A stretch of 64,000 bases of DNA from Gammaproteobacteria bacterium (GTDB taxonomy: Bacteria > Pseudomonadota > Gammaproteobacteria > Pseudomonadales > Pseudohongiellaceae), in assembly GCA_030828385.1 (NCBI GenBank), contig JAURCS010000005.1:1-64000 (forward strand), read 5' to 3'. Positions 1 through 64,000 of this stretch are shown here, piece after piece. How positions within the stretch are numbered: position 1 is the stretch's first letter; the number at the start of each line of letters is the position of its first letter. The notes under the pieces are model-generated. The model made no database searches. It saw nothing but the letters and a program-made list of their open reading frames with translations, and had not been told where the DNA came from. The translations under genes and the position numbers were made by a program.

Positions 1-39
1 TTACTTTGATATGTTTGGCTCAGGGCTGGGAGAATAATA

Positions 40-873
40 ATGCAGTACAGAATATATAAAAGGGTAGTGGTATTGTTTTTGTCTGTCGTGGTTTCCACGG
101 GAGTGATGGCCCAGACAGCAGCGGAGCGAAGAGAGCAATTAAGTCGAATGATTCCGCAACATCCGGGGCAGCTGGGTGCTCTCGCACCGGAAAATCTGGC
201 CAAGGAGCGTCCGGCGCCAGCTTTTGATCTCACCGGCACCTGGTTTGTAGATCTCAGTGAAGGTTTTTCCAACTTCATGTATGGCCCTCCTTACCCCGAA
301 TTTATTGGTCAGGCAAAGCTGGATTTTGAAGAAGGTCAGCGAGCCAGAGCGGAAGGTCGTCCTTTTCGGGATGCTATCGGTCAGTGTTTTCCTGCAGGCA
401 TCCCCATGATAATGACCCGTGTATGGCCCATTGCCATGATCCAGTTACCGACCGTGATTTATATGGTGTCAAATTTTAATAACAGCTTCAGGCAAATATT
501 CCTTGATGGACGCGATTATTCTGATCCTGATCTCGTAATTTACTCCTACAACGGTGAGTCTATTGGTCACTGGGAAGGTGATGAACTTGTTGTGAATTCT
601 CGTTATATTGAAACCTATAATCACTTTATAGACACCGGTATTCCGATTTCTGAACATTTTCGTATGCAGGAAAGAATGCGACTTCTGGAAAATGGCGAGG
701 TTCTGGAAATTGAACATATCATGACAGACCCCAATGGTTGGAAAGGGGAATGGCGCAATACCAAACGCTGGTTAAGAGTTGATTACACCGATATTGGCGA
801 GGTCGAATGTCTGCCAGACCTTAATGACAATCTACCGAGTACGCAGGCCGGTCAGGATGGTTTGACAAGGTAA
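40..873 (+). CDS. Exported conserved protein of unknown function
   Basis: I do not recognise a named family with a known function. The 277-residue product opens with a basic stretch and a hydrophobic core (about residues 7-22) ending in GVMA-Q, a plausible signal peptidase I site, so it is probably periplasmic. The mature part begins with an FDLTGTW segment and carries a GHWEGDELVV stretch near residue 176. That GxWEGDxLVV motif is common in uncharacterised exported proteins which, as I recall, are often encoded beside DUF6152 proteins, as here. The start is supported by a GGGAG Shine-Dalgarno at 28-32. Only 51 bp separate it from the DUF6152 gene, so the two are probably co-transcribed. Function and ligand are unknown. 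Confidence 0.8.
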   Translation: MQYRIYKRVVVLFLSVVVSTGVMAQTAAERREQLSRMIPQHPGQLGALAPENLAKERPAPAFDLTGTWFVDLSEGFSNFMYGPPYPEFIGQAKLDFEEGQRARAEGRPFRDAIGQCFPAGIPMIMTRVWPIAMIQLPTVIYMVSNFNNSFRQIFLDGRDYSDPDLVIYSYNGESIGHWEGDELVVNSRYIETYNHFIDTGIPISEHFRMQERMRLLENGEVLEIEHIMTDPNGWKGEWRNTKRWLRVDYTDIGEVECLPDLNDNLPSTQAGQDGLTR

Positions 874-924
874 GCCATAGTCAAAAAAAGCTTTTATTTA
901 CATATTTTGCATCAGGAACAGGAA

Positions 925-1356
925 ATGAAATCATTAAAATATTTGCATAATGTTGTGTGCTCCAGCGCCGCGGCGCTGGCTTTGCTTGCTGTACCCGTGA
1001 CTGCACATCACTCCACCGCGGCATTTGATAGCGAAACCGTGGTAAAGATTGAAGGCGAAGTGACCCAGGTAAGATGGATAAATCCTCATGCCTCTTTCAA
1101 ACTTGAGGGAACAGTGGAGGGTGCGCCAGACGGCCTCTGGACAATAGAAATGACTGCTCCCAATGTACTCATTAATCAGGGTTGGAAGCGCAGCTCCGTT
1201 AGTCCTGGGGACAAGGTAACAGTATTTGCCAACCCTCTGCGAAATGCGATCACCCTCAATGATGGCAGCCAGGGTGGCTTGTATGTTGGTGTGATATTGC
1301 AAGATGGATCAACACTGGGTCGTACTGACGGTGAGGGAGCTGGGTCTGACAGATAG
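925..1356 (+). CDS. DUF6152 family exported protein
   Basis: A small protein (143 residues from the ATG at 925) with an N-terminal signal peptide ending in PVTA, followed directly by HHSTAAFD. It continues with an EGEVTQVRWINPHASFKL segment, the hallmark of DUF6152, a family of unknown role. I chose the ATG at 925 over a TTG at 907 because AGGAACAGGA sits just before it and the signal peptide then starts normally with MKSLK. The family is predicted to form a small periplasmic beta-barrel-like domain (family-level knowledge, not visible here). It is probably in one unit with the preceding exported protein and is followed by a strong terminator. Confidence 0.85.
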   Translation: MKSLKYLHNVVCSSAAALALLAVPVTAHHSTAAFDSETVVKIEGEVTQVRWINPHASFKLEGTVEGAPDGLWTIEMTAPNVLINQGWKRSSVSPGDKVTVFANPLRNAITLNDGSQGGLYVGVILQDGSTLGRTDGEGAGSDR

Positions 1357-1394
1357 GACAGTAAGACAATTGATACCTGATAAATTCAGGACAT

Positions 1395-1427
1395 AAAAAA
1401 AGCGCCACAATTGTGGCGCTTTTTTTT
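1395..1427. terminator. Bidirectional intrinsic terminator
   Basis: A perfect inverted repeat, AGCGCCACAATTGTGGCGCT (1401-1420), is flanked by an A-run on the left and a T-run on the right. It can therefore terminate both the exported-protein unit on the plus strand and amt arriving on the minus strand. Confidence 0.9.
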
Positions 1428-1450
1428 CGAGCCTGTTTTAACCGGATAAT

Positions 1451-2719
1451 CTAGTTCTGGCTAACGAACTCTGGGTAGGCTTCCATACCGCATTCGGCAA
1501 GGTCAACACCTTCGTACTCTTCTTCTTCAGAGACTCGGATACCCATGATTGCCTTGATAATAAACCAGGTAATCAGACTGGTAACAAAGACCCAGACGAA
1601 GATAGTAAGCAGGCCAACAAGCTGTCCACCTACAGAGGCTCCACCTGTCACACACACTACCATTACGCCGAAGATACCAACGGTACCATGAACAGAAAGG
1701 GCGCCAACCGGATCATCAATCTTGATCTTGTCAAAGAACAGAATGCTGAAGACCACGATCACGCCACCAACCAGACCAACGATAGTAGACATCAATGGAC
1801 CAGGAGAAGCAGGATCTGCAGTGATGGCAACCAGGCCAGCCAGAGCGCCATTAAGAACCATGGACAGGTCAGCTTTACCGAACAGGATGCGGGCAACAAT
1901 CAGGGCGCCAATCAGGCCGCCAGCTGCCGCAGCATTGGTGTTCAGGAATACGTTTGCAACTTCGTTAGCAACACCAATACCACCCAGTTTCAGGGTAGAT
2001 CCGCCGTTGAAACCGAACCATCCCATCCACAGGATGAAGGTACCCAGTGTCGCCAATGGCAGGTTTGCCCCAGGGATCGGATGCACAGAACCGTCTGCGC
2101 CATATTTGCCTTTACGTGGGCCAAGCAGCAATACACCAGCCAGAGCTGCAGCAGCGCCAGCCAGATGCACAATGCCTGAGCCGGCATAGTCGGAATAATC
2201 CAGTGCATAAATACCAAATACGGAATCGCCGTTCCAGGTCCAGCTACCTTCCATTGGGTAGATTAAACCGGTCATGACAATTGCAAAAGTAAGGAATGCC
2301 CAGAGTTTCATGCGTTCTGCAACCGCACCTGACACAATCGACATGGCTGTAGCAACAAACACAACCTGGAAGAAAAAGTCAGAGGCACCTGCATACTCGC
2401 CCATGTCTGCGAATCCGGCTTCGTTGGAAGCTTCGAGAATTGCAGCAACGGCAGCATCGTCCATTTGTGCAACAGTTGTTACTCCGCTGAGGAAATAACC
2501 ACCGTCATACATGATCTCGTAACCGCAGATCAGATACATGGTACATGCTATGGCAAACAATGCCACATTCTTGGTTAGGATTTCTGTGGTGTTCTTGGCT
2601 CGCACCAGACCAGCTTCAAGCATGGCGAATCCGGCAGCCATCCACATGACGAGAGCACCCGATACCAGAAAGTAAAAGGTGTCCATTGCGTACTGTAGTT
2701 CAAAAATTTCATTTTGCAT
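1451..2719 (-). CDS. amt: Ammonium transporter (Amt/MEP/Rh family)
   Basis: An inner-membrane ammonium channel of 422 residues with about 11 predicted membrane segments. The Amt signatures are clear: MLEAGLVRAKN in the first helices, the pore-lining twin histidines in SGIVHLAG and LSVHGTVG, and the GWFGFNGGS motif. There is no cleavable signal peptide, unlike the second Amt at 3822. The start has a GGAGGG ribosome site 7-8 nt upstream. It follows glnK after 42 bp on the same strand, the classical glnK-amtB pair in which uridylylated or free GlnK controls transport by plugging the channel. Expression probably comes from the sigma-54-like promoter upstream of glnK. Confidence 0.96.
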   Translation of the reverse strand: MQNEIFELQYAMDTFYFLVSGALVMWMAAGFAMLEAGLVRAKNTTEILTKNVALFAIACTMYLICGYEIMYDGGYFLSGVTTVAQMDDAAVAAILEASNEAGFADMGEYAGASDFFFQVVFVATAMSIVSGAVAERMKLWAFLTFAIVMTGLIYPMEGSWTWNGDSVFGIYALDYSDYAGSGIVHLAGAAAALAGVLLLGPRKGKYGADGSVHPIPGANLPLATLGTFILWMGWFGFNGGSTLKLGGIGVANEVANVFLNTNAAAAGGLIGALIVARILFGKADLSMVLNGALAGLVAITADPASPGPLMSTIVGLVGGVIVVFSILFFDKIKIDDPVGALSVHGTVGIFGVMVVCVTGGASVGGQLVGLLTIFVWVFVTSLITWFIIKAIMGIRVSEEEEYEGVDLAECGMEAYPEFVSQN

Positions 2720-2761
2720 ACTTAGCCCTCCTGAAAGCTCAGTATAATTCTTCTAATTAAA

Positions 2762-3109
<348 letters not shown>

Positions 3110-3202
3110 CTAGTACATCGTTCGGGCTATTTACCTGATCTCAATTACAAGCAGGCTTAGCCGGGAAAAGTCTCACAGTCCAAAATCAACTGAATAAGTC
3201 AG

Positions 3203-3218
3203 AGCAAAAACTTCGCCA
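3203..3218 (-). promoter_or_regulatory. Candidate sigma-54 promoter for glnK-amt
   Basis: Reading the minus strand, TGGCGAAGTTTTTGCT has the invariant GG-N10-GC spacing of a -24/-12 promoter, with CTGGC and TTGC matching the two consensus boxes. Transcription would begin near 3192, about 90 nt before glnK. NtrC/RpoN control of glnK-amtB is well established in other gammaproteobacteria. This assignment rests on sequence match only. Confidence 0.6.
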
Positions 3219-3409
3219 GTGAGCAGATATGTTGCTTTTGGCATGTCCAGTTCTGAGTTTCTAATTTCGAAGCCAGAGGAAATGAGTTAAAGCGTTCATC
3301 ACCATAAAGCTGCGATAAACCTAACTTAGCAATCGCCATGCCAAAAATAAAAAATACTTTATAATCAATTAGTTATTGTTATTAGGGCAATCCTCCCCAG
3401 TGAACTGGA

Positions 3410-3742
3410 AGGCGCTCGCACCAATAGAGTGCACAAAAGTCATTATTTGCACCCATAAACGGCTTATACCGGTATGAGTAAGTACAGCCTTTCCTGAGCA
3501 GGTTCAGTGAAAGCATGCTTGAGTATTGTGTTATGGGGGTACTTCGGGTTTTCATGATTGAAGGCCTGGAAAGCCCGATTCCCGGAAAAGCGGCTAAAAT
3601 AACAGCGTAATATGAGCTCAAACCAAGAAAGATATAGAGCATAAGCTTTAACAAAACAGCACCCTGCAAGCTCTGTCCCATGCTGACTTGGTCTTGTCTC
3701 CCATAGGCATTTCTTTTATGCTCCCTGTTGGTGCGAGCGCCT
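3410..3742. mobile_element. MITE-like element with 30-bp terminal inverted repeats
   Basis: The left end (3410-3439) begins AGGCGCTCGCACCAA and the right end (3713-3742) is its reverse complement. The first 15 positions are identical, and about 26 of 30 match over the full arms (downstream part AG-G-GCA-AAAAG conserved). The 333-bp unit has no transposase and no obvious direct target duplication. That fits a small non-autonomous element or an unusual regulatory dyad. A GCAC-N7-GTGC motif resembling an NtrC site lies inside the left arm (3418-3432). Confidence 0.5.
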
Positions 3743-3821
3743 CAAAAAGGGTCTGATTTAAAAAATACCGTTCCAGGCTTGGCCAAAATAAAAAAATACA
3801 ATAAATCTTTAAGGGGGTGTC

Positions 3822-5120
3822 ATGTTTCAAAAATCACTAGCTAGGGGCTTGAGTGTTTTCCTAATGCTATTAATCCCAACAATTTCCATGGCTCAGGAAA
3901 TTGATGGTGCAGATACTGCCTGGATAATGACATCCACGGCCTTGGTCCTTTTTATGACCATCCCCGGCCTTTCACTTTTTTATGGTGGCCTGGTTCGTGT
4001 TCGTAATGTGCTTTCAGTGTTGATGCAATGTTTCTCAATCACCTGTGTGGCTTCCCTGGTGTGGTTAATATTAGGTTACAGTCTTGCCTTTAGCGAAGGT
4101 AATGGTTTTATTGGTGGATTTAGCAATATTCTTTTTGCCAATGTGCAGGAAGAAACGACTTCAGGCACTATTCCGGAATCACTTTTCGCGCTCTTTCAAA
4201 TGACTTTTGCCGTTATAACGCCTGCCTTGATTTTTGGTGGCTTTGCTGAGCGTGTTAAATACAGCGGTGTTATGTTGTTCAGTGTGCTTTGGCTGTTATT
4301 GGTGTACGCCCCAATAACCCATTGGGTGTGGGCTGAGGGTGGTTGGCTTTTTGAAATGGGCTTGCTGGATTTTGCTGGAGGTACAGTAGTTCACATAACT
4401 GCCGGTGTGGCTTCCCTGGTGTGCGCATTGGTTATCGGTTCCCGAAGCGGGTTTGGCAAGACGCCAATGCCACCGCATAATATGACAATGACGGTAACCG
4501 GTGCCGGCATGCTCTGGGTGGGCTGGTTTGGATTTAATGGCGGTAGTGCGCTGGCTGCAGATGGCAATGCGTCCATGGCAATGCTGGTTACACATATTTC
4601 TGCAGCTGCCGGTTCATTGTCCTGGATATTGATGGAGAGAATTAAGTATGGCAAGGCCTCCGTTCTTGGTGTGGTAACAGGAATGGTTGCAGGCTTGGGT
4701 ACGATCACGCCGGCTTCCGGATTTGTTGGTCCGGGCGGGGCGCTGATTATTGGCCTCACTGCAGGTGTGGTCTGTTTTTTCGCCACCCAGCTGATAAAGA
4801 ATACATTCAAAATTGATGATTCACTGGATGTCTTTCCTGTTCATGGTGTTGGAGGCATTCTGGGAACCTTTTTGGCGGGAATATTTGCCTCAGCGGGTCT
4901 GGGCATATTAAGTGGGCAGGGATATGCGGAAGGCATGACGATGGGAAGTCAGTTGGTAGTGCAGCTCACCGGTATTACTGCTACGCTGATTTACACTGCA
5001 GTGTTAACCTACATTGTTTTGAAGATAGTTAATGGGCTTACCGGATTGCGTGTTACTGAAGAAGAAGAATCCGTTGGTCTGGATATCGTCCTGCATGATG
5101 AACGAGGTTATGACATGTAA
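3822..5120 (+). CDS. amt: Ammonium transporter with cleavable signal peptide
   Basis: A second Amt/MEP/Rh-family channel, 432 residues. It starts with a typical signal peptide (basic MFQKSLARG, hydrophobic core, cleavage near SMA-Q), as in E. coli AmtB. It then has FYGGLVRVRNVLS, twin pore histidines in GTVVHITAG and FPVHGVGG, and GWFGFNGGSALA. The C-terminal tail TGLRVTEEEESVGLD is the cytoplasmic segment that contacts PII proteins. Sequence divergence from the copy at 1451-2719 suggests two different Amt subfamilies and not a recent duplication. It is monocistronic, with a terminator after the stop. Its promoter is not obvious and the inverted-repeat element lies just upstream. Confidence 0.95.
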   Translation: MFQKSLARGLSVFLMLLIPTISMAQEIDGADTAWIMTSTALVLFMTIPGLSLFYGGLVRVRNVLSVLMQCFSITCVASLVWLILGYSLAFSEGNGFIGGFSNILFANVQEETTSGTIPESLFALFQMTFAVITPALIFGGFAERVKYSGVMLFSVLWLLLVYAPITHWVWAEGGWLFEMGLLDFAGGTVVHITAGVASLVCALVIGSRSGFGKTPMPPHNMTMTVTGAGMLWVGWFGFNGGSALAADGNASMAMLVTHISAAAGSLSWILMERIKYGKASVLGVVTGMVAGLGTITPASGFVGPGGALIIGLTAGVVCFFATQLIKNTFKIDDSLDVFPVHGVGGILGTFLAGIFASAGLGILSGQGYAEGMTMGSQLVVQLTGITATLIYTAVLTYIVLKIVNGLTGLRVTEEEESVGLDIVLHDERGYDM

Positions 5121-5157
5121 AGCGATTGTTGGCTTAACGACCAGCGTATAACAGCAT

Positions 5158-5191
5158 AAAATCCGGACAGCCTGGCTATCCGGATTTTTTT
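5158..5191 (+). terminator. Intrinsic terminator after second amt
   Basis: AAATCCGGA pairs with TCCGGATTT across a short loop and is followed by a run of T (to about 5192). It lies 38 bp after the amt stop. Confidence 0.9.
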
Positions 5192-5232
5192 TGCGAGATA
5201 CTTCCAGCTTTTTCACGAGACATTTCAAAACT

Positions 5233-6246
5233 ATGACCACGACTGGTTCATTGCTTCCATTAATAGGTATTCTCTCTGACGGGAGGTTTCACTCGGGCTC
5301 TGAACTTGGAAGACAGCTTGGTATAAGCCGATCGGCAATCTGGAAAAACATCTACAAGTTCGCCGAGCTGGGTCTGGAAGTCCATGCTGTGCGCGGGAAA
5401 GGCTATAAGCTCAAATATCCGTTAACTCTTCTGGAGACATCAAGGATTTATGCTGGAATACCTGATGCCACCAGGAGTTCCATTTTTCAGCTGGAAATAC
5501 TCGACACTATTGATTCCACCAACAGCCATGCCATGCGTTTAATACAGCAAGGCAAACTATCGCTGCAACCGGGACAATATTCCATTCATCTGGCCGAGCA
5601 GCAAAGTGATGGAAAAGGCAGGCGAGGGCGGCAGTGGATAAGTCCTTTTGGGCAGAATATATATCTCACTATGGTGCGCCTGATTGATACCGGTGTGATA
5701 GCAACGGAAGGCATTACTCTGGCGGTTGGATTGGCCATCATCCGTGCCCTCAGTGAGCTGGAGGTTCCAGGACTCGGCGTTAAGTGGCCCAATGACATCC
5801 TTGTTGAAGGCAGGAAGCTGGCCGGGATATTGCTGGAAATCAGTGGTGATATTTCAGGTATCTGCCAGTTAACTATTGGTGTCGGCATTAATGTCAGAAA
5901 CCAGCCTGAGTCCATGGAGCAGGTCAGCCAGCCCTGGACTGATTTGTATCAGGTGACAGGAAAAGCCATGAATCGAAACCTGCTGGTGAGTCAGGTGGTG
6001 TGCCATATAATGTCCGCTCTTAAAGAATTTGAGAATAATGGATTAAAGAGTTTTATTGCCGAGTGGCAGGATAATGATGTTATGAAAGATCAGCAGGTTG
6101 AACTGGTGACGACTGGATCCAGTGTGCAGGGTATTGCCAGGGGGATCTCTGAAACAGGTGCGTTATTGCTGCAAACAAGCCAGGGCATGCAAGTGATAAA
6201 TGGAGGTGAAGTGAGCCTAAGGAAGTCGGTCTTAAATGATTCTTGA
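5233..6246 (+). CDS. birA: Biotin--[acetyl-CoA-carboxylase] ligase / biotin repressor
   Basis: BirA activates biotin to biotinyl-AMP and attaches it to the lysine of biotin carrier domains. The product has an N-terminal winged helix (GSELGRQLGISRSAIWKNI, then GKGYKL), so it probably also represses biotin genes. The central catalytic domain has the biotinyl-AMP loop GKGRRGRQW and KWPNDILV, and a small C-terminal domain follows. From the ATG at 5233 it is 337 residues. An upstream in-frame TTG at 5191 lies inside the terminator and is rejected. The 3' end overlaps coaX by 11 bp. A biotin carrier protein is encoded in this window at 61115-61582. Confidence 0.95.
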   Translation: MTTTGSLLPLIGILSDGRFHSGSELGRQLGISRSAIWKNIYKFAELGLEVHAVRGKGYKLKYPLTLLETSRIYAGIPDATRSSIFQLEILDTIDSTNSHAMRLIQQGKLSLQPGQYSIHLAEQQSDGKGRRGRQWISPFGQNIYLTMVRLIDTGVIATEGITLAVGLAIIRALSELEVPGLGVKWPNDILVEGRKLAGILLEISGDISGICQLTIGVGINVRNQPESMEQVSQPWTDLYQVTGKAMNRNLLVSQVVCHIMSALKEFENNGLKSFIAEWQDNDVMKDQQVELVTTGSSVQGIARGISETGALLLQTSQGMQVINGGEVSLRKSVLNDS

Positions 6247-7036
6247 AATAGATGCTGGCAACAGCAGAATAAAGTGGCGCGTTATAGATGCTCATCAACA
6301 GGCAGTCATCGCAGGCAATGCAACAAATACCCGGGTATTAGCTGAAGCAGACGCTGGCTTTCCTATGCTGGATAAAGTGTTTTCCAGTTTGCGCAGTCAG
6401 CTAGGGAATAACTTGACCAGGGCGCGTGTGTCCTCAGTCAGGGGGGCTGGCTTCCAGGACTTGCTGTCAGATTGGTTGCGGGAAAAATGGCATCTTGAAG
6501 CGGAATTTGCGGTGGTAGAAAATAGCTATGGCGGGGTTACCAATTCCTATGCGGATATCACTAGCATGGGGGTGGATCGCTGGCTGGCCATGCTCGCAGC
6601 TTATAAAAGAGCTCAGGAGGCATGTTGTATTCTTGATTGTGGCAGTGCCGCCACCTTTGACTGGCTTGATGCAGACGGAGTTCATCAGGGCGGATATATA
6701 GTTCCGGGTTTGTATTTGATGCAGGAGAGTCTGGCCCGAAAAACGCCGGCGCTGAAAATTTCTTTTGAACAGTGGACATCTCCAGTTCCCGGCAATAGCA
6801 CTCAGGCAGCAATTACCAGTGGAATCGTGGCTATGCTCACAGGGTTTGCTGATCGTTGCTACCTGGAGAGTAAAACCGGGGCAGATGAAAAGGCAGGGGA
6901 AATTCCTGATAAGGAAAATAATCCGCAATGGTTTCTTACTGGGGGCGATGCCGAGCTATTGAGCAAGCATCTTCGCTGGCCACATGTGGTTGAAAAAGAT
7001 CTGGTGCTGGAAGGCCTGGCTATCGCCTTGCCATAA
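6236..7036 (+). CDS. coaX: Type III pantothenate kinase
   Basis: Catalyses the first step of coenzyme A synthesis, ATP-dependent phosphorylation of pantothenate. The 266-residue ASKHA-fold protein shows MILEIDAGNSRIKW (phosphate-1 motif), GVDRWLAMLAAY and the CGSAATFDW plus GGYIVPGL elements of the CoaX family. It is translationally coupled to birA by the 11-bp overlap. CoaX requires a monovalent cation and, unlike CoaA, is not feedback-inhibited by CoA (family knowledge). The birA-coaX order is shared with Pseudomonas. Confidence 0.95.
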   Translation: MILEIDAGNSRIKWRVIDAHQQAVIAGNATNTRVLAEADAGFPMLDKVFSSLRSQLGNNLTRARVSSVRGAGFQDLLSDWLREKWHLEAEFAVVENSYGGVTNSYADITSMGVDRWLAMLAAYKRAQEACCILDCGSAATFDWLDADGVHQGGYIVPGLYLMQESLARKTPALKISFEQWTSPVPGNSTQAAITSGIVAMLTGFADRCYLESKTGADEKAGEIPDKENNPQWFLTGGDAELLSKHLRWPHVVEKDLVLEGLAIALP

Positions 7037-7188
7037 TGAGCATTTATTTTTGCAGCCGGTTGCATTCAAGACGCGTTTATCTTCTTTTCATTTCTTTATA
7101 TAGCTGAAAGAAAAAAATATCCGCGCAAGGCAATCATAGTAGCTATATATAGTATAGATAAAACACCTGGTTCAATATAAAACAAAGT

Positions 7189-7863
7189 ATGCGTACTTTT
7201 GCCGTTTTGCTGTTACTCGCTAACCTTTCCTACATGGGATGGAATTTCTATTATCCAGAGGAGCAAAATAACCTCATGGTGCGAGCCTCCAGCCGCCAGG
7301 CTTCCCGTACTTTACAGCTGTTAAGTGAGGTAAGGCCCGCCCCAGTTTCTGAGCAGTCAGAGCTGACAGAGCAAAAAGAGCCATCCAGTTGCATTTCACT
7401 AGGTGTTTTTAATAATACGGATGAGAGTGATTTCCTTGTTACTGCCTTGTTGGAAAGGGGACTACAAGCCAGAGCTGAGTTGCTTTCTACTGAGGAAACA
7501 GTGAATTATCGTGTCTATATGCCACCTTTTAATTCCGATACCGCGGCTCGCCAGACCCTGAATGAGCTTCAGCAGAACAATATAGAGAGCTTTATCATTA
7601 CAACAGGCGAGTTTTCTGGTGGTATTTCTCTCGGCTTGTTCAGTCAGCAAGATCTGGCTCTGGGGCTTCAGGAAAGCCTCGCAGGCCAGGGCTTTGCTGC
7701 ATCCATTGAAGATATAGTCACAATTAGCAATGAGATTTGGGTCACTATAGAGGGTTTGTCCCAGGTATTGCTGGAAGGCTCAGAATTACTTGACTTGCTC
7801 TCAGGTGGCCTGGAGCTGGAAGTAATAGAAAAACCTTGCGAAACGATTGCATCAGGCCAGTGA
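7189..7863 (+). CDS. SPOR-like single-pass membrane protein
   Basis: A 224-residue protein with one N-terminal membrane anchor (about residues 3-20) and a periplasmic remainder. The segment CISLGVF...VTALLERGLQARAE...YRVYMPPF, then GGISLGLFSQQDLALGLQESLAGQG, looks like a SPOR domain region with an internal repeat. SPOR domains bind denuded peptidoglycan at division sites. In Pseudomonas a SPOR protein occupies the same position between coaX and the tRNA cluster. The ribosome site is weak. The 3' end carries the -35 box of the tRNA promoter. Confidence 0.75.
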   Translation: MRTFAVLLLLANLSYMGWNFYYPEEQNNLMVRASSRQASRTLQLLSEVRPAPVSEQSELTEQKEPSSCISLGVFNNTDESDFLVTALLERGLQARAELLSTEETVNYRVYMPPFNSDTAARQTLNELQQNNIESFIITTGEFSGGISLGLFSQQDLALGLQESLAGQGFAASIEDIVTISNEIWVTIEGLSQVLLEGSELLDLLSGGLELEVIEKPCETIASGQ

Positions 7864-7875
7864 TTCCCCTAAAAT
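7847..7875 (+). promoter_or_regulatory. Sigma-70 promoter for the tRNA-tuf unit
   Basis: TTGCAT (7847-7852), a 17-bp spacer and TAAAAT (7870-7875), followed by a GC-rich discriminator GCCCCGC typical of stringently controlled stable-RNA promoters. tRNA-Tyr begins about 45 bp downstream of the predicted start. Confidence 0.75.
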
Positions 7876-7925
7876 GCCCCGCTCTGTGTAGAGCCAGGTG
7901 GTTGAAATACGTCTGATGCTTTGTT

Positions 7926-8009
7926 GGAGGGGTTCCCGAGTGGTCAAAGGGATCAGACTGTAAATCTGACGCGCAAGCTTCGGTGGTTCAAATCCACCCC
8001 CCTCCACCA
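7926..8009 (+). tRNA. tRNA-Tyr (GTA)
   Basis: Acceptor GGAGGGG pairs with CCCCTCC, a long variable arm is present (class II), the anticodon GTA is at 7960-7962, the T-arm GGTGG-TTCAAAT-CCACC is intact and CCA is encoded. Confidence 0.95.
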
Positions 8010-8150
8010 GTCAGAATTTCTGCAGACCTGGTGGCAAAGATATACAGAAAACAGTGGACGAAGAACTCTTCCAACGGGAGTTTTTGGTCCTCTGTTTTTT
8101 GTTTTGCGAGCCTGGTAGGAAACTGGTAGGCGAGTGTTTGAGAAGGATTT

Positions 8151-8224
<74 letters not shown>

Positions 8225-8352
8225 TAGTTATAACGGTTTTATCGGTTATGTTATGGATACCTGCTGATGAAATAAAATTTCATTGGTCGAGATGGGAAGA
8301 GAGGGGCTTGGGAGTTCAGGTTGACGACCCGTTAATCAACTAGGCATACGAT

Positions 8353-8428
8353 GCTCGCATAGCTCAGTTGGTAGAGCGCATCATTGGTAATGATGAGGTC
8401 TCCGGTTCAACTCCGGATGTGAGCACCA
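8353..8428 (+). tRNA. tRNA-Thr (GGT)
   Basis: Acceptor GCTCGCA pairs with TGTGAGC with one G-T pair. The anticodon is GGT (8386-8388) and CCA is encoded. It lies 153 bp before tuf, as in Pseudomonas. Confidence 0.95.
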
Positions 8429-8581
8429 GATTCTGGCGCACAGTGCATAGATAAGATAAATAGAAAGAAAAGAAAAAGTTTTAACGAGTAAAAAAGAAGA
8501 CGGGGATATTTTCATAATTTCTTGAGTATCCAGGCAAACAAATTCAGTTAGCAATATTGACTATAAATCGGAGGCATTTCG

Positions 8582-9775
8582 ATGGCGAAGGAAAAATTTG
8601 AAAGAAGTAAGCTGCACGTAAACGTTGGAACAATTGGTCACGTTGACCATGGTAAGACAACACTTACTGCAGCATTAACGCGTGTATGTGCAGAAGAATT
8701 TGGTGGTGAGACTCGTGATTTCGCCCAGATTGATAATGCGCCGGAAGAAAAGGAGCGTGGTATCACAATTTCTACTTCCCATGTGGAGTACGATTCTGCT
8801 AATCGCCATTATGCCCACGTTGACTGCCCGGGCCATGCTGACTATGTGAAAAACATGATCACTGGTGCTGCCCAGATGGATGGAGCGATTCTGGTATGTT
8901 CTGCTGCTGATGGCCCCATGCCTCAGACTCGTGAGCACATACTGCTGAGTCGTCAGGTTGGCGTTCCTTATATTGTAGTTTTCATGAACAAAGCCGATAT
9001 GGTTGACGATGAAGAGCTGCTGGAACTGGTTGAAATGGAAATTCGTGAGCTGCTTGATCAGTATGAATTCCCAGGTGATGACACTCCTGTAATTATCGGT
9101 TCAGCCCTGATGGCGCTGGAAGGTAAAGACGATAATGAAATGGGCACCACTGCTGTCAAGAAATTGGTAGAAGCCCTGGACACTTATATCCCAGAGCCTG
9201 AGCGTGATATTGACAAGCCATTCCTGATGGCAATCGAAGACGTATTCTCAATCTCCGGTCGTGGTACTGTGGTAACAGGCCGAATTGGTCGCGGTATTGT
9301 AAAAGTCGGCGAAGAAATTGAGATCGTTGGTATCAGGGACACACAGAAAACCACCTGTACTGGTGTTGAAATGTTCCGTAAATTGCTCGATGAAGGTCGT
9401 GCCGGTGAAAACGTAGGTGTTCTTCTGCGTGGTACCAAGCGTGAAGACGTAGAGCGTGGTCAGGTACTGGCAGCTCCAGGCAGCATCACTCCTCACACAA
9501 AGTTCGAAGGTGAAGTTTACGTACTGTCTAAAGATGAAGGTGGTCGTCATACTCCATTCTTCAAGGGCTATCGCCCACAGTTCTACTTTGAAACTACTGA
9601 TGTAACTGGTGCTGTTGAATTGCCGGAAGGTGTTGAGATGGTAATGCCTGGTGACAATATCAAAATGAAAGTAGAGTTGATCAACCCGATTGCTATGGAA
9701 GAAGGTCAGCGTTTTGCGGTTCGTGAAGGTGGACGAACTGTAGGTGCCGGCGTTGTTTCAAAAATAATCGAGTAA
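8582..9775 (+). CDS. tuf: Elongation factor Tu
   Basis: Delivers aminoacyl-tRNA to the ribosome as a GTP complex. The 397-residue product has all G-motifs: GHVDHGKTT, the switch I region [25 protein letters not shown] and GSAL. The beta-barrel domains 2 and 3 end in VSKIIE. A strong GGAGG ribosome site lies 8 nt upstream. It sits between tRNA-Thr and tRNA-Trp, the tufB position. No second copy follows fusA in this window, so this may be the main or only tuf. The upstream leader (8429-8581) is AT-rich with no clear hairpin. Confidence 0.98.
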
Positions 9776-9795
9776 ACAATTTCAAGCAGTAAGCT

Positions 9796-9829
9796 TAAGC
9801 CGAGGTTGCTGAAAAGTTACCTCGGCTTA
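9796..9829 (+). other. Hairpin between tuf and tRNA-Trp
   Basis: TAAGCCGAGGT (9796-9806) and ACCTCGGCTTA (9819-9829) form a perfect 11-bp stem with a 12-nt loop. There is no T-run behind it, so it may be an RNA-processing or mRNA-stabilising 3' structure and not an intrinsic terminator. Confidence 0.6.
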
Positions 9830-9896
9830 GTCGTCTTAAGAGCAATTGTTTGAATGGTTGTCTGGCCGGGCTTCAACGCTGGTCAGGAAAAAATTT

Positions 9897-9972
9897 AGGC
9901 CAGTAGCTCAATTGGCAGAGCGGCGGTCTCCAAAACCGCAGGTTGGGGGTTCGATTCCCTCCTGGCCTGCCA
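9897..9972 (+). tRNA. tRNA-Trp (CCA)
   Basis: Acceptor AGGCCAG pairs with CTGGCCT. The anticodon CCA (9930-9932) lies in the loop CTCCAAA, the T-loop is TTCGATT, and the 3' CCA is encoded. It lies 77 bp before secE, the conserved position. Confidence 0.95.
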
Positions 9973-10049
9973 TATCGGCAGTGACAGGCAACTATAATTG
10001 TAATGATTAGTTTGGTTGCAGTGAACGTTAGAGGCAATAGTTCATTTAA

Positions 10050-10418
10050 ATGAATGACAAGGTTAAACAGTCTGAGTACAAGCTGGATTCATTGAAGTGG
10101 GTCATCGTCGCAGTGTTGGTTGCTGCCGGTGTCTACGGTAATAGTTATTTTGCTGCTGAATCCATGCTTTATCGCGTTATTGGTTTGTTGGTTCTTGCTG
10201 GTATTGCCGGCTGGATTGCATCACAGACCAGTAAGGGAAGTGCTTTTGTTTCGCTGTGTATGGAAGCAAGAAGCGAAATCCGTAAGGTAGTCTGGCCAAC
10301 CCGGGCAGAAACTACCCAGACCACGTTAATCGTTGTTGTTGTGGTCATTATTGTGGCAATAATTTTGTGGGGGCTGGACTCGTTTCTGAGTTGGCTTATT
10401 GCCCTGATTATTGGCTAA
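10050..10418 (+). CDS. secE: Preprotein translocase subunit SecE
   Basis: Essential small subunit of the SecYEG channel. The 122-residue product has three hydrophobic segments, as in the long enterobacterial form. The conserved amphipathic [17 protein letters not shown] leads into the last membrane helix that clamps SecY. nusG follows after 85 bp. The start has only a weak ribosome site (GAGGC further upstream). Confidence 0.95.
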
Positions 10419-10503
10419 ACAGGAAAATCTTTGTTTAGTTAACCAAAATTTATTGCAGCGGGATGTGAGCGAATTGGCAGAAGAAATAATAGAAGGCGCA
10501 GGT

Positions 10504-11052
10504 ATGTCGGCAACAGAGAATGAAAAACGCTGGTATGTGGTACATGCTTATTCCGGCTATGAGCGCAAGGTAAAGCAGGCGCTTGAAGAGAGAATCAGTC
10601 TTTCGCCGCAAAAAGATTTGTTTGGCGAAGTTATGGTTCCGATTGAAGAAGTACTGGAAATGCGTGGTGGTCAGAAGAGGAAAAGTGAGCGTAAGTTTTT
10701 CCCCGGATATGTTCTGCTACAGATGGTACTTAATGACGATACCTGGCACCTGGTAAAAGATACGCCAAGGGTTATGGGTTTTATTGGTGGTACTGCTGAA
10801 AAACCGGCGCCAATTACACAGCGCGAAGTGAATGAAATATTGAACCGTCTGGAAGAAACGGTTGATAAGCCTTCCCATAAAACAGTTTATGAGCCTGGCG
10901 AATTGGTCAGGGTTACTGATGGTCCGTTCAATGACTTTACCGGTACAGTAGAAGAAGTGAACTATGAAAAAAGCCGGGTTCGTGTTGCGGTTTCCATCTT
11001 TGGTCGCTCGACTCCAGTAGAGCTAGAATTCTCTCAGGTAGAAAAGGGTTAA
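10504..11052 (+). CDS. nusG: Transcription termination/antitermination factor NusG
   Basis: Links RNA polymerase to Rho or to the ribosome (via S10) and suppresses pausing. From the ATG at 10504 it is 182 residues, the usual length. It has an NGN domain beginning [16 protein letters not shown] and a C-terminal KOW domain ([20 protein letters not shown]). An in-frame TTG at 10411 would add 31 residues with no family match and is rejected. AAGGCGCAGG provides the ribosome site. Confidence 0.96.
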
Positions 11053-11054
11053 AA

Positions 11055-11084
11055 GTGACAAGTCGCAAGTTACAAAAGCGACTT
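11055..11084 (+). repeat. Dispersed intergenic repeat, copy A
   Basis: Directly after the nusG stop, GTGACAAGTCGCAAGTTACA matches the core of two further intergenic repeats in the window (22361-22425 and 41646-41725). AAGTCGC (11060-11066) and GCGACTT (11078-11084) form a short inverted repeat. Confidence 0.6.
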
Positions 11085-11099
11085 CGATAGAATTTGGTG

Positions 11100-11125
11100 G
11101 GTATGTCTGAAAAAGACATGCCTTT
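11100..11125 (+). terminator. Probable terminator or attenuator between nusG and rplK
   Basis: GGTATGTCT and AGACATGCC form a 9-bp stem (one G-U) closed by a GAAAA loop and followed by TTTATAT. The T-run is short, so termination may be partial. Confidence 0.55.
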
Positions 11126-11158
11126 ATATAAAAAGTCGCTGATGTCTTCATGGCTCGG

Positions 11159-11189
11159 CGCCAGGGAAGCCGGGTCCAGTTACCTGGCG
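11159..11189 (+). promoter_or_regulatory. Stem in rplK leader, possible L1 autoregulatory site
   Basis: CGCCAGG (11159-11165) pairs with CCTGGCG (11183-11189) around an internal GAAGCCGGG segment, 21 nt before the rplK start. In E. coli the L11-L1 mRNA is repressed by L1 binding just upstream of rplK. The position fits, but the L1 recognition sequence was not verified. Confidence 0.45.
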
Positions 11190-11210
11190 TTATTACCCAA
11201 GGAGTAAAAT

Positions 11211-11645
11211 ATGGCTAAGAAAGTACTGGCTTATATCAAGCTGCAGGTTGCAGCCGGTAAAGCTAACCCAAGTCCTCCTGTTGGTCCTGCACTGGGTCAG
11301 CACGGTGTCAATATTATGGAGTTCTGCAAGGCGTTTAACGCAGAAACTCAAAGTGTTGAGCCTGGTCTGCCAATCCCCGTTGTTATTACGGTGTATGCGG
11401 ATCGCAGCTTTACATTTATTACAAAAACCCCTCCCGCTTCAGTTTTGTTGCAAAAAGCCGCTGGCCTGAAAAAAGGCAGTGGTCGTCCAAATACTGAAAA
11501 AGTAGGCAAACTTAATCGTGCCCAGTTGGAAGAAGTAGCTCTGCAGAAAATGCCGGATCTTACTGCTGCTGATATGGATGCTGCTGTACGAACCCTCGCT
11601 GGTAGTGCTCGCAGTGCCGGCATAGAAACAGAAGGGGTTGTGTAA
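11211..11645 (+). CDS. rplK: 50S ribosomal protein L11
   Basis: Builds the GTPase-associated centre of the 50S subunit with 23S rRNA. The 144-residue product has the thiostrepton-region prolines ([26 protein letters not shown]) and the C-terminal rRNA-binding domain [15 protein letters not shown]. The ribosome site is AAGGAG. Its stop overlaps the rplA start by one base (TAATG), so the two are translationally coupled. Confidence 0.98.
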
Positions 11646-12340
11646 TGGCCAGGATCTCCAAACGCGCAAAAATGATTGCGGAAAAAATTGAAGCAGGAAA
11701 AGCCTACAGCATCGATGAGGCTGTATCGCTGATTAATGAACTGTCTACGGTCAAGTTCAAGGAATCCATTGATGTTTCCATTAACCTGGGTGTTGATCCC
11801 AGGAAATCCGACCAGGCTGTACGTGGTGCCACTACATTGCCGCACGGTACCGGAAAAGATGTTCGTGTAGCAGTTTTTGCCCAGGGTGAAAATGCTGATA
11901 AGGCTAAAGCTGCAGGTGCAGATATTGTCGGTTTTGAAGACCTGGCTGAGAGCATCAAGGCAGGTAATCTTGGCTTTGATGTAGTGATTGCGACTCCGGA
12001 TGCTATGCGGGTTGTTGGTCAGCTTGGTACTGTTCTGGGTCCTAAAGGTCTGATGCCTAATCCGAAAGTAGGCACAGTGACGCCAGATGTTGAAACCGCG
12101 GTGGCCAATGCCAAAGCTGGTCAGGTTCGTTATCGAACAGACAAAAACGGCATTATTCATGGTGGTATTGGTAAAGTAGGATTTGAGGTCAATGCGGTTA
12201 AGGGCAACCTTGAGGCATTACTTGGTGATCTGAAAAAAGCCAAACCAGCATCAGCTAAAGGACATTATGTTCGTAAAGTGGTGTTGTCTTCTACCATGGG
12301 CCCAGGTGTCCTTGTAGACCAGTCGTCTCTGGAATTTTAA
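11645..12340 (+). CDS. rplA: 50S ribosomal protein L1
   Basis: Forms the mobile L1 stalk that handles deacylated tRNA at the E site. In E. coli it also represses its own operon. The 231-residue product has the family signatures [18 protein letters not shown] and [15 protein letters not shown]. Its start is coupled to the rplK stop. A GTGATGCGC-TTC-GCGCGTCAC hairpin (12357-12377) begins 17 bp after the stop. Confidence 0.98.
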
Positions 12341-12356
12341 CGATTATTAGTGCTCT

Positions 12357-12730
12357 GTGATGCGCTTCGCGCGTCACATGGCATTGTTCCCTCTCGGAAA
12401 ACAGCCCGGGATGGAGCAAAAAGACTTTGGGGTGTTGCAGATGAATTTGTCTGCAGGACCGTCAAAGACCGTAGGGGTAAGCTGTCTTATATATGGTAAT
12501 TACACGGTTCAAACCGTATTGCCATAAAAAGCGGTTTACTTAATTTCCTACGCAGATGGTGTAACCCGTTCAGTGGATGTAAAGCTGAATAATTCACCAA
12601 TTTAGAAGGACTGTTTTGAGTCAGCTTGATCAAAACGGTGAGTTGGGGATAAGTGATTATCCTCTTAACTGGTTGTCGACCATAGCAAGATGACTATTGC
12701 GATAACTGAAACCTTGGGAGTAACTATTAA
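12357..12730 (+). ncRNA. L10 leader (rplJ mRNA leader)
   Basis: The 390-bp gap between rplA and rplJ carries the conserved blocks of the L10 leader: GCAGGACCGTCAAAGACCGT around 12453-12472, then a paired CCTACGCAGAT near 12547-12557. A 9-bp hairpin with a TTC loop (12357-12377) opens the region. The L10-L12 complex binds this RNA and represses rplJL translation in E. coli. Boundaries are approximate. Confidence 0.7.
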
Positions 12731-13261
12731 GTGGCTATTAGACTGGAAGACAAGCAACAGATTGTTGCTGAAGTCAATGAAGCTGCTAAAGGTGCTTTGT
12801 CTGCAGTACTTGCCGATTACCATGGCACTGCTGTAGAGGAAATGACTGCACTTCGAAAAGCTGCCCGTGAAAACAATGTATATCTGAGAGTTGTCAGAAA
12901 TACACTGCTGAAACGTGCTGTTGCCGGGACTGATTATGAATGTCTCAACGAAGCGCTTGTCGGCCCTACAATTCTTGCATTTTCTCAGGACGATCCAGGC
13001 GCGGCTGCCCGCGTATTAAAGGATTTTGCCAAGGAAAATGACGGTTTTGAAGTAAAAGCCCTCGCTGTAAGTGGAACCCTGCTGCCCGCCTCACAGATCG
13101 ATGTTCTGGCTAAACTGCCAACATATGATCAGGCCATGGCCACTCTTATGAGTGTCATGCTGGCACCGGTGACCAAACTGGTTCAGACGTGCAACGAAGT
13201 ACCATCCAAAGTAACTCGGGTGGTTGCGGCTGTACGCGATCAGAAACAGGAAGCAGCTTAA
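12731..13261 (+). CDS. rplJ: 50S ribosomal protein L10
   Basis: Base of the L7/L12 stalk. Its C-terminal helix holds L12 dimers and its N-terminal domain binds 23S rRNA next to L11. The 176-residue product begins at a GTG codon ([15 protein letters not shown]), with a GGGAG at 12715-12719. It has the expected [20 protein letters not shown] and RNTLLKRAV segments. Translation is likely controlled by the long leader upstream. rplL follows after 66 bp. Confidence 0.97.
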
Positions 13262-13327
13262 TCCGGTTGAAGTTTTTTTCAGCCGGGCATACTAACGTTT
13301 AAAATTTTAAAACAGGAGATAAGAGTA

Positions 13328-13708
13328 ATGGCTCTATCTAAAGAAGAAATCCTTGATGGTATTGCTGAGTTATCAGTAATGGACGTTGTTGAACTGATTT
13401 CAGCAATGGAAGAAAAGTTTGGTGTGTCTGCTGCGGCTGCTGTTGCTGTTGCTGCTGCACCTGCTGCTGGCGGTGATGCCGGCGCTGCTGACGAAAAAGA
13501 TGAATTTGACGTCATCCTTACCGCAGCTGGTGAGAAGAAAGTAAATGTCATCAAGGCAGTACGTGGTATTACAGGTCTGGGCCTGAAAGAAGCTAAAGAT
13601 CTGGTTGATGGTGCACCCTCTCCAATCAAGGAAGGTGCAAGCAAAGACGAAGCAGAAGAGTTCAAGAAGCAGCTTGAAGAAGCTGGCGCATCTGTCGAGC
13701 TTAAGTAA
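13328..13708 (+). CDS. rplL: 50S ribosomal protein L7/L12
   Basis: Multimeric stalk protein that recruits and stimulates the translational GTPases. At 126 residues it has an N-terminal dimerisation helix, an Ala/Gly-rich hinge ([15 protein letters not shown]) and the C-terminal factor-binding domain ([21 protein letters not shown]). A strong AGGAGA ribosome site fits its high copy number. A partial terminator follows and separates it from rpoB. Confidence 0.98.
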
Positions 13709-13739
13709 GCTTGCTCTTCTCTGTAAGCACAATATAAGG

Positions 13740-13773
13740 AAGGCGGCATTTCATTCAGGAATGCTGCCTTTCT
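13740..13773 (+). terminator. Attenuator between rplL and rpoB
   Basis: AAGGCGGCATT pairs with AATGCTGCCTT (one G-U) and is followed by TCTGTG, not a full T-run. This matches the partial attenuator that in E. coli lowers rpoBC transcription relative to rplJL. Confidence 0.7.
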
Positions 13774-13936
13774 GTGCTTGTATTGATCGGCATAATTATA
13801 GAGTTGGAAAAAGTTAAGTATTAATTATTACCTGTTTACCAGGCAGGTTAAGTGGTACAGGGGTTGTTTGAGTTTACTGTGAATTACGCGGCTAATATAA
13901 AACAACTGGAACAAAATCACTTGTTAGGAACTACTG

Positions 13937-16900
13937 ATGGCATATTCATATACTGAGAAAAAACGTATCCGCAAGGACTTTGGCAAACTTCAAAGCCCGA
14001 TGGATATACCTTATCTACTGGCTATTCAGATTGATTCATACAAACAGTTTACCCAGACCGATACCTCTGTGGAGGATCGTTTGGATCAGGGGCTTCATGC
14101 TGCGTTCAAGTCTGTTTTCCCTATCGTAAGTTATTCCGGTAAAGCCTTGCTTGAATATGTAAGCTACAGATTGGGCAAGCCGGAATTTGATGTCAGCGAA
14201 TGTGTCCTGAGGGGCGCTACCTATGCAGTATCACTGCGGGTAAAAGTCAGGCTGATCATTTATGAAAAGGAATCTACAGCAAAAGTCATTAAAGACATCA
14301 AGGAGCAGGAAGTCTATATGGGTGAAATTCCTCTGATGACGGATAGCGGTACCTTTGTTATCAATGGTACTGAGCGAGTGGTGGTTTCTCAGTTGCATCG
14401 TTCGCCAGGCGTGTTTTTTGATCATGACCGCGGTAAAACCCATAGTTCAGGCAAATTACTCTATTCAGCAAGGATAATTCCTTATCGTGGCTCCTGGCTG
14501 GACGTTGAGTTTGATCCCAAGGACATGGTTTATGTTCGAATCGATCGCCGTCGTAAGCTACCAGCTTCCATCCTGCTGCGAGCACTGGACTATAGTTCAC
14601 AGGACATCCTGGAGATGTTCTATGAAAACAACAGTTACTTTATCGATAAGGAAGGCAATATCTCGGTTGAGCTTGTTCCCTCACGCCTGAGAGGAGCCGT
14701 CCTTAACTTCGATGTTAAAAACAAACGTACCGTCATTGTTAAATCTGGCGTCAGAATAACCGCACGTCATATCCGCGAAATGGAGCAGGCCAAACTCACC
14801 AAGCTGGATGTTCCAGCTGAATTTGTTGTGGGCGACTCACTGGCCAAGGATATTTTCGATACTGAAACAGGTGAGGTGTTATACTCTTGTAATGCAGAGA
14901 TCACCGAAGAAATTCTGGAAGGTCTGATAGCGTCCGGCGTTACTCAATTCGAGACAATTTATACCAATGATCTCGACTGTGGCCCATTTGTTTCCGATAC
15001 ATTGCGTATTGATCCAACCACTAACCGTCTTGAAGCGCTGGTGGAAATTTACAGAATGATGCGCCCAGGTGAGCCGCCGACCAAAGAGTCCGCAGAAAAC
15101 CTGTTCGCCAACCTGTTTTTCTCACCTGAGCGTTACGATCTCTCGGCTGTTGGTCGCATGAAATTTAACCGACGACTGGGACGCCCGGACTCTATTGGTG
15201 ATGGTGTTCTTAGCAAGGAAGACATTGTTGATGTAATCAAAACCCTGGTGGATATCCGTAATGGTTTTGGTACCGTTGATGATATCGATCATCTGGGTAA
15301 CCGTCGTATTCGTAGCGTTGGTGAAATGGCTGAAAACCAGTTCCGTGTTGGTCTGGTACGTGTGGAAAGAGCCGTTAAAGAACGTCTTTCCATGGCTGAT
15401 AGTGAAGGCCTGATGCCACAGGATATGATTAATGCCAAACCGGTTGCGGCAGCCATTAAAGAATTTTTCGGTTCCAGCCAGTTGTCCCAGTTTATGGACC
15501 AGAATAATCCGCTGTCAGAAGTTACGCATAAGCGCAGGATTTCAGCTCTTGGGCCAGGCGGCCTGACACGGGAACGTGCCGGCTTTGAAGTACGTGATGT
15601 GCATCCGACTCACTACGGCCGAGTCTGCCCAATTGAGACACCTGAAGGGCCGAATATTGGTCTGATCAACTCTCTGGCAACCTATGCTCGTACCAATGAG
15701 TATGGATTCCTCGAAAGCCCGGTGCGCAAAGTGGTTAATGGTGCTGTTACTGATGAGATCCATTACCTTTCCGCCATTGAGGAAAGTGGTTTCGTAATCG
15801 CACAGGCTTCCTCTCCGCTGGATAAGAAAGGCAAATTCGAAGAAGATCTGGTTAGTGTGCGTCACAAGAATGAATTCACCTTGATGCCGTCCGATCAGGT
15901 CGACTATATGGATGTTTCTCCGCAGCAGGTTGTATCTGTTGCCGCATCCCTGATTCCTTTCCTCGAGCACGATGATGCTAACCGGGCCTTGATGGGATCA
16001 AACATGCAGCGTCAGGCGGTCCCAACCCTGATTTCCGAGAAGCCTCTGGTAGGTACCGGCATGGAGCGAAATGTAGCCCGTGATTCCGGAGTCTGTGTAA
16101 TCGCCAAACGTGGTGGTGTAATCGACAGTGTTGATGCAGCACGCATGGTTGTGCGAGTTCACGATGAAGAAACAGAAGCCGGTGAAGCCGGTGTTGATAT
16201 TTACAACCTGATCAAATACACCCGTTCCAATCAGAATACCTGCATTAGCCAACGTCCCCTGGTTAAAGAAGGTGACAGTGTCAGCGCCGGGGATATCCTC
16301 GCTGATGGTCCTTCTATCGATACTGGTGAACTGGCGCTGGGTCAGAATATGCGTATCGCATTTATGCCCTGGAATGGATACAACTTTGAAGACTCAATTC
16401 TTATCTCGGAAAGAGTGGTCAAAGAAGATCGTTTTACTTCTATTCATATTCAGGAACTGACCTGTATTGCCCGTGATACCAAGCTGGGTTCTGAAGAGAT
16501 TACTGCAGATATACCCAATGTTGGTGAAACTGCACTGGGTCGTCTGGATGAGTCCGGTATTGTACATATCGGTGCTGAAGTGGATGCAGGAGATATCCTG
16601 GTAGGCAAGGTAACTCCGAAAGGAGAAACGCAGCTTACTCCGGAAGAAAAACTTCTGCGTGCCATCTTTGGTGAGAAGGCTTCCGATGTGAAAGATACAT
16701 CGTTACGTGTTCCAAGCAGTGTGAAAGGTACTGTTATTGATGTTCAGGTGTTTACCCGTGACGGTCTTGAAAAAGATCAGCGCGCACTGGAAATTGAAGA
16801 AACCCAGTTGGCCAAGGTGCGTAAGGATATCAATGACGAATTCCGTATTGTCGAGGAAGCGACCTTCCAGCGTTTACGAAAAGCCCTGTTGGGTAAAACA

Positions 16901-18019
16901 GTTGTTGGTGGCCCAAAACTCAAGAAGGGTGATCGTCTGACAGCTGAATACCTGGATGCTCTCAGCCAGGATGACTGGTTCAAACTTCGCATGACCGATG
17001 AAGACATGAGTGAGGCACTTGAAAAAGCAGGTGTCCAGCTTAAAGAACGCAGAATCGAGCTGGATGAGCGCTTTGAAGACAAGAAACGCAAACTGACCCA
17101 GGGCGACAACCTTGCCCCGGGCGTACTTAAAATCGTCAAGGTCTATCTGGCAATCAAACGTCGTATTCAGCCTGGAGACAAGATGGCTGGACGTCATGGT
17201 AACAAGGGAGTTATTTCGGTCATTATGCCGGTTGAAGACATGCCTTATGACGAAAAGGGAAATCCGGTTGATATCGTTCTGAATCCTCTGGGTGTACCTT
17301 CGCGAATGAACGTTGGTCAGATTCTGGAAACCCATCTGGGTGCTGCTGCAAAAGGATTGGGCGAAAAAATCAACGTCATGATCCAGCAACAGCAGAAAGT
17401 TAGCGAAATTCGCAAATTCCTGGACCAGATTTACAACGGCATTGGAGATTCACGTCGTACCGAAGATCTGAAAAGCCTTAGCGATACTGATGTGATTGAA
17501 TTGGCCAAAAACCTGAGAGCAGGTGTGCCCATGGCAACACCGGTATTTGATGGTGCCAGTGAAATCGAAATCAAGGAAATGCTGAAACTCGCCGATATGA
17601 GCGAAGACGGTCAGGTAAGACTGTTTGATGGTCGTACCGGTGATCAGTTCGATCGCAAGGTAACGGTTGGCATTATGTACATGCTCAAGTTGAACCATCT
17701 GGTGGATGACAAGATGCATGCACGCTCAACAGGTTCCTATAGTCTTGTTACCCAGCAGCCACTTGGCGGTAAAGCCCAGTTTGGTGGACAGCGCTTCGGT
17801 GAAATGGAAGTGTGGGCACTTGAGGCTTACGGTGCTGCCTATACATTGCAGGAAATGCTGACTGTTAAGTCGGATGATGTGAACGGCAGAACCAAGATGT
17901 ACAAGAATATTGTAGATGGTGATGACCGCATGGAGCCAGGTATGCCGGAATCCTTTAACGTTTTGGTTAAAGAGATTCGCTCGTTGGGCATCGACATGGA
18001 ACTAGAAGTCGAGAATTGA
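13937..18019 (+). CDS. rpoB: DNA-directed RNA polymerase subunit beta
   Basis: Catalytic-core subunit, 1360 residues (E. coli 1342). The rifampicin region is wild-type-like ([16 protein letters not shown] and [13 protein letters not shown]) with the usual Asp, His and Ser positions intact. The C-terminal part has [13 protein letters not shown] and [20 protein letters not shown], which form the active centre and the clamp contact with beta-prime. It follows rplL after 228 bp containing the attenuator and an AT-rich stretch, and rpoC follows after 92 bp. Confidence 0.99.
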
Positions 18020-18111
18020 TTCAGAATTTAGTAATCAGCAGAAACTGTATGTTTCTGAAAAAAAACTAGATTCGGAAAACTTATCAACCCTTTATAGGGT
18101 GGAGGAAGAGA

Positions 18112-21100
18112 ATGAAAGACCTGTTAGGTTTATTGAAGTCACAGACACAGATAGAAGACTTTGATTCAATTCGTATTGGATTGGCATCGCCACAACTGAT
18201 TCGTTCGTGGTCATTCGGGGAAGTAAAAAAACCCGAAACCATCAACTACCGCACATTCAAGCCGGAGCGCGATGGTCTGTTCTGTGCCAAAATTTTTGGC
18301 CCGGTAAAAGACTATGAGTGTCTTTGTGGCAAATACAAGCGTCTGAAGCACAGGGGGGTTATCTGTGAAAAATGTGGCGTTGAAGTTGCCCTGAGTAAAG
18401 TGCGCCGTGACAGAATGGGCCATATTGAACTGGCCAGTCCGGTAGCGCATATCTGGTTCCTTAAATCACTGCCTTCGCGTATTGGTTTATTGCTGGATAT
18501 GACTTTGCGTGATATTGAGCGCGTGCTTTATTTTGAATCCTTTGTCGTTATCGACCCGGGTATGACTACCCTGGAAAAAGGTCAGTTGCTTTCTGACGAG
18601 CAGTATTACGAAGCGCTGGAAGAATTTGGCGATGACTTCGAAGCCAAGATGGGTGCTGAAGCAGTTCAGGATCTTATGGCTGATATGGACGTAAATGAAG
18701 AAGCCAACAGACTGCGGGAAGAAATTCCCCAGACTAACTCAGAAACCAAGCTGAAAAAATTATCCAAGCGTCTGAAGCTGCTTGATGGCTTTGTGAATTC
18801 AGGCAATAAGCCCGAGTGGATGGTGCTGAACGTTCTGCCAGTATTGCCGCCGGATCTGCGACCACTGGTCCCTCTGGACGGCGGTCGTTTTGCGACTTCT
18901 GACCTTAATGATTTGTACCGAAGGGTTATTAATCGTAACAATCGACTAAAAAGACTTCTTGATTTGAATGCGCCGGATATCATCGTACGCAACGAAAAGC
19001 GTATGTTGCAGGAGTCTGTCGACGCACTGTTGGATAACGGCCGTCGTGGTCGAGCTATTACTGGTTCCAACAAGCGTCCTCTGAAATCTCTTGCTGACAT
19101 GATCAAGGGCAAGCAGGGTCGTTTCCGTCAAAACCTGCTGGGTAAGCGTGTCGACTACTCCGGACGTTCCGTGATTGTGGTAGGACCAACCTTGAGATTG
19201 CATCAGGCAGGTCTTCCGAAGAAGATGGCGCTGGAATTATTCAAGCCGTTCATTCTTGGCAAACTGATTCTGCGCGGTGTGGCAACGACTATTAAAGCTG
19301 CCAAGAAAATGGTTGAAAAAGAGACGGCAGAAGTATGGGATATTCTCGCTGAAGTCATTCGTGAGCATCCTATTCTGCTCAACCGTGCACCTACTTTGCA
19401 TAGACTCGGTATCCAGGCTTTTGAACCGGTACTGATTGAAGGTAAGGCAATTCAGTTGCATCCGCTGGTCTGTGCGGCCTATAACGCTGACTTTGATGGT
19501 GACCAGATGGCTGTTCATGTGCCTCTGACCCTGGAAGCCCAGTTGGAAGCCCGCTCGCTGATGATGTCAACCAACAATATTCTTTCGCCAGCATCCGGTG
19601 AGCCGATTATTGTTCCATCCCAGGACGTAGTACTGGGTTTGTACTACATGACCCGTGAGCGCGTTAATGCGGCTGGTGAAGGCATGACATTTGCCAACGT
19701 GGATGAAGTAGTCAAGGCCTTCAGCACCAAGGCTGTTCATCTACAGGCTCGAATCAAGGTACGCCTGACGGAAGTCATGTTTGATGAAAATCGCGAAAAA
19801 ATAGAAACTACCAGTATCGTTGAATCTACGGTTGGTCGTGTCATCCTGTTCAGCATCGTTCCTGCTGGTCTGCCATTCAGCATGGTTAACCAGAAGATGT
19901 CCAAGAAACAGATCTCCCACATTATCAATATGTGTTATCGAAATGTTGGTCTGAAAGAGACTGTTATTTTCGCTGACCAGTTGATGTACATGGGTTATCG
20001 CTACTCTACCTGGTCCGGCTCTTCTATTGGCGTAAATGATTTCGTCATTCCAGATGCCAAAGCCACTTTGATTGCCGAAGCTGAAACGGAAGTTGCTGAA
20101 ATTGAATCGCAGTTTGCTTCAGGTCTGGTAACCCAGGGCGAGAAATACAACAAGGTGATTGATATCTGGTCGCGTGCTAATGACCAGGTTGCCAAATCCA
20201 TGATGGACGGCTTGTCTTCTGAAAAAGTCACCAACCGCGATGGCGAAGAAGTAGATCAGGAGTCTTTCAACTCGGTCTATGTGTATTCGGATTCCGGTGC
20301 CAGGGGCTCCCCCGCACAGATTCGCCAGTTGGCAGGTATGCGTGGTCTTATGGCAAAACCTGACGGCTCAATTATTGAAACACCTATCACGGCAAACTTC
20401 CGTGAAGGTCTGAACGTATTGCAGTACTTTATTTCTACTCATGGTGCTCGAAAAGGTCTTGCTGATACTGCGTTGAAGACAGCAAACTCCGGATACCTGA
20501 CCAGACGACTGGTAGACATCAGTCAGGATCTGGTAGTAAAAGAAGAAGACTGTGGAACTGAGTCAGGTCTGACCATGACTCCAGTCATCGAAGGCGGCGA
20601 TATTATTGCACCGCTGGGCGAGCTTGTTCTCGGACGGGTTCTGGCCAGAGATGCTCTCGATGGTGATGGCGTAACAGTTATTGAAGCCGGCGCCCTGATC
20701 GATGAAAAACTGGTAGAAATTCTGGAAACCAACGGCGTTGATGAAGTTATTGCGCGTTCACCTATTACCTGTGAAGCCCATGCCGGTATTTGCCGTAAGT
20801 GTTACGGCCGAGATCTGGCTCGAGGTCATCTGACCAATATTGGTGAGGCAGTTGGCGTTGTAGCAGCACAGTCAATCGGTGAGCCAGGTACACAGCTGAC
20901 CATGCGTACTTTCCATATCGGTGGTGCGGCATCACGTGCTACTGCATCTGACAATGTTCAGGTTAAAACCGATGGCACCATTCATCTGTACAATATGAAA
21001 ACCGTGCAGCGTGTCAGTGGTCAGTTAGTGGTAGTTTCCCGTTCTGGTGAATTGATTGTTAATGACACCAACGGCCGTGAGAAAGAGCGTTATAAACTAC

Positions 21101-22356
21101 CTTATGGTGCTGTCATTAATGGTACGGACCGCTCTGAGGTCAAGGTTGGCGACATAGTTGCTACCTGGGATCCCCATACTCATCCGATCGTTGTGGAAGT
21201 TGACGGTAAGGTTCGCTTTGAGGCAATGGAAGAAGGTCTGTGTGTGAAACGTCAGACTGATGAAATTACCGGTTTGACCAATATCACGGTAATGGATCCT
21301 TCCGAGCGTCCATCCGGTGGTAAAGAGCTTCGACCTGCGATTACTCTGGTTGATAGCAAAGGCAAGGAATTCAATCTGCCAGGTACTAATGTGCCTGCTC
21401 ATTACTTCCTGCCTTCGAAAGCGATCGTTGGTGTGGAAAACGGCGCTGACGTAAGTATTGGTGATGTAATTGCCCGTATTCCACAGGAAGGGTCTAAAAC
21501 TCGTGATATCACGGGTGGTCTGCCCCGTGTTGCCGACCTGTTTGAAGCACGTAAACCGAAAGAGCCGGCAATCCTGGCAGAAATTTCCGGTACCGTAAGC
21601 TTCGGCAAGGAAACCAAAGGCAAGCGTCGATTGGTAATTACACCAGCTGATGGTGTGAATCCGATTGATGGCAGTGATCACTATGAAGTTCTCATTCCTA
21701 AATGGCGTCAGATGACCGTGTTTGAAGGTGAGTATGTTGAAAAAGGTGAGGTTGTATCTGATGGACCGCCAAATCCACACGACATTCTGCGCTTGAAAGG
21801 GGTTGAAGCCCTGGCACGGTTTATTGTGAACGAAGTACAGGATGTATATCGACTGCAGGGTGTCCGTATTAATGACAAGCACATTGAAGTCATTGTTCGT
21901 CAGATGCTGAGAAAAGCCGAGATCCAGCAGATGGGTGATTCCAGCTTCATTAAAGGCGAGCAGGTTGAGTACATTCGTGTGCTCCGCGAAAATGAGCGTC
22001 TGGTTGAAGAAGAGAAAGAAGTTGCCAAATATGAGCGTGTTTTACTGGGTATTACAAAAGCGTCTCTGGCCACTGAATCCTTCATTTCTGCTGCCTCATT
22101 CCAGGAAACTACGCGCGTACTAACAGAGGCTGCGGTCACTGGTAAGCGTGATTACTTGCAGGGTCTGAAAGAAAATGTTGTTGTTGGTCGTTTGATTCCT
22201 GCGGGTACCGGACTTTCCTATCATGCGAACAGAAAGCGAATTGCTGATGCGCGTTTGAATGAAGACACGGTCTCTGCCAGTGAAGTGGAAGCGGCCTTGA
22301 GTGAAGCATTGGCTGAATCAGAAAGTGCAGCTGCTGCGGAAGCTGGAGAGGATTGA
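18112..22356 (+). CDS. rpoC: DNA-directed RNA polymerase subunit beta-prime
   Basis: Catalytic subunit of RNA polymerase, 1414 residues. The N-terminal zinc site is intact (C70, C72, C85, C88). The active-site motif [12 protein letters not shown] lies near residue 458-469. The second zinc cluster is present at [11 protein letters not shown], and the trigger-loop region reads [31 protein letters not shown] ribosome site precedes the ATG. The gene is followed by a copy of the dispersed repeat and then by the rpsL promoter. Confidence 0.99.
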
Positions 22357-22360
22357 GCCG

Positions 22361-22425
22361 GTCGCAAGTCGCTGGTCACAAGTCTCAAGCAAAGCGCTTT
22401 GGGCTTGGAACTTGAGACTTGTGAC
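22361..22425. repeat. Dispersed intergenic repeat, copy B, with long dyad
   Basis: Starts GTCGCAAGTCGC. GTCACAAGTCTCAAG (22375-22389) and its exact reverse complement CTTGAGACTTGTGAC (22411-22425) then form a 15-bp stem. The loop contains the 12-bp palindrome CAAAGCGCTTTG (22390-22401). It lies between rpoC and the rpsL promoter, with no T-run. Confidence 0.8.
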
Positions 22426-22434
22426 TAGTATAAG

Positions 22435-22463
22435 TTGACTAGGTGAGGCGTGATCATTACAAT
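22435..22463 (+). promoter_or_regulatory. Sigma-70 promoter for the str operon
   Basis: TTGACT (22435-22440), 17-bp spacer, TACAAT (22458-22463) and a GC-rich discriminator CGCGCC. It begins 9 bp after the repeat dyad and 65 bp before the rpsL start. Confidence 0.8.
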
Positions 22464-22504
22464 CGCGCCTCTTTGAAAAATAACGAAGAATTTCGGAGCA
22501 TTAA

Positions 22505-22876
22505 ATGGCGACTGTTAACCAACTGGTTCGCAAGCCCAGGAAAAACAAGCACGAGAAGAGTGACGTACCAGCGCTGCAGGGTTGCCCGCAACGTCGTGGT
22601 GTCTGCACACGTGTCTACACAACTACTCCCAAGAAACCAAACTCTGCTTTGCGTAAAGTCTGCCGTGTGCGTCTTACCAATGGCTTTGAAGTAACTTCTT
22701 ATATTGGTGGAGAAGGACATAACTTGCAGGAACACTCTGTAATCCTGATCAGGGGTGGAAGGGTAAAAGACTTGCCAGGTGTGCGTTATCACACAGTACG
22801 TGGCTCTCTGGATACTTCCGGTGTAGCTGATCGTAAACAGGGTCGTTCCAAGTACGGAACCAAACGACCTAAATAA
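22505..22876 (+). CDS. rpsL: 30S ribosomal protein S12
   Basis: Decoding-centre protein, 123 residues. The streptomycin-resistance positions look wild type ([13 protein letters not shown] and [14 protein letters not shown] lysines present). It is the first gene of the str operon under the promoter at 22435. rpsG follows after 82 bp. The ribosome site is CGGAG. Confidence 0.98.
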
Positions 22877-22946
22877 ATTTAATCCCTATCAATTCCAGTA
22901 AGGCCGGATTCTGGAAGCAAAGCTTCATTATTCCGGGTGAGCCTGA

Positions 22947-23429
<483 letters not shown>

Positions 23430-23472
23430 GTACCCGAGTTTATCCATAACCTGAGTTATTGAGGGTTTCACT

Positions 23473-25569
23473 GTGGCCAGAAAAACGCCCCTAAACCGCT
23501 ATCGCAATATAGGGATCTGTGCCCACGTGGACGCTGGAAAAACTACTACAACCGAACGCGTTCTTTTTTATACCGGTATTTCACACAAGATTGGTGAAGT
23601 ACATGACGGTGCTGCCGTGATGGACTGGATGGAGCAGGAGCAGGAGCGAGGTATTACTATTACCTCGGCTGCAACCACCTGTTTCTGGAATGGCATGGAT
23701 AACCAGTTCGATGATCATCGAATTAATATCATTGATACCCCCGGACACGTTGACTTTACCATTGAGGTAGAGCGTTCCCTGCGAGTGCTTGACGGTGCCG
23801 TCGTGGTGTTGTGCGCCAGTTCAGGTGTGCAACCGCAGACTGAGACAGTTTGGCGCCAGGCTAATCGTTATGAAGTGCCGCGCATGGTTTTTGTCAACAA
23901 GATGGATCGTGCCGGCGCAGATTTCCTGAAAGTTGTAGAGCAGATGAAAGAGCGTCTGGGTGCGAACCCGGTTCCCATTCAACTTGCTATTGGTGCTGAA
24001 GATCATTTCAAGGGTGTCATTGACCTGATTAAAATGAAGCGCATCATCTGGAATGAAGCTGATCAGGGTACTACCTTTGAGTACGATGAAATTCCGGAAG
24101 ATATGAAGGAAGAATGCGAAAAGTGGCGTTCAAACCTCATCGAAGCCGCAGCAGAAGCCAATGAAGAACTGATGAATAAGTACCTTGAAGGCGAAGAGCT
24201 GAGCGAGGAAGAAATCAAGCAAGGTCTTCGTTTGCGCACCCTGGCTAATGAGATAGTGCCAACACTGTGCGGCTCTGCTTTCAAGAACAAGGGGGTGCAG
24301 GCAATGCTGGATGCAGTTATTGAATTCATGCCTGCACCAATTGAAGTAAAGGCTATTGAAGGCGTGTTGGAAGATGGTGAGACAATTGCCACCCGGGAAG
24401 CCGATGATTCTGCACCTTTTGCTGCTCTGGCCTTTAAAATTGCTACTGACCCGTTTGTTGGAACATTGACCTTTTTCCGTGTCTATTCAGGTACCTTGAA
24501 TTCCGGCGATACTATTTATAACCCTTTGAAATCCAAGAAAGAGCGCGTTGGCCGAATGGTGCAAATGCATTCCAACTCCCGTGAGGAAATCAAGGAAGTG
24601 CTGGCGGGGGATATTGCGGCCGCTATTGGTCTGAAAGATGTTACTACCGGTGAGACTCTCTGCAGTATTGATGATGTCATCACTCTGGAGAAAATGGATT
24701 TTCCCGAACCGGTAATCTCTGTTGCTGTGGAGCCTAAAACCAAGGCTGACCAGGAAAAAATGGGTATTGCACTGGGCAAACTTGCTCAGGAAGATCCATC
24801 CTTCCGGGTAGAAACTGACGAAGAGTCCGGGCAGACCATTATTTCCGGTATGGGTGAGCTTCACCTGGACGTCCTGGTTGATCGTATGCGTCGTGAATTC
24901 AATGTGGAAGCGAACATCGGTAAACCACAAGTGGCGTACCGCGAAACCATTCGTAAAACTGTTGAAATTGAGGGTAAGCATGTCAAGCAGTCCGGTGGAC
25001 GCGGCCAGTACGGCCATGTCTGGTTACGTCTGGAGCCATTGCCAGCAGACTCGGAATACCAGTTTGTTAATGAGATTGTTGGCGGCACTATTCCCAAGGA
25101 ATATATTCCTGCGGTAGACAAGGGTGTTCAGGAGCAGATGCAAAATGGCTGTCTGGCAGGTTATCCGCTACTGGCAATGAAAGTTACGCTTTATGATGGC
25201 TCTTTCCACGACGTGGATTCCAGTGAGATGGCGTTTAAAATTGCCGGCTCCATGGCTTTGAAAAAAGGTGCCGTGGCAGCCGATGCCGCACTTTTGGAGC
25301 CGGTTATGAAAGTAGAGGTAGTCACACCTGAGGATTATATGGGCGACGTTATGGGTGATCTGAACCGTCGCCGTGGCATTGTTCAGGGTATGGAAGACAG
25401 TGCTTCTGGCAAGATAATCAATGCGGAAGTGCCTTTGGCAGAGATGTTTGGCTATTCAACTGATCTGCGCTCTGCCACCCAGGGACGTGCCACTTATACA
25501 ATGGAATTCAATAAATACGCTGAAGTGCCTGCTGCAATCGCCAATTTGATTATCGAAAAAGGGGCTTAA
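23473..25569 (+). CDS. fusA: Elongation factor G
   Basis: GTPase that drives ribosomal translocation and, with RRF, recycling. The 698-residue product has [22 protein letters not shown] and [10 protein letters not shown] in the G-domain and the usual domains II-V. It starts with GTG, supported by GAGGG 7 nt upstream. In most gammaproteobacteria tufA follows directly. Here only 238 bp of intergenic sequence with the S10 promoter separate fusA from rpsJ. The C-terminus ends [10 protein letters not shown]. Confidence 0.98.
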
Positions 25570-25682
25570 ATCCGGAAACGGACAGCAAAACCAGCAATTA
25601 CTGCCGGATATGAGTGTAAATCCGGGAAAAAGTGCAGGGAAAATTAACCCCCCTCTTTTTTAGAAAATAACTGTGTAAAGCC

Positions 25683-25711
25683 TTGACTAAAAAAGGCCCC
25701 GCACGTAAAAT
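25683..25711 (+). promoter_or_regulatory. Sigma-70 promoter for the S10 operon
   Basis: TTGACT (25683-25688), exact 17-bp spacer and TAAAAT (25706-25711), then TTGCGCTC. It lies about 97 bp before rpsJ and gives the S10 operon its own start independent of fusA. Confidence 0.85.
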
Positions 25712-25726
25712 TTGCGCTCTTTTTTC

Positions 25727-25761
25727 GCGGTGAAATCAATTTTATTGGTTTCACCGCTTTT
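25727..25761 (+). promoter_or_regulatory. Strong hairpin in the S10 leader, candidate attenuator
   Basis: GCGGTGAAATCAAT pairs with ATTGGTTTCACCGC over 14 bp (one G-U) with a TTT loop and is followed by TTTT. It begins about 10 nt after the predicted transcription start. It has the shape of an intrinsic terminator, so premature termination of the S10 transcript, or its control, is likely. In E. coli L4 controls the S10 leader by attenuation. Confidence 0.7.
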
Positions 25762-25807
25762 ACAATGTTCTTTAACAACTTTATTGACGTCGGGAGATGT
25801 TGGTCGT

Positions 25808-26128
25808 ATGCAGAACCAGCGAATCAGAATTAGGCTAAAGGCTTTTGATCACCGTTTAATTGATCAGTCCACTCAGGAGCTGGTAAATACGGCAAAACGA
25901 ACTGGTGCTTATGTTAGAGGACCCATTCCTCTGCCAACCAGAAAAGAGCGATATACAATTCTTATCTCTCCTCATGTCAATAAAGATGCGCGTGACCAGT
26001 ACGAGGTTCGTACTCACAAGCGCCTGTTAGATATCGTAGAGCCAACTGAGAAATTTGTTGAAGCGCTGATGCAGTTAAATCTTGCTGCCGGTGTTGAAGT
26101 ACAAATCAGTCTTGGTAAGAACGAGTAA
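25808..26128 (+). CDS. rpsJ: 30S ribosomal protein S10
   Basis: 30S head protein that also acts as NusE in antitermination and binds the NusG KOW domain. The start at 25808 gives 106 residues beginning [19 protein letters not shown]. Upstream in-frame starts fall in the leader hairpin and are rejected. The product has the typical [21 protein letters not shown] loop. GGGAGATG supplies the ribosome site. A 175-bp gap separates it from rplC. Confidence 0.97.
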
Positions 26129-26303
26129 AAGATTTTTTTAAAGGTATTTGAAGGTAATTTGTAAGTGTCTGCAGCCAAATCTGCTGGCACTTTAAATACT
26201 TAAACAGCTGCCAGGTTTCTTTGAGCAGGGCAGTACACATAACATGGTGTGATGCGTAAGCAGCCATAGTGGGTTTCAGCCCCATACACGATGAGGTTTT
26301 AAA

Positions 26304-26960
26304 ATGTCGATTGGCTTAGTCGGTCGGAAAAGCGGTATGACCCGTCTTTTCACCGAATCCGGGTCCTCTATACCCGTAACAGTTGTTGAAATTCTGCCCA
26401 ACAGGGTTACTCAGGTGAAAACCGTTGAGTCTGATGGTTACAGTGCTGTTCAGGTGACTACCGGATTTGTAAAAGGATCCCATGTCTCTAAATCTGAAGC
26501 TGGCCATTTTTCCAAGGCCGGAACCGAAGCTGGCCGTGGTCTTTGGGAGTTTCGTGCCGAACAGGAAGACTTTGGTGAGCAGGAAGTTGCTCCCGGTTCC
26601 GAATTCACTGTAGAAAGATTTGCTGAAGGGCAAATGGTGGATGTAACCGGCACCTCAAAAGGTAAGGGTTTTCAGGGTGTAATCAAGCGTTACAATTTCC
26701 GTATGCAGGATGCCACTCACGGTAACTCACTGTCTCATCGTGCTCCCGGTTCCATTGGACAATGCCAGACTCCAGGTCGTGTTTGGAAAGGTAAGAAGAT
26801 GGCAGGCCAGATGGGCAATGTCAGAGTTACCACCCAGGGACTTCAGGTAGTAAAAGTAGATACTGAAAACAATCTGATTCTTATAAAAGGTGCTGTTCCA
26901 GGTGCCACCGGGTCAGATGTAATTATTTCACCAGCCGTTAAATCGTCTTCCAAGGGGTAA
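26304..26960 (+). CDS. rplC: 50S ribosomal protein L3
   Basis: Early-assembly 50S protein near the peptidyl transferase centre. The 218-residue product shows [14 protein letters not shown] and the [17 protein letters not shown] and [16 protein letters not shown] core. The glutamine in [12 protein letters not shown] is the residue methylated by PrmB in E. coli. The ribosome site is GAGG. It is four bases from rplD. Confidence 0.97.
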
Positions 26961-26963
26961 GCA

Positions 26964-27581
26964 ATGGACTTGAATGTTGCAGTGCCTGGTAAGAAGGCAG
27001 CAAAAACAGTTTCCGTATCTGACGATACTTTCGCCAAGGAATTCAATGAAAGCCTGGTTCACCAGGTTGTTGTTACCTACCTTGCCGGGGCGCGTCAGGG
27101 CAGCGTTAAACAGAAAACACGTTCTGAAGTCAGTGGCGGTGGTAAAAAGCCATGGCGTCAGAAAGGCACTGGCCGGGCCCGTGCCGGCACTACAAGAGGC
27201 CCGATCTGGCGCTCTGGTGGTGTTACCTTTGCTGCACGACCACAGGATCACTCCAAAAAAATCAACAAGAAAATGTATCGTGGTGCATTGCGTTGCATTC
27301 TTTCTGAACTGGTTCGTCAGGATCGTCTTCTGGTTGTTGACGATTTCAAGGTTGAGACTCATAAAACCAAAGGTCTTCTCGATAAGCTTACCGAATTTGA
27401 TTTGCAAAATGTGCTGATTGTCAGCGATGAAGTTGATCAGAATCTCTACCTGGCTGCGCGCAACCTGCATAAGGTTGATGTTCTGGAAGCTACTGGTGTT
27501 GATCCTGTAAGCCTGATTGGGTTTGAGAAGGTGCTTATCACCTTACCTGCACTCAAGAAAGTAGAGGGGATGCTGGCATGA
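26964..27581 (+). CDS. rplD: 50S ribosomal protein L4
   Basis: Lines the peptide exit tunnel and, in E. coli, autoregulates the S10 operon. The 205-residue product has the extended loop [15 protein letters not shown], the tunnel constriction, with no macrolide-resistance-type deletion evident. Its ATG is preceded by AGGGG. The last codon overlaps rplW by four bases (ATGA). Confidence 0.97.
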
Positions 27582-27877
27582 ATCAGGAAAGAATTTTAAC
27601 CATAATTTTGGGCCCTCATGTATCAGAGAAGAGCTCAATTATTTCTGAAGATAATAATCAAGTGACATTCAGGGTGGCCGGTGATGCGACCAAGCCTGAA
27701 ATCAAGCAGGCCGTCGAAAGCCTGTTTAATGTCGAAGTTAAAGATGTCCAGGTACTGAACGTGAAGGGTAAGAGAAAGCGTACTGCACGCGGAAAAATGC
27801 GCACACGTCCAAGCTGGAAAAAAGCATACATCAGACTTGAGCAGGGTCATGAAATTGACTTTGCTGAGCTGGGTTAA
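27578..27877 (+). CDS. rplW: 50S ribosomal protein L23
   Basis: Sits at the tunnel exit and docks trigger factor and SRP. The 99-residue product begins [19 protein letters not shown] and has the [23 protein letters not shown] rRNA-binding loop. Translation is coupled to rplD by the ATGA overlap. Confidence 0.97.
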
Positions 27878-27891
27878 CAGGAGCGTAGACA

Positions 27892-28722
27892 ATGCCAGTA
27901 GTAAAATCCAAACCTACCTCCCCTGGAAGACGCTTCGTCGTTAAAGTGGTTAATCCGGAGCTGCATAAGGGAGCACCTTATGCTCCTTTGGTAGAAGCAC
28001 AATCTAAAAATGGTGGCCGAAACAATGCCGGTCGCATTACACGTCGTCATTGTGGTGGTGGGCATAAACAGAAATACCGCATCATTGATTTCAAGCGTGA
28101 CAAGGACAATATCCCGGCAATTATTGAAAGACTGGAATATGATCCTAACCGCAGTGCAAATATTGCGCTGTTGAAATATGCAGATGGTGAGCGTCGCTAC
28201 ATTATTGCACCTGGTAAAGTCAGTGTCGGTGATGAAGTTGTTTCCGGTGAAGTTACACCTATGAAGCCTGGCAATTGCCTGCCTCTGCGAAATATCCCGA
28301 TGGGTAGTACATTGCATTGCATTGAAATGAAGCCTGGCAAGGGAGCTCAGATTGCTCGTAGTGCCGGAACTTCGGTGCAGTTGGTAGCTCGTGAAGGACA
28401 ATACGCCACCTTGCGTTTGCGTTCAGGTGAGATGCGCAAAATTTTAGCTGATTGTCGTGCAGTACTGGGTGAAGTCTCCAATAGTGAGCATAGCCTTCGT
28501 TCCCTGGGTAAAGCTGGTGCCAAACGCTGGCGCGGTGTGCGTCCGACTGTTCGTGGTGTTGCCATGAACCCGGTTGATCACCCGCATGGTGGTGGTGAAG
28601 GCCGTACTTCCGGAGGCAGACATCCTGTTTCTCCATGGGGTACTCCAACCAAGGGTTACAAGACGCGCACAAACAAGCGTACAGATAAATTGATCGTTCG
28701 ACGACGTCGTGCGACCAGATAA
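27892..28722 (+). CDS. rplB: 50S ribosomal protein L2
   Basis: Highly conserved protein needed for subunit association and peptidyl transfer. The 276-residue product has [19 protein letters not shown] near the N-terminus and the C-terminal [20 protein letters not shown] motif with the histidine implicated in activity. The ribosome site is CAGGAGC. Confidence 0.98.
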
Positions 28723-28791
28723 GAATTAAATTAGAAGAATTAGTAGAAAAGTAAACAGAATGCTGATGTTAAGCATTAGAGGATATAGAAA

Positions 28792-29064
28792 GTGCCAAGA
28801 TCATTAAAAAAAGGACCATTTATTGACCTTCATCTGCTCAAGAAAGTGCAGGTTGCTCAGGACAGTAATGACAGAAGGCCGATCAAAACCTGGTCCAGAA
28901 GGTCCATGATCTCTCCGGATATGCTTGGTCTGACGATAGCCGTTCATAATGGTCGTCAACATGTACCAGTTCTTATTTCTGAGGACATGGTTGGGCACAA
29001 GCTGGGAGAATTTGTTGTCACCAGAACCTACCGGGGACATACAGCTGATAAGAAGGCGCGATAA
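28792..29064 (+). CDS. rpsS: 30S ribosomal protein S19
   Basis: 30S head protein contacting S13 and the intersubunit bridge. The 90-residue product starts at GTG ([19 protein letters not shown]) and ends [23 protein letters not shown] provides the ribosome site. A 69-bp AT-rich spacer precedes it. Confidence 0.97.
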
Positions 29065-29107
29065 AACGCAATTTATTGGTTACGAGTGACAGATTACAGA
29101 GGTAAGA

Positions 29108-29446
29108 ATGATGGAAGTTTCAGCAAAATTAACTACAGCCAGAATGTCGGCCCAAAAAGCCAGGCTGGTTGCTGATCAGATTCGTGGGAAGGGTGTTGAA
29201 GAGGCGCTTGAGCTTCTTTCCTATAGCCCAAAGAAAGCAGCTGTGCTGATCAAGAAAGTATTGAATTCAGCTATTGCCAATGCCGAACACAATGAAGGTG
29301 TCGATATTGACGAACTGAAGGTTTCCACCATTTATGTTGACGAGGCCATGACGTTAAAGCGCATTAGTCCTCGAGCAAAGGGTAGAGCTGATCGTATTTT
29401 GAAACGCTCTTGTCACATTACTGTAAAGGTTGCTGATAACAGCTAA
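29108..29446 (+). CDS. rplV: 50S ribosomal protein L22
   Basis: Lines the exit tunnel opposite L4. The 112-residue product has [20 protein letters not shown] and the hairpin [14 protein letters not shown]. Two consecutive ATG codons open the gene. The second (29111) has better spacing to GAGG and matches the family start METxAKL, so the true protein may be one residue shorter. Confidence 0.96.
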
Positions 29447-29521
29447 CAAAGCTTTATACATGCTGGTGTAGGTAGTCTTTTTGATTGCTCGACACACTAA
29501 AGGTTAAAAAAGAGAGGATAT

Positions 29522-30190
29522 ATGGGTCAGAAAGTAAACCCGACAGGCATAAGACTGGGAATTGTCAAGAAACATACTTCAGTATGGTATGCGAGTGGCA
29601 GAGACTATGCCAAGTACTTGCTTGAGGATATGGAAGTACGTGACCTGGTGAAAAAGAAGCTGGCAGCTGCTTCAGTTTCCAGAGTTGAAATTGAGCGTCC
29701 GGCTCAGACAGCTCGCGTTACTGTATTTACCGCCAGGCCCGGTATCGTTATCGGCAAGAAAGGCGAAGACGTAGAAAAACTGCGTGCTGAATTAAACAAG
29801 AAAATGGGTGTGCCTGTGCACATCAACATTGAAGAGATTCGTAAACCGGATCTGGATGCTCAGCTGGTAGCTGATAGTGTCGCCCAGCAGCTGGAACGTC
29901 GCGTTATGTTCCGTCGTGCGATGAAGCGAGTCATGCAGAATGCAATGCGCCAGGGTGCTCAAGGCATTAAAGTGCAGGTAAGTGGACGTTTAGGGGGTGC
30001 TGAAATTGCACGTTCCGAGCGTTATCACGAAGGCCGCGTTCCTTTGCATACACTCAGGGCAGACATTGATTATGCCACCAGTGAAGCGCTGACCACTTAC
30101 GGCATTATTGGTATCAAGATCTGGATCTTCAAGGGTGAAGTTTTTGATACTTTGGAAGAAGTTGAAACAGAACCGAAAAAGAATTCTTAA
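29522..30190 (+). CDS. rpsC: 30S ribosomal protein S3
   Basis: Part of the mRNA entry channel, with S4 and S5 helicase activity. The 222-residue product starts [18 protein letters not shown] and has the KH motif [17 protein letters not shown] and [14 protein letters not shown]. The 75-bp gap upstream ends in AGAGAGGA. Confidence 0.98.
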
Positions 30191-30203
30191 GAGGTAGTTA
30201 AGG

Positions 30204-30617
30204 ATGTTACAACCTAAGCGAACCAAATTTCGCAAAATGATGAAAGGCCGTAATCGTGGCCTTGCGCATCGTGGTAGCACTATTAGTTTTGGCGAATATG
30301 GTTTGAAGGCTATAGGCCGCGGTCGCCTTACTGCCCGACAGATCGAATCTGCTCGTCGTGCACTGACACGTCATGTAAAACGTGGCGGAAAAATCTGGAT
30401 TCGGGTTTTTCCAGATAAGCCGATTACCCAGAAGCCTCTTGAAGTTCGTCAGGGTAAAGGTAAGGGTAGTGTTGAATACTGGGTAGCCCAGATTCAGCCT
30501 GGAAGAGTATTGTTTGAAATTGAAGGTGTGACAGAAGAGTTGGCTGAAGAAGCATTTACTCTGGCTGCTGCAAAACTTCCGTTTGCAACAAAATTTGCTA
30601 AAAGGGTGGTGATGTAA
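30204..30617 (+). CDS. rplP: 50S ribosomal protein L16
   Basis: Contacts A-site tRNA and completes the 50S late in assembly. The 137-residue product begins [19 protein letters not shown] and has RKxG-type [18 protein letters not shown]. Its stop overlaps the rpmC start by one base. Confidence 0.97.
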
Positions 30618-30817
30618 TGGCTAATTATGAAACCAGTGATCTGAGAGATAAATCGGCTGCAGAACTTAATGAAGTATTGCTTGAATTGCTTCGTGACCAG
30701 TTCAATTACCGTATGCAGAAATCTACTGGCCAGCTTGGTCAGACTCATCTGATGTCTGGCGTACGCAAGAATATTGCCAGAGTGAAAACTCTGATTAATG
30801 AAAAACGTGCCCAGTAA
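30617..30817 (+). CDS. rpmC: 50S ribosomal protein L29
   Basis: Small helical-hairpin protein at the tunnel exit. The 66-residue product has [23 protein letters not shown] and ends [11 protein letters not shown]. It is coupled to rplP through TAATG. Confidence 0.97.
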
Positions 30818-30856
30818 TTTTACTGGCCAATATATAAATAACAGGTTTTAAGAGAC

Positions 30857-31156
30857 ATGACAGAAGCCGTCGAAACTAGTAATGAAACAGCCGCTGCAGG
30901 TGCAACCAGTGCACGTACTGCCACAGGTAGAGTTGTCAGCAACAAAATGGATAAATCCATTACTGTGCTCGTGGAAAGACGTGTAAAGCACCCTGTGTAC
31001 AGCAAGTATGTAACCAAGTCTTCGAGGTTGCATGCCCATGACGAGTCTAATGAATGTCAGGAAGGCGATACTGTGACTATCAAGGAAGTTCGTCCGATAT
31101 CAAAAACCAAGACATGGTCTCTGGTTTCGGTTGATGAAAAGGCGACAATTGTCTAG
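30857..31156 (+). CDS. rpsQ: 30S ribosomal protein S17 with N-terminal extension
   Basis: Primary 16S rRNA-binding protein of the OB fold. The conserved part begins at about residue 21 ([19 protein letters not shown]) and contains [14 protein letters not shown] and [13 protein letters not shown]. The product is 99 residues against 84 in E. coli. The extra N-terminal residues form an Ala/Thr/Glu-rich tail without a known role. A later start is unlikely because no other start codon precedes the conserved part. A 144-bp gap with two short inverted repeats separates it from rplN. Confidence 0.96.
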
Positions 31157-31300
31157 TTACTGTTTAGCTACACAGTAGACCAATGGTCAGCTAACTAATT
31201 GGTAGATAGAAAATAGATTAACAAGTGTTATTACAACGAATTTAGTTTAAAGGATAAGAGCGGCTTAAATATCAATGATATCAAGCCCGGAGAAGTAGAA

Positions 31301-31669
31301 ATGATTCAAGTTCAATCCTATTTGGATGTTGCAGACAACAGCGGCGCTAGAAAAGTGATGTGCATCAAGGTGCTTGGTGGATCACATCGTCGTTATGCCA
31401 GGATTGGTGATGTAATCAAGGTTACTGTCAAGGAAGCTATTCCACGTGGCAAGGTAAAAAAAGGGCAGGTACTGAGTGCTCTTGTGGTTCGAACCAAAAG
31501 TGGTGTGCGTCGTCAGGACGGTTCGCTGATCAAGTTCGATGACAATGCCGCAATCCTGCTAAACACCCAAGATGCTCCCATCGGTACTCGTGTCTTTGGA
31601 CCGGTTACCAGGGAACTGCGAAATGAAAAATTCATGAGAATTATTTCTCTGGCACCCGAAGTACTTTAG
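31301..31669 (+). CDS. rplN: 50S ribosomal protein L14
   Basis: Forms intersubunit bridges B5 and B8 and binds RsfS. The 122-residue product starts [19 protein letters not shown] and ends [11 protein letters not shown]. It is the first gene of the spc operon in E. coli. The 144-bp gap before it is consistent with a separate promoter, but I could not identify a convincing one. Confidence 0.98.
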
Positions 31670-31707
31670 TCGTTCGGCAACCAGATTAAGAGATAGAGAT
31701 TGCAACA

Positions 31708-32022
31708 ATGCAGAAACTGAAACGTGATGATGAAGTAATTGTGATTGCCGGAAAAGACAAAGGCAAGCGCGGTAAAGTTACCCGTGTTATGGATAATGGC
31801 CGCCTGATTGTCTCTGGTATCAACATGGTTAAACGCCATACCAAACCTAATCCTAATCTGGGAAAGCAGGGTGGTATTGTTGAGAAAGAAGCAGCTATTC
31901 AGATTTCCAATGTCGCGATATTTAATTCGAAGACTGAGAAGGCTGATCGTGTCGGTATTCGAGTCGACGAAAATGGCGAAAAGGTCAGAGTATTTAAATC
32001 TGACAGTTCGGCCATCGACTAG
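31708..32022 (+). CDS. rplX: 50S ribosomal protein L24
   Basis: Assembly initiator of the 50S subunit with a KOW motif ([21 protein letters not shown]). At 104 residues it is the normal length. It ends FKSDSSAID. Confidence 0.97.
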
Positions 32023-32074
32023 TATAGAGTCTAATATTTAACAAAGATTAATTCAGACAGGTTAGAAAAAGATC

Positions 32075-32632
32075 ATGGCTCGTTTAAGAGACGTTTACAA
32101 AAATGAAGTGGTTAAGGAACTGCAAAAACAGTTCTCCTACGAAAACCCAATGCAAGTGCCAAAAATCACTAAAGTAGTGATCAATATGGGTAGTGGTGAA
32201 TTTGGCGACAAGAAGGTTTTGGAAAATGCCTTGAGTGACATGGCGAAGATCAGTGGTCAGAAACCTGTTGTGAATCTGGCTCGTAAATCTGTTGCTGGCT
32301 TCAAGGTCCGTGAAGGCTGGCCAGTTGGTTGTAAAGTAACTTTGCGTGGCGAGCGCATGTATGAGTTCCTGGATCGACTGGTGTCTATTGCGATTCCTCG
32401 TATTCGTGACTTCAGGGGACTTAGTGCCAAATCATTCGATGGCCGCGGAAATTATGCAATGGGCGTTACCGAGCAGATCATTTTCCCGGAAATAGAGTAC
32501 GACAAGATTGACACGCTGCGTGGTATGGATATCACTATCACCACTACAGCTAAAAACAATGAAGAAGGCAGAGCCTTGCTACGGGCAATGAATTTTCCGT
32601 TGAGAGAAACTGCTCAGGCTGCAAGCGCCTGA
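32075..32632 (+). CDS. rplE: 50S ribosomal protein L5
   Basis: Binds 5S rRNA in the central protuberance. The 185-residue product has [35 protein letters not shown] and the C-terminal [12 protein letters not shown]. It is slightly longer than the E. coli protein because of a short Ala-rich tail. The ribosome site is GGTTAGAAAAAG, which is weak. Confidence 0.97.
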
Positions 32633-32670
32633 TCTTCAGAACAGATATTGGTTTAAAGAGAACATAAGTT

Positions 32671-32976
32671 ATGGCTAAGACCTCAATGATTGTAAGGGAA
32701 CATAAGCGCACCAAGATGGTTGCGAAGTTCGCTGAAAAACGTGCTGCGCTGAAAGCTGTGCTGAAAAGCCAGACAGCGTCTGACGAGGAAAAATGGGAAG
32801 CGCAGGTTAAGTTGCAGAAGCTACCCAGGGATGCAAGTCCTACCCGTCAGCGTAATCGTTGTCAGGTAACTGGTCGACCACATGGCGTATACCGTAAATT
32901 CGGTTTATGCCGAAACAAATTACGCGAGCATGCCATGAAAGGTGATGTTCCTGGTCTGACCAAGGCCAGTTGGTAA
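32671..32976 (+). CDS. rpsN: 30S ribosomal protein S14
   Basis: Completes the 30S head. The 101-residue product is the long, zinc-free form: the CxxC pairs of the short type are absent and the core reads [25 protein letters not shown]. It ends GLTKASW. Confidence 0.97.
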
Positions 32977-33020
32977 CAACGAAGCAGGCAGTCAAAGAGA
33001 CAAGAGGCAATAGACAAAAT

Positions 33021-33416
33021 ATGAGCATGTCAGACCCAATAGCAGATTTATTGACACGAATCAGGAATGCCCAGATGGCTGGTCTTCCGGATGTGTCCTG
33101 CCCGTCTTCGAAGATTAAACAGTCTATTCTTGATGTACTTAAACAGGAAGGCTATATCAATGGTTACTCGATCAATGATGATCTGGTCAAACCACAACTT
33201 ACCATCGAGCTGAAATACTTTAATGGTAAACCGGTTATTGAATCTTTGCATCGAGGCAGCCGTCCGGGTTTGCGTCATTATGCAGGCAAAGATGGTATTC
33301 CAGAAGTGCAGGCCGGTCTGGGTATTAGTGTGGTTTCAACCAATAAGGGTGTGATGACTGATAAAGCAGCTCGTGGCGCCGGAATTGGTGGTGAAATACT
33401 CTGTACCGTTTTTTAA
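33021..33416 (+). CDS. rpsH: 30S ribosomal protein S8
   Basis: Central-domain 16S rRNA binder and, in E. coli, repressor of the spc operon. The ATG at 33021 gives 131 residues starting [18 protein letters not shown], matching the family. An earlier in-frame ATG at 32970 overlaps rpsN and adds unmatched residues. The C-terminus [17 protein letters not shown] is typical. Confidence 0.96.
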
Positions 33417-33450
33417 TTTATAAAAATATTAAGTTTAAAAGAGCAGCAAT

Positions 33451-33984
33451 ATGTCCAGAATAGCAAACAGCCCAGTCGAACTGCCTAGCGGTGTCGAGGT
33501 AAATATAGCCAACGGTCTTGTTTCAGTGAAAGGAAGCAATGGTTCCATGAATCTGCAGCTTCATGATCTGGTCGATATCGTTAATGAAGATAATCAGCTC
33601 AAGCTGTCAGCAAAAAAAGAAAGCAAAGAAGCTGTAGCCATGACTGGTACCTTCCGCTCTCTGGTAAACAACATGGTTGTGGGTGTAAGTGAAGGTTTTG
33701 AGAAAAAGCTTCAATTGATTGGTGTTGGTTACAGAGCCAAGGCCGAAGGCAAAAACGTCAATCTGGTTGTGGGTTACTCACATCCCATTGACTATAAGTT
33801 GCCAGAAGGAATTACTGCGGACACTCCAACGCAAACAGAAATTGTAATTAAAGGCGCTGATAAACAGCAGGTTGGCCAGGTCGCTGCTGAAATAAGAAAG
33901 TTCAGACCACCTGAGCCATATAAAGGCAAGGGAATTCGCTACGCTGACGAACATGTATTCAGAAAAGAAGCGAAGAAGAAGTAA
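33451..33984 (+). CDS. rplF: 50S ribosomal protein L6
   Basis: Near the sarcin-ricin loop and factor-binding site. The 177-residue product has two repeated domains, with [22 protein letters not shown] and the signature [14 protein letters not shown]. It ends in a lysine-rich EAKKK tail. The ribosome site is weak. Confidence 0.97.
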
Positions 33985-34055
33985 AAGTTAGGCATTTGAA
34001 GATTTAAGTAAAAGTTAAAGTAAGACATCAGATAACAGGAATAAGAGATAACACT

Positions 34056-34391
34056 ATGAACGAGAAGAAACAATCTCGTCTGAGGCGCGCAAAAAGGTCG
34101 CGTGCAAAGATCAGCGAACTGCGCGTTAACCGCCTTTGCATCTACAGAAGCCCAAGGCATATCTATGCCCAGGTGATTTCTCCAGACCATCAGGTGCTGG
34201 CTACAGCTACATCTCTTGGTGAAAAGAAAACTGGTAATGTCGAGTCTGCAATTCAGGTGGGTAAGGCTATTGCTGAAAAAGCGAAAGCGGCAGGCGTAAC
34301 TTCAGTTGCTTTTGATCGAAGTGGTTATCAGTACCATGGGCGCGTAAAAGCACTTGCTGATGCAGCGCGTGAAAATGGATTGGAATTCTAG
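34056..34391 (+). CDS. rplR: 50S ribosomal protein L18
   Basis: 5S rRNA-binding protein, 111 residues, slightly shorter than in E. coli because of a compact N-terminus ([19 protein letters not shown]). It has [16 protein letters not shown] and ends in [20 protein letters not shown]. rpsE follows 17 bp later. Confidence 0.97.
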
Positions 34392-34408
34392 GAAAACGGT
34401 TTATAGAA

Positions 34409-34918
34409 ATGGCATATAAGAACGAACAAAACAAAAACGAAGAAGGCATGCAGGAAAAGCTGATTCAGGTAAACCGAGTAGCCAAGGTGGTGAAAGGTGG
34501 ACGGATCTTTGGTTTTACCGCTCTTACCGCAGTTGGTGATGGTAATGGCCGTGTCGGTTTTGGCCGTGGTAAAGCCCGTGAAGTTCCTTTGGCTATACAA
34601 AAAGCCATGGAAGCCGCACGTCGTAATATGATCAGCGTAAAACTTGATGGTGATACCTTGCAGTATCCAATTAAGGCCAGACATGGTGCTTCCAAAATTT
34701 ATATGCAGCCAGCATCCGAAGGTACAGGTGTTATCGCTGGTGGTGCCATGCGTGCCATTCTTGAATTAGCCGGTGTTCATAACGTACTGGCCAAATGTTA
34801 TGGCTCAACCAACCCTGTGAATGTTGTTCGCGCAACGTTTAAAGGCTTGCAGCAGATGCGCGCTCCTGAAGAAGTAGCGGCAAAACGCGGTAAGACGATT
34901 GAAGAGATTATTGGTTAA
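34409..34918 (+). CDS. rpsE: 30S ribosomal protein S5
   Basis: Fidelity and mRNA-entry protein. The 169-residue product has the dsRNA-binding N-domain ([19 protein letters not shown]) with the spectinomycin-loop lysine region intact, and the C-domain [20 protein letters not shown] lysine/asparagine-rich N-terminus precedes the conserved part. Confidence 0.97.
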
Positions 34919-34997
34919 TCCATTCTTGAGTAACTGCAGCTTACAGAATATTTAGTAATTACAGAAAACAGAACACGAAGAAAGTAGAGTAGAAAAC

Positions 34998-35177
34998 ATG
35001 GCTAACAAAACAGTTAAAGTCACACTGATGAAAAGCCCGATTGGCGCTTTGAAAAAACATAAAGCTTGCCTGACCGGACTTGGTCTCAGACGTATTCGTC
35101 AAGCCGTGGAAGTTGAAGATACACCAGCAGTGCGTGGCATGATCAATAAAGTCATCCACCTGGTAGAAGTGGCTTAA
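34998..35177 (+). CDS. rpmD: 50S ribosomal protein L30
   Basis: A short gene of 59 codons between rpsE and rplO. The product begins [20 protein letters not shown], continues [18 protein letters not shown] and ends [11 protein letters not shown], the complete L30 fold. L30 is a non-essential 50S protein near the 5S rRNA. Its position in the spc operon is the conserved one. Confidence 0.97.
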
Positions 35178-35240
35178 GGTCAAATAAGATCAGCAAGACC
35201 ATTTATTAATTACTGAAATTAATTAGAAAGAATAGAAAAT

Positions 35241-35744
35241 ATGACAATCATGCGATTAAACACATTGGCCCCGGTTCCTGGTTCAGTCCAGGAAAAGAAA
35301 CGTGTTGGCAGAGGTATAGGTAGCGGGTTTGGTAAAACTGCCGGTCGTGGCCATAAAGGTCAAAAATCACGCTCAGGTGGCGGTGTACGCCCAGGTTTTG
35401 AAGGTGGACAGATGCCTTTGCAAAAGCGTGTACCAAAATACGGTTTCTTTTCACGTATTGGTAACGTTACTGAAGAAGTACGTACTTCCGAGCTGAACAA
35501 GGTTGAAGGTGGTGTGATAAACCTGGAGACCCTTGAAAAAGCCAATATTATTAATCGCAACACAAAGTTTGTGAAAATTATGCTGTCTGGTGACGTGACT
35601 ACTGCCGTTACTGTTGAAGGGCTGGGTGTTTCAAAAGGCGCTAAGGCCGCTATTGAAGCAGCTGGTGGCAAGGTAATTGAGGCTGAAGTGAAAGCACCAG
35701 CCAAGAAAACCAAAAAGCAGCCTGCTACTAAAGCAGACGCGTAA
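35241..35744 (+). CDS. rplO: 50S ribosomal protein L15 with basic C-terminal tail
   Basis: Late-assembly 50S protein. The conserved Gly-rich part reads [19 protein letters not shown] and the fold ends near VIEAEVKA. The product then has an added [14 protein letters not shown] tail, making it 167 residues against 144 in E. coli. The usual family start MRLNTL corresponds to the ATG at 35250. The ATG at 35241 is kept because the weak AGAAAG upstream suits it better. Confidence 0.95.
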
Positions 35745-35780
35745 AACCAATTTAACGAGTTATCGGGATAATACATAGAA

Positions 35781-37091
35781 ATGGCAACACCAGGAATGAG
35801 ACCGGGCAAGGCTGACGGGCTGGCAGAATTAAAAGCCAGACTCGCCTTTGTGCTGTTTGCGATTGTTGTATATCGCATCGGTACTCATATTCCTGTTCCT
35901 GGTATTAACCCGGATCAACTACAGGCATTGTTCAATCAGAATCAGGGCACTTTTCTTGGTCTGTTTAACATGTTTTCTGGTGGTGCTATCGAGCGCATGA
36001 GTATTTTTGCCCTCGGTATCATGCCATATATTACTGCTTCTATTATTATGCAGTTGCTGACTGCTACAACGCCGCAACTGGAACAGCTGAAGAAAGAAGG
36101 CGAGTCAGGCCGCCGAAAAATCAGTCAATATACCCGCTACGGGGCTTTGTTTTTTGCTTCCATTCAGGCGGTAGCTATTACGACAGGTCTGTTATCGCAG
36201 TTGGCTTTTAACGCCAATTTCAGTTTTTACTTTACGGCTTTTGTTTCTCTGGTAACTGGTGCCATGTTCCTGATGTGGCTGGGTGAACAGATTACTGAAA
36301 GGGGAGTTGGAAACGGTATCTCCCTGCTGATTTTTGCCGGTATTGTCGCAGGATTGCCAGCAGCTATAGGCCAGTCTCTGGAACAAGCTGCCGAAGGGCA
36401 GATCCAGCCGATAGCACTGTTTGTTGTTGCTGTTATAGCAGCAGCCGTGATTGGGTGTGTTGTCTTTGTTGAAAGAGCGCAGCGCAGAATTACTGTGAAC
36501 TATGCGCCTCGTCAACAGGGACGCAAGATGTATCAGGGACAATCAAGTCATTTGCCACTAAAGGTTAATATGGCGGGTGTTATTCCAGCTATTTTTGCCA
36601 GTAGCTTTTTGCTGTTCCCTGCGTCATTGGGACAATGGTTTGGTCAGAACGAAGGTATGCAGTGGATGGCAGATCTGGCGTTGATTCTTGGTCCCGGACA
36701 GCCCTTGTATATTCTGGTATTTGCTACTCTCATTGTTGCATTTTGTTTTTTCTATACATCGCTGGTTTTTAACCCGAAAGAAATTGCAGATAACCTGAGA
36801 AAGTCCGGCGCTTTTATTCCCGGTATTCGTCCAGGTGAACATACTGCCACCTATGTGGACAGTGTAATGACGCGCTTGACTATGTTTGGTGCGGTTTACA
36901 TTACGATGATTTGTTTACTGCCGCAGTTTCTGCAGGTAGCTGCCAACGTACCTTTCCAGTTAGGCGGTACTTCACTGCTGATTGTTGTGGTGGTTTGTAT
37001 GGATTTTATGTCTCAGGTTCAGTCACATCTGATGTCACATCAATATGAATCACTGATGAAGAAATCAAACATTGGTTCTTTCAAGCGATAG
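35781..37091 (+). CDS. secY: Preprotein translocase subunit SecY
   Basis: Channel-forming subunit of the Sec translocon, 436 residues with ten membrane helices. It has [16 protein letters not shown] at the plug-side entrance, [15 protein letters not shown] in the second helix, and a C-terminal [16 protein letters not shown] tail. It closes the spc block before rpmJ. Confidence 0.98.
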
Positions 37092-37141
37092 TGAAGAACA
37101 ACGTACTGTGAAGATACAGTAAGAGTATTTGGAGAATAGTA

Positions 37142-37255
37142 ATGAAAGTAAGAGCATCGGTTAAAAAAGTATGCCGTAACTGCAAAGTCATCAAGCGTGG
37201 CGGTGTTGTGCGTGTAATTTGCAAGGAGCCCCGTCACAAACAGCGACAGGGTTGA
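37142..37255 (+). CDS. rpmJ: 50S ribosomal protein L36
   Basis: A 37-residue protein of the zinc-binding form: C11, C14, C27 and H32 are present ([18 protein letters not shown]). It begins [10 protein letters not shown] and ends HKQRQG. It follows secY by 50 bp with a GGAG ribosome site and is followed by a terminator. Confidence 0.97.
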
Positions 37256-37267
37256 TTTTTAAAGGGT

Positions 37268-37294
37268 CAGGCGATAAGCTATCGCGCCTTTTTC
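37268..37294 (+). terminator. Intrinsic terminator after rpmJ
   Basis: AGGCGATA pairs with TATCGCGCCT (two-base bulge) around AGC and is followed by TTTTT. It separates the spc and alpha operons, which in E. coli are also only partly insulated. Confidence 0.75.
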
Positions 37295-37415
37295 CCTGGT
37301 ATCGAATAGAACAGAAAGATTTCAGTAACTAACCAGCTGAAATGTATAAATTTTTTTAATAAGACAATATTCAGTTTATAAAGAAACTGATTAATAAAAT
37401 CGTTGGAGTTTACAT

Positions 37416-37772
37416 ATGGCCCGTATTGCCGGAGTCAACATACCAGACAACAAGCATATCGTAATATCACTGCGTTATGTTTACGGGATTGGTCCTACCA
37501 AAGCACAGTCACTTTGTGATGTGACCGGTATTGTACCGACTACCAAGGTCAGTGATCTGAGTGAAGAGCAGTTGGACTCTATTCGTAACGAAGTCAATAA
37601 AATGACGGTTGAAGGAGATCTGCGTCGTGAAATCTCCATGAATATCAAACGTCTGATGGACCTGGGTTCCTATCGTGGTATTCGTCATCGTCGCAGCCTG
37701 CCTGTTAATGGCCAGCGTACCAAGACCAATGCCAGAACTCGTAAAGGTCCACGTAAACCAATTCGCAAGTAA
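37416..37772 (+). CDS. rpsM: 30S ribosomal protein S13
   Basis: 30S head protein contacting P-site tRNA and bridge B1. The 118-residue product begins [19 protein letters not shown] and has [19 protein letters not shown] near the end. TTGGAG is the ribosome site. The 160-bp gap upstream holds the rpmJ terminator and an AT-rich stretch with TATAAA that may contain the alpha-operon promoter. Confidence 0.97.
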
Positions 37773-37819
37773 TTCAGTACTAATCTAGATATAAGTTTTT
37801 TATATAGGAAGAAGAGTTA

Positions 37820-38209
37820 ATGGCTAAACCCGGATCAGGTCGCAAGAAAGCAAAAGTAGCCGTCAATGATGGCGTTGCTCATATTCATGCGTCTTTCAAT
37901 AACACCATTATTACTATTACTGACCGTCAGGGTAACGCGTTGACCTGGGCTACTTCTGGAGGCTCCGGATTCCGTGGTTCAAGAAAAAGTACTCCGTTTG
38001 CTGCCCAGGTAGCTGCTGAGCGCGCTGGTAAAGCCGCTGTTGAGCTCTACAGCCTGAAAAACATTGATGTCAGGGTGAATGGTCCCGGTCCTGGTCGTGA
38101 ATCTGCAGTCAGGGCACTTAACTCATGTGGCCTGAAAGTAAGCAATATCACCGATGTAACGCCTATTCCTCATAACGGATGCCGGCCTCCAAAACGTCGC
38201 AGAGTATAA
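37820..38209 (+). CDS. rpsK: 30S ribosomal protein S11
   Basis: Platform protein near the E-site codon. The 129-residue product has [19 protein letters not shown] and ends [12 protein letters not shown], with the usual asparagine-glycine pair. Confidence 0.97.
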
Positions 38210-38297
38210 GAAGAGTTTAGGAATAGTATAAAAAGAGTAGCAAGAATAGTTTAAATAGCTGAAAGCTAAACAGTAAAAGATAATCGGAATAAAGAGT

Positions 38298-38918
38298 ATG
38301 GCACGATATATTGGCCCCAAATGTAAATTATCCAGACGTGAAGGTACCGACCTCTTCCTGAAGAGTGGTGCACGTTCTCTGGGTGATAAATGTAATCTGG
38401 AAACCGTACCTGGTCAGCACGGCAATCGTCGTTCGCGTCTGTCTGACTATGGTGTACAGCTGCGTGAAAAGCAGAAAGTTCGCCGTATGTATGGTGTGCT
38501 CGAAAAGCAATTCAGCAATTACTACAAAGAGGCGGCACGTCTCAAAGGTGCAACTGGTGAAAACCTGCTGCAACTTCTGGAATCAAGACTTGATAACGTG
38601 GTTTACCGTATCGGTTTTGGTGCTACTCGTGCAGAAGCCAGACAGCTGGTCTCCCATAAAGCAATTCAGGTAAATGGACAGACAGTTAATATTGCGTCTT
38701 TTCAGGTTTCCGAGGGAGATGTCATCACGGTACGTGAGAAAGCCAAAAACCAGATGCGTATTAAATCTGCACTCGATCAGGCTGCATCTCGCACGCAAGT
38801 CGAATGGATTGATGTAAACGTCGACAGGTTGGAAGGTGTTTTCAAAAGCAAGCCGGAACGCAGCGAGCTGTCTTCCGAAATCAATGAAAGCTTGATCGTT
38901 GAGCTTTACTCGAAATAA
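38298..38918 (+). CDS. rpsD: 30S ribosomal protein S4
   Basis: Initiates 30S assembly, forms the mRNA entrance and in E. coli represses the alpha operon. The 206-residue product has [19 protein letters not shown] and the S4 RNA-binding fold [20 protein letters not shown] plus [13 protein letters not shown]. The N-terminal zinc knuckle is not present as four cysteines. Confidence 0.97.
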
Positions 38919-38951
38919 AGTTAAGTCATTACCAGGCCTAAGAGGAATTCC

Positions 38952-39950
38952 ATGCAAATTTCGTTAGCTGACTTTCTGACACCTCAAGTTATTCAGGTAG
39001 AAGAATTTGATAAGTGTCATTCAAAAGTAGTACTGGAGCCACTGGAAAGGGGCTTTGGACATACACTGGGCAATGCCTTGCGCAGAATCCTGCTGTCTTC
39101 CATGCCGGGTTGTGCTGTTGAAGAAGTAGAAATCGACGGTGTCGTTCATGAATACAGCACCATTGAAGGTGTGCAGGAAGATGTTATTGAAATCATTCTG
39201 AACCTGAAAGGTCTTGCAGTAATTCTTGAAGGCAAGGACGAAGTTGTTCTGAACCTGAACAAGAGTGGTAAAGGTCCGGTCACTGCAGGGGATATCACTC
39301 TGGAGCAGGATGTTGAAATTATCAATCCTGAGCACCTGATCTGTAACCTGAATGAAAATGGTTCTATCAATATGCACATCAAGATCGGGGTAGGCCGGGG
39401 TTATGCGCCTGTTGATACTCGTCTGGATGATGATGAAGAAACCCGTTCTGTTGGCAAGCTCATGCTGGATGCTTCTTACACACCAGTGAACAGAGTGACT
39501 TACACAGTAGAAAACGCACGTGTTGAACAGCGTACTGACCTGGACAAGCTGATTCTTGAGCTGGAAACCAATGGCACTATTGATCCGGAAGAAGCCATTC
39601 GTCAGGCCGCTACTATTCTTCAGCATCAGTTGAATGTGTTTGTAGATCTGAAAAATGATTCCGTTAAAGAACCAGAACAGCAGGAAGACAAGATTGATCC
39701 TATTCTGTTGCGTCCGGTTGATGATCTGGAACTTACAGTTCGTTCTGCGAACTGTCTGAAAGCAGAAAATATTTATTACATTGGTGATTTGATTCAGCGA
39801 ACCGAAGTGGAACTGCTGAAGACTCCTAACCTGGGTAAAAAATCACTGACAGAAATTAAAGATGTACTGGCTTCTAAAGGATTATCCCTTGGTCTGCGTC
39901 TTGAAAACTGGCCGCCTTCTTCTTTGAAGGGTGGCGAACGAGCAGCTTAA
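38952..39950 (+). CDS. rpoA: DNA-directed RNA polymerase subunit alpha
   Basis: Assembles RNA polymerase and contacts activators and UP elements. The 332-residue product has the dimerising N-domain ([19 protein letters not shown]) and the C-domain [20 protein letters not shown], in which the UP-element-binding Arg, Asn, Cys and Lys are preserved, then [16 protein letters not shown]. It is 34 bp after rpsD and 28 bp before rplQ. Confidence 0.98.
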
Positions 39951-39977
39951 TAAAAGAATTTATCAGGAATATTTGTC

Positions 39978-40373
39978 ATGCGTCATCGACATAGTGGTCG
40001 TCAGCTCAACAGGAACAGTAGTCATCGTAAAGCGATGTTTCGCAACATGACCAACTCCCTTGTTGAACATGAAATCATCAAAACAACTCTGGCAAAGGCC
40101 AAGGAGCTTCGTGGCTTTGCCGAGCCGCTGATTACCCTGGCTAAAAGCGATAGCGTTGCTAACCGGAGGCTGGCTTTTGACCGCGTTCGCGACAAGGCAA
40201 CAGTAGGTAAATTATTTACTGAGCTTGGACCCCGCTATGTTGAACGTCCAGGTGGCTATGTGCGCATCATTAAATGCGGTTTACGCACTGGTGACAAGGC
40301 GCCAATGGCGTATGTTGAATTAATCGACAGGCCTGAAGAGGATTTCGATTATGGTGATGCTGAAGAATCCTGA
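39978..40373 (+). CDS. rplQ: 50S ribosomal protein L17
   Basis: Exit-tunnel-side 50S protein, 131 residues, beginning [20 protein letters not shown] and containing [21 protein letters not shown] short acidic tail [12 protein letters not shown] follows. It is the last gene of the alpha operon and is followed by a strong terminator. Confidence 0.97.
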
Positions 40374-40390
40374 TAACTAAAAAGATTCAG

Positions 40391-40420
40391 TAAAAAAAGC
40401 CGTTATTTCGGCTTTTTTTA
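40391..40420 (+). terminator. Intrinsic terminator of the alpha operon
   Basis: AAAAAAAGCCG (40392-40402) pairs with CGGCTTTTTTT (40409-40419) around TTATTT. It lies 18 bp after rplQ and ends the ribosomal superoperon. Confidence 0.92.
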
Positions 40421-40469
40421 TTTCCGATATTTCATAATTGATGCTGAGAAAATTTAGCGAGAGTAAATC

Positions 40470-41645
40470 ATGAGCAGATCATTTCATCCCCCGGTTCGTA
40501 CACTGATGGGTCCTGGACCTTCTGATGTTAACCCCCGCGTTACTGCCGCAATGGGTGCACCAACTATTGGCCATCTGGACCCTGCTTTTGTAGGCCTGAT
40601 GGATGATATAAAAGCCCTGCTCCAGTATGCATTTCAGACCAAGAACAAGTTAACTATCCCTGTTTCTGCCCCAGGTTCTGCCGGTATGGAAACCTGTTTT
40701 TATAATCTGCTGGAACGCGGTGAAAAAGCAATTGTTTGCCAGAACGGTGTGTTTGGCGGACGTATGAAAGAAAATGTTGAGCGCTGTGGCGCAGAGCCAG
40801 TCATGGTTCAGGATGATTGGGGTTCACCTGTTGATTTAAACAAGGTTGAAGATGCACTTAAAGCCAACCCCGATGCCAAGTTACTCGCCTTTGTTCATGC
40901 TGAAACTTCTACCGGTGCCCGCAGTGATGCCAAGGAACTGACAGCACTGGCACATAAGTACGATTGTCTGTCTCTGGTAGACAGTGTTACTGGTCTGGCT
41001 GGTGTTGAACTGGATGTGGATGGTTGGGGTATTGATGCGATCTATTCGGGCACACAGAAATGTCTTTCCTGTCCTCCAGGGATTTCACCGGTGAGTTTTG
41101 GGGATCGCGCAGTAGAAGTAATCAGTAACCGTAAAACCAAGGTGCAAAGCTGGTTTCTGGATATGAATCTGGTTATGGGTTACTGGGGAGAAGGCTCACG
41201 CGCCTATCATCACACTGCGCCGGTAAACAGCATGTATGGTTTACATGAAGCCCTGGTCATTCTGGAAGAAGAAGGACTGGAAAATTCCTGGGCTCGTCAT
41301 GCCAAAAATCATGAGGCATTTGCCGCAGGTATTGAAGCCATGGGCCTGAGTTTTGTTGTCGCCAAGGATTATAGATTGCCACAACTCAATTCCGTGACTA
41401 TCCCTGAAGGTATTGAAGAAGCCAAAGTGCGGTCAGCCTTGTTGAAAGATTACAATCTCGAAATTGGTGCTGGTCTGGGAGCGCTTGCCGGTAAGGTTTG
41501 GCGTATAGGGCTGATGGGCGAAAGCAGTAGCAAGACCAATGTCCTGGTTTGCCTGGGTGCTCTTGATGCAATACTTACTGATATGGGTGCCTCCATCAAT
41601 AGTGGTAAGGCTGTAGCTGCAGCACAGGCGTACTACTCAAAATAA
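40470..41645 (+). CDS. PLP-dependent aminotransferase, serine/alanine-glyoxylate type
   Basis: A class V aminotransferase of 391 residues. It starts like the AGXT/SgaA group (MGPGPSDVNPRVTAAMGAP) and has VHAETSTGARSD, the cofactor aspartate in LVDSVTGLAG, and the Schiff-base lysine K197 in SGTQKCLSCPPG. Typical reactions are serine or alanine plus glyoxylate to hydroxypyruvate or pyruvate plus glycine. The exact donor cannot be read from sequence. It stands alone after the alpha-operon terminator, and the dispersed repeat copy C follows immediately. Confidence 0.9.
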   Translation: MSRSFHPPVRTLMGPGPSDVNPRVTAAMGAPTIGHLDPAFVGLMDDIKALLQYAFQTKNKLTIPVSAPGSAGMETCFYNLLERGEKAIVCQNGVFGGRMKENVERCGAEPVMVQDDWGSPVDLNKVEDALKANPDAKLLAFVHAETSTGARSDAKELTALAHKYDCLSLVDSVTGLAGVELDVDGWGIDAIYSGTQKCLSCPPGISPVSFGDRAVEVISNRKTKVQSWFLDMNLVMGYWGEGSRAYHHTAPVNSMYGLHEALVILEEEGLENSWARHAKNHEAFAAGIEAMGLSFVVAKDYRLPQLNSVTIPEGIEEAKVRSALLKDYNLEIGAGLGALAGKVWRIGLMGESSSKTNVLVCLGALDAILTDMGASINSGKAVAAAQAYYSK

Positions 41646-41725
41646 GTCGCAAGCCACAAGTCACAAGGATCAGCAAATTACCTGAAACATGGTTTTAACC
41701 TGATTTTCTTGTAACTTGTGACTTG
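41646..41725. repeat. Dispersed intergenic repeat, copy C
   Basis: Begins directly after the aminotransferase stop with GTCGCAAGCCACAAGTCACA. The arm 41650-41667 and the arm 41708-41725 (CTTGTAACTTGTGACTTG) are inverted repeats matching at 16 of 18 positions, with a 40-bp central part. The core is shared with copies at 11055 and 22361. Confidence 0.75.
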
Positions 41726-41739
41726 AATCTGTCCTTCCC

Positions 41740-41768
41740 TTGACAGTGATCACTCCCCCGCGTAAAAC
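41740..41768 (+). promoter_or_regulatory. Sigma-70 promoter before the FAH-family gene
   Basis: TTGACA (41740-41745), 17-bp spacer and TAAAAC (41763-41768), 45 bp before the start. It probably also drives the glsA remnant. Confidence 0.6.
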
Positions 41769-41813
41769 TTACTCCCTCTTAAAATTATAAAAACAGAGCA
41801 GGGGGGGCTGGGC

Positions 41814-42959
41814 ATGTTATCCACTAAGTTTTTCAGGCCGTTACTGGCATTTCTTTTATTCACTTTCACCAATGCGGTTGTTGCGCAATCCGTTGACGAT
41901 ATTCTTGCGCCGTTTAAAGTCGGCACTTTCGCTATCAATGGTGAAGCCCAGGTTGGTCTGGTATATCGTGATTCAATCATTGTCGAGCTGGATGCCGCCA
42001 ATGCCGAACTGGAAAAGGCCGGCAGCGTTCCCGACTTGCCGATGCCAGCGAACATGATTGAATTGATTGAGCGCTATGAGTATGGACTCAAGCGTCGCCT
42101 TTATGAGATTACCAATCACCTGGTTCTGAATAATCTGCTTGATGATGGACAGCCCGCGTGGATTCATGGGCTGGACTCAGTCGATACTCTGCCACCGATT
42201 ATGTATCCCGGTAAAATCATGAATGCTGCGGTGAATTTTTATACCCACGTCAATGAAACCGGCACTGCTGAAGAAATCGCTGCAGCGCGGCGTGAACGTC
42301 GTGAAAATCGTGGTGCGCCCTATCTATTCCTCAAGCCAACACGTGGCGCAGTCATTGGCGATGGCGATTCTGTCGTGATTCCCTATGGCCGGAACCAGAC
42401 TGACTGGGAAGTCGAACTTGGTACGGTTATAGGGACTACAGCCAAGTATGTGTCAGCGGACAATGCCTGGGACCATATTTTTGGTTTCATGGTAACCATG
42501 GATATTTCTGATCGTGGCGGTCGTCCTCCCGGTGGTTTTCAGGGGGTGGACTGGTTTGTCGGAAAAGGCCATGACACCTTTGCCCCCATGGGTCCCTGGA
42601 TCGTGCCCAAGGAATTCTTTGGCGATCCCATGGAAAACCTGCGTCAGACGCTGGATATCGGTGATCAAAGAATGCAGGAATCTACAGCAGGTGACATGAT
42701 CCATTCGCTCTACGAACTGATGGAATATGCCTCGTCCCTGATTACGCTGTATCCCGGCGACGTGCTGAACAATGGCACTTCGGGTGGCGTGGGTATGGGG
42801 ACATCAGTTCGGGGTGAGCAGCGCTTCCTGCAGGATGGCGAAGTCATTGAAGCCAGCATTGATGGTATTGGCAAGCTCAGGGTCAATGTGTCAGCAGAAG
42901 ACTCCAGACCCCAGGGAACCGGTGCCCAGTTACCCCCTGTGAGTTCCTATCGCCAATAA
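41814..42959 (+). CDS. Exported fumarylacetoacetate hydrolase family protein
   Basis: A 381-residue protein with a clear signal peptide (hydrophobic residues about 8-22, cleavage near VVA-Q). The rest is an FAH-fold domain: EVELGTVIG and FMVTMDISDRGG supply the acidic metal ligands, GKGHDTFAPMGPWIV and GDVLNNGTSGGVGMG follow. FAH enzymes cleave or decarboxylate 2-oxo acids in the cytoplasm, so export is unusual. Related exported FAH proteins occur in marine bacteria but I know of no assigned substrate. The ribosome site is a G-run at 41801-41808. It is 28 bp from the glsA remnant. Confidence 0.85.
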   Translation: MLSTKFFRPLLAFLLFTFTNAVVAQSVDDILAPFKVGTFAINGEAQVGLVYRDSIIVELDAANAELEKAGSVPDLPMPANMIELIERYEYGLKRRLYEITNHLVLNNLLDDGQPAWIHGLDSVDTLPPIMYPGKIMNAAVNFYTHVNETGTAEEIAAARRERRENRGAPYLFLKPTRGAVIGDGDSVVIPYGRNQTDWEVELGTVIGTTAKYVSADNAWDHIFGFMVTMDISDRGGRPPGGFQGVDWFVGKGHDTFAPMGPWIVPKEFFGDPMENLRQTLDIGDQRMQESTAGDMIHSLYELMEYASSLITLYPGDVLNNGTSGGVGMGTSVRGEQRFLQDGEVIEASIDGIGKLRVNVSAEDSRPQGTGAQLPPVSSYRQ

Positions 42960-42987
42960 TACAGCACAACTTGAAAATGGATCCCCG

Positions 42988-43819
42988 ATGGAATTTGAAA
43001 AAATATTCCAGGATATTCCTGCCCATGTGAAAGCACTCCATGGCAAAGGTGAAGTGGCCAGTTATATCCCGGCGTTGGCATGTATTCCAGGCGATAAATT
43101 TGGTATGGCTTTGCATACGGTAAGTGGTGATTGCTTTAGTGCGGGTGATAGTGAAGAACGATTTTCCATTCAGAGTATCTCCAAGGTTTTTACTCTCAGT
43201 CTGGCGATGGGATGTGAAGGAGGCAATCTCTGGCGCCGTGTCGGCAGAGAGCCTTCCGGCAATCCATTTAATTCATTAATCCAGCTTGAATATGAAAAAG
43301 GCATTGCTGGATTATATGAGAGTGCTCAGTGGCTGCTTTGATATTAATTTTGATAGTGAAGTTGCCAAATCTGAAGCCCAGACAGGTTTCATTAACCGGG
43401 CGCTGGCCAATTTTTTGAAAGGAAATAACAATCTTTTTAATGATATTGACGAGGTGCTGGATCTCTATTTTCACCAGTGTGCCATCGCTATGAGTTGTAG
43501 TGAGCTTGCCAATGCAACACTGCATCTGGCTAATCATGGTTTTTCCGCAGCCATGGATGAATCCATACTGACCACTGAGCAGACCAAACGAATGAATTCG
43601 TTAATGCTGACTTGCGGGCTTTACGATGCGGTTGGTGAATTTGCCTTTCGTGTGGGACTGCCTGAGAAAAGTGGCGTTGGCGGCGGCATTATTGCGGTAT
43701 TACCCGGTGAATACTCTGTTGCCGTGTGGTCCCCGGCGCTGGAGGCCTCCGGTAATTCACTGGCAGGCGCTGCGGCTTTGGAATATCTGACAAGGATTAC
43801 CGGACGTTCAGTTTTCTGA
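42988..43819 (+). pseudogene. glsA: Glutaminase, broken by an internal out-of-frame deletion
   Basis: The 5' part (42988 to about 43308) encodes residues that match class A glutaminase, including the catalytic SIQSISK motif and SGNPFNSLIQLEYEKGI. The reading frame then stops at 43339-43341. The 3' part continues in another frame from about 43304 to 43819 (LSGCFDINFDSEVAKSE, AMSCSELANATLHLANHG, KSGVGGGIIAVLPGEYSVAVWSP). By comparison with E. coli YneH about 26 residues are missing at the junction, including the NPFINAGA segment with an active-site asparagine, so roughly 80 bp have been lost. Neither fragment should be active. Confidence 0.85.
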
Positions 43820-43883
43820 TTTTAAACCACCATAGAAAAGTCATACGAAAGCCATATATCAAGAGCAGGGCGCTATGACGGCG

Positions 43884-45521
43884 TTATTGAGTATTCTCAA
43901 CCAGGAAAGGGCCGTCTACACAGAGCCGGCGTCCGTCTGGTGAATTACAGGCACCACAAATGCCGACGCCACATTTGGTCATATAGTCGATGGCATTGAA
44001 GATTTGATCCTCGCGGCAAAACTCCTGCTGTACTGATACCGCGGCATGCACCATGGGTTCCGGGCCACAGTTATAAAAAACCAGTTTGTCGAGTTCTGCC
44101 TGACTCATTTCTGCCAGGCGCTGGCGTAATAATTCTGTCACCACCCCATGAAATCCTGCGCTGCCATCATCGGTAGCAATATGGGTGGGGCAGATCGCCT
44201 CGCATTCATCAATAAAATAGAGTCTTTCGCTGTTTCTTGCACCAAAGAATATTTCTGCTTTATTAGTGCCGTTGTTACTAAAGTCCCGGGCAATCTGATA
44301 CACCGCTGCCAGACCGGTACCGCCACTCACGGCCATGATGGTGGAATCAGTTGGTGGTGTCACAGCAATTCCATGAGGACCACGGTAATAGGCCTCAGTA
44401 CCAGGTTCCAGGCTCATTAGCGCTTGCGTGAACTGGCCGAGATTAATCACTACCAGGGAAAAGGGGTCATCAGTTAACGCGGAAAAGGGCTTTTCGCCCA
44501 GGCCCGGCACCCAGAGGAAAATAAATTCACCGGGTTTGACGCCTACCTTGCGATCGAAGGTAAGGATGCAGATGTCATCGCAGATACGATTGTTCTCCAC
44601 CAGAGTGACCGATGAAAACTCCATATCAATATCGTAACGCACCAGTGATTCGGCGGTTTCAGTATCGTTTTCCAGATCACTGCTCAGTGCTTTGAAATAA
44701 TCTGCAATTTCATCTGTGGTCATGCCTACCAGTGCAGAGCCTATGCCGAAAATGGTGGCTCCAGCATGCCGGAAGGAACGCACATCTTCAGCGCTGGACA
44801 GGCCACCACAGGCAATCACGGGAATATCAAGATGACTCACCTGACTGACACATTTAAGCGCAATCGGCAGCACTCCTTTGCCGGACATACCGCCTTCACC
44901 GTTGCTTAATACCGCATGACCATGGCGGGTGTGCTGACCTGGACCAACGGTATTGATCGCACACAGTGCATCGGCGCCACCGGCAAGGGCGGCTTCGGCG
45001 ATTTCAGCAAAATTGGGAACATTGGGCGTTAATTTGGGAATGACCGGAATGTCGACGGCAGCTTTAACCGCGGCGGTAATTTCCTTGACCAGCGCCGGGT
45101 CCTGCCCCATTGCCATGCCATAGCCTTTCGCATGAGGGCAGGAAAGGTTTAATTCCAGTCCGTCAGCATGGGGAGCCAGAATTTTCGCCACTTCAACATA
45201 TTCTTCCACGCTGCCGCCAAAAATCGACACCAGCAGGAAGCGGTCTTCCGGTATTACCAGTTCTGCCATCAATTCAGCAGATCTGACAGCGCCGGGATTG
45301 GTCAGGCCAACGGCATTTACAAAACAGCCGGGAGCATACTGGCTCAGAATCGGTTCGCGGTAGCCCAGCCTGGGCTCAAGACAAATACTCTTGGTAGTGA
45401 GCACGCCAACTTCGGGAATCTGATCAAAAAAGCGCTGAATGATGGGCGCGGCACAGGTAACGATGCCGGAGGGAACGGTAAAGGGGCCGGATAAGGTCTT
45501 GCCCAGAAATTCAGTTTTCAA
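43884..45521 (-). CDS. Dihydroorotate dehydrogenase class 1B fused to its PyrK electron-transfer subunit
   Basis: A 545-residue natural fusion. Residues 1 to about 290 are a class 1 PyrD barrel: MKTEFLGKTLSGPFTVPSG, NAVGLTNPG, the catalytic cysteine in LNLSCPHAKG, and ACGGLSSAEDV at the FMN phosphate site. Residues about 310-545 resemble PyrK: an FAD-binding barrel (VKPGEFIFLWVPG), an NAD domain (SGGTGLAAVYQIARD, NCGPEPM) and a [2Fe-2S] cluster CGVGICGAC...C. The two are separate genes in Gram-positives. The start is TTG with GGAAAAT upstream, and no in-frame ATG is nearby. Most gammaproteobacteria use the quinone-linked class 2 enzyme, so pyrimidine synthesis is likely but not proven. Confidence 0.85.
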   Translation of the reverse strand: MKTEFLGKTLSGPFTVPSGIVTCAAPIIQRFFDQIPEVGVLTTKSICLEPRLGYREPILSQYAPGCFVNAVGLTNPGAVRSAELMAELVIPEDRFLLVSIFGGSVEEYVEVAKILAPHADGLELNLSCPHAKGYGMAMGQDPALVKEITAAVKAAVDIPVIPKLTPNVPNFAEIAEAALAGGADALCAINTVGPGQHTRHGHAVLSNGEGGMSGKGVLPIALKCVSQVSHLDIPVIACGGLSSAEDVRSFRHAGATIFGIGSALVGMTTDEIADYFKALSSDLENDTETAESLVRYDIDMEFSSVTLVENNRICDDICILTFDRKVGVKPGEFIFLWVPGLGEKPFSALTDDPFSLVVINLGQFTQALMSLEPGTEAYYRGPHGIAVTPPTDSTIMAVSGGTGLAAVYQIARDFSNNGTNKAEIFFGARNSERLYFIDECEAICPTHIATDDGSAGFHGVVTELLRQRLAEMSQAELDKLVFYNCGPEPMVHAAVSVQQEFCREDQIFNAIDYMTKCGVGICGACNSPDGRRLCVDGPFLVENTQ

Positions 45522-45614
45522 AATTTTCCAGTTCTTTGTGGTTAACTAAGCAGGAAAACATTTTAGCTTTCATTCGCTTTTATTTCGAGAGAAGCTTGTC
45601 TCTTTAGGCGGATT

Positions 45615-46160
45615 TTATCGTTCGATCTTCGTCATCTTTGAGCCTTCAAAGGTCAGGTTGTACATTAGTCCCTTGTTGGAAAAAATGAACCCGATAATTG
45701 GCTGCTGTGCAGAGTTGGAGCTGATTTCACCACCGGCGCCAAATTCCACCACGGCGACACTACCGTCAACACCGGCTTCCCAACCGTCGCTGCTGCGAAA
45801 GGTATCAAGGGCATCATCCGTCATGAATAGAATGATCTGGGATTTGACCTGGGCGCCGAGCTGAAAGCCGATAGAGGCCCCTGCGGTGTTGTAATAATCT
45901 ACAGCGCTGCCATTGATCATCAGCGCGCCTTCACCATATTCACCGCCAATACCAATACCAGCCTTGACCACCCGGGGAAAAACCAGCATGCCTTTTGAGC
46001 GTTCAGCCAGGCGCTTGCCGGCAGCAGACTCAGCATAGAATTTTTCCAGGGCCACTTCGATATTGGTATCAATCTCTACCTTGGACGCTGCAGTGGCAAG
46101 AATTGGGAGCAGTAATGAAAATCCCAGGATTATGAGGGTACTTAATTTTTGCGGCTTCAT
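45615..46160 (-). CDS. SYLF (YSC84-like) lipid-binding exported protein
   Basis: The ATG at 46160 (GGAG 8 nt upstream) gives 181 residues beginning MKPQKLSTLIILGFSLLLP, a signal peptide cleaved near ATA-A. An in-frame start further upstream would bury it. The mature part is the SYLF domain: SKGMLVFPRVVKAGIGIGGEYG, NTAGASIGFQLGAQVKSQI and a C-terminal EISSNSAQQPIIGF. The family binds phosphoinositides in yeast. Bacterial members are exported with unknown roles. Confidence 0.88.
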   Translation of the reverse strand: MKPQKLSTLIILGFSLLLPILATAASKVEIDTNIEVALEKFYAESAAGKRLAERSKGMLVFPRVVKAGIGIGGEYGEGALMINGSAVDYYNTAGASIGFQLGAQVKSQIILFMTDDALDTFRSSDGWEAGVDGSVAVVEFGAGGEISSNSAQQPIIGFIFSNKGLMYNLTFEGSKMTKIER

Positions 46161-46286
46161 GGGTTTGTCTCCGAAACTGTTTAAAAGCTGATTAAAGAAT
46201 AAATAATAGCGTGAGTTGATTCTACCGGTTGGTATCGGGTTTGTGATACAGGTTTCTTTTAATTTGGTACTTTTCATTGGCATTGA

Positions 46287-46574
46287 TTACATTTCTGCTT
46301 CAATAGGCAAGTGGGCAAAAAACCAGTCTTCTATACGCTGCTCAAAACTACAGCGCCCAGGAAATGTATTTGCCAAGGACTGTGTGCGAGCAATATTTAT
46401 CTGCGTATGCTCAGGTGAAACACTGGTCACAGGGGTGCAGGCGCTAAGCCAGCCACAGGCAAAAACCATGCAAATGCTTCGGTAAAAGCCAGCAGAGGAA
46501 TTCTTAAAATCAACTATATTAGGGGGATAATTCATGGCACTGATATAGACCTGAAAACACCGGATTAGTTTCAT
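46287..46574 (-). CDS. Possible small lipoprotein
   Basis: A 95-codon frame whose middle reads MVFACGWLSACTPVTSVSPE, resembling a lipoprotein signal with lipobox LSAC. No family is recognised and the ribosome site is poor at every candidate start (46574, 46535 or the internal ATG at about 46469). It ends just before the SYLF gene on the same strand. It may be a real short lipoprotein or a chance frame. Confidence 0.35.
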   Translation of the reverse strand: MKLIRCFQVYISAMNYPPNIVDFKNSSAGFYRSICMVFACGWLSACTPVTSVSPEHTQINIARTQSLANTFPGRCSFEQRIEDWFFAHLPIEAEM

Positions 46575-46804
46575 TCGATAGTAATATTATTATTATAAAT
46601 CAATATGTTAGAAAGCCGAAGAAATAATCCGGTATAGCGGTTTTTTCAACTCGGTATTATCTGTATATTAAAGCCTTCTTCCTCAATAACTTTCAGAATA
46701 TCAGTGAAGTGAAGACATAGCATGCATTACAGGATTTCCAGGTCTCTCATGCCTGGCATGTTGTTGTTTTAATAAAGTTATGACAATAAATACAAGGAAT
46801 TACA

Positions 46805-48469
46805 ATGAGATACCCCCCTGGTGTCAGCCAGAACGATTTTGACAGAGCGGTAAATCAGTTTGAAGCCGCTATAGGCAGTGAATGGGTATTCACTGACGAA
46901 GTGGATGTCGACCTCTACCGGGATGCCTACTCGCCCTTGTGGGGCGAGGAAGAGGAAAAAATCCCCTCCATCGCCCTGGCGCCCCAGTCTGCAGAAGAGG
47001 TGCAGGCATTAATGCGACTCTGTAACGAATTTCGTATTCCTGTTTATCCCGTATCCACCGGTAAAAATCTGGGCTATGGCGGATCGGCGCCCGTGCTCAA
47101 TGGCAGCGTGGTGCTTGATTTGAAACGCATGAACCGGATTATAGAGGTCAGTGAGGAAAATGCCTTTGCTCTGGTAGAACCGGGCGTGTCCTATTTTGAC
47201 CTGTATAACTATATTCAGGAGAAGGGGCTCGATCTGTGGATTGACTGTCCCGATCCCGGCTGGGGCAGCCTGATTGGCAATTCCCTGGACCATGGCGTGG
47301 GTTATACCGTGAATCCCTATCGTGATCATTTCGAGGCCCACTGCGGTATGGAAGTGGTGCTGGCCGATGGTGATCTGGTACGTACCGGCATGGGGGCCAT
47401 GCCCAATGCCGAAACCTGGCAACAGTATCGCTGGGGTTATGGGCCCTGGCTGGATGGGCTGTTCGCCCAGTCCAATTTTGGCGTGGTCACCAAGATGGGC
47501 TTTTGGCTGTATCCGGCGCCCGAAGCCTTCCGTTCCGGTTCGGTGCAGGTGATGGGTTACAACGATGTCCATGAGCTGACACGGGTGACGGCAAAGATGA
47601 TGTATAGCGGTATTCTCAATACCAATGCCGGCGTGCAGTCACCAATGCAGTTTGTGCTGGGACAAAACCAGGAGATGCAGGAACGCTATGAGCGCGCCAA
47701 CGCCGAAGATATTCGCATCCTTGATGAATTTGCGCAAAGCAACAACACGCCGTTCTGGAGTTCTTCCTTCAAGTTTTACGGGCCACAGGAAATCGTGGAT
47801 AGCTCCTGGGAATATGTGAAAAAACAATTTGCTCATATTGAGGGTGTGTCTTTTCAGGATCAGGAAGCGCTTCAATTTCCCATGCCCTATGAAGAGCTGA
47901 TGCAGACTTCAGACGAAAACCATTTGGGCGTACCCTCCATGTCTGTATTCCAGCTGGGTAACCGCTCCAACTTCAATCCGGCCGGGACCAACGGTCATCT
48001 TGGTTTCTCACCCGTAGTGCCCATGACCGGGGAGGCAGTACTGCAGGCCAATAAAGTACTGGGTAGGGTCTTACGTGATATGGGCGGCAATACAGTATTT
48101 AATGTGCCTCCCTATTCCTATCACCAACGTACCTTCACGATCCTGATTGGCTTCACCGTAAGCCGCGATACCGATACCAACCAAAAGACCCGCGAGATTT
48201 TTCGGGAACTGGTCAAAGTGGCGGCAGAAAATGGCTGGGGAGAATACCGTACCCACACCGCTTTTATGGATGATTGTGCGGCTACCTATTCTTTCAATGA
48301 CAATGCATTGCTGCGCTTGCAGCAACGTCTCAAGGATGCCATCGACCCCAATGGCATTATTTCAGCGGGTCGCTATGGTATTTGGCCTAAACATATTCGT
48401 GATGAAGAGGGGAAGGGGATTGCCGATACAAACTCTGCCAGGGACGATCAAGGAGGCAGTAATGTATAA
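46805..48469 (+). CDS. FAD-linked oxidase of the p-cresol methylhydroxylase / vanillyl-alcohol oxidase family
   Basis: A 554-residue flavoprotein with the FAD_binding_4 PP-loop (YPVSTGKNLGYGGSAPVLNG), SLIGNSLDHGVGYT and a C-terminal VAO-type cap and tail (DPNGIISAGRYGIWP). The family oxidises 4-alkylphenols at the benzylic carbon, forming a quinone methide that is then hydrated. Here the 3' end overlaps a c-type cytochrome gene by 8 bp, the same partnership as PchF-PchC, so electrons probably leave through that cytochrome and not to oxygen. There is no signal peptide in this subunit, also as in PCMH. The ribosome site is AAGGA. Substrate is not determined. Confidence 0.85.
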   Translation: MRYPPGVSQNDFDRAVNQFEAAIGSEWVFTDEVDVDLYRDAYSPLWGEEEEKIPSIALAPQSAEEVQALMRLCNEFRIPVYPVSTGKNLGYGGSAPVLNGSVVLDLKRMNRIIEVSEENAFALVEPGVSYFDLYNYIQEKGLDLWIDCPDPGWGSLIGNSLDHGVGYTVNPYRDHFEAHCGMEVVLADGDLVRTGMGAMPNAETWQQYRWGYGPWLDGLFAQSNFGVVTKMGFWLYPAPEAFRSGSVQVMGYNDVHELTRVTAKMMYSGILNTNAGVQSPMQFVLGQNQEMQERYERANAEDIRILDEFAQSNNTPFWSSSFKFYGPQEIVDSSWEYVKKQFAHIEGVSFQDQEALQFPMPYEELMQTSDENHLGVPSMSVFQLGNRSNFNPAGTNGHLGFSPVVPMTGEAVLQANKVLGRVLRDMGGNTVFNVPPYSYHQRTFTILIGFTVSRDTDTNQKTREIFRELVKVAAENGWGEYRTHTAFMDDCAATYSFNDNALLRLQQRLKDAIDPNGIISAGRYGIWPKHIRDEEGKGIADTNSARDDQGGSNV

Positions 48470-48791
48470 GGCATTGATTCTGCTTGCCAGTGTATTGATA
48501 AGTGCAGGAACACTGGCGCAGTCCGGCGACCCGGCTAATGGCAAAGCCGTCTACGAACACTGGTGTTCACCTTGCCATGCCCCGGGTGCTCGCAAACATC
48601 CGGGAACAGCAGCACTGGAGTTTCTCTACAAGGGTGAAAAACCCTCAGTGCTGGAACAGCGTCTCGACCTGACGCCGACTTTGGTGGCAACCTTTGTCCG
48701 CAACGGGGTGAAAATCATGCCGCCTTTTCGCAAGACGGAAATAAGTGATAAAGAGCTATCCGATATCGGCGCTTACCTGTCCCCAAGATAG
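48462..48791 (+). CDS. Periplasmic cytochrome c, partner of the flavoprotein
   Basis: A 109-residue protein with a signal peptide (cleavage near TLA-Q) and a single heme site C35-S-P-C38-H39. A methionine in KIMPPFRKTE is the probable axial ligand. It starts inside the end of the flavoprotein gene (ATGTATAA) behind a strong AAGGAGG, so the two are translated together. It corresponds to the PchC subunit of p-cresol methylhydroxylase, which accepts electrons from FAD and passes them to azurin or another cytochrome (family knowledge). Confidence 0.88.
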   Translation: MYKALILLASVLISAGTLAQSGDPANGKAVYEHWCSPCHAPGARKHPGTAALEFLYKGEKPSVLEQRLDLTPTLVATFVRNGVKIMPPFRKTEISDKELSDIGAYLSPR

Positions 48792-48827
48792 TCAGTCCTT
48801 TCTAACAACAATAATAAGGAGACGGTT

Positions 48828-50327
48828 ATCAACGATCTGTTCTGGAAATCTACTGCTGTATTTTTCTACTGCAGCATACTCCTGATAATTGGCTACCTGG
48901 CCTCGCGTCGCATGCATAACATTCGTGACTACTATGCGGGCGGTAAAAAACTCGGCTTTATTAATGTGGCTTTTTCAGCCAGGGCTACTGGCGAATCAGC
49001 CTGGCTCTTACTTGGCCTTACCGGTACCGGTTTTGCGGTGGGGCTGCAGGGCTTGTGGATTGCCGTGGGTGAATTACTGGGTGTGGGCATTGCCTGGCTA
49101 TGGATGGCAAAGCCCTTCAAACGACTCACAAATCAGTATGACAGCGTCACCATTCCTGATTATCTGGAATCACGTTTTCGTGACGAAGGACACTGGCTGC
49201 GCCTGATCGCCGCCGGCGCGTTGATAGTCTTTGTGCCTATCTATGCCGGTTCCCAGGTCTTTGCTACCGGCAAAGCTTTTAATGCCTTCCTTGATATCAA
49301 TCATTACCTGGGGGCCACCATCGGGTTTCTCGTAGTGCTGCTTTATATCACCAAGGGCGGTTTTATCGCCGTGGTCTGGTCTGATGTGTTTCAGGGCCTG
49401 TTGATGGTGTGCGGTCTGGTTCTGTTACCGTTGGTTGGGCTGCTGGAGCTTGGTGGTATTACCAACCTGCTGGCGTCACTTGATAATAATTTTTCTGCAC
49501 ACCTTACTCTGACCGCAGGGCAGGGCTGGACCACCCTTGCAGTCATGCAGACGCTTGGTTTTCTCGCTATTGGCATTGGTTTTCTCGGATCGCCACAGGT
49601 CTTTGTACGCTTTATTTCCATTCGTAATGAAGAGCAAATAAAAAAAGGGGCAGTTGTCGCACTATGTTGGACTTTTCTGGCTGACACCGGTGCTGTATTG
49701 CTGGGGATAACAGGCAGGGCCTTGTTCACTGATGCTGATCTGGGCTTTGATTCAGACAATATTCTTCCGGTAATGTCACAGGCATTGCTTTTGCCTTTCT
49801 TTGCCGGCGTCTATATCGCCATGGTACTGGCCGCCATCATGTCCACCATTGATTCCCTGCTGGTGCTGGCTTCCAGCTCTGCAGTCAGGGATTACTGGCA
49901 AAAAACCCGGCATCCGGAAATGAGTGATGACACCTTGATGAAACTGAGCTGGCAAGTGACAATGATTTTGGCTCTGCTTTCCTTTGGCATCGGTATAGGC
50001 ATTCTGCTTTATGATCTTGAAAACGGAATCTTCTGGATTGTTATTTTTGGCTGGTCAGGTATTGCTGCTACCTTCTGTCCGGTCATGATACTCAGCCTGT
50101 GCTGGCCTAGACTCACGGCATTGGGTGCCAAGTGCGCGATGGTGGCAGGATTTCTTTCTAGCATAGCTTTCAAGTTTATAGTGCCGCCACTATTGTCTGC
50201 AGCCGGGTGGGATGTTGGTGTTACTTATTTGAATGCGCTGGACGTATTGTTACCAGCGTTTCTGGTGTCCGGTTTGGCAGCGGTTGTGGTCAGTCTGATA
50301 GGCAAGCCCGATTTAAATGGCCAATAA
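48828..50327 (+). CDS. Sodium:solute symporter (SSS family), likely AUC start
   Basis: A PutP-like symporter with about 13 membrane helices: RDYYAGGKKLGFINVAFSARATGESAW, GAVVALCWTFLADTGAVLLG, VLAAIMSTIDSLLVLASSS. The first ATG in frame is at 48912, but it would remove most of helix 1. The frame is open upstream and encodes NDLFWKSTAVFFYCSILLII, a good first helix. AAGGAG (48816-48821) lies 6 nt before an ATC codon at 48828, and no ATG, GTG or TTG occurs between 48828 and 48912. I therefore infer initiation at AUC (499 residues). It follows the cytochrome gene by 36 bp, so it may import the substrate of the flavocytochrome. Confidence 0.8.
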   Translation: MNDLFWKSTAVFFYCSILLIIGYLASRRMHNIRDYYAGGKKLGFINVAFSARATGESAWLLLGLTGTGFAVGLQGLWIAVGELLGVGIAWLWMAKPFKRLTNQYDSVTIPDYLESRFRDEGHWLRLIAAGALIVFVPIYAGSQVFATGKAFNAFLDINHYLGATIGFLVVLLYITKGGFIAVVWSDVFQGLLMVCGLVLLPLVGLLELGGITNLLASLDNNFSAHLTLTAGQGWTTLAVMQTLGFLAIGIGFLGSPQVFVRFISIRNEEQIKKGAVVALCWTFLADTGAVLLGITGRALFTDADLGFDSDNILPVMSQALLLPFFAGVYIAMVLAAIMSTIDSLLVLASSSAVRDYWQKTRHPEMSDDTLMKLSWQVTMILALLSFGIGIGILLYDLENGIFWIVIFGWSGIAATFCPVMILSLCWPRLTALGAKCAMVAGFLSSIAFKFIVPPLLSAAGWDVGVTYLNALDVLLPAFLVSGLAAVVVSLIGKPDLNGQ

Positions 50328-50463
50328 ATCTGACCACGTGATCTGTTTGGTAAAAAAATTTCAGAGTAAACAGGAGTACACATTCTGATCTATAGACAGT
50401 TAATTTCGACCTATATCAAGCACAGCAGGCAGGACAGAGGCAGAAACATAGACAGTGCTACTG

Positions 50464-50682
50464 TTAGAGATTTAGCAGGGATTCCACATTCCGTGGCGGG
50501 GCTATGTTCGCTATGTTCCTTTCCACCATGGCATCATGGGGAGGATAAATTACCTGGAGTGAATAGCGATCGATATCCAGCCGCTCGTATAGCACGAAAG
50601 GCCTCAATGCTGCGGCCGGCAGCTCGTCAGGCAACAGCCTGTTTTCAGTATAGAAGATGATGACGCTGGCATCCGCTTCCAT
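50464..50682 (-). CDS. Short frame of unknown function, possible gene remnant
   Basis: A 72-codon frame directly downstream of the GT9 gene on the same strand. The frame stays open upstream of its ATG into the GT9 3' end, and codon choice looks like the neighbouring genes (for example SVIIFYTENRLLPDELP). There is no ribosome site at the ATG and no family is recognised. It could be a small coupled gene or the tail of a decayed downstream gene. Confidence 0.35.
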   Translation of the reverse strand: MEADASVIIFYTENRLLPDELPAAALRPFVLYERLDIDRYSLQVIYPPHDAMVERNIANIAPPRNVESLLNL

Positions 50683-50719
50683 GAACAGGTCCAGCGCGGA
50701 GACGTTTCCCGGCGTTGGA

Positions 50720-51811
50720 TTAGGTCTGTACTGAGAGCAGGATTTTTTTCATTACATGATCTGGCGAAATGTCTTTCATACAACGATGCTGGTGCAAACA
50801 ATGACCCTTGTTACAGGCCGGGTCACAGCTAAAGTCTCCCCGTACAATCTTGCTTTGCTGACCAAGTGGCCCCCAGATTTCATCGTTAGTGGGGCCGAAT
50901 AATACTAAACCAGGCAGGCCCAGTGCGGAACCCAGATGGAAAGGCCCGCTGTCGTTGCCTACCATCAAGGCACAGGTATTCATGAACTGTCCCAGTGCCA
51001 CCAGCGACAGTCTGTTACACAGATCAAGGGGAAGGGAATCGATGCCCGCCGTTTGCAACTGTCGCGCTATTTCCTGGTTGGCATTTTCATCAACACTTCC
51101 TGCACCCAGCAGCACCGGCTGCAAACCGGCAGCCATTATTTTTTCCACCAGCACAGCCATACTGTCGACTGGCCAGCGTTTATAGTCCTTCGTCGCTCCG
51201 GCATGAATGGCGATGGTTTTTAACTGAGGGTTCCAGCCCCACTCACGTAATTGTCCTGTCAGGGTGTCGGGAAGCGTGCCAGGGTTCATTTTCAAATACG
51301 TTTTTTCAGGTTCCGGCATTCCGAGAGCGTCGAACACATCAAAATAGCTATACCAGCGATGGCTTCGTGCAGGTTCACGGTTTTCAAACTGAACCGGAAT
51401 TACCGCATCGTAACCACTGCGATGGCGGGTGGCGCTGCAACCGAGTTTATAGGCGGCCCCGGAAAGTCGGGTCAAATGGTTGGTGGCAGAATCTTCTTCG
51501 ATATTGAAGGCAATGTCCGGCTTGAAGGCACGAATCTCCTTCAGACAGGCACGGTACAGGGAGATTTTTTTAAACAGACCAGACTGACTAATTTTCCTGC
51601 GTGGGAAAAAGATCAGGCTGTCAGCGGGAAAGCTGTTTTCACAAAGTGCGAGAAAGCCTTCATCAATGACAATTTTCAGTTGAATGCCCTGATCCTGGCA
51701 GTAGCGGGCATAGGCCTGCATCAGGCCGCCCGCCAACAATAAATTGCCCAGGTACTTGGTCGGGTTAACCAGTACTATTCGTTGAGGATTCTTGGGGACA
51801 GGTTTATTCAC
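50720..51811 (-). CDS. Glycosyltransferase family 9 (heptosyltransferase-like)
   Basis: A 363-residue GT-B enzyme of the ADP-heptose transferase superfamily. N-domain: RIVLVNPTKYLGNLLLAGGL. C-domain: IAIHAGATKDYKRWPV and the nucleotide-sugar motif LMVGNDSGPFHLGSALGLPGLVLFGPT, followed by the cysteine-rich SCDPACNKGHC and HRCMKDISPDHV seen in many GT9 proteins. It probably adds a sugar to lipopolysaccharide core on the cytoplasmic face. Its start overlaps the end of the HAD phosphatase gene by 8 bp with AGGA as ribosome site, so the two form one unit. Confidence 0.88.
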   Translation of the reverse strand: MNKPVPKNPQRIVLVNPTKYLGNLLLAGGLMQAYARYCQDQGIQLKIVIDEGFLALCENSFPADSLIFFPRRKISQSGLFKKISLYRACLKEIRAFKPDIAFNIEEDSATNHLTRLSGAAYKLGCSATRHRSGYDAVIPVQFENREPARSHRWYSYFDVFDALGMPEPEKTYLKMNPGTLPDTLTGQLREWGWNPQLKTIAIHAGATKDYKRWPVDSMAVLVEKIMAAGLQPVLLGAGSVDENANQEIARQLQTAGIDSLPLDLCNRLSLVALGQFMNTCALMVGNDSGPFHLGSALGLPGLVLFGPTNDEIWGPLGQQSKIVRGDFSCDPACNKGHCLHQHRCMKDISPDHVMKKILLSVQT

Positions 51812-52652
51812 TGTCCTGGTAAAGTGCCATCAGTTCACCCACATTGGTAACGGAGATATCCGGCCAGGTTGCCTGCGGTCGGTCATCAAAGGCATTGGGA
51901 CCGCCGGTACCGGTATGCACATAAATGGCAAGAGCACCGTTATTTTTTGCCATCGGGACTTCAAGGTCGGCGTCATCACCGACAACGGCGATCTCGCTTA
52001 CCTCCAGGCCCAAATGCCGTGCCGCACTTTCAATGGCATGGGAAGAAGGTTTACCAAGCACGATGGCGTCTTTGCCAGTCAAGGGTTTCAATGCCGCCGC
52101 CAGCGCGCAGGAAGTGCCGATGCCGGGACCGTTGGCGGTGGCAAAAAAAGGCACATCGGAGGCGGTATATAATTCTGCACCAGCCTTGATTGCGAGCCAG
52201 GCATTCTCTATATCCTTAAAACCAAACTCGCGATACCAGCCAATATAGACGGCGTCGACCGGGCCAGGATTTTCAATACTCGATAACACAACCTCAAGGC
52301 CGAGATCAGCCAGAGGCTCCCACACACCGGGACAGCCCAGCACCATGATGCGTTTGTAGCCTTGCTTGACCAGATAGTCAGCAGCCACGCTGCTGGGGGT
52401 CATCATGGTGTTTTCGTTCATGGGAATGCCTGCATCGCTAAGCACCCTCACATAGTCGGAAGGGGAGCGTGCGGTGCCATTGGTCATCACCACATAGGGA
52501 ATGCCTTTATCCTTAAGCAGATTGATAAAATCTGCGGCACCGGGCAGCATCGCCATATTGTTGTTTTTCTTGTCGCCAAGAATCAGTGTGCCATCCATAT
52601 CGAAAACAAAGCCCTTCACTCGGGCAAGTTTGTCATTCATTTGATTAGTCAT
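51804..52652 (-). CDS. HAD-IIA family phosphatase (NagD-like)
   Basis: A 282-residue HAD hydrolase. Motif I is FVFDMDGTLILGD, motif II VVMTNGTARSP, motif III lysine in VLGKPSSHAI, motif IV VVGDDADLEVPMAKN. The C2 cap between motifs II and III places it with NagD/AraL-type sugar-phosphate or nucleotide phosphatases. The substrate is unknown. It is translationally coupled to the GT9 gene downstream, which hints at a sugar-phosphate role in the same pathway. Confidence 0.88.
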   Translation of the reverse strand: MTNQMNDKLARVKGFVFDMDGTLILGDKKNNNMAMLPGAADFINLLKDKGIPYVVMTNGTARSPSDYVRVLSDAGIPMNENTMMTPSSVAADYLVKQGYKRIMVLGCPGVWEPLADLGLEVVLSSIENPGPVDAVYIGWYREFGFKDIENAWLAIKAGAELYTASDVPFFATANGPGIGTSCALAAALKPLTGKDAIVLGKPSSHAIESAARHLGLEVSEIAVVGDDADLEVPMAKNNGALAIYVHTGTGGPNAFDDRPQATWPDISVTNVGELMALYQDSE

Positions 52653-52920
52653 TGCGCAGGTTTTTCCAGCTGAAAATTCAGCCGTGTACTATACTTTGTT
52701 CGTTAAGTTTTTTCATTACAGCTGAAAACCCCGGTGATTGCAGCGCTATCGACACTGTTACTGGAAAAATCACTGCCTGCTCAATCAGTTATGCCCCTTG
52801 TCTGTTTGGGCTGGCATGCTACATTTACTATTAAATCACGTAGTAAAATGTACAATACGCCTCCCTCCTTCAACGAGGTGGGGCAAAGTAACCTAATTTA
52901 ACTCAAAAGCAGGATAAAAA

Positions 52921-54264
52921 GTGAATCTATCAGGTAGTCTGATTGCCGTCGTAATTTTGTTAATCGCCAATGGATTTTTTGTGGCAGCCGAGTTCGCCCT
53001 GGTAAAAGCCCGTGGTTTTCGCATAGAAGCCCTGGCCAATAGCGGGAGTTCCGCGGCCAAGCTGACCGTGAGAATTCAGTCCCATCTGGAAGCCTATCTG
53101 GCGGCCTGTCAGCTCGGTATCACCATGGCTTCCCTGGGTCTGGGTTGGGTCGGTGAGCCCGCCGTAGCAGCATTGCTGGAACCTATGTTTCACTGGGCCG
53201 GAGTTCCCGACTCCATTCTCCATACCACGGCTTTTATTACCGGCTTCCTGATTTTCTCCTCGCTGCATATTGTGATCGGAGAGCAGGTGCCAAAAACCTT
53301 TGCGATTCGCAAGGCTGAAGTGGTTTCGGTGTGGATCTCCTATCCGCTGCATTTCACCTATATGCTGGTTTACCCGCTGAACTGGATTCTGAACTGGTCT
53401 TCCGGTTCATTGCTGGCGCTTTTTGGTGTGGAGGAAGCCACCCATGCTGAAGTTTTCAGTAGTGACGAGTTCAAGGGCATGGTGGCGACCTCTCAGGAAC
53501 ATGGGGCACTGGAATATGACAAAGCCAATATGCTCAATAACCTGTTTGAATTCGACCAGCGGCATATAGGCAGAGTGATGATTCCGGTTAACTCTGTGGA
53601 TCTGCTGGATATTACCGACCCGGAAGATGAAAACCTGCGAAAAATCCGTGACGGCGGACATTCCAGGTTTCCGGTGGTTGATGGCGGCAGGGATAACGAA
53701 ATAGTTGGCCTGTTGCTGACCAATGATCTCTATTCAGCCATGCTTGATGGTGAAGAAAAACCCTGGAGTGATCTGCGCCGTTTTTGCCGACAACCGATGG
53801 TGGTGCCGGAATCCCAGCGGGTCTCCACCTTGTTTGAGGATATGCGTAGCAATCGTGCCCATATGGCGTTTGTCATTGATGAATATGGCAAGTTCCTTGG
53901 CATCATCACCCTGGAAGATTTACTGGAAGAGATTGTCGGTGAAATCGAGGACGAAACCGACGCCGAGGAATCCACCATGCCTATTACGCTTCTGCAGGAA
54001 GGTAAATGGCAGGCAGATGGTCTGGCATCGTTGGGCGATATAGAAAAGGTCGTGGGACTGGTAGTACCCACCGAAGAAGAAGCCAACAGTTTGTCAGGGC
54101 TGTTAATGAATCAGCTGGAACGTATGCCTGCTCCTGGTGATATCATCGAAATCGATAATTTCAGGCTGACCATTCAGGATATTGAGGATCTGCGTGTCGG
54201 TCAGGTAATCATCGAAACATTACCTGTCGCCGGCGAAACTCTGGAGCTAACAGAGAACGAATAA
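52921..54264 (+). CDS. CNNM/CorC family transporter (hemolysin-like, DUF21-CBS)
   Basis: A 447-residue protein starting at GTG with AGGA upstream. It has an N-terminal DUF21 membrane domain (four helices, GFFVAAEFALVKARGFRIEAL and CQLGITMASLGLGWVGEPAV), two CBS modules (about residues 205-330, VMIPVNSVDLLDI, FVIDEYGKFLGIITLEDLLEEIVGEI) and a C-terminal CorC_HlyC domain (GLVVPTEEEANSLSGLL). Members are implicated in Mg2+ or Co2+ export. The older hemolysin name has no functional support here. Confidence 0.9.
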   Translation: MNLSGSLIAVVILLIANGFFVAAEFALVKARGFRIEALANSGSSAAKLTVRIQSHLEAYLAACQLGITMASLGLGWVGEPAVAALLEPMFHWAGVPDSILHTTAFITGFLIFSSLHIVIGEQVPKTFAIRKAEVVSVWISYPLHFTYMLVYPLNWILNWSSGSLLALFGVEEATHAEVFSSDEFKGMVATSQEHGALEYDKANMLNNLFEFDQRHIGRVMIPVNSVDLLDITDPEDENLRKIRDGGHSRFPVVDGGRDNEIVGLLLTNDLYSAMLDGEEKPWSDLRRFCRQPMVVPESQRVSTLFEDMRSNRAHMAFVIDEYGKFLGIITLEDLLEEIVGEIEDETDAEESTMPITLLQEGKWQADGLASLGDIEKVVGLVVPTEEEANSLSGLLMNQLERMPAPGDIIEIDNFRLTIQDIEDLRVGQVIIETLPVAGETLELTENE

Positions 54265-54295
54265 TCTGCTGGTTAGTAAAGTGACACCTTGATTA

Positions 54296-54820
54296 TTATT
54301 TGGCGCGATCAATGGCTTCCTGAATCAGTTCACGGGCTTTATTGGCATCGTGCCAATCCCCGATTTTTACCCATTTGCCAGGTTCCAGATCCTTGTAGTG
54401 TTCAAAAAAGTGCGCGATCTGGTTCATGGTAATTTCTGGCAGATCCTCATAATTATAGATGTTTTCATAACGCCTGGTGAGATGGGGTGAAGGCACAGAA
54501 ATAATCTTCTCATCCATGCCGGCATTATCTTCCATGATCAACACGCCTATCGGGCGCACATTGATGACACAGCCTGGCATCAATGGTCGGGTATTACACA
54601 CCATCACATCAATGGGATCGCCATCATCGGAAAGCGTATGCGGCACAAAGCCATAATTACCCGGGTAGGTCATCGGCGTATAAAGAAAACGGTCGACCAC
54701 CAGGGTGCCTGATTCCTTGTCCAGTTCGTACTTGATGGGCTGTCCGCCAATTGGTACTTCAATAATGACATTGATATCTTCCGGTGGGTTGTCGCCGATC
54801 TTGATTGAATCCAGTCGCAT
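54296..54820 (-). CDS. ppa: Inorganic pyrophosphatase (family I)
   Basis: Hydrolyses pyrophosphate to two phosphates, pulling biosynthetic reactions forward. The 174-residue product has [19 protein letters not shown], the signature DGDPIDVMV with metal-binding aspartates, and [11 protein letters not shown]. It is a cytoplasmic hexamer in the family. The ribosome site is AAAGG. It is transcribed towards the CNNM gene with no clear terminator in the 31-bp gap. Confidence 0.95.
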
Positions 54821-55095
54821 GAATATTGCCTTTCAGGTTAAAAATAAAATTTCAGAATTAAGGAGAGATAATTTCACTGATGAAATTGTTACTGCAAAGA
54901 GCCATTTGCAAGATTTCTGTAAGGTTCTGGTAAGGTTTTTTTCAGATGATAGATTCTTTTCGGTATTTTATAGAAAGTCATGGGGCATTTCAGCCTTTAA
55001 AATTTCCGGAAACGATTAATACATACAGCTATCTATTCCTTAAGACGCGGATTTATATTACATCGCTTTCCAAGTTGAACCCTGGGAGGGGAGCA

Positions 55096-56430
55096 ATGGA
55101 ACCTTTGCTGTGGAATCATGCCATGCTGACGTCTGGAATTATTTTGGCAGTTACTTTTGTTGGTATTTTTACCGAAGGAGTGCATGGCTTTCACCGTGCC
55201 AAATTTGCCCTCGCAGGGGCTGGTGCCATGGTTTTGTGCGGCCAGTTTTACGGCTTTTATAATCCCGAACTGGCTATCGAAGCCATCGACTGGAATGTGG
55301 TCTTTCTGCTTGGCGCCATGATGACCATTGTCTCCATCATGATTCCCACCGGCGGCTTTCAGTATCTTGCCTATACCATTGCAGAGCTAAGTAAGGGACG
55401 TCTGTTTTTACTCCTGGTAATGATGGGAACTCTGGTTACAGTACTTTCCCTGCTGCTGGATAATGTCACTACGGTTGTTATCTTTGGTCCACTGATTATC
55501 CTGATTTGCCAGGCTCTCAGGGTAAACCCGATTCCTTTTCTGCTGGCCGCAGCCCTGCTCTCCGATACCGGTGGTGTGGCTACTCTGGTGGGTGACCCAC
55601 CGAATCTGATGATAGGTTCCGCAGCCAATATCGATTTCAATACCTTCTTCATGCATATGGGCTTTATTGTTCTTGTGGCTTGGGTTGGCACCCTGTTTCT
55701 ACTCAAATACCTATTCAGAAAAGAGCTTGCCGAGAAACCGGTCATGCCTGAATTCAATGAGAAGGAAGAAATTGCTGATCCCCGGACCTGGAAAGTTGCC
55801 TTGGGGATTCTTGCCGCGATGGTGGTGGGTTTCATTCTCCATGATGATCTGCACTGGGAACCCTGGTTTGTGGCTGCACTGGGACTTACCGCACTGGTAT
55901 TCCTGGGCAGTAATGTAGAAATGGATGATTATTTTTCTGAAGTGGAAATTACCTTGCTGGTGTTTTTCATGTCCCTGTTTATTTTGATTGGTGGCGTTGA
56001 GCATAGTCAGTTTTTGCAATTCATTGGCCAGTTCATTGTGCCGTTCGTGCAGAAAGATTTGCTCACCGCATCAATTATGCTGATGTGGCTGGCGGCAGTA
56101 CTTTCCGCCATGATAGATAATATTCCTTTTACAGCAGCGATGATTCCCATCATTCTGGGCATGGAAACACAGGGGATTAATGTGGCGCCGCTTTGGTGGG
56201 CGCTGGCAGCTGGCGTGGGTATGGGAGGTAATGGTACCCATCTGGGCTCCACAGCCAACGTGTTTATTGTCACTATCAGTGAAAAATTGGCAAAGGATTC
56301 TGGCAATCTGGATTATGCCATTACCCCGGCGGTATGGTTTCGAAAGGGCACTTCGGTGATGCTGTTCACGCTGGTGATCTGCTCAGTCATCATGACCCTG
56401 TTTTTTGATTTCTTCAGCGCCGCGTTGTAA
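55096..56430 (+). CDS. SLC13/ArsB-NhaD superfamily permease
   Basis: From the ATG at 55096 (strong GGGAGGGGAG upstream) it is 444 residues with about 11 membrane helices. An earlier in-frame ATG at 54946 is rejected because it adds non-hydrophobic, unmatched residues. Two repeated halves carry the ion-transporter motifs LLDNVTTVVIFGP with GDPPNLMIGSA, and MIDNIPFTAAMIP with GGNGTHLGSTANV. The sequence resembles the P-protein/NhaD branch more than dicarboxylate carriers. The substrate (Na+/H+, anion or organic acid) is undetermined. Confidence 0.82.
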   Translation: MEPLLWNHAMLTSGIILAVTFVGIFTEGVHGFHRAKFALAGAGAMVLCGQFYGFYNPELAIEAIDWNVVFLLGAMMTIVSIMIPTGGFQYLAYTIAELSKGRLFLLLVMMGTLVTVLSLLLDNVTTVVIFGPLIILICQALRVNPIPFLLAAALLSDTGGVATLVGDPPNLMIGSAANIDFNTFFMHMGFIVLVAWVGTLFLLKYLFRKELAEKPVMPEFNEKEEIADPRTWKVALGILAAMVVGFILHDDLHWEPWFVAALGLTALVFLGSNVEMDDYFSEVEITLLVFFMSLFILIGGVEHSQFLQFIGQFIVPFVQKDLLTASIMLMWLAAVLSAMIDNIPFTAAMIPIILGMETQGINVAPLWWALAAGVGMGGNGTHLGSTANVFIVTISEKLAKDSGNLDYAITPAVWFRKGTSVMLFTLVICSVIMTLFFDFFSAAL

Positions 56431-56577
56431 TTGGCCAACCCCGCAGACAATCTCGGTCAAGCTTTCCTGTGCCTCTGGTCAGAGCGCCCGAAGTGTGTAA
56501 AATTGTTCGGGTTATACCAAACCAGTTAAAGATACAGGCACTTCAATAACCTGGTTACCAGGTTGGGGGAAAGGGGA

Positions 56578-57801
56578 ATGAAAATCACCACTATCGGGCG
56601 TTTCACCGCCACGCTTTTTATATCACTATTATTTCCAATACTATTTCAGCACGGACTTATGGCCGCTGAAAATGCGCCGGCCAGTCCGGATGGTTTGCAT
56701 ATTGATCCGGTTGGCACGGGGCCTTTTTATTACGATACCGCCGAGGGTATTGATATTCGGGTCAGAGTTATTGCCCGAGGTCTGATTCACCCCTGGAGTA
56801 TTACCTGGCTGCCTGATGGCAGCGCCCTGGTGACAGAAAAAAATGTCGGACGTGTTCGCCGTATTATCAATGACCAATTAATAGAAGAGCCGGTACAGGG
56901 CGCCCCCACCGACATCATGGTGAGTAAGTACAAGGGTCTGCTGGATATCACTATTCATCCCGATTTTGCCAATCAACCTTATATCTATATGAGTTATAAC
57001 AAGAAGTTGCCGGCAGGCAAGGAAGCCATAGCGGTTGCGCGGGGACGCTGGGATGGCAGCAATATCCAGGATACCCGGGATATCTTTGTTGCCCAGGAAG
57101 GCACCACTAACGGGGTGCGCCTGTTATTCGGTGCGGACGACATGTTGTACGTCGGAGTCTATGTCACAACAGACAATTCAGACAGTTTTGAAACCATGAG
57201 CCATAAAGGCAAAATTCTGCGCTTCACCCCCGAAGGCGATATACCCGATGACAATCCTTTTGTCGGCCGCGAAGGGTTCTTGCCGGAAATTTTCAGTTAT
57301 GGCCATCGCACGCCTACCGGCATGACGCTTAATCAGGAGACCGGGGATATCTGGAATACCGAGATGGGCCCCAACGGTGGCGATGAAGTGAATCTCGTTG
57401 TGCCTGGTGGCAATTACGGTTGGCCTCTGGTCAGTTTTGGCATCTCTTATGGTGGCGGCTGGCATAGTGAAAATTTCCAGATGGAGGGCGCACGTAACCC
57501 CATGGCGTTCTGGATGCCGGGTATCTCGGTCACCGGGCTGACCTTTTACACGGGCGATGAGTTTCCGCGCTGGCAGGGTGATCTGTTTGTAGGTGGTATG
57601 CAGGAAGGGCAGATCCCTGGTACCGGGCAGCTGAACCGCATTAAATTCAATGAAAACATGGAAGAAATTCGCCGCGAATCACTGCTTTCGGATCTGAGAC
57701 AGCGCATTCGTGATGTAAAACAGGGACCTGACGGCAGGCTTTACCTGCTTACCGATGAAGATGACGGGGTTCTGTTAAGAATAGAAGCAGTCGCCGACTA
57801 A
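56578..57801 (+). CDS. PQQ-dependent sugar dehydrogenase-like exported protein
   Basis: A 407-residue protein starting at the ATG at 56578 behind AAGGGG, with a signal peptide (core about residues 8-28, cleavage near LMA-A). The mature part is a six-bladed propeller of the GSDH family: GLIHPWSITWLPDGSALVTEK, FSYGHRTPTGMTLN and WNTEMGPNGGDEVNLV with the histidine and arginine expected at the PQQ site. Related proteins oxidise aldoses in the periplasm, but many members (Yli-like) have no defined substrate. Confidence 0.85.
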   Translation: MKITTIGRFTATLFISLLFPILFQHGLMAAENAPASPDGLHIDPVGTGPFYYDTAEGIDIRVRVIARGLIHPWSITWLPDGSALVTEKNVGRVRRIINDQLIEEPVQGAPTDIMVSKYKGLLDITIHPDFANQPYIYMSYNKKLPAGKEAIAVARGRWDGSNIQDTRDIFVAQEGTTNGVRLLFGADDMLYVGVYVTTDNSDSFETMSHKGKILRFTPEGDIPDDNPFVGREGFLPEIFSYGHRTPTGMTLNQETGDIWNTEMGPNGGDEVNLVVPGGNYGWPLVSFGISYGGGWHSENFQMEGARNPMAFWMPGISVTGLTFYTGDEFPRWQGDLFVGGMQEGQIPGTGQLNRIKFNENMEEIRRESLLSDLRQRIRDVKQGPDGRLYLLTDEDDGVLLRIEAVAD

Positions 57802-57822
57802 CAACATTATTACCGGCTTCCC

Positions 57823-58269
57823 TTATTGGGGAACCGCGGAATTATGAAACTGGATAATTTTCCAGGTGCCGTTGCGCAGGGCAAGCACCATGCTTACCCG
57901 CAGCGGCGTGCCTTCACTCTGACCGCTCGGAACCACTTCCCACATGCCTGAAATGGCCACCAGATTGTTGCCTATCTCGACACTCTCATAGTCCCGGGCG
58001 CGGGCAACAGTCTGCCCCGGTGGGTTGCGTCCAACCGGTTCAAAATATAAGGCGACTCCTGCCGGATCGGTTACCAGTGATTGCGATCCGGTTCCCCAGA
58101 ACAGGGCATCTTCAGAAAACAGACTGGTAACAACTTCCATGTCAGTATTGGTCATGGCATCAAGGAACTGTTCGAATACTGCTGCAGCTTCAACTTCGGC
58201 ATCACTTTGAGCCTGTAGTGATGCTGGCAGCCCGAATAACAATAGTATGGACGTGACGAAAATTTTCAT
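57823..58269 (-). CDS. Exported NTF2-like (SnoaL/DUF4440-type) protein
   Basis: A 148-residue protein with a signal peptide (cleavage near LQA-Q) and an alpha+beta NTF2 cone fold: VFEQFLDAMTNTDMEVVTSLFSEDALFWGTG, then LVAISGMWEV and RNGTWKIIQFHNS. Such domains form dimers with a pocket and may be catalytic or purely binding. It begins only 4 bp after the carboxyltransferase stop on the same strand, so it is the last gene of the carboxylase cluster and may handle a related small molecule outside the cytoplasm. Confidence 0.8.
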   Translation of the reverse strand: MKIFVTSILLLFGLPASLQAQSDAEVEAAAVFEQFLDAMTNTDMEVVTSLFSEDALFWGTGSQSLVTDPAGVALYFEPVGRNPPGQTVARARDYESVEIGNNLVAISGMWEVVPSGQSEGTPLRVSMVLALRNGTWKIIQFHNSAVPQ

Positions 58270-58273
58270 TGGC

Positions 58274-59743
58274 TTACCGGTTTAATGTTAGTTTGAAGTT
58301 TTTCTGACTGACAGAAAAATTCGCTGGTGATTTTTTTCCTTTAGCGTGATGCAGTCCTTTCAATAGCTGCAGCACTGGTGAAATGGCCGGGTTGTAGTGG
58401 AGATCATCAGGTGAGCGGGTACGCATGGCATCCACCTGATCTACCGGCATTACTGCGCGCAATAAGAACTCTTCATCAGACATGCGCTTTGAAAACTGCT
58501 TGCGTCTGTCCTTCAGGGTCATGGTGATCGGTTCTTTTTCTATTTCTTTGGTGCGTGGCAGAGACATGATCCGGTCCAGCACATTTTGATCCACTGGTGC
58601 CGTGGGGCGTCCAAAACGTCCCAATACATATCGTATTGCCTGATCCGGTATCTGTTCATAGCGGCCGTCACCCATAACATTGAACATGGCCTGGGTAGTA
58701 ACGATCTGGGGAAATGGGGTAACCATAATGGGGGAGCCCAGTTCTGCCCGGACTCGTTCAACTTCCGCCATAACCTCATCAAACTTGTGCTCCAACTTTA
58801 ACTCAGCCAGTTGTCTGCGGGTGGTGGTCAATACGCCGCCGGCTACCTGGTGGCGCAGGTAGGAGGCATCGTAGGCCTGAGGTTTACCGACCGCCAGGCC
58901 TTCGGCTTTTGCCAGGCCAAAGTAGTAGTCTTCCAGTTGTTTTAGCGCGGTTTCATTAACATCCACAGTGTGGCCGTGGGTTTTCAGATTGGCAATAGTT
59001 TGTGTAGCGCAGGGTAATGAAGAGCCATGGGCCAGCGGGCCGATCGCCACATGCAGCGCATTAATACCCAGCTCGGCGCCCACCATGTAGTTGAACTGGG
59101 ACAGGCCAATGGTGCAATGGGAGTGAAGCTCCAGCGGCAGACTACCGATTTCCTTTTTCACGGCCGGAATCAGGGTACGCGCTCTCTCCGATGTCAGCAG
59201 ACCTGAAGGATCCTTGATATAGAGCAGGTCAAAGTCACCGGATGCCGCAATCTGTCTGGCGCAGTTGGCATAAAAGGCATCATCGTGGACATCGCTCAGG
59301 GTATAGGTCAGCGCCGCCATGTTTTCGGCATCGCCTTCCTCTTTCACAATGCGGGCAACCTGCATCAGGGCATCCATGTCATGCATGGGATCAAGCAGGA
59401 CAAAGCGGCCGATACCGTTTTTCATCAGGGTTCTGTAGGCCAGCCGCATGAAATCATGATCGGCAGTTTCCCAGGAGATAAAACGAAAACCGGTAGAAAT
59501 AAATTGTAGCGGTACATTGGGCAGGGCCTGGTGCATCAGACGTATACGTTGCCACGGATCATCCTGGTGATAGCGCACGCCGACCGCCATATGGGTACTG
59601 GAAGTAAAGTCGATGGCACGAAAGCCAACCCGTTCCATCAGCGGCGCCGCCTGCATCATCTGGTGCGTGCCCATACCGGTCATGCTCCACATGCATTGGT
59701 TGCCATCGCGGATACTGACATCCACCAGTTTTATATCAGCCAT
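58274..59743 (-). CDS. Biotin-dependent carboxyltransferase, OadA/PycB-like, diverged
   Basis: A 489-residue HMGL-type TIM barrel (VDVSIRDGNQ, metal-binding Asp; the metal-site lysine in YIKDPSGLLTSE) plus a C-terminal conserved-carboxylase domain (GGVLTTTRRQLAELKLEHKFDEV, GSPIMVTPFPQIV). There is no biotinyl domain, and a separate carrier protein is encoded upstream. The usual H-x-H-D-T metal motif reads HSHCTIG here, and the RDxHQSLLATR loop is replaced by RDGNQCMWSMTGM, so the acceptor may not be pyruvate. The ATG at 59743 has GGAG upstream. The ends overlap the biotin carboxylase gene by 8 bp. Confidence 0.82.
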   Translation of the reverse strand: MADIKLVDVSIRDGNQCMWSMTGMGTHQMMQAAPLMERVGFRAIDFTSSTHMAVGVRYHQDDPWQRIRLMHQALPNVPLQFISTGFRFISWETADHDFMRLAYRTLMKNGIGRFVLLDPMHDMDALMQVARIVKEEGDAENMAALTYTLSDVHDDAFYANCARQIAASGDFDLLYIKDPSGLLTSERARTLIPAVKKEIGSLPLELHSHCTIGLSQFNYMVGAELGINALHVAIGPLAHGSSLPCATQTIANLKTHGHTVDVNETALKQLEDYYFGLAKAEGLAVGKPQAYDASYLRHQVAGGVLTTTRRQLAELKLEHKFDEVMAEVERVRAELGSPIMVTPFPQIVTTQAMFNVMGDGRYEQIPDQAIRYVLGRFGRPTAPVDQNVLDRIMSLPRTKEIEKEPITMTLKDRRKQFSKRMSDEEFLLRAVMPVDQVDAMRTRSPDDLHYNPAISPVLQLLKGLHHAKGKKSPANFSVSQKNFKLTLNR

Positions 59744-61115
59744 TGGCAAGTTCTCCTGCAGGGGTGGTGTCCAGCATTTGCTTTAAAAAACGCGTATCCA
59801 CACCGCCTTCTATAAATTCCCCGGTTGCCAGAATGGCCTGATGTAAAACAATGTTGCTTTCAACCCCTTCAAGATGACATAGCGCCAGCGCATGTTGCAG
59901 GCGTACTATCGCTTCGGTGCGATCCTCGCCCCAGACAATCAGCTTACCAAGCAGGGAATCATAATAAGGTGGTACCGTGACACCGCTTTCTATATGTGTG
60001 TCTATTCTGATACCGGGCCCCGCAGGGAATTGTGCTCTGATTACTTTGCCAGGGCTGGGCTGGAAATCATTCTGGCAGTCTTCAGCGTTGATTCGACACT
60101 CAATAGCATGACCATTGAAAATAATATCACTTTGGCTCATGCCCAGAGGTCGACCTTCGGCGACGCGTATTTGTTGGGCAACAAGATCGAGGCCCGTAAT
60201 AGCCTCAGTAACCGGATGCTCCACCTGGATGCGTGCATTCATTTCCAGAAAATAAAAACTGTTACGCTCGACATCGACCAGAAATTCGACGGTTCCGGCG
60301 CCCTGATAGTCGAGGTGTTGAGCAAACGCTACAGCAGCACTTTGCATTTCTTCGCGCAAGTCATCATTAAGACAGGGGGCCGGTGCTTCTTCCACCAGCT
60401 TCTGATAGCGTCGTTGGATCGAGCAGTCACGGGTGCCGAGATGGATGACCTGCTTGCCATCGCCCAGTACCTGAACTTCCACATGTCGACCACTGGCGAC
60501 GAAGCATTCCAGATAGATGCGATCATCATTGAAGGCATTTTCCGCTTCTGCGCGCGCCAGGGTCATGGTTTTTGCCAGATCAGCCACATTATGAACTACC
60601 TGCATTCCACGGCCACCGCCGCCGCCTACGGCTTTGATAAGTACTGGATAACCAATTTCAGCCGCCAGTGGCTCCGCTTCCTGGGGGGTATTCACCGAAC
60701 CGCCGGGAACGATAGGCAGATTGGCCGCTACAGCATTTTCACGCGCTTTGAGTTTGTCACCAATAGCATTGAGCTGGGCTACGGTTGGCCCAATAAAAAT
60801 AATGTTATTGTCTGCGCAGGCCTGGGCAAGCGCAGCATTTTCCGAAAGAAAGCCATAGCCCGGATGAATAGCATCAGCCCCGGTCTGCAATGCTGCCTGT
60901 AGCACAGCGTTTACATTCAGATAACTTTGCAGGGAAGGAGGTGGACCAATTTTGATTACCTGATCTGCCATACGGGCAGGGACAGAATCCAGGTCAGCTG
61001 CCGATGCCGCCAGCACAGTTTCAATACCCAGAGTCTGACAGGTTCGAATTATACGAACCGCAATTTCACCGCGGTTCGCTATGAGTAAACGGTTAATCGA
61101 GTTCACGGCAGCCAT
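59736..61115 (-). CDS. Biotin carboxylase
   Basis: ATP-grasp enzyme that carboxylates the biotin on the carrier protein using bicarbonate. The 459-residue product has NRGEIAVRIIRTCQTLG, HPGYGFLSENAALAQ, the Gly-rich loop KAVGGGGGRGM, and the catalytic NARIQVEHPVTEAITGLDLV. Its ATG overlaps the stop of the carrier gene (TGATG). It is AccC-like, but it is grouped with a PycB/OadA-type transferase and not accA/D, so it probably serves a dedicated carboxylase. A diverged ATP-grasp fold or missing residue was not noticed. Confidence 0.92.
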   Translation of the reverse strand: MAAVNSINRLLIANRGEIAVRIIRTCQTLGIETVLAASAADLDSVPARMADQVIKIGPPPSLQSYLNVNAVLQAALQTGADAIHPGYGFLSENAALAQACADNNIIFIGPTVAQLNAIGDKLKARENAVAANLPIVPGGSVNTPQEAEPLAAEIGYPVLIKAVGGGGGRGMQVVHNVADLAKTMTLARAEAENAFNDDRIYLECFVASGRHVEVQVLGDGKQVIHLGTRDCSIQRRYQKLVEEAPAPCLNDDLREEMQSAAVAFAQHLDYQGAGTVEFLVDVERNSFYFLEMNARIQVEHPVTEAITGLDLVAQQIRVAEGRPLGMSQSDIIFNGHAIECRINAEDCQNDFQPSPGKVIRAQFPAGPGIRIDTHIESGVTVPPYYDSLLGKLIVWGEDRTEAIVRLQHALALCHLEGVESNIVLHQAILATGEFIEGGVDTRFLKQMLDTTPAGELANG

Positions 61116-61582
61116 CAAGAGGGTCTGACTCGCATTAACAGTTGCCCTTTTTCAACAAACTGCGCATCTGTAACAAGAATTTCAACGATCTCACCGTTGA
61201 GACCGGCAGGAATAGAGTTCATCAGTTTCATCACTTCAATGATGGCAATGACACTGTCCTCATTAACATTGGAACCAATTTCGACGAAGGGATCGGCGCC
61301 GGGTTTCGGCGCATTGTAGAAAGTGCCTACCATGGGCGCACGAATATCCAGCAGACCTTCTTCAGTGGCAGCCGTTTCAATGGTGGCGTTCCCGTCGATG
61401 CTTGCAACAGTGCTGGTGACTGCCGACTTGTCGCTTGCCACGGTGTTCATTTGCTGCGTCCAGCCTTCTTCATCCTGCTGTAATTTAAGGGTGAAGTGCT
61501 CGGTTTCCAGAGTCAATTCCCTGTAATCAGTTTCTTCCAGTAAGCGCAGAATTTCCTGTACATCTTTGTGACTTAAACTCAT
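61115..61582 (-). CDS. Biotin carboxyl carrier protein (AccB-like)
   Basis: A 155-residue carrier. The N-terminal helix region (MSLSHKDVQEILRLLEETDYRELTL) resembles AccB, followed by a flexible Thr/Ala-rich linker and the biotinyl domain with the thumb-bearing APMVGTFYNAPKPGADPFVEIG and the biotinylation site EVMKLMN. BirA encoded at 5233 in this window would modify that lysine. The start overlaps the preceding gene (ATGA). Confidence 0.93.
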   Translation of the reverse strand: MSLSHKDVQEILRLLEETDYRELTLETEHFTLKLQQDEEGWTQQMNTVASDKSAVTSTVASIDGNATIETAATEEGLLDIRAPMVGTFYNAPKPGADPFVEIGSNVNEDSVIAIIEVMKLMNSIPAGLNGEIVEILVTDAQFVEKGQLLMRVRPS

Positions 61583-62664
61583 TTACTTTTATTGTCCTTG
61601 ATTAATTGGGAACCCATTACGTTGAAAATATGGTCGTAGGCTTTAGCTGCAGGTTTGGCCACAGGTGCCTTGTCTTTTGTTGCCCAAACGGTTTCCGGAC
61701 GACTCTGGAGTAGCAATACACTGTTATTTTCATTACCGGCGCTGTCATGGGATATAGCCCATTCAATATCCTGAGCGCAGCCATAGTGTTTTTCCACGCG
61801 ACGGGCGATTTCAGTCAGCTCCCTGATTTCCTCATTACTGAGACAGGAAATCACCTGGCGTTCTTCCTCCACTGGCCTTTCAATAATACCGCCTTTCTCA
61901 TCAGGAAGGTGCTCGATAGCCTTGGGTGCAATATTTTTGCCGGTAATTTCACTGGTGATCTTGTTGACCACAAATTTGTCCGGAGTTACCTCGCCGCTGA
62001 CGATGCTGGAACCCAGTCCCCAACTGCCTTCAATCGTAACAACAGATTTGTCTCCGCTGGTGGGGCTGCGGGTAAACATGACTCCAGAGCAACGCGAGTT
62101 CACCATGGTCTGCACGACGACGGCCATGGCCAGATCTTCCTCGGGAATATTAAGCCGCAGGCGATAGGCAACAGACTCGGGGTTGTAAAGACTGGCCCAG
62201 CAGCGGCGCACGGCATCCAGCAGTTGCGCTTCGCCTTTTTGCCATAAGTAGGTGTCCTGTAGTCCGGCAAAACTGGCCTCTTCACTGTCTTCACTGGTCG
62301 CGCTGGAACGAACGGCTACCGGGATATTATCACCTAGGCCGCGATAGGCATCAGTAATGACTTGAGCCAGGGATTCCGGTGGTGGAGATTTTTCTACCAG
62401 GGCGCGCATGTCACTGGTGACGCTGTTCAGTGTCGTCACATCATCTGGATCCAGCGCAACTATTTTTTGGCGAATACCATATTCCGCATCAATGATGTCC
62501 AGATAGGCTTTAAACGCCTCGGTAGTAATCACATAACCATTCGGTACGTTGATACCGGCACTACATAATTCGCCCAGGCTGCCGCCTTTGCCGCCAACGA
62601 GAGGGCGGTCGGCAAGGGATAGGTCCTTAAACCAAAGAATGGAATTCTGAGTATCTTGTGTCAT
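61579..62664 (-). CDS. PEP synthase-like ATP-binding subunit (PPDK N-terminal domain only)
   Basis: The ATG at 62664 gives 361 residues (MTQDTQNSILWFKDLSL). The whole protein corresponds to the N-terminal nucleotide-binding domain of PEP synthase: GGKGGSLGELCSAGINVPNGYVIT, AVRSSATSEDSEEASFAGLQDT, RCSGVMFTRSPTSGDKS, and it stops after LQSRPETVW with a short tail. There is no phosphohistidine domain and no PEP-binding barrel. The missing His domain is in a separate gene at 63505. That is the layout of phenylphosphate synthase (protein 2, about 40 kDa, is this part). The ATGA overlap with the biotin carrier gene ties it to the carboxylase. Confidence 0.88.
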   Translation of the reverse strand: MTQDTQNSILWFKDLSLADRPLVGGKGGSLGELCSAGINVPNGYVITTEAFKAYLDIIDAEYGIRQKIVALDPDDVTTLNSVTSDMRALVEKSPPPESLAQVITDAYRGLGDNIPVAVRSSATSEDSEEASFAGLQDTYLWQKGEAQLLDAVRRCWASLYNPESVAYRLRLNIPEEDLAMAVVVQTMVNSRCSGVMFTRSPTSGDKSVVTIEGSWGLGSSIVSGEVTPDKFVVNKITSEITGKNIAPKAIEHLPDEKGGIIERPVEEERQVISCLSNEEIRELTEIARRVEKHYGCAQDIEWAISHDSAGNENNSVLLLQSRPETVWATKDKAPVAKPAAKAYDHIFNVMGSQLIKDNKSK

Positions 62665-62799
62665 CTTTTTTATATTTTTTCTGGATGTAAATGGAATTTG
62701 CTTCAGTCGAAAAAGAACCAAATAATATTGTCTACATTAGAACAAAGTTACCTCTATTAAACAAAAAATTTAATAGCCCTCCCGGGTTTATAGTGGCTT

Positions 62800-63242
62800 T
62801 CACCTGTTTATTCGTAAGGGTAAAGGCGCATTGTGCTTTTGCCGCTGCATGGTCAGCAGGTTTCGGCAACGCACCTGGCACTCATGAATATCCACCGGTT
62901 TAACAAGAAAGTCTGTGGCGCCTGCTTCCAGCGCGTTATACAGTGCTTCCCTGTCTTCCAGTGCGGTTATGATGATGGGGATATCGTTGAATTGGCCGGC
63001 AGCACGAACTTTCTCTATAAATTGTACGCCATCCATGGCCGGCATTTGATAGTCGGTTAAAATCAGATCAGGTTTGCTTGTTTCCGGGGCTTGCAGTGCG
63101 GAAATCGCATTATCGAAGGACATGACCTAAATCTGCTCATCAATGGTCCTGGCAATGCTCTCCATTATGATGCGGCTGGTAGCCTGGTCATCGATGATGA
63201 AAACTATATTTTTTCGTTTTCCTCACTATGGACTTGGTTCAT
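62800..63242 (-). pseudogene. Response-regulator receiver domain, broken
   Basis: The intact portion (63123-62800) encodes the phosphoacceptor region LILTDYQMPAMDG, the switch TALEDRE and LVKPVDIHE. Upstream in the same frame the sequence reads FIIDDQATSRIIMES...DEQI, the missing start of the receiver, but an amber TAG (63127-63129) interrupts it. Further up the frame is lost near an A/TA-rich run at about 63204-63218. The likely original start is ATG 63242 (MNQVHSEENEKI), which becomes out of frame by two bases there. The product also ends right after the receiver (CRNLLTMQRQ), where RpfG-like proteins would continue. It lies between the two halves of the PEP-synthase-like enzyme. Confidence 0.75.
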
Positions 63243-63504
63243 GGGTGTTGTCTCAGAGGCCAGATTTACCTGTCGTGCTTATTTCTCAATTGCGTCCATG
63301 CAACGCCTTATTTAATGAAAGATTCACTGAAAATCATCAGGTTAACTATTGATTATTGGTATGCGTCTGACTCTCAATCCGCAGTTAAGCTGAGTTTGAT
63401 CCGCAGCTTCAGACACTGCTGACGAAACATGCATGAAGCTCTGCGTAATTTACCACAGACGCTTCATACATGAGTGCTTAAAGGCAACAAATTTGACGAC
63501 AGGT

Positions 63505-64000
63505 TTAACTGTCAAGAATAGTGACTGTACCAGTATCCCCATCAACTCTGATTTTTTGACCGTCCTTAATGCGCTTGGTGGCTGATCCGGTGCCTACTAC
63601 CGCTGGCATGCCGTATTCCCTGGCGACAATTGCCATGTGGGACATGGTGCCGCCTATATCTGATACGGCTGCACTGATTTTGCTGAACAGCGGGCTCCAG
63701 CTGGGGTGGGTAATGGGACATACCAGAATATCGCCTTCGTTGATTGAGCCGAATTCATTGATACTGCGCAGAACTCGAGCAACGCCCTCGACAACACCGG
63801 GGGAGGCTGCATAGCCAATTATTTCATTTTCGTTCTGTATCGCAGGTGCCGCCCAGTTATTCAGGGTTTCTTTCGTGATACCCCAGAGCATCTGCAGGGC
63901 AGGGTCTTCAATATTGTCCGGCATTGGCCCGATGGCGGGTGGTGCCTGCCACTCCTTCAATACTTCAAGCATGCGGCGGCGTTCGGTAATGATGGGGGGC
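63505..64000 (-). CDS. PEP synthase-like phosphohistidine (swivelling) subunit, partial
   Basis: The 3' end of a gene that continues beyond the window; the frame is still open at 64000. The visible part is the PEP-utilising mobile domain: AASPGVVEGVARVL, GDILVCPITHPSW, and the phosphohistidine site DIGGTMSHMAIVAREYGMPAVVGTG. It ends 43 residues after that histidine without a PEP-binding barrel, in the way I recall for protein 1 of phenylphosphate synthase. It should accept the beta-phosphate from ATP bound on the partner encoded at 61579-62664 and hand it to the substrate. Confidence 0.85.
   Translation of the reverse strand, partial: PPIITERRRMLEVLKEWQAPPAIGPMPDNIEDPALQMLWGITKETLNNWAAPAIQNENEIIGYAASPGVVEGVARVLRSINEFGSINEGDILVCPITHPSWSPLFSKISAAVSDIGGTMSHMAIVAREYGMPAVVGTGSATKRIKDGQKIRVDGDTGTVTILDS

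Follow-up and report, generated by a model that had tools for sequence, protein, structure and literature searches.

We analyzed the first 64,000 nucleotides (positions 1-64000, "the window") of contig C105 of a 2.62 Mb gammaproteobacterial genome and conclude that a gene cluster at its far end probably is a catabolic cluster of the Hpe/Acv type, dedicated to hydroxyphenylethanones. This assignment is built on gene families and key residues, together with the relationships and linkage of the genes, from which we infer every reaction and the substrate itself. The chemistry is already known from the Hpe/Acv systems; what is new is its occurrence in this gammaproteobacterial lineage, for which we found no description of such a system among the matches listed in the literature searched. 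The pathway is thereby extended to a gammaproteobacterial genus in which all seven genomes searched carry HpeH, and a predicted substrate can now be tested for genes labeled PEP synthase, acetyl-CoA carboxylase and pyruvate carboxylase by generic models.

The Hpe/Acv pathway was described in 2022 as a route in which hydroxyacetophenones, e.g., the lignin compound acetovanillone, are phosphorylated and then carboxylated on the way to hydroxybenzoates (PMC9618137). According to that report, the cluster of Rhodococcus rhodochrous GD02 is hpeHICBADEF: HpeHI phosphorylates acetovanillone and 4-hydroxyacetophenone, the biotin-dependent HpeCBA takes only the phosphorylated ketones as substrate, HpeD removes the phosphate, and HpeE and HpeF are proposed to form a CoA ester and release acetyl-CoA. 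Production of the GD02 carboxylase in E. coli is reported to have been unsuccessful. The same source reports the acvABCDEF genes of Sphingobium SYK-6 to be homologous and syntenous to the hpe genes. The initial annotation of the window had presented the cluster as a candidate undescribed system, which does not stand, since HpeHI and HpeCBA were characterized between 2022 and 2025 (PMC9618137, PMC12167813). Its underlying idea, that ATP is used to phosphorylate a phenol or ketone before a biotin enzyme carboxylates it, fits the Hpe/Acv scheme.

The cluster consists of five minus-strand ORFs between 57823 and 62721, each scoring above its own Pfam cut-off and lying where the initial annotation had placed them. 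In the order of transcription they encode an HpeI-like ATP-grasp subunit with a PPDK_N domain (61579-62721; PF01326, 347 bits), an HpeC-like biotin carboxyl carrier (61115-61582; PF00364, with the biotinyl Lys119 in a VMKLM motif), an HpeA-like biotin carboxylase (59736-61118; three biotin carboxylase domains), an HpeB-like carboxyltransferase of the PYC_OADA/HMGL type (58274-59749; PF02436 and PF00682) and a SnoaL/NTF2-like protein (57823-58269; PF13474). As called, the first two pairs of neighboring genes share 4 bases each and the third pair 14, and the last junction is a 4-base gap. The ATGA-type overlaps claimed earlier are thus seen in plain form only at the first junction; the second and third depend on a TTG start, the third overlap is 14 bases long, and the last junction is a gap. 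The His-domain half that had been placed just upstream is confirmed as an HpeH-like subunit of 605 aa on the same strand (63505-65322), whose C-terminal part occupies 63505-64000 of the window and whose remainder we could follow on the contig beyond position 64000. Between the two kinase halves lie 783 bases with a receiver-domain reading frame that is interrupted by an in-frame stop; in L027, the closest relative among the best 80 of 466 loci, the halves as called are about 215 bases apart. The SnoaL-like protein, which had been described as exported, has an N-terminus that resembles a signal peptide by eye, so that its export is putative.

The two kinase halves together form a two-part dikinase, with an ATP-grasp subunit and a subunit that ends in a His swivel domain. 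When compared with the PDB, the ATP-grasp subunit is closest to 9goj, the structure of HpeI, at 288 bits (the runner-up scores 235), and it is 46% identical to HpeI (9GOJ) over 333 columns; the paper on this structure also gives the dikinase mechanism (PMC12167813). A Pfam search recognizes a single domain in the HpeH-like subunit, the PEP-utilizers swivel domain (PF00391, 86.7 bits), and only PF01326 in the HpeI-like subunit, with a PEP/pyruvate-binding domain found in neither half. The swivel domain carries the motif SDIGGTMSH, in which the catalytic His562 is preceded at two residues' distance by Met. This is the pattern of phenolic dikinases; PEP synthase has Thr instead, according to PMC12167813. 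Immediately ahead of the His stands Ser, which counts against the assignment, as the same source gives Cys for HpeH of GD02 and Ser for PpsA and CreH. Overall, the HpeH-like subunit is 56% identical to its homolog in R. leguminosarum and 44% identical to PpsA of Azoarcus KH32C.

This last value is the argument for a reading in which the split enzyme phosphorylates phenol, as phenylphosphate synthase does, with the biotin carboxylase unrelated to it and only adjacent. We consider this very improbable. In KH32C, PpsA adjoins ppcA, B, D and G and a CBS protein, none of which is among the ORFs listed around the window's cluster, whereas biotin carboxylase and both kinase halves recur together in 24 of the 63 loci with at least 6 kb of upstream sequence (drawn from the best 80 of 466). 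The initial annotation had likened the split enzyme to phenylphosphate synthase while noting that the carboxylase differs, and this resemblance fits.

Adjoining the kinase, as in the Hpe/Acv systems, is a three-part biotin carboxylase with a transferase of the PYC_OADA type. The biotin carboxylase is 59-67% identical to linked homologs in five other loci (L012, L017, L018, L019 and L020), and the carboxyltransferase is 43-61% identical to linked homologs in six. Generic models call the carrier (126 bits against a cut-off of 115) and the carboxylase (623 against 597) parts of acetyl-CoA carboxylase, and they also return PycB/OadA, AccC/AccB and PEP synthase matches for the proteins of the cluster. 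These matches, and the homology of the domains, are what would favor a two-piece but otherwise ordinary PEP synthase whose neighbor is a plain pyruvate carboxylase or oxaloacetate decarboxylase, the set cycling pyruvate, PEP and oxaloacetate. Such a cycle is hard to credit: the carboxyltransferase falls under every PycB/OadA equivalog cut-off listed, including those of models of its own length (248 versus 718; 244 versus 734), the HpeH-like subunit has the swivel domain only and lacks a PEP/pyruvate-binding domain by Pfam, and a separate pyruvate phosphate dikinase of 863 aa is encoded about 6.4 kb beyond HpeH. We left the cut-offs of full-length PEP synthase out of this argument because half an enzyme cannot reach them. 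The regeneration of PEP or oxaloacetate from pyruvate, one of the roles proposed for the cluster earlier, is unsupported by the cut-offs of the carboxyltransferase and the domains of HpeH.

Kinship among the HpeH-like subunits agrees with the Hpe/Acv assignment. A quick tree was built from 35 HpeH rows, 30 of them linked to a carboxylase; 29 of the linked rows, the window's included, fall in one clade with an SH-aLRT support of 99. Outside this clade are PpsA beside its ppc genes, two P450-linked rows, a Thermomicrobium row, a haloarchaeal row and the thirtieth carboxylase-linked row (L021); the deep order of the tree is unsure because several end branches are long. The window's group forms a branch of its own (11 rows, support 100). 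This separate branch could be taken to mean that the cluster performs the same chemistry on another phenolic ketone, e.g., a longer-chain 4-acylphenol, and is Hpe-like without serving hydroxyacetophenones, and the p-cresol-methylhydroxylase-like enzyme encoded nearby could indeed accept other 4-alkylphenols. We regard this alternative as unlikely, though less so than the two above: the PobA and LigAB of the genome suit 4-hydroxybenzoate as the end product, and the characterized members known so far act on acetophenones, as far as the published descriptions go.

The mapping in other genomes that the initial annotation had proposed shows a conserved linkage of kinase and carboxylase. With the PycB and OadA cut-offs that the carboxyltransferase fails to reach, this runs counter to the refutation named there, a plain pyruvate carboxylase and an ordinary PEP synthase without conserved linkage. 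It covers a selected set, the best 80 of 466 confirmed loci chosen by likeness to the window's carboxyltransferase, and is not an estimate of prevalence. Within these 80, a kinase or kinase half is present in all 63 loci with at least 6 kb upstream (HpeH and HpeI in 24, a Tm-1-like protein in 37, HpeI only in 2), and the seven loci without a kinase match are six that end less than 2 kb upstream and L084, which ends at 5.5 kb. A HAD homolog occurs in 68 of the 77 loci (from the same best 80) with at least 1.2 kb downstream, in 61 of them less than 500 bases from the transferase gene. The SnoaL/NTF2-like protein is not a constant partner: its homologs above 60 bits are confined to 4 of the 11 loci nearest to the window, with none in the other 69. 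Elsewhere, the annotation of R. leguminosarum shows kinase halves, carrier, carboxylase, carboxyltransferase, HAD protein, acetoacetate-CoA ligase and amidohydrolase in one gene row, whose homologs are consecutive in Rhodococcus JS3073, and an earlier survey cited by PMC13101465 had 836 cases, in 52 of which kinase and carboxylase formed a cluster.

Across the genomes searched, HpeH is present in seven of seven of the window's genus (its own included), in four of five of a second genus in the family and in none of the 46 others (11/58 overall). The transferase was matched at an E-value of 1e-60 in 6 of 274 genomes drawn at random from the class, its own again included, and four of the five others are only 33-39% identical. 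The carboxylases of this clade occur beside differing kinases and phosphatases. We considered whether the Tm-1-like kinase variant is new and rejected this, as a single-component kinase, MarK, is reported in Novosphingobium aromaticivorans (PMC13101465); that MarK is a Tm-1-like protein is our inference, and none of the literature matches listed links a Tm-1-like or UPF0261 protein to bisphenol, hydroxyacetophenone, acetophenone or a carboxylase.

Two further parts of the window went unmentioned in the initial finding. The first is a minus-strand gene for an HpeD/AcvF-like HAD phosphatase (51804-52652; 41% identity to the HAD protein of R. leguminosarum). It stands apart from the cluster, at 5.6 kb from the transferase gene and paired with a heptosyltransferase-like gene, which counts against the assignment. 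In L032, only 15 bases separate the transferase gene from the HAD homolog, and a heptosyltransferase-like gene comes next, as in the window; the window's copy therefore has the look of a displaced gene and not of an unrelated one. The second is a plus-strand flavocytochrome (46805-48791), composed of a flavoprotein of the p-cresol methylhydroxylase/vanillyl-alcohol oxidase kind (46805-48469) and, in an overlapping gene, a small c-type cytochrome (48462-48791; CSPCH motif, PF13442 at 56 bits). In the PDB, the flavoprotein is closer to p-cresol methylhydroxylase (9h40, 600 bits) than to an unnamed oxidoreductase (470) or to vanillyl-alcohol and eugenol oxidases (at most 384), and the flavocytochrome could be the producer of the ketone. 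Of the best 80 of 466 loci, 7 have a flavoprotein homolog above 100 bits in the stretch covered, five of them at 35-47% identity, which is a weak link to the cluster.

The remaining functions are scattered over the genome. It encodes PobA (637 bits, cut-off 539) and adjacent LigA and LigB, both above cut-off, together with a gallate dioxygenase and two VanA_C proteins above cut-off. An intradiol dioxygenase was rejected as the ring-cleavage enzyme, being of the catechol type and under all equivalog cut-offs, and LigA and LigB are the better candidates. An acetoacetate-CoA ligase scores above its cut-off and is 47% identical to that of R. leguminosarum, although it may be an ordinary acetoacetate-CoA ligase. 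An HpeF-like amidohydrolase was not found in the genome with one protein query, a weak negative, nor was BKACE with a model that matches 1 of 14 control genomes; L035, one of the best 80 of 466 loci, has an HpeF-like amidohydrolase (55%) about 2.6 kb from the transferase gene.

By analogy with the characterized systems, the HpeI-like subunit would bind ATP and phosphorylate His562 of the HpeH-like subunit, which would pass the phosphoryl group to the phenol oxygen of a 4-hydroxyacetophenone. The HpeC-, HpeA- and HpeB-like proteins would then use biotin, ATP and bicarbonate to carboxylate the acetyl methyl group of the phosphorylated ketone, and the HAD phosphatase would release a 4-hydroxyphenyl-beta-ketopropionate. 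A CoA ligase, for which the acetoacetate-CoA ligase of the genome is a candidate, and some thiolase or hydrolase may convert this to 4-hydroxybenzoate, which PobA and LigAB would degrade. One source of the ketone may be 4-alkylphenols, to judge from the flavocytochrome nearby. Taken together, these observations are compatible with a larger picture that we put forward tentatively and with some reserve: a gammaproteobacterial genus with a conserved aerobic 4-alkylphenol pathway, in which an EmhCF-type flavocytochrome is joined to the Hpe kinase and carboxylase and to PobA/LigAB, and in which something other than HpeF performs the cleavage. A calcineurin-like phosphatase might replace HpeD in more distant relatives, and the carboxylase might be a fixed core to which exchangeable kinases and phosphatases are joined.

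Among the known systems, the Hpe cluster of GD02 shares the two-part dikinase, the three-part biotin carboxylase and the HAD phosphatase, HpeI at 46% being the only GD02 protein compared by sequence. It differs in that the window has its phosphatase gene apart from the cluster and a flavocytochrome nearby, in the carboxylase gene order, which in the window reads carrier, carboxylase, transferase, and in the hpeF homolog, which one query did not find. The Acv system of Sphingobium lignivorans SYK-6, likened here from its descriptions (PMC9618137, PMC13101465), has kinase, carboxylase and phosphatase genes as well, and its last steps are encoded elsewhere in the genome, as they may be in the genome of the window. 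Phenylphosphate synthase and carboxylase (Pps/Ppc) share a homologous two-part dikinase (large subunit 44% identical), but their carboxylase is Ppc, which is not homologous to HpeCBA according to PMC9618137. Rifampin phosphotransferase and PEP synthase also combine ATP-grasp and His swivel domains, but as single chains in contrast to the split HpeHI, and PMC12167813 describes for PEP synthase an additional substrate domain, which HpeHI lacks. The 4-ethylphenol route of Aromatoleum aromaticum EbN1 is described in PMC10715001 as running from the methylenehydroxylase EmhCF through 4-hydroxyacetophenone to a carboxylase, then to AcsA1, which resembles acetoacetyl-CoA ligase, and to a thiolase that is predicted. 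By this description, it would have in common with the window's genome an enzyme of the p-cresol-methylhydroxylase type, a 4-hydroxyacetophenone carboxylase and an acetoacetyl-CoA-ligase-like enzyme; it is anaerobic, however, and ends at 4-hydroxybenzoyl-CoA and benzoyl-CoA, whereas PobA and LigAB here imply an O2-dependent end.

Between the window's genes for the two kinase halves, HpeH and HpeI, lies a response-regulator-like receiver frame that carries an in-frame stop (62722-63504, minus strand). Among the relatives' loci found with the window carboxyltransferase (designated by L-numbers), L027 has a spacing of only ~215 bases between the kinase-half genes as called. Two further loci, L028 and L066, contain HpeI and the carboxylase, and a homolog search of each locus found no HpeH match above threshold upstream. 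The HpeH of L034 is 80% identical to that of the window and groups with uncultured Gammaproteobacteria, although the record is titled Klebsiella pneumoniae (MAG); this organism name is probably a mislabel.

The gene downstream of the transferase also varies. In L035 (11473-12213) and L036 (11470-12210), a gene for a calcineurin-like phosphatase, covered by a Pfam scan in L035 only, overlaps the terminal part of the transferase gene and occupies the site of the HpeD-like HAD phosphatase of other loci. The calcineurin-like phosphatase of L033 and L034 is further away, on the opposite strand, and our homolog search of the fetched loci returned no HAD matches in L033-L037.

Other loci differ in the kinase itself. 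A sibling cluster (L022:1139-10768, L013:3628-10846, L015:1638-10679) combines a compact single-chain PPDK-like kinase with a biotin carrier, carboxylase and transferase (33-38% to the window's). An AMP-dependent ligase precedes the cluster genes in all three, and L022 additionally has a thiolase and a tyrosine phosphatase.

In 39 of the best 80 of 466 loci, many of them from sphingomonads, the same carboxylase is adjoined at the kinase position by a Tm-1-like (UPF0261) protein. Among the plasmid records with this variant, one belongs to a strain called Sphingomonas bisphenolicum and another to the bisphenol A-degrading Pseudomonas putida YC-AE1. The Tm-1-like protein, exemplified by L018:4972-6204 and L019:5886-7133, may be a kinase of the MarK type, the single-component kinase reported for Novosphingobium aromaticivorans (PMC13101465).
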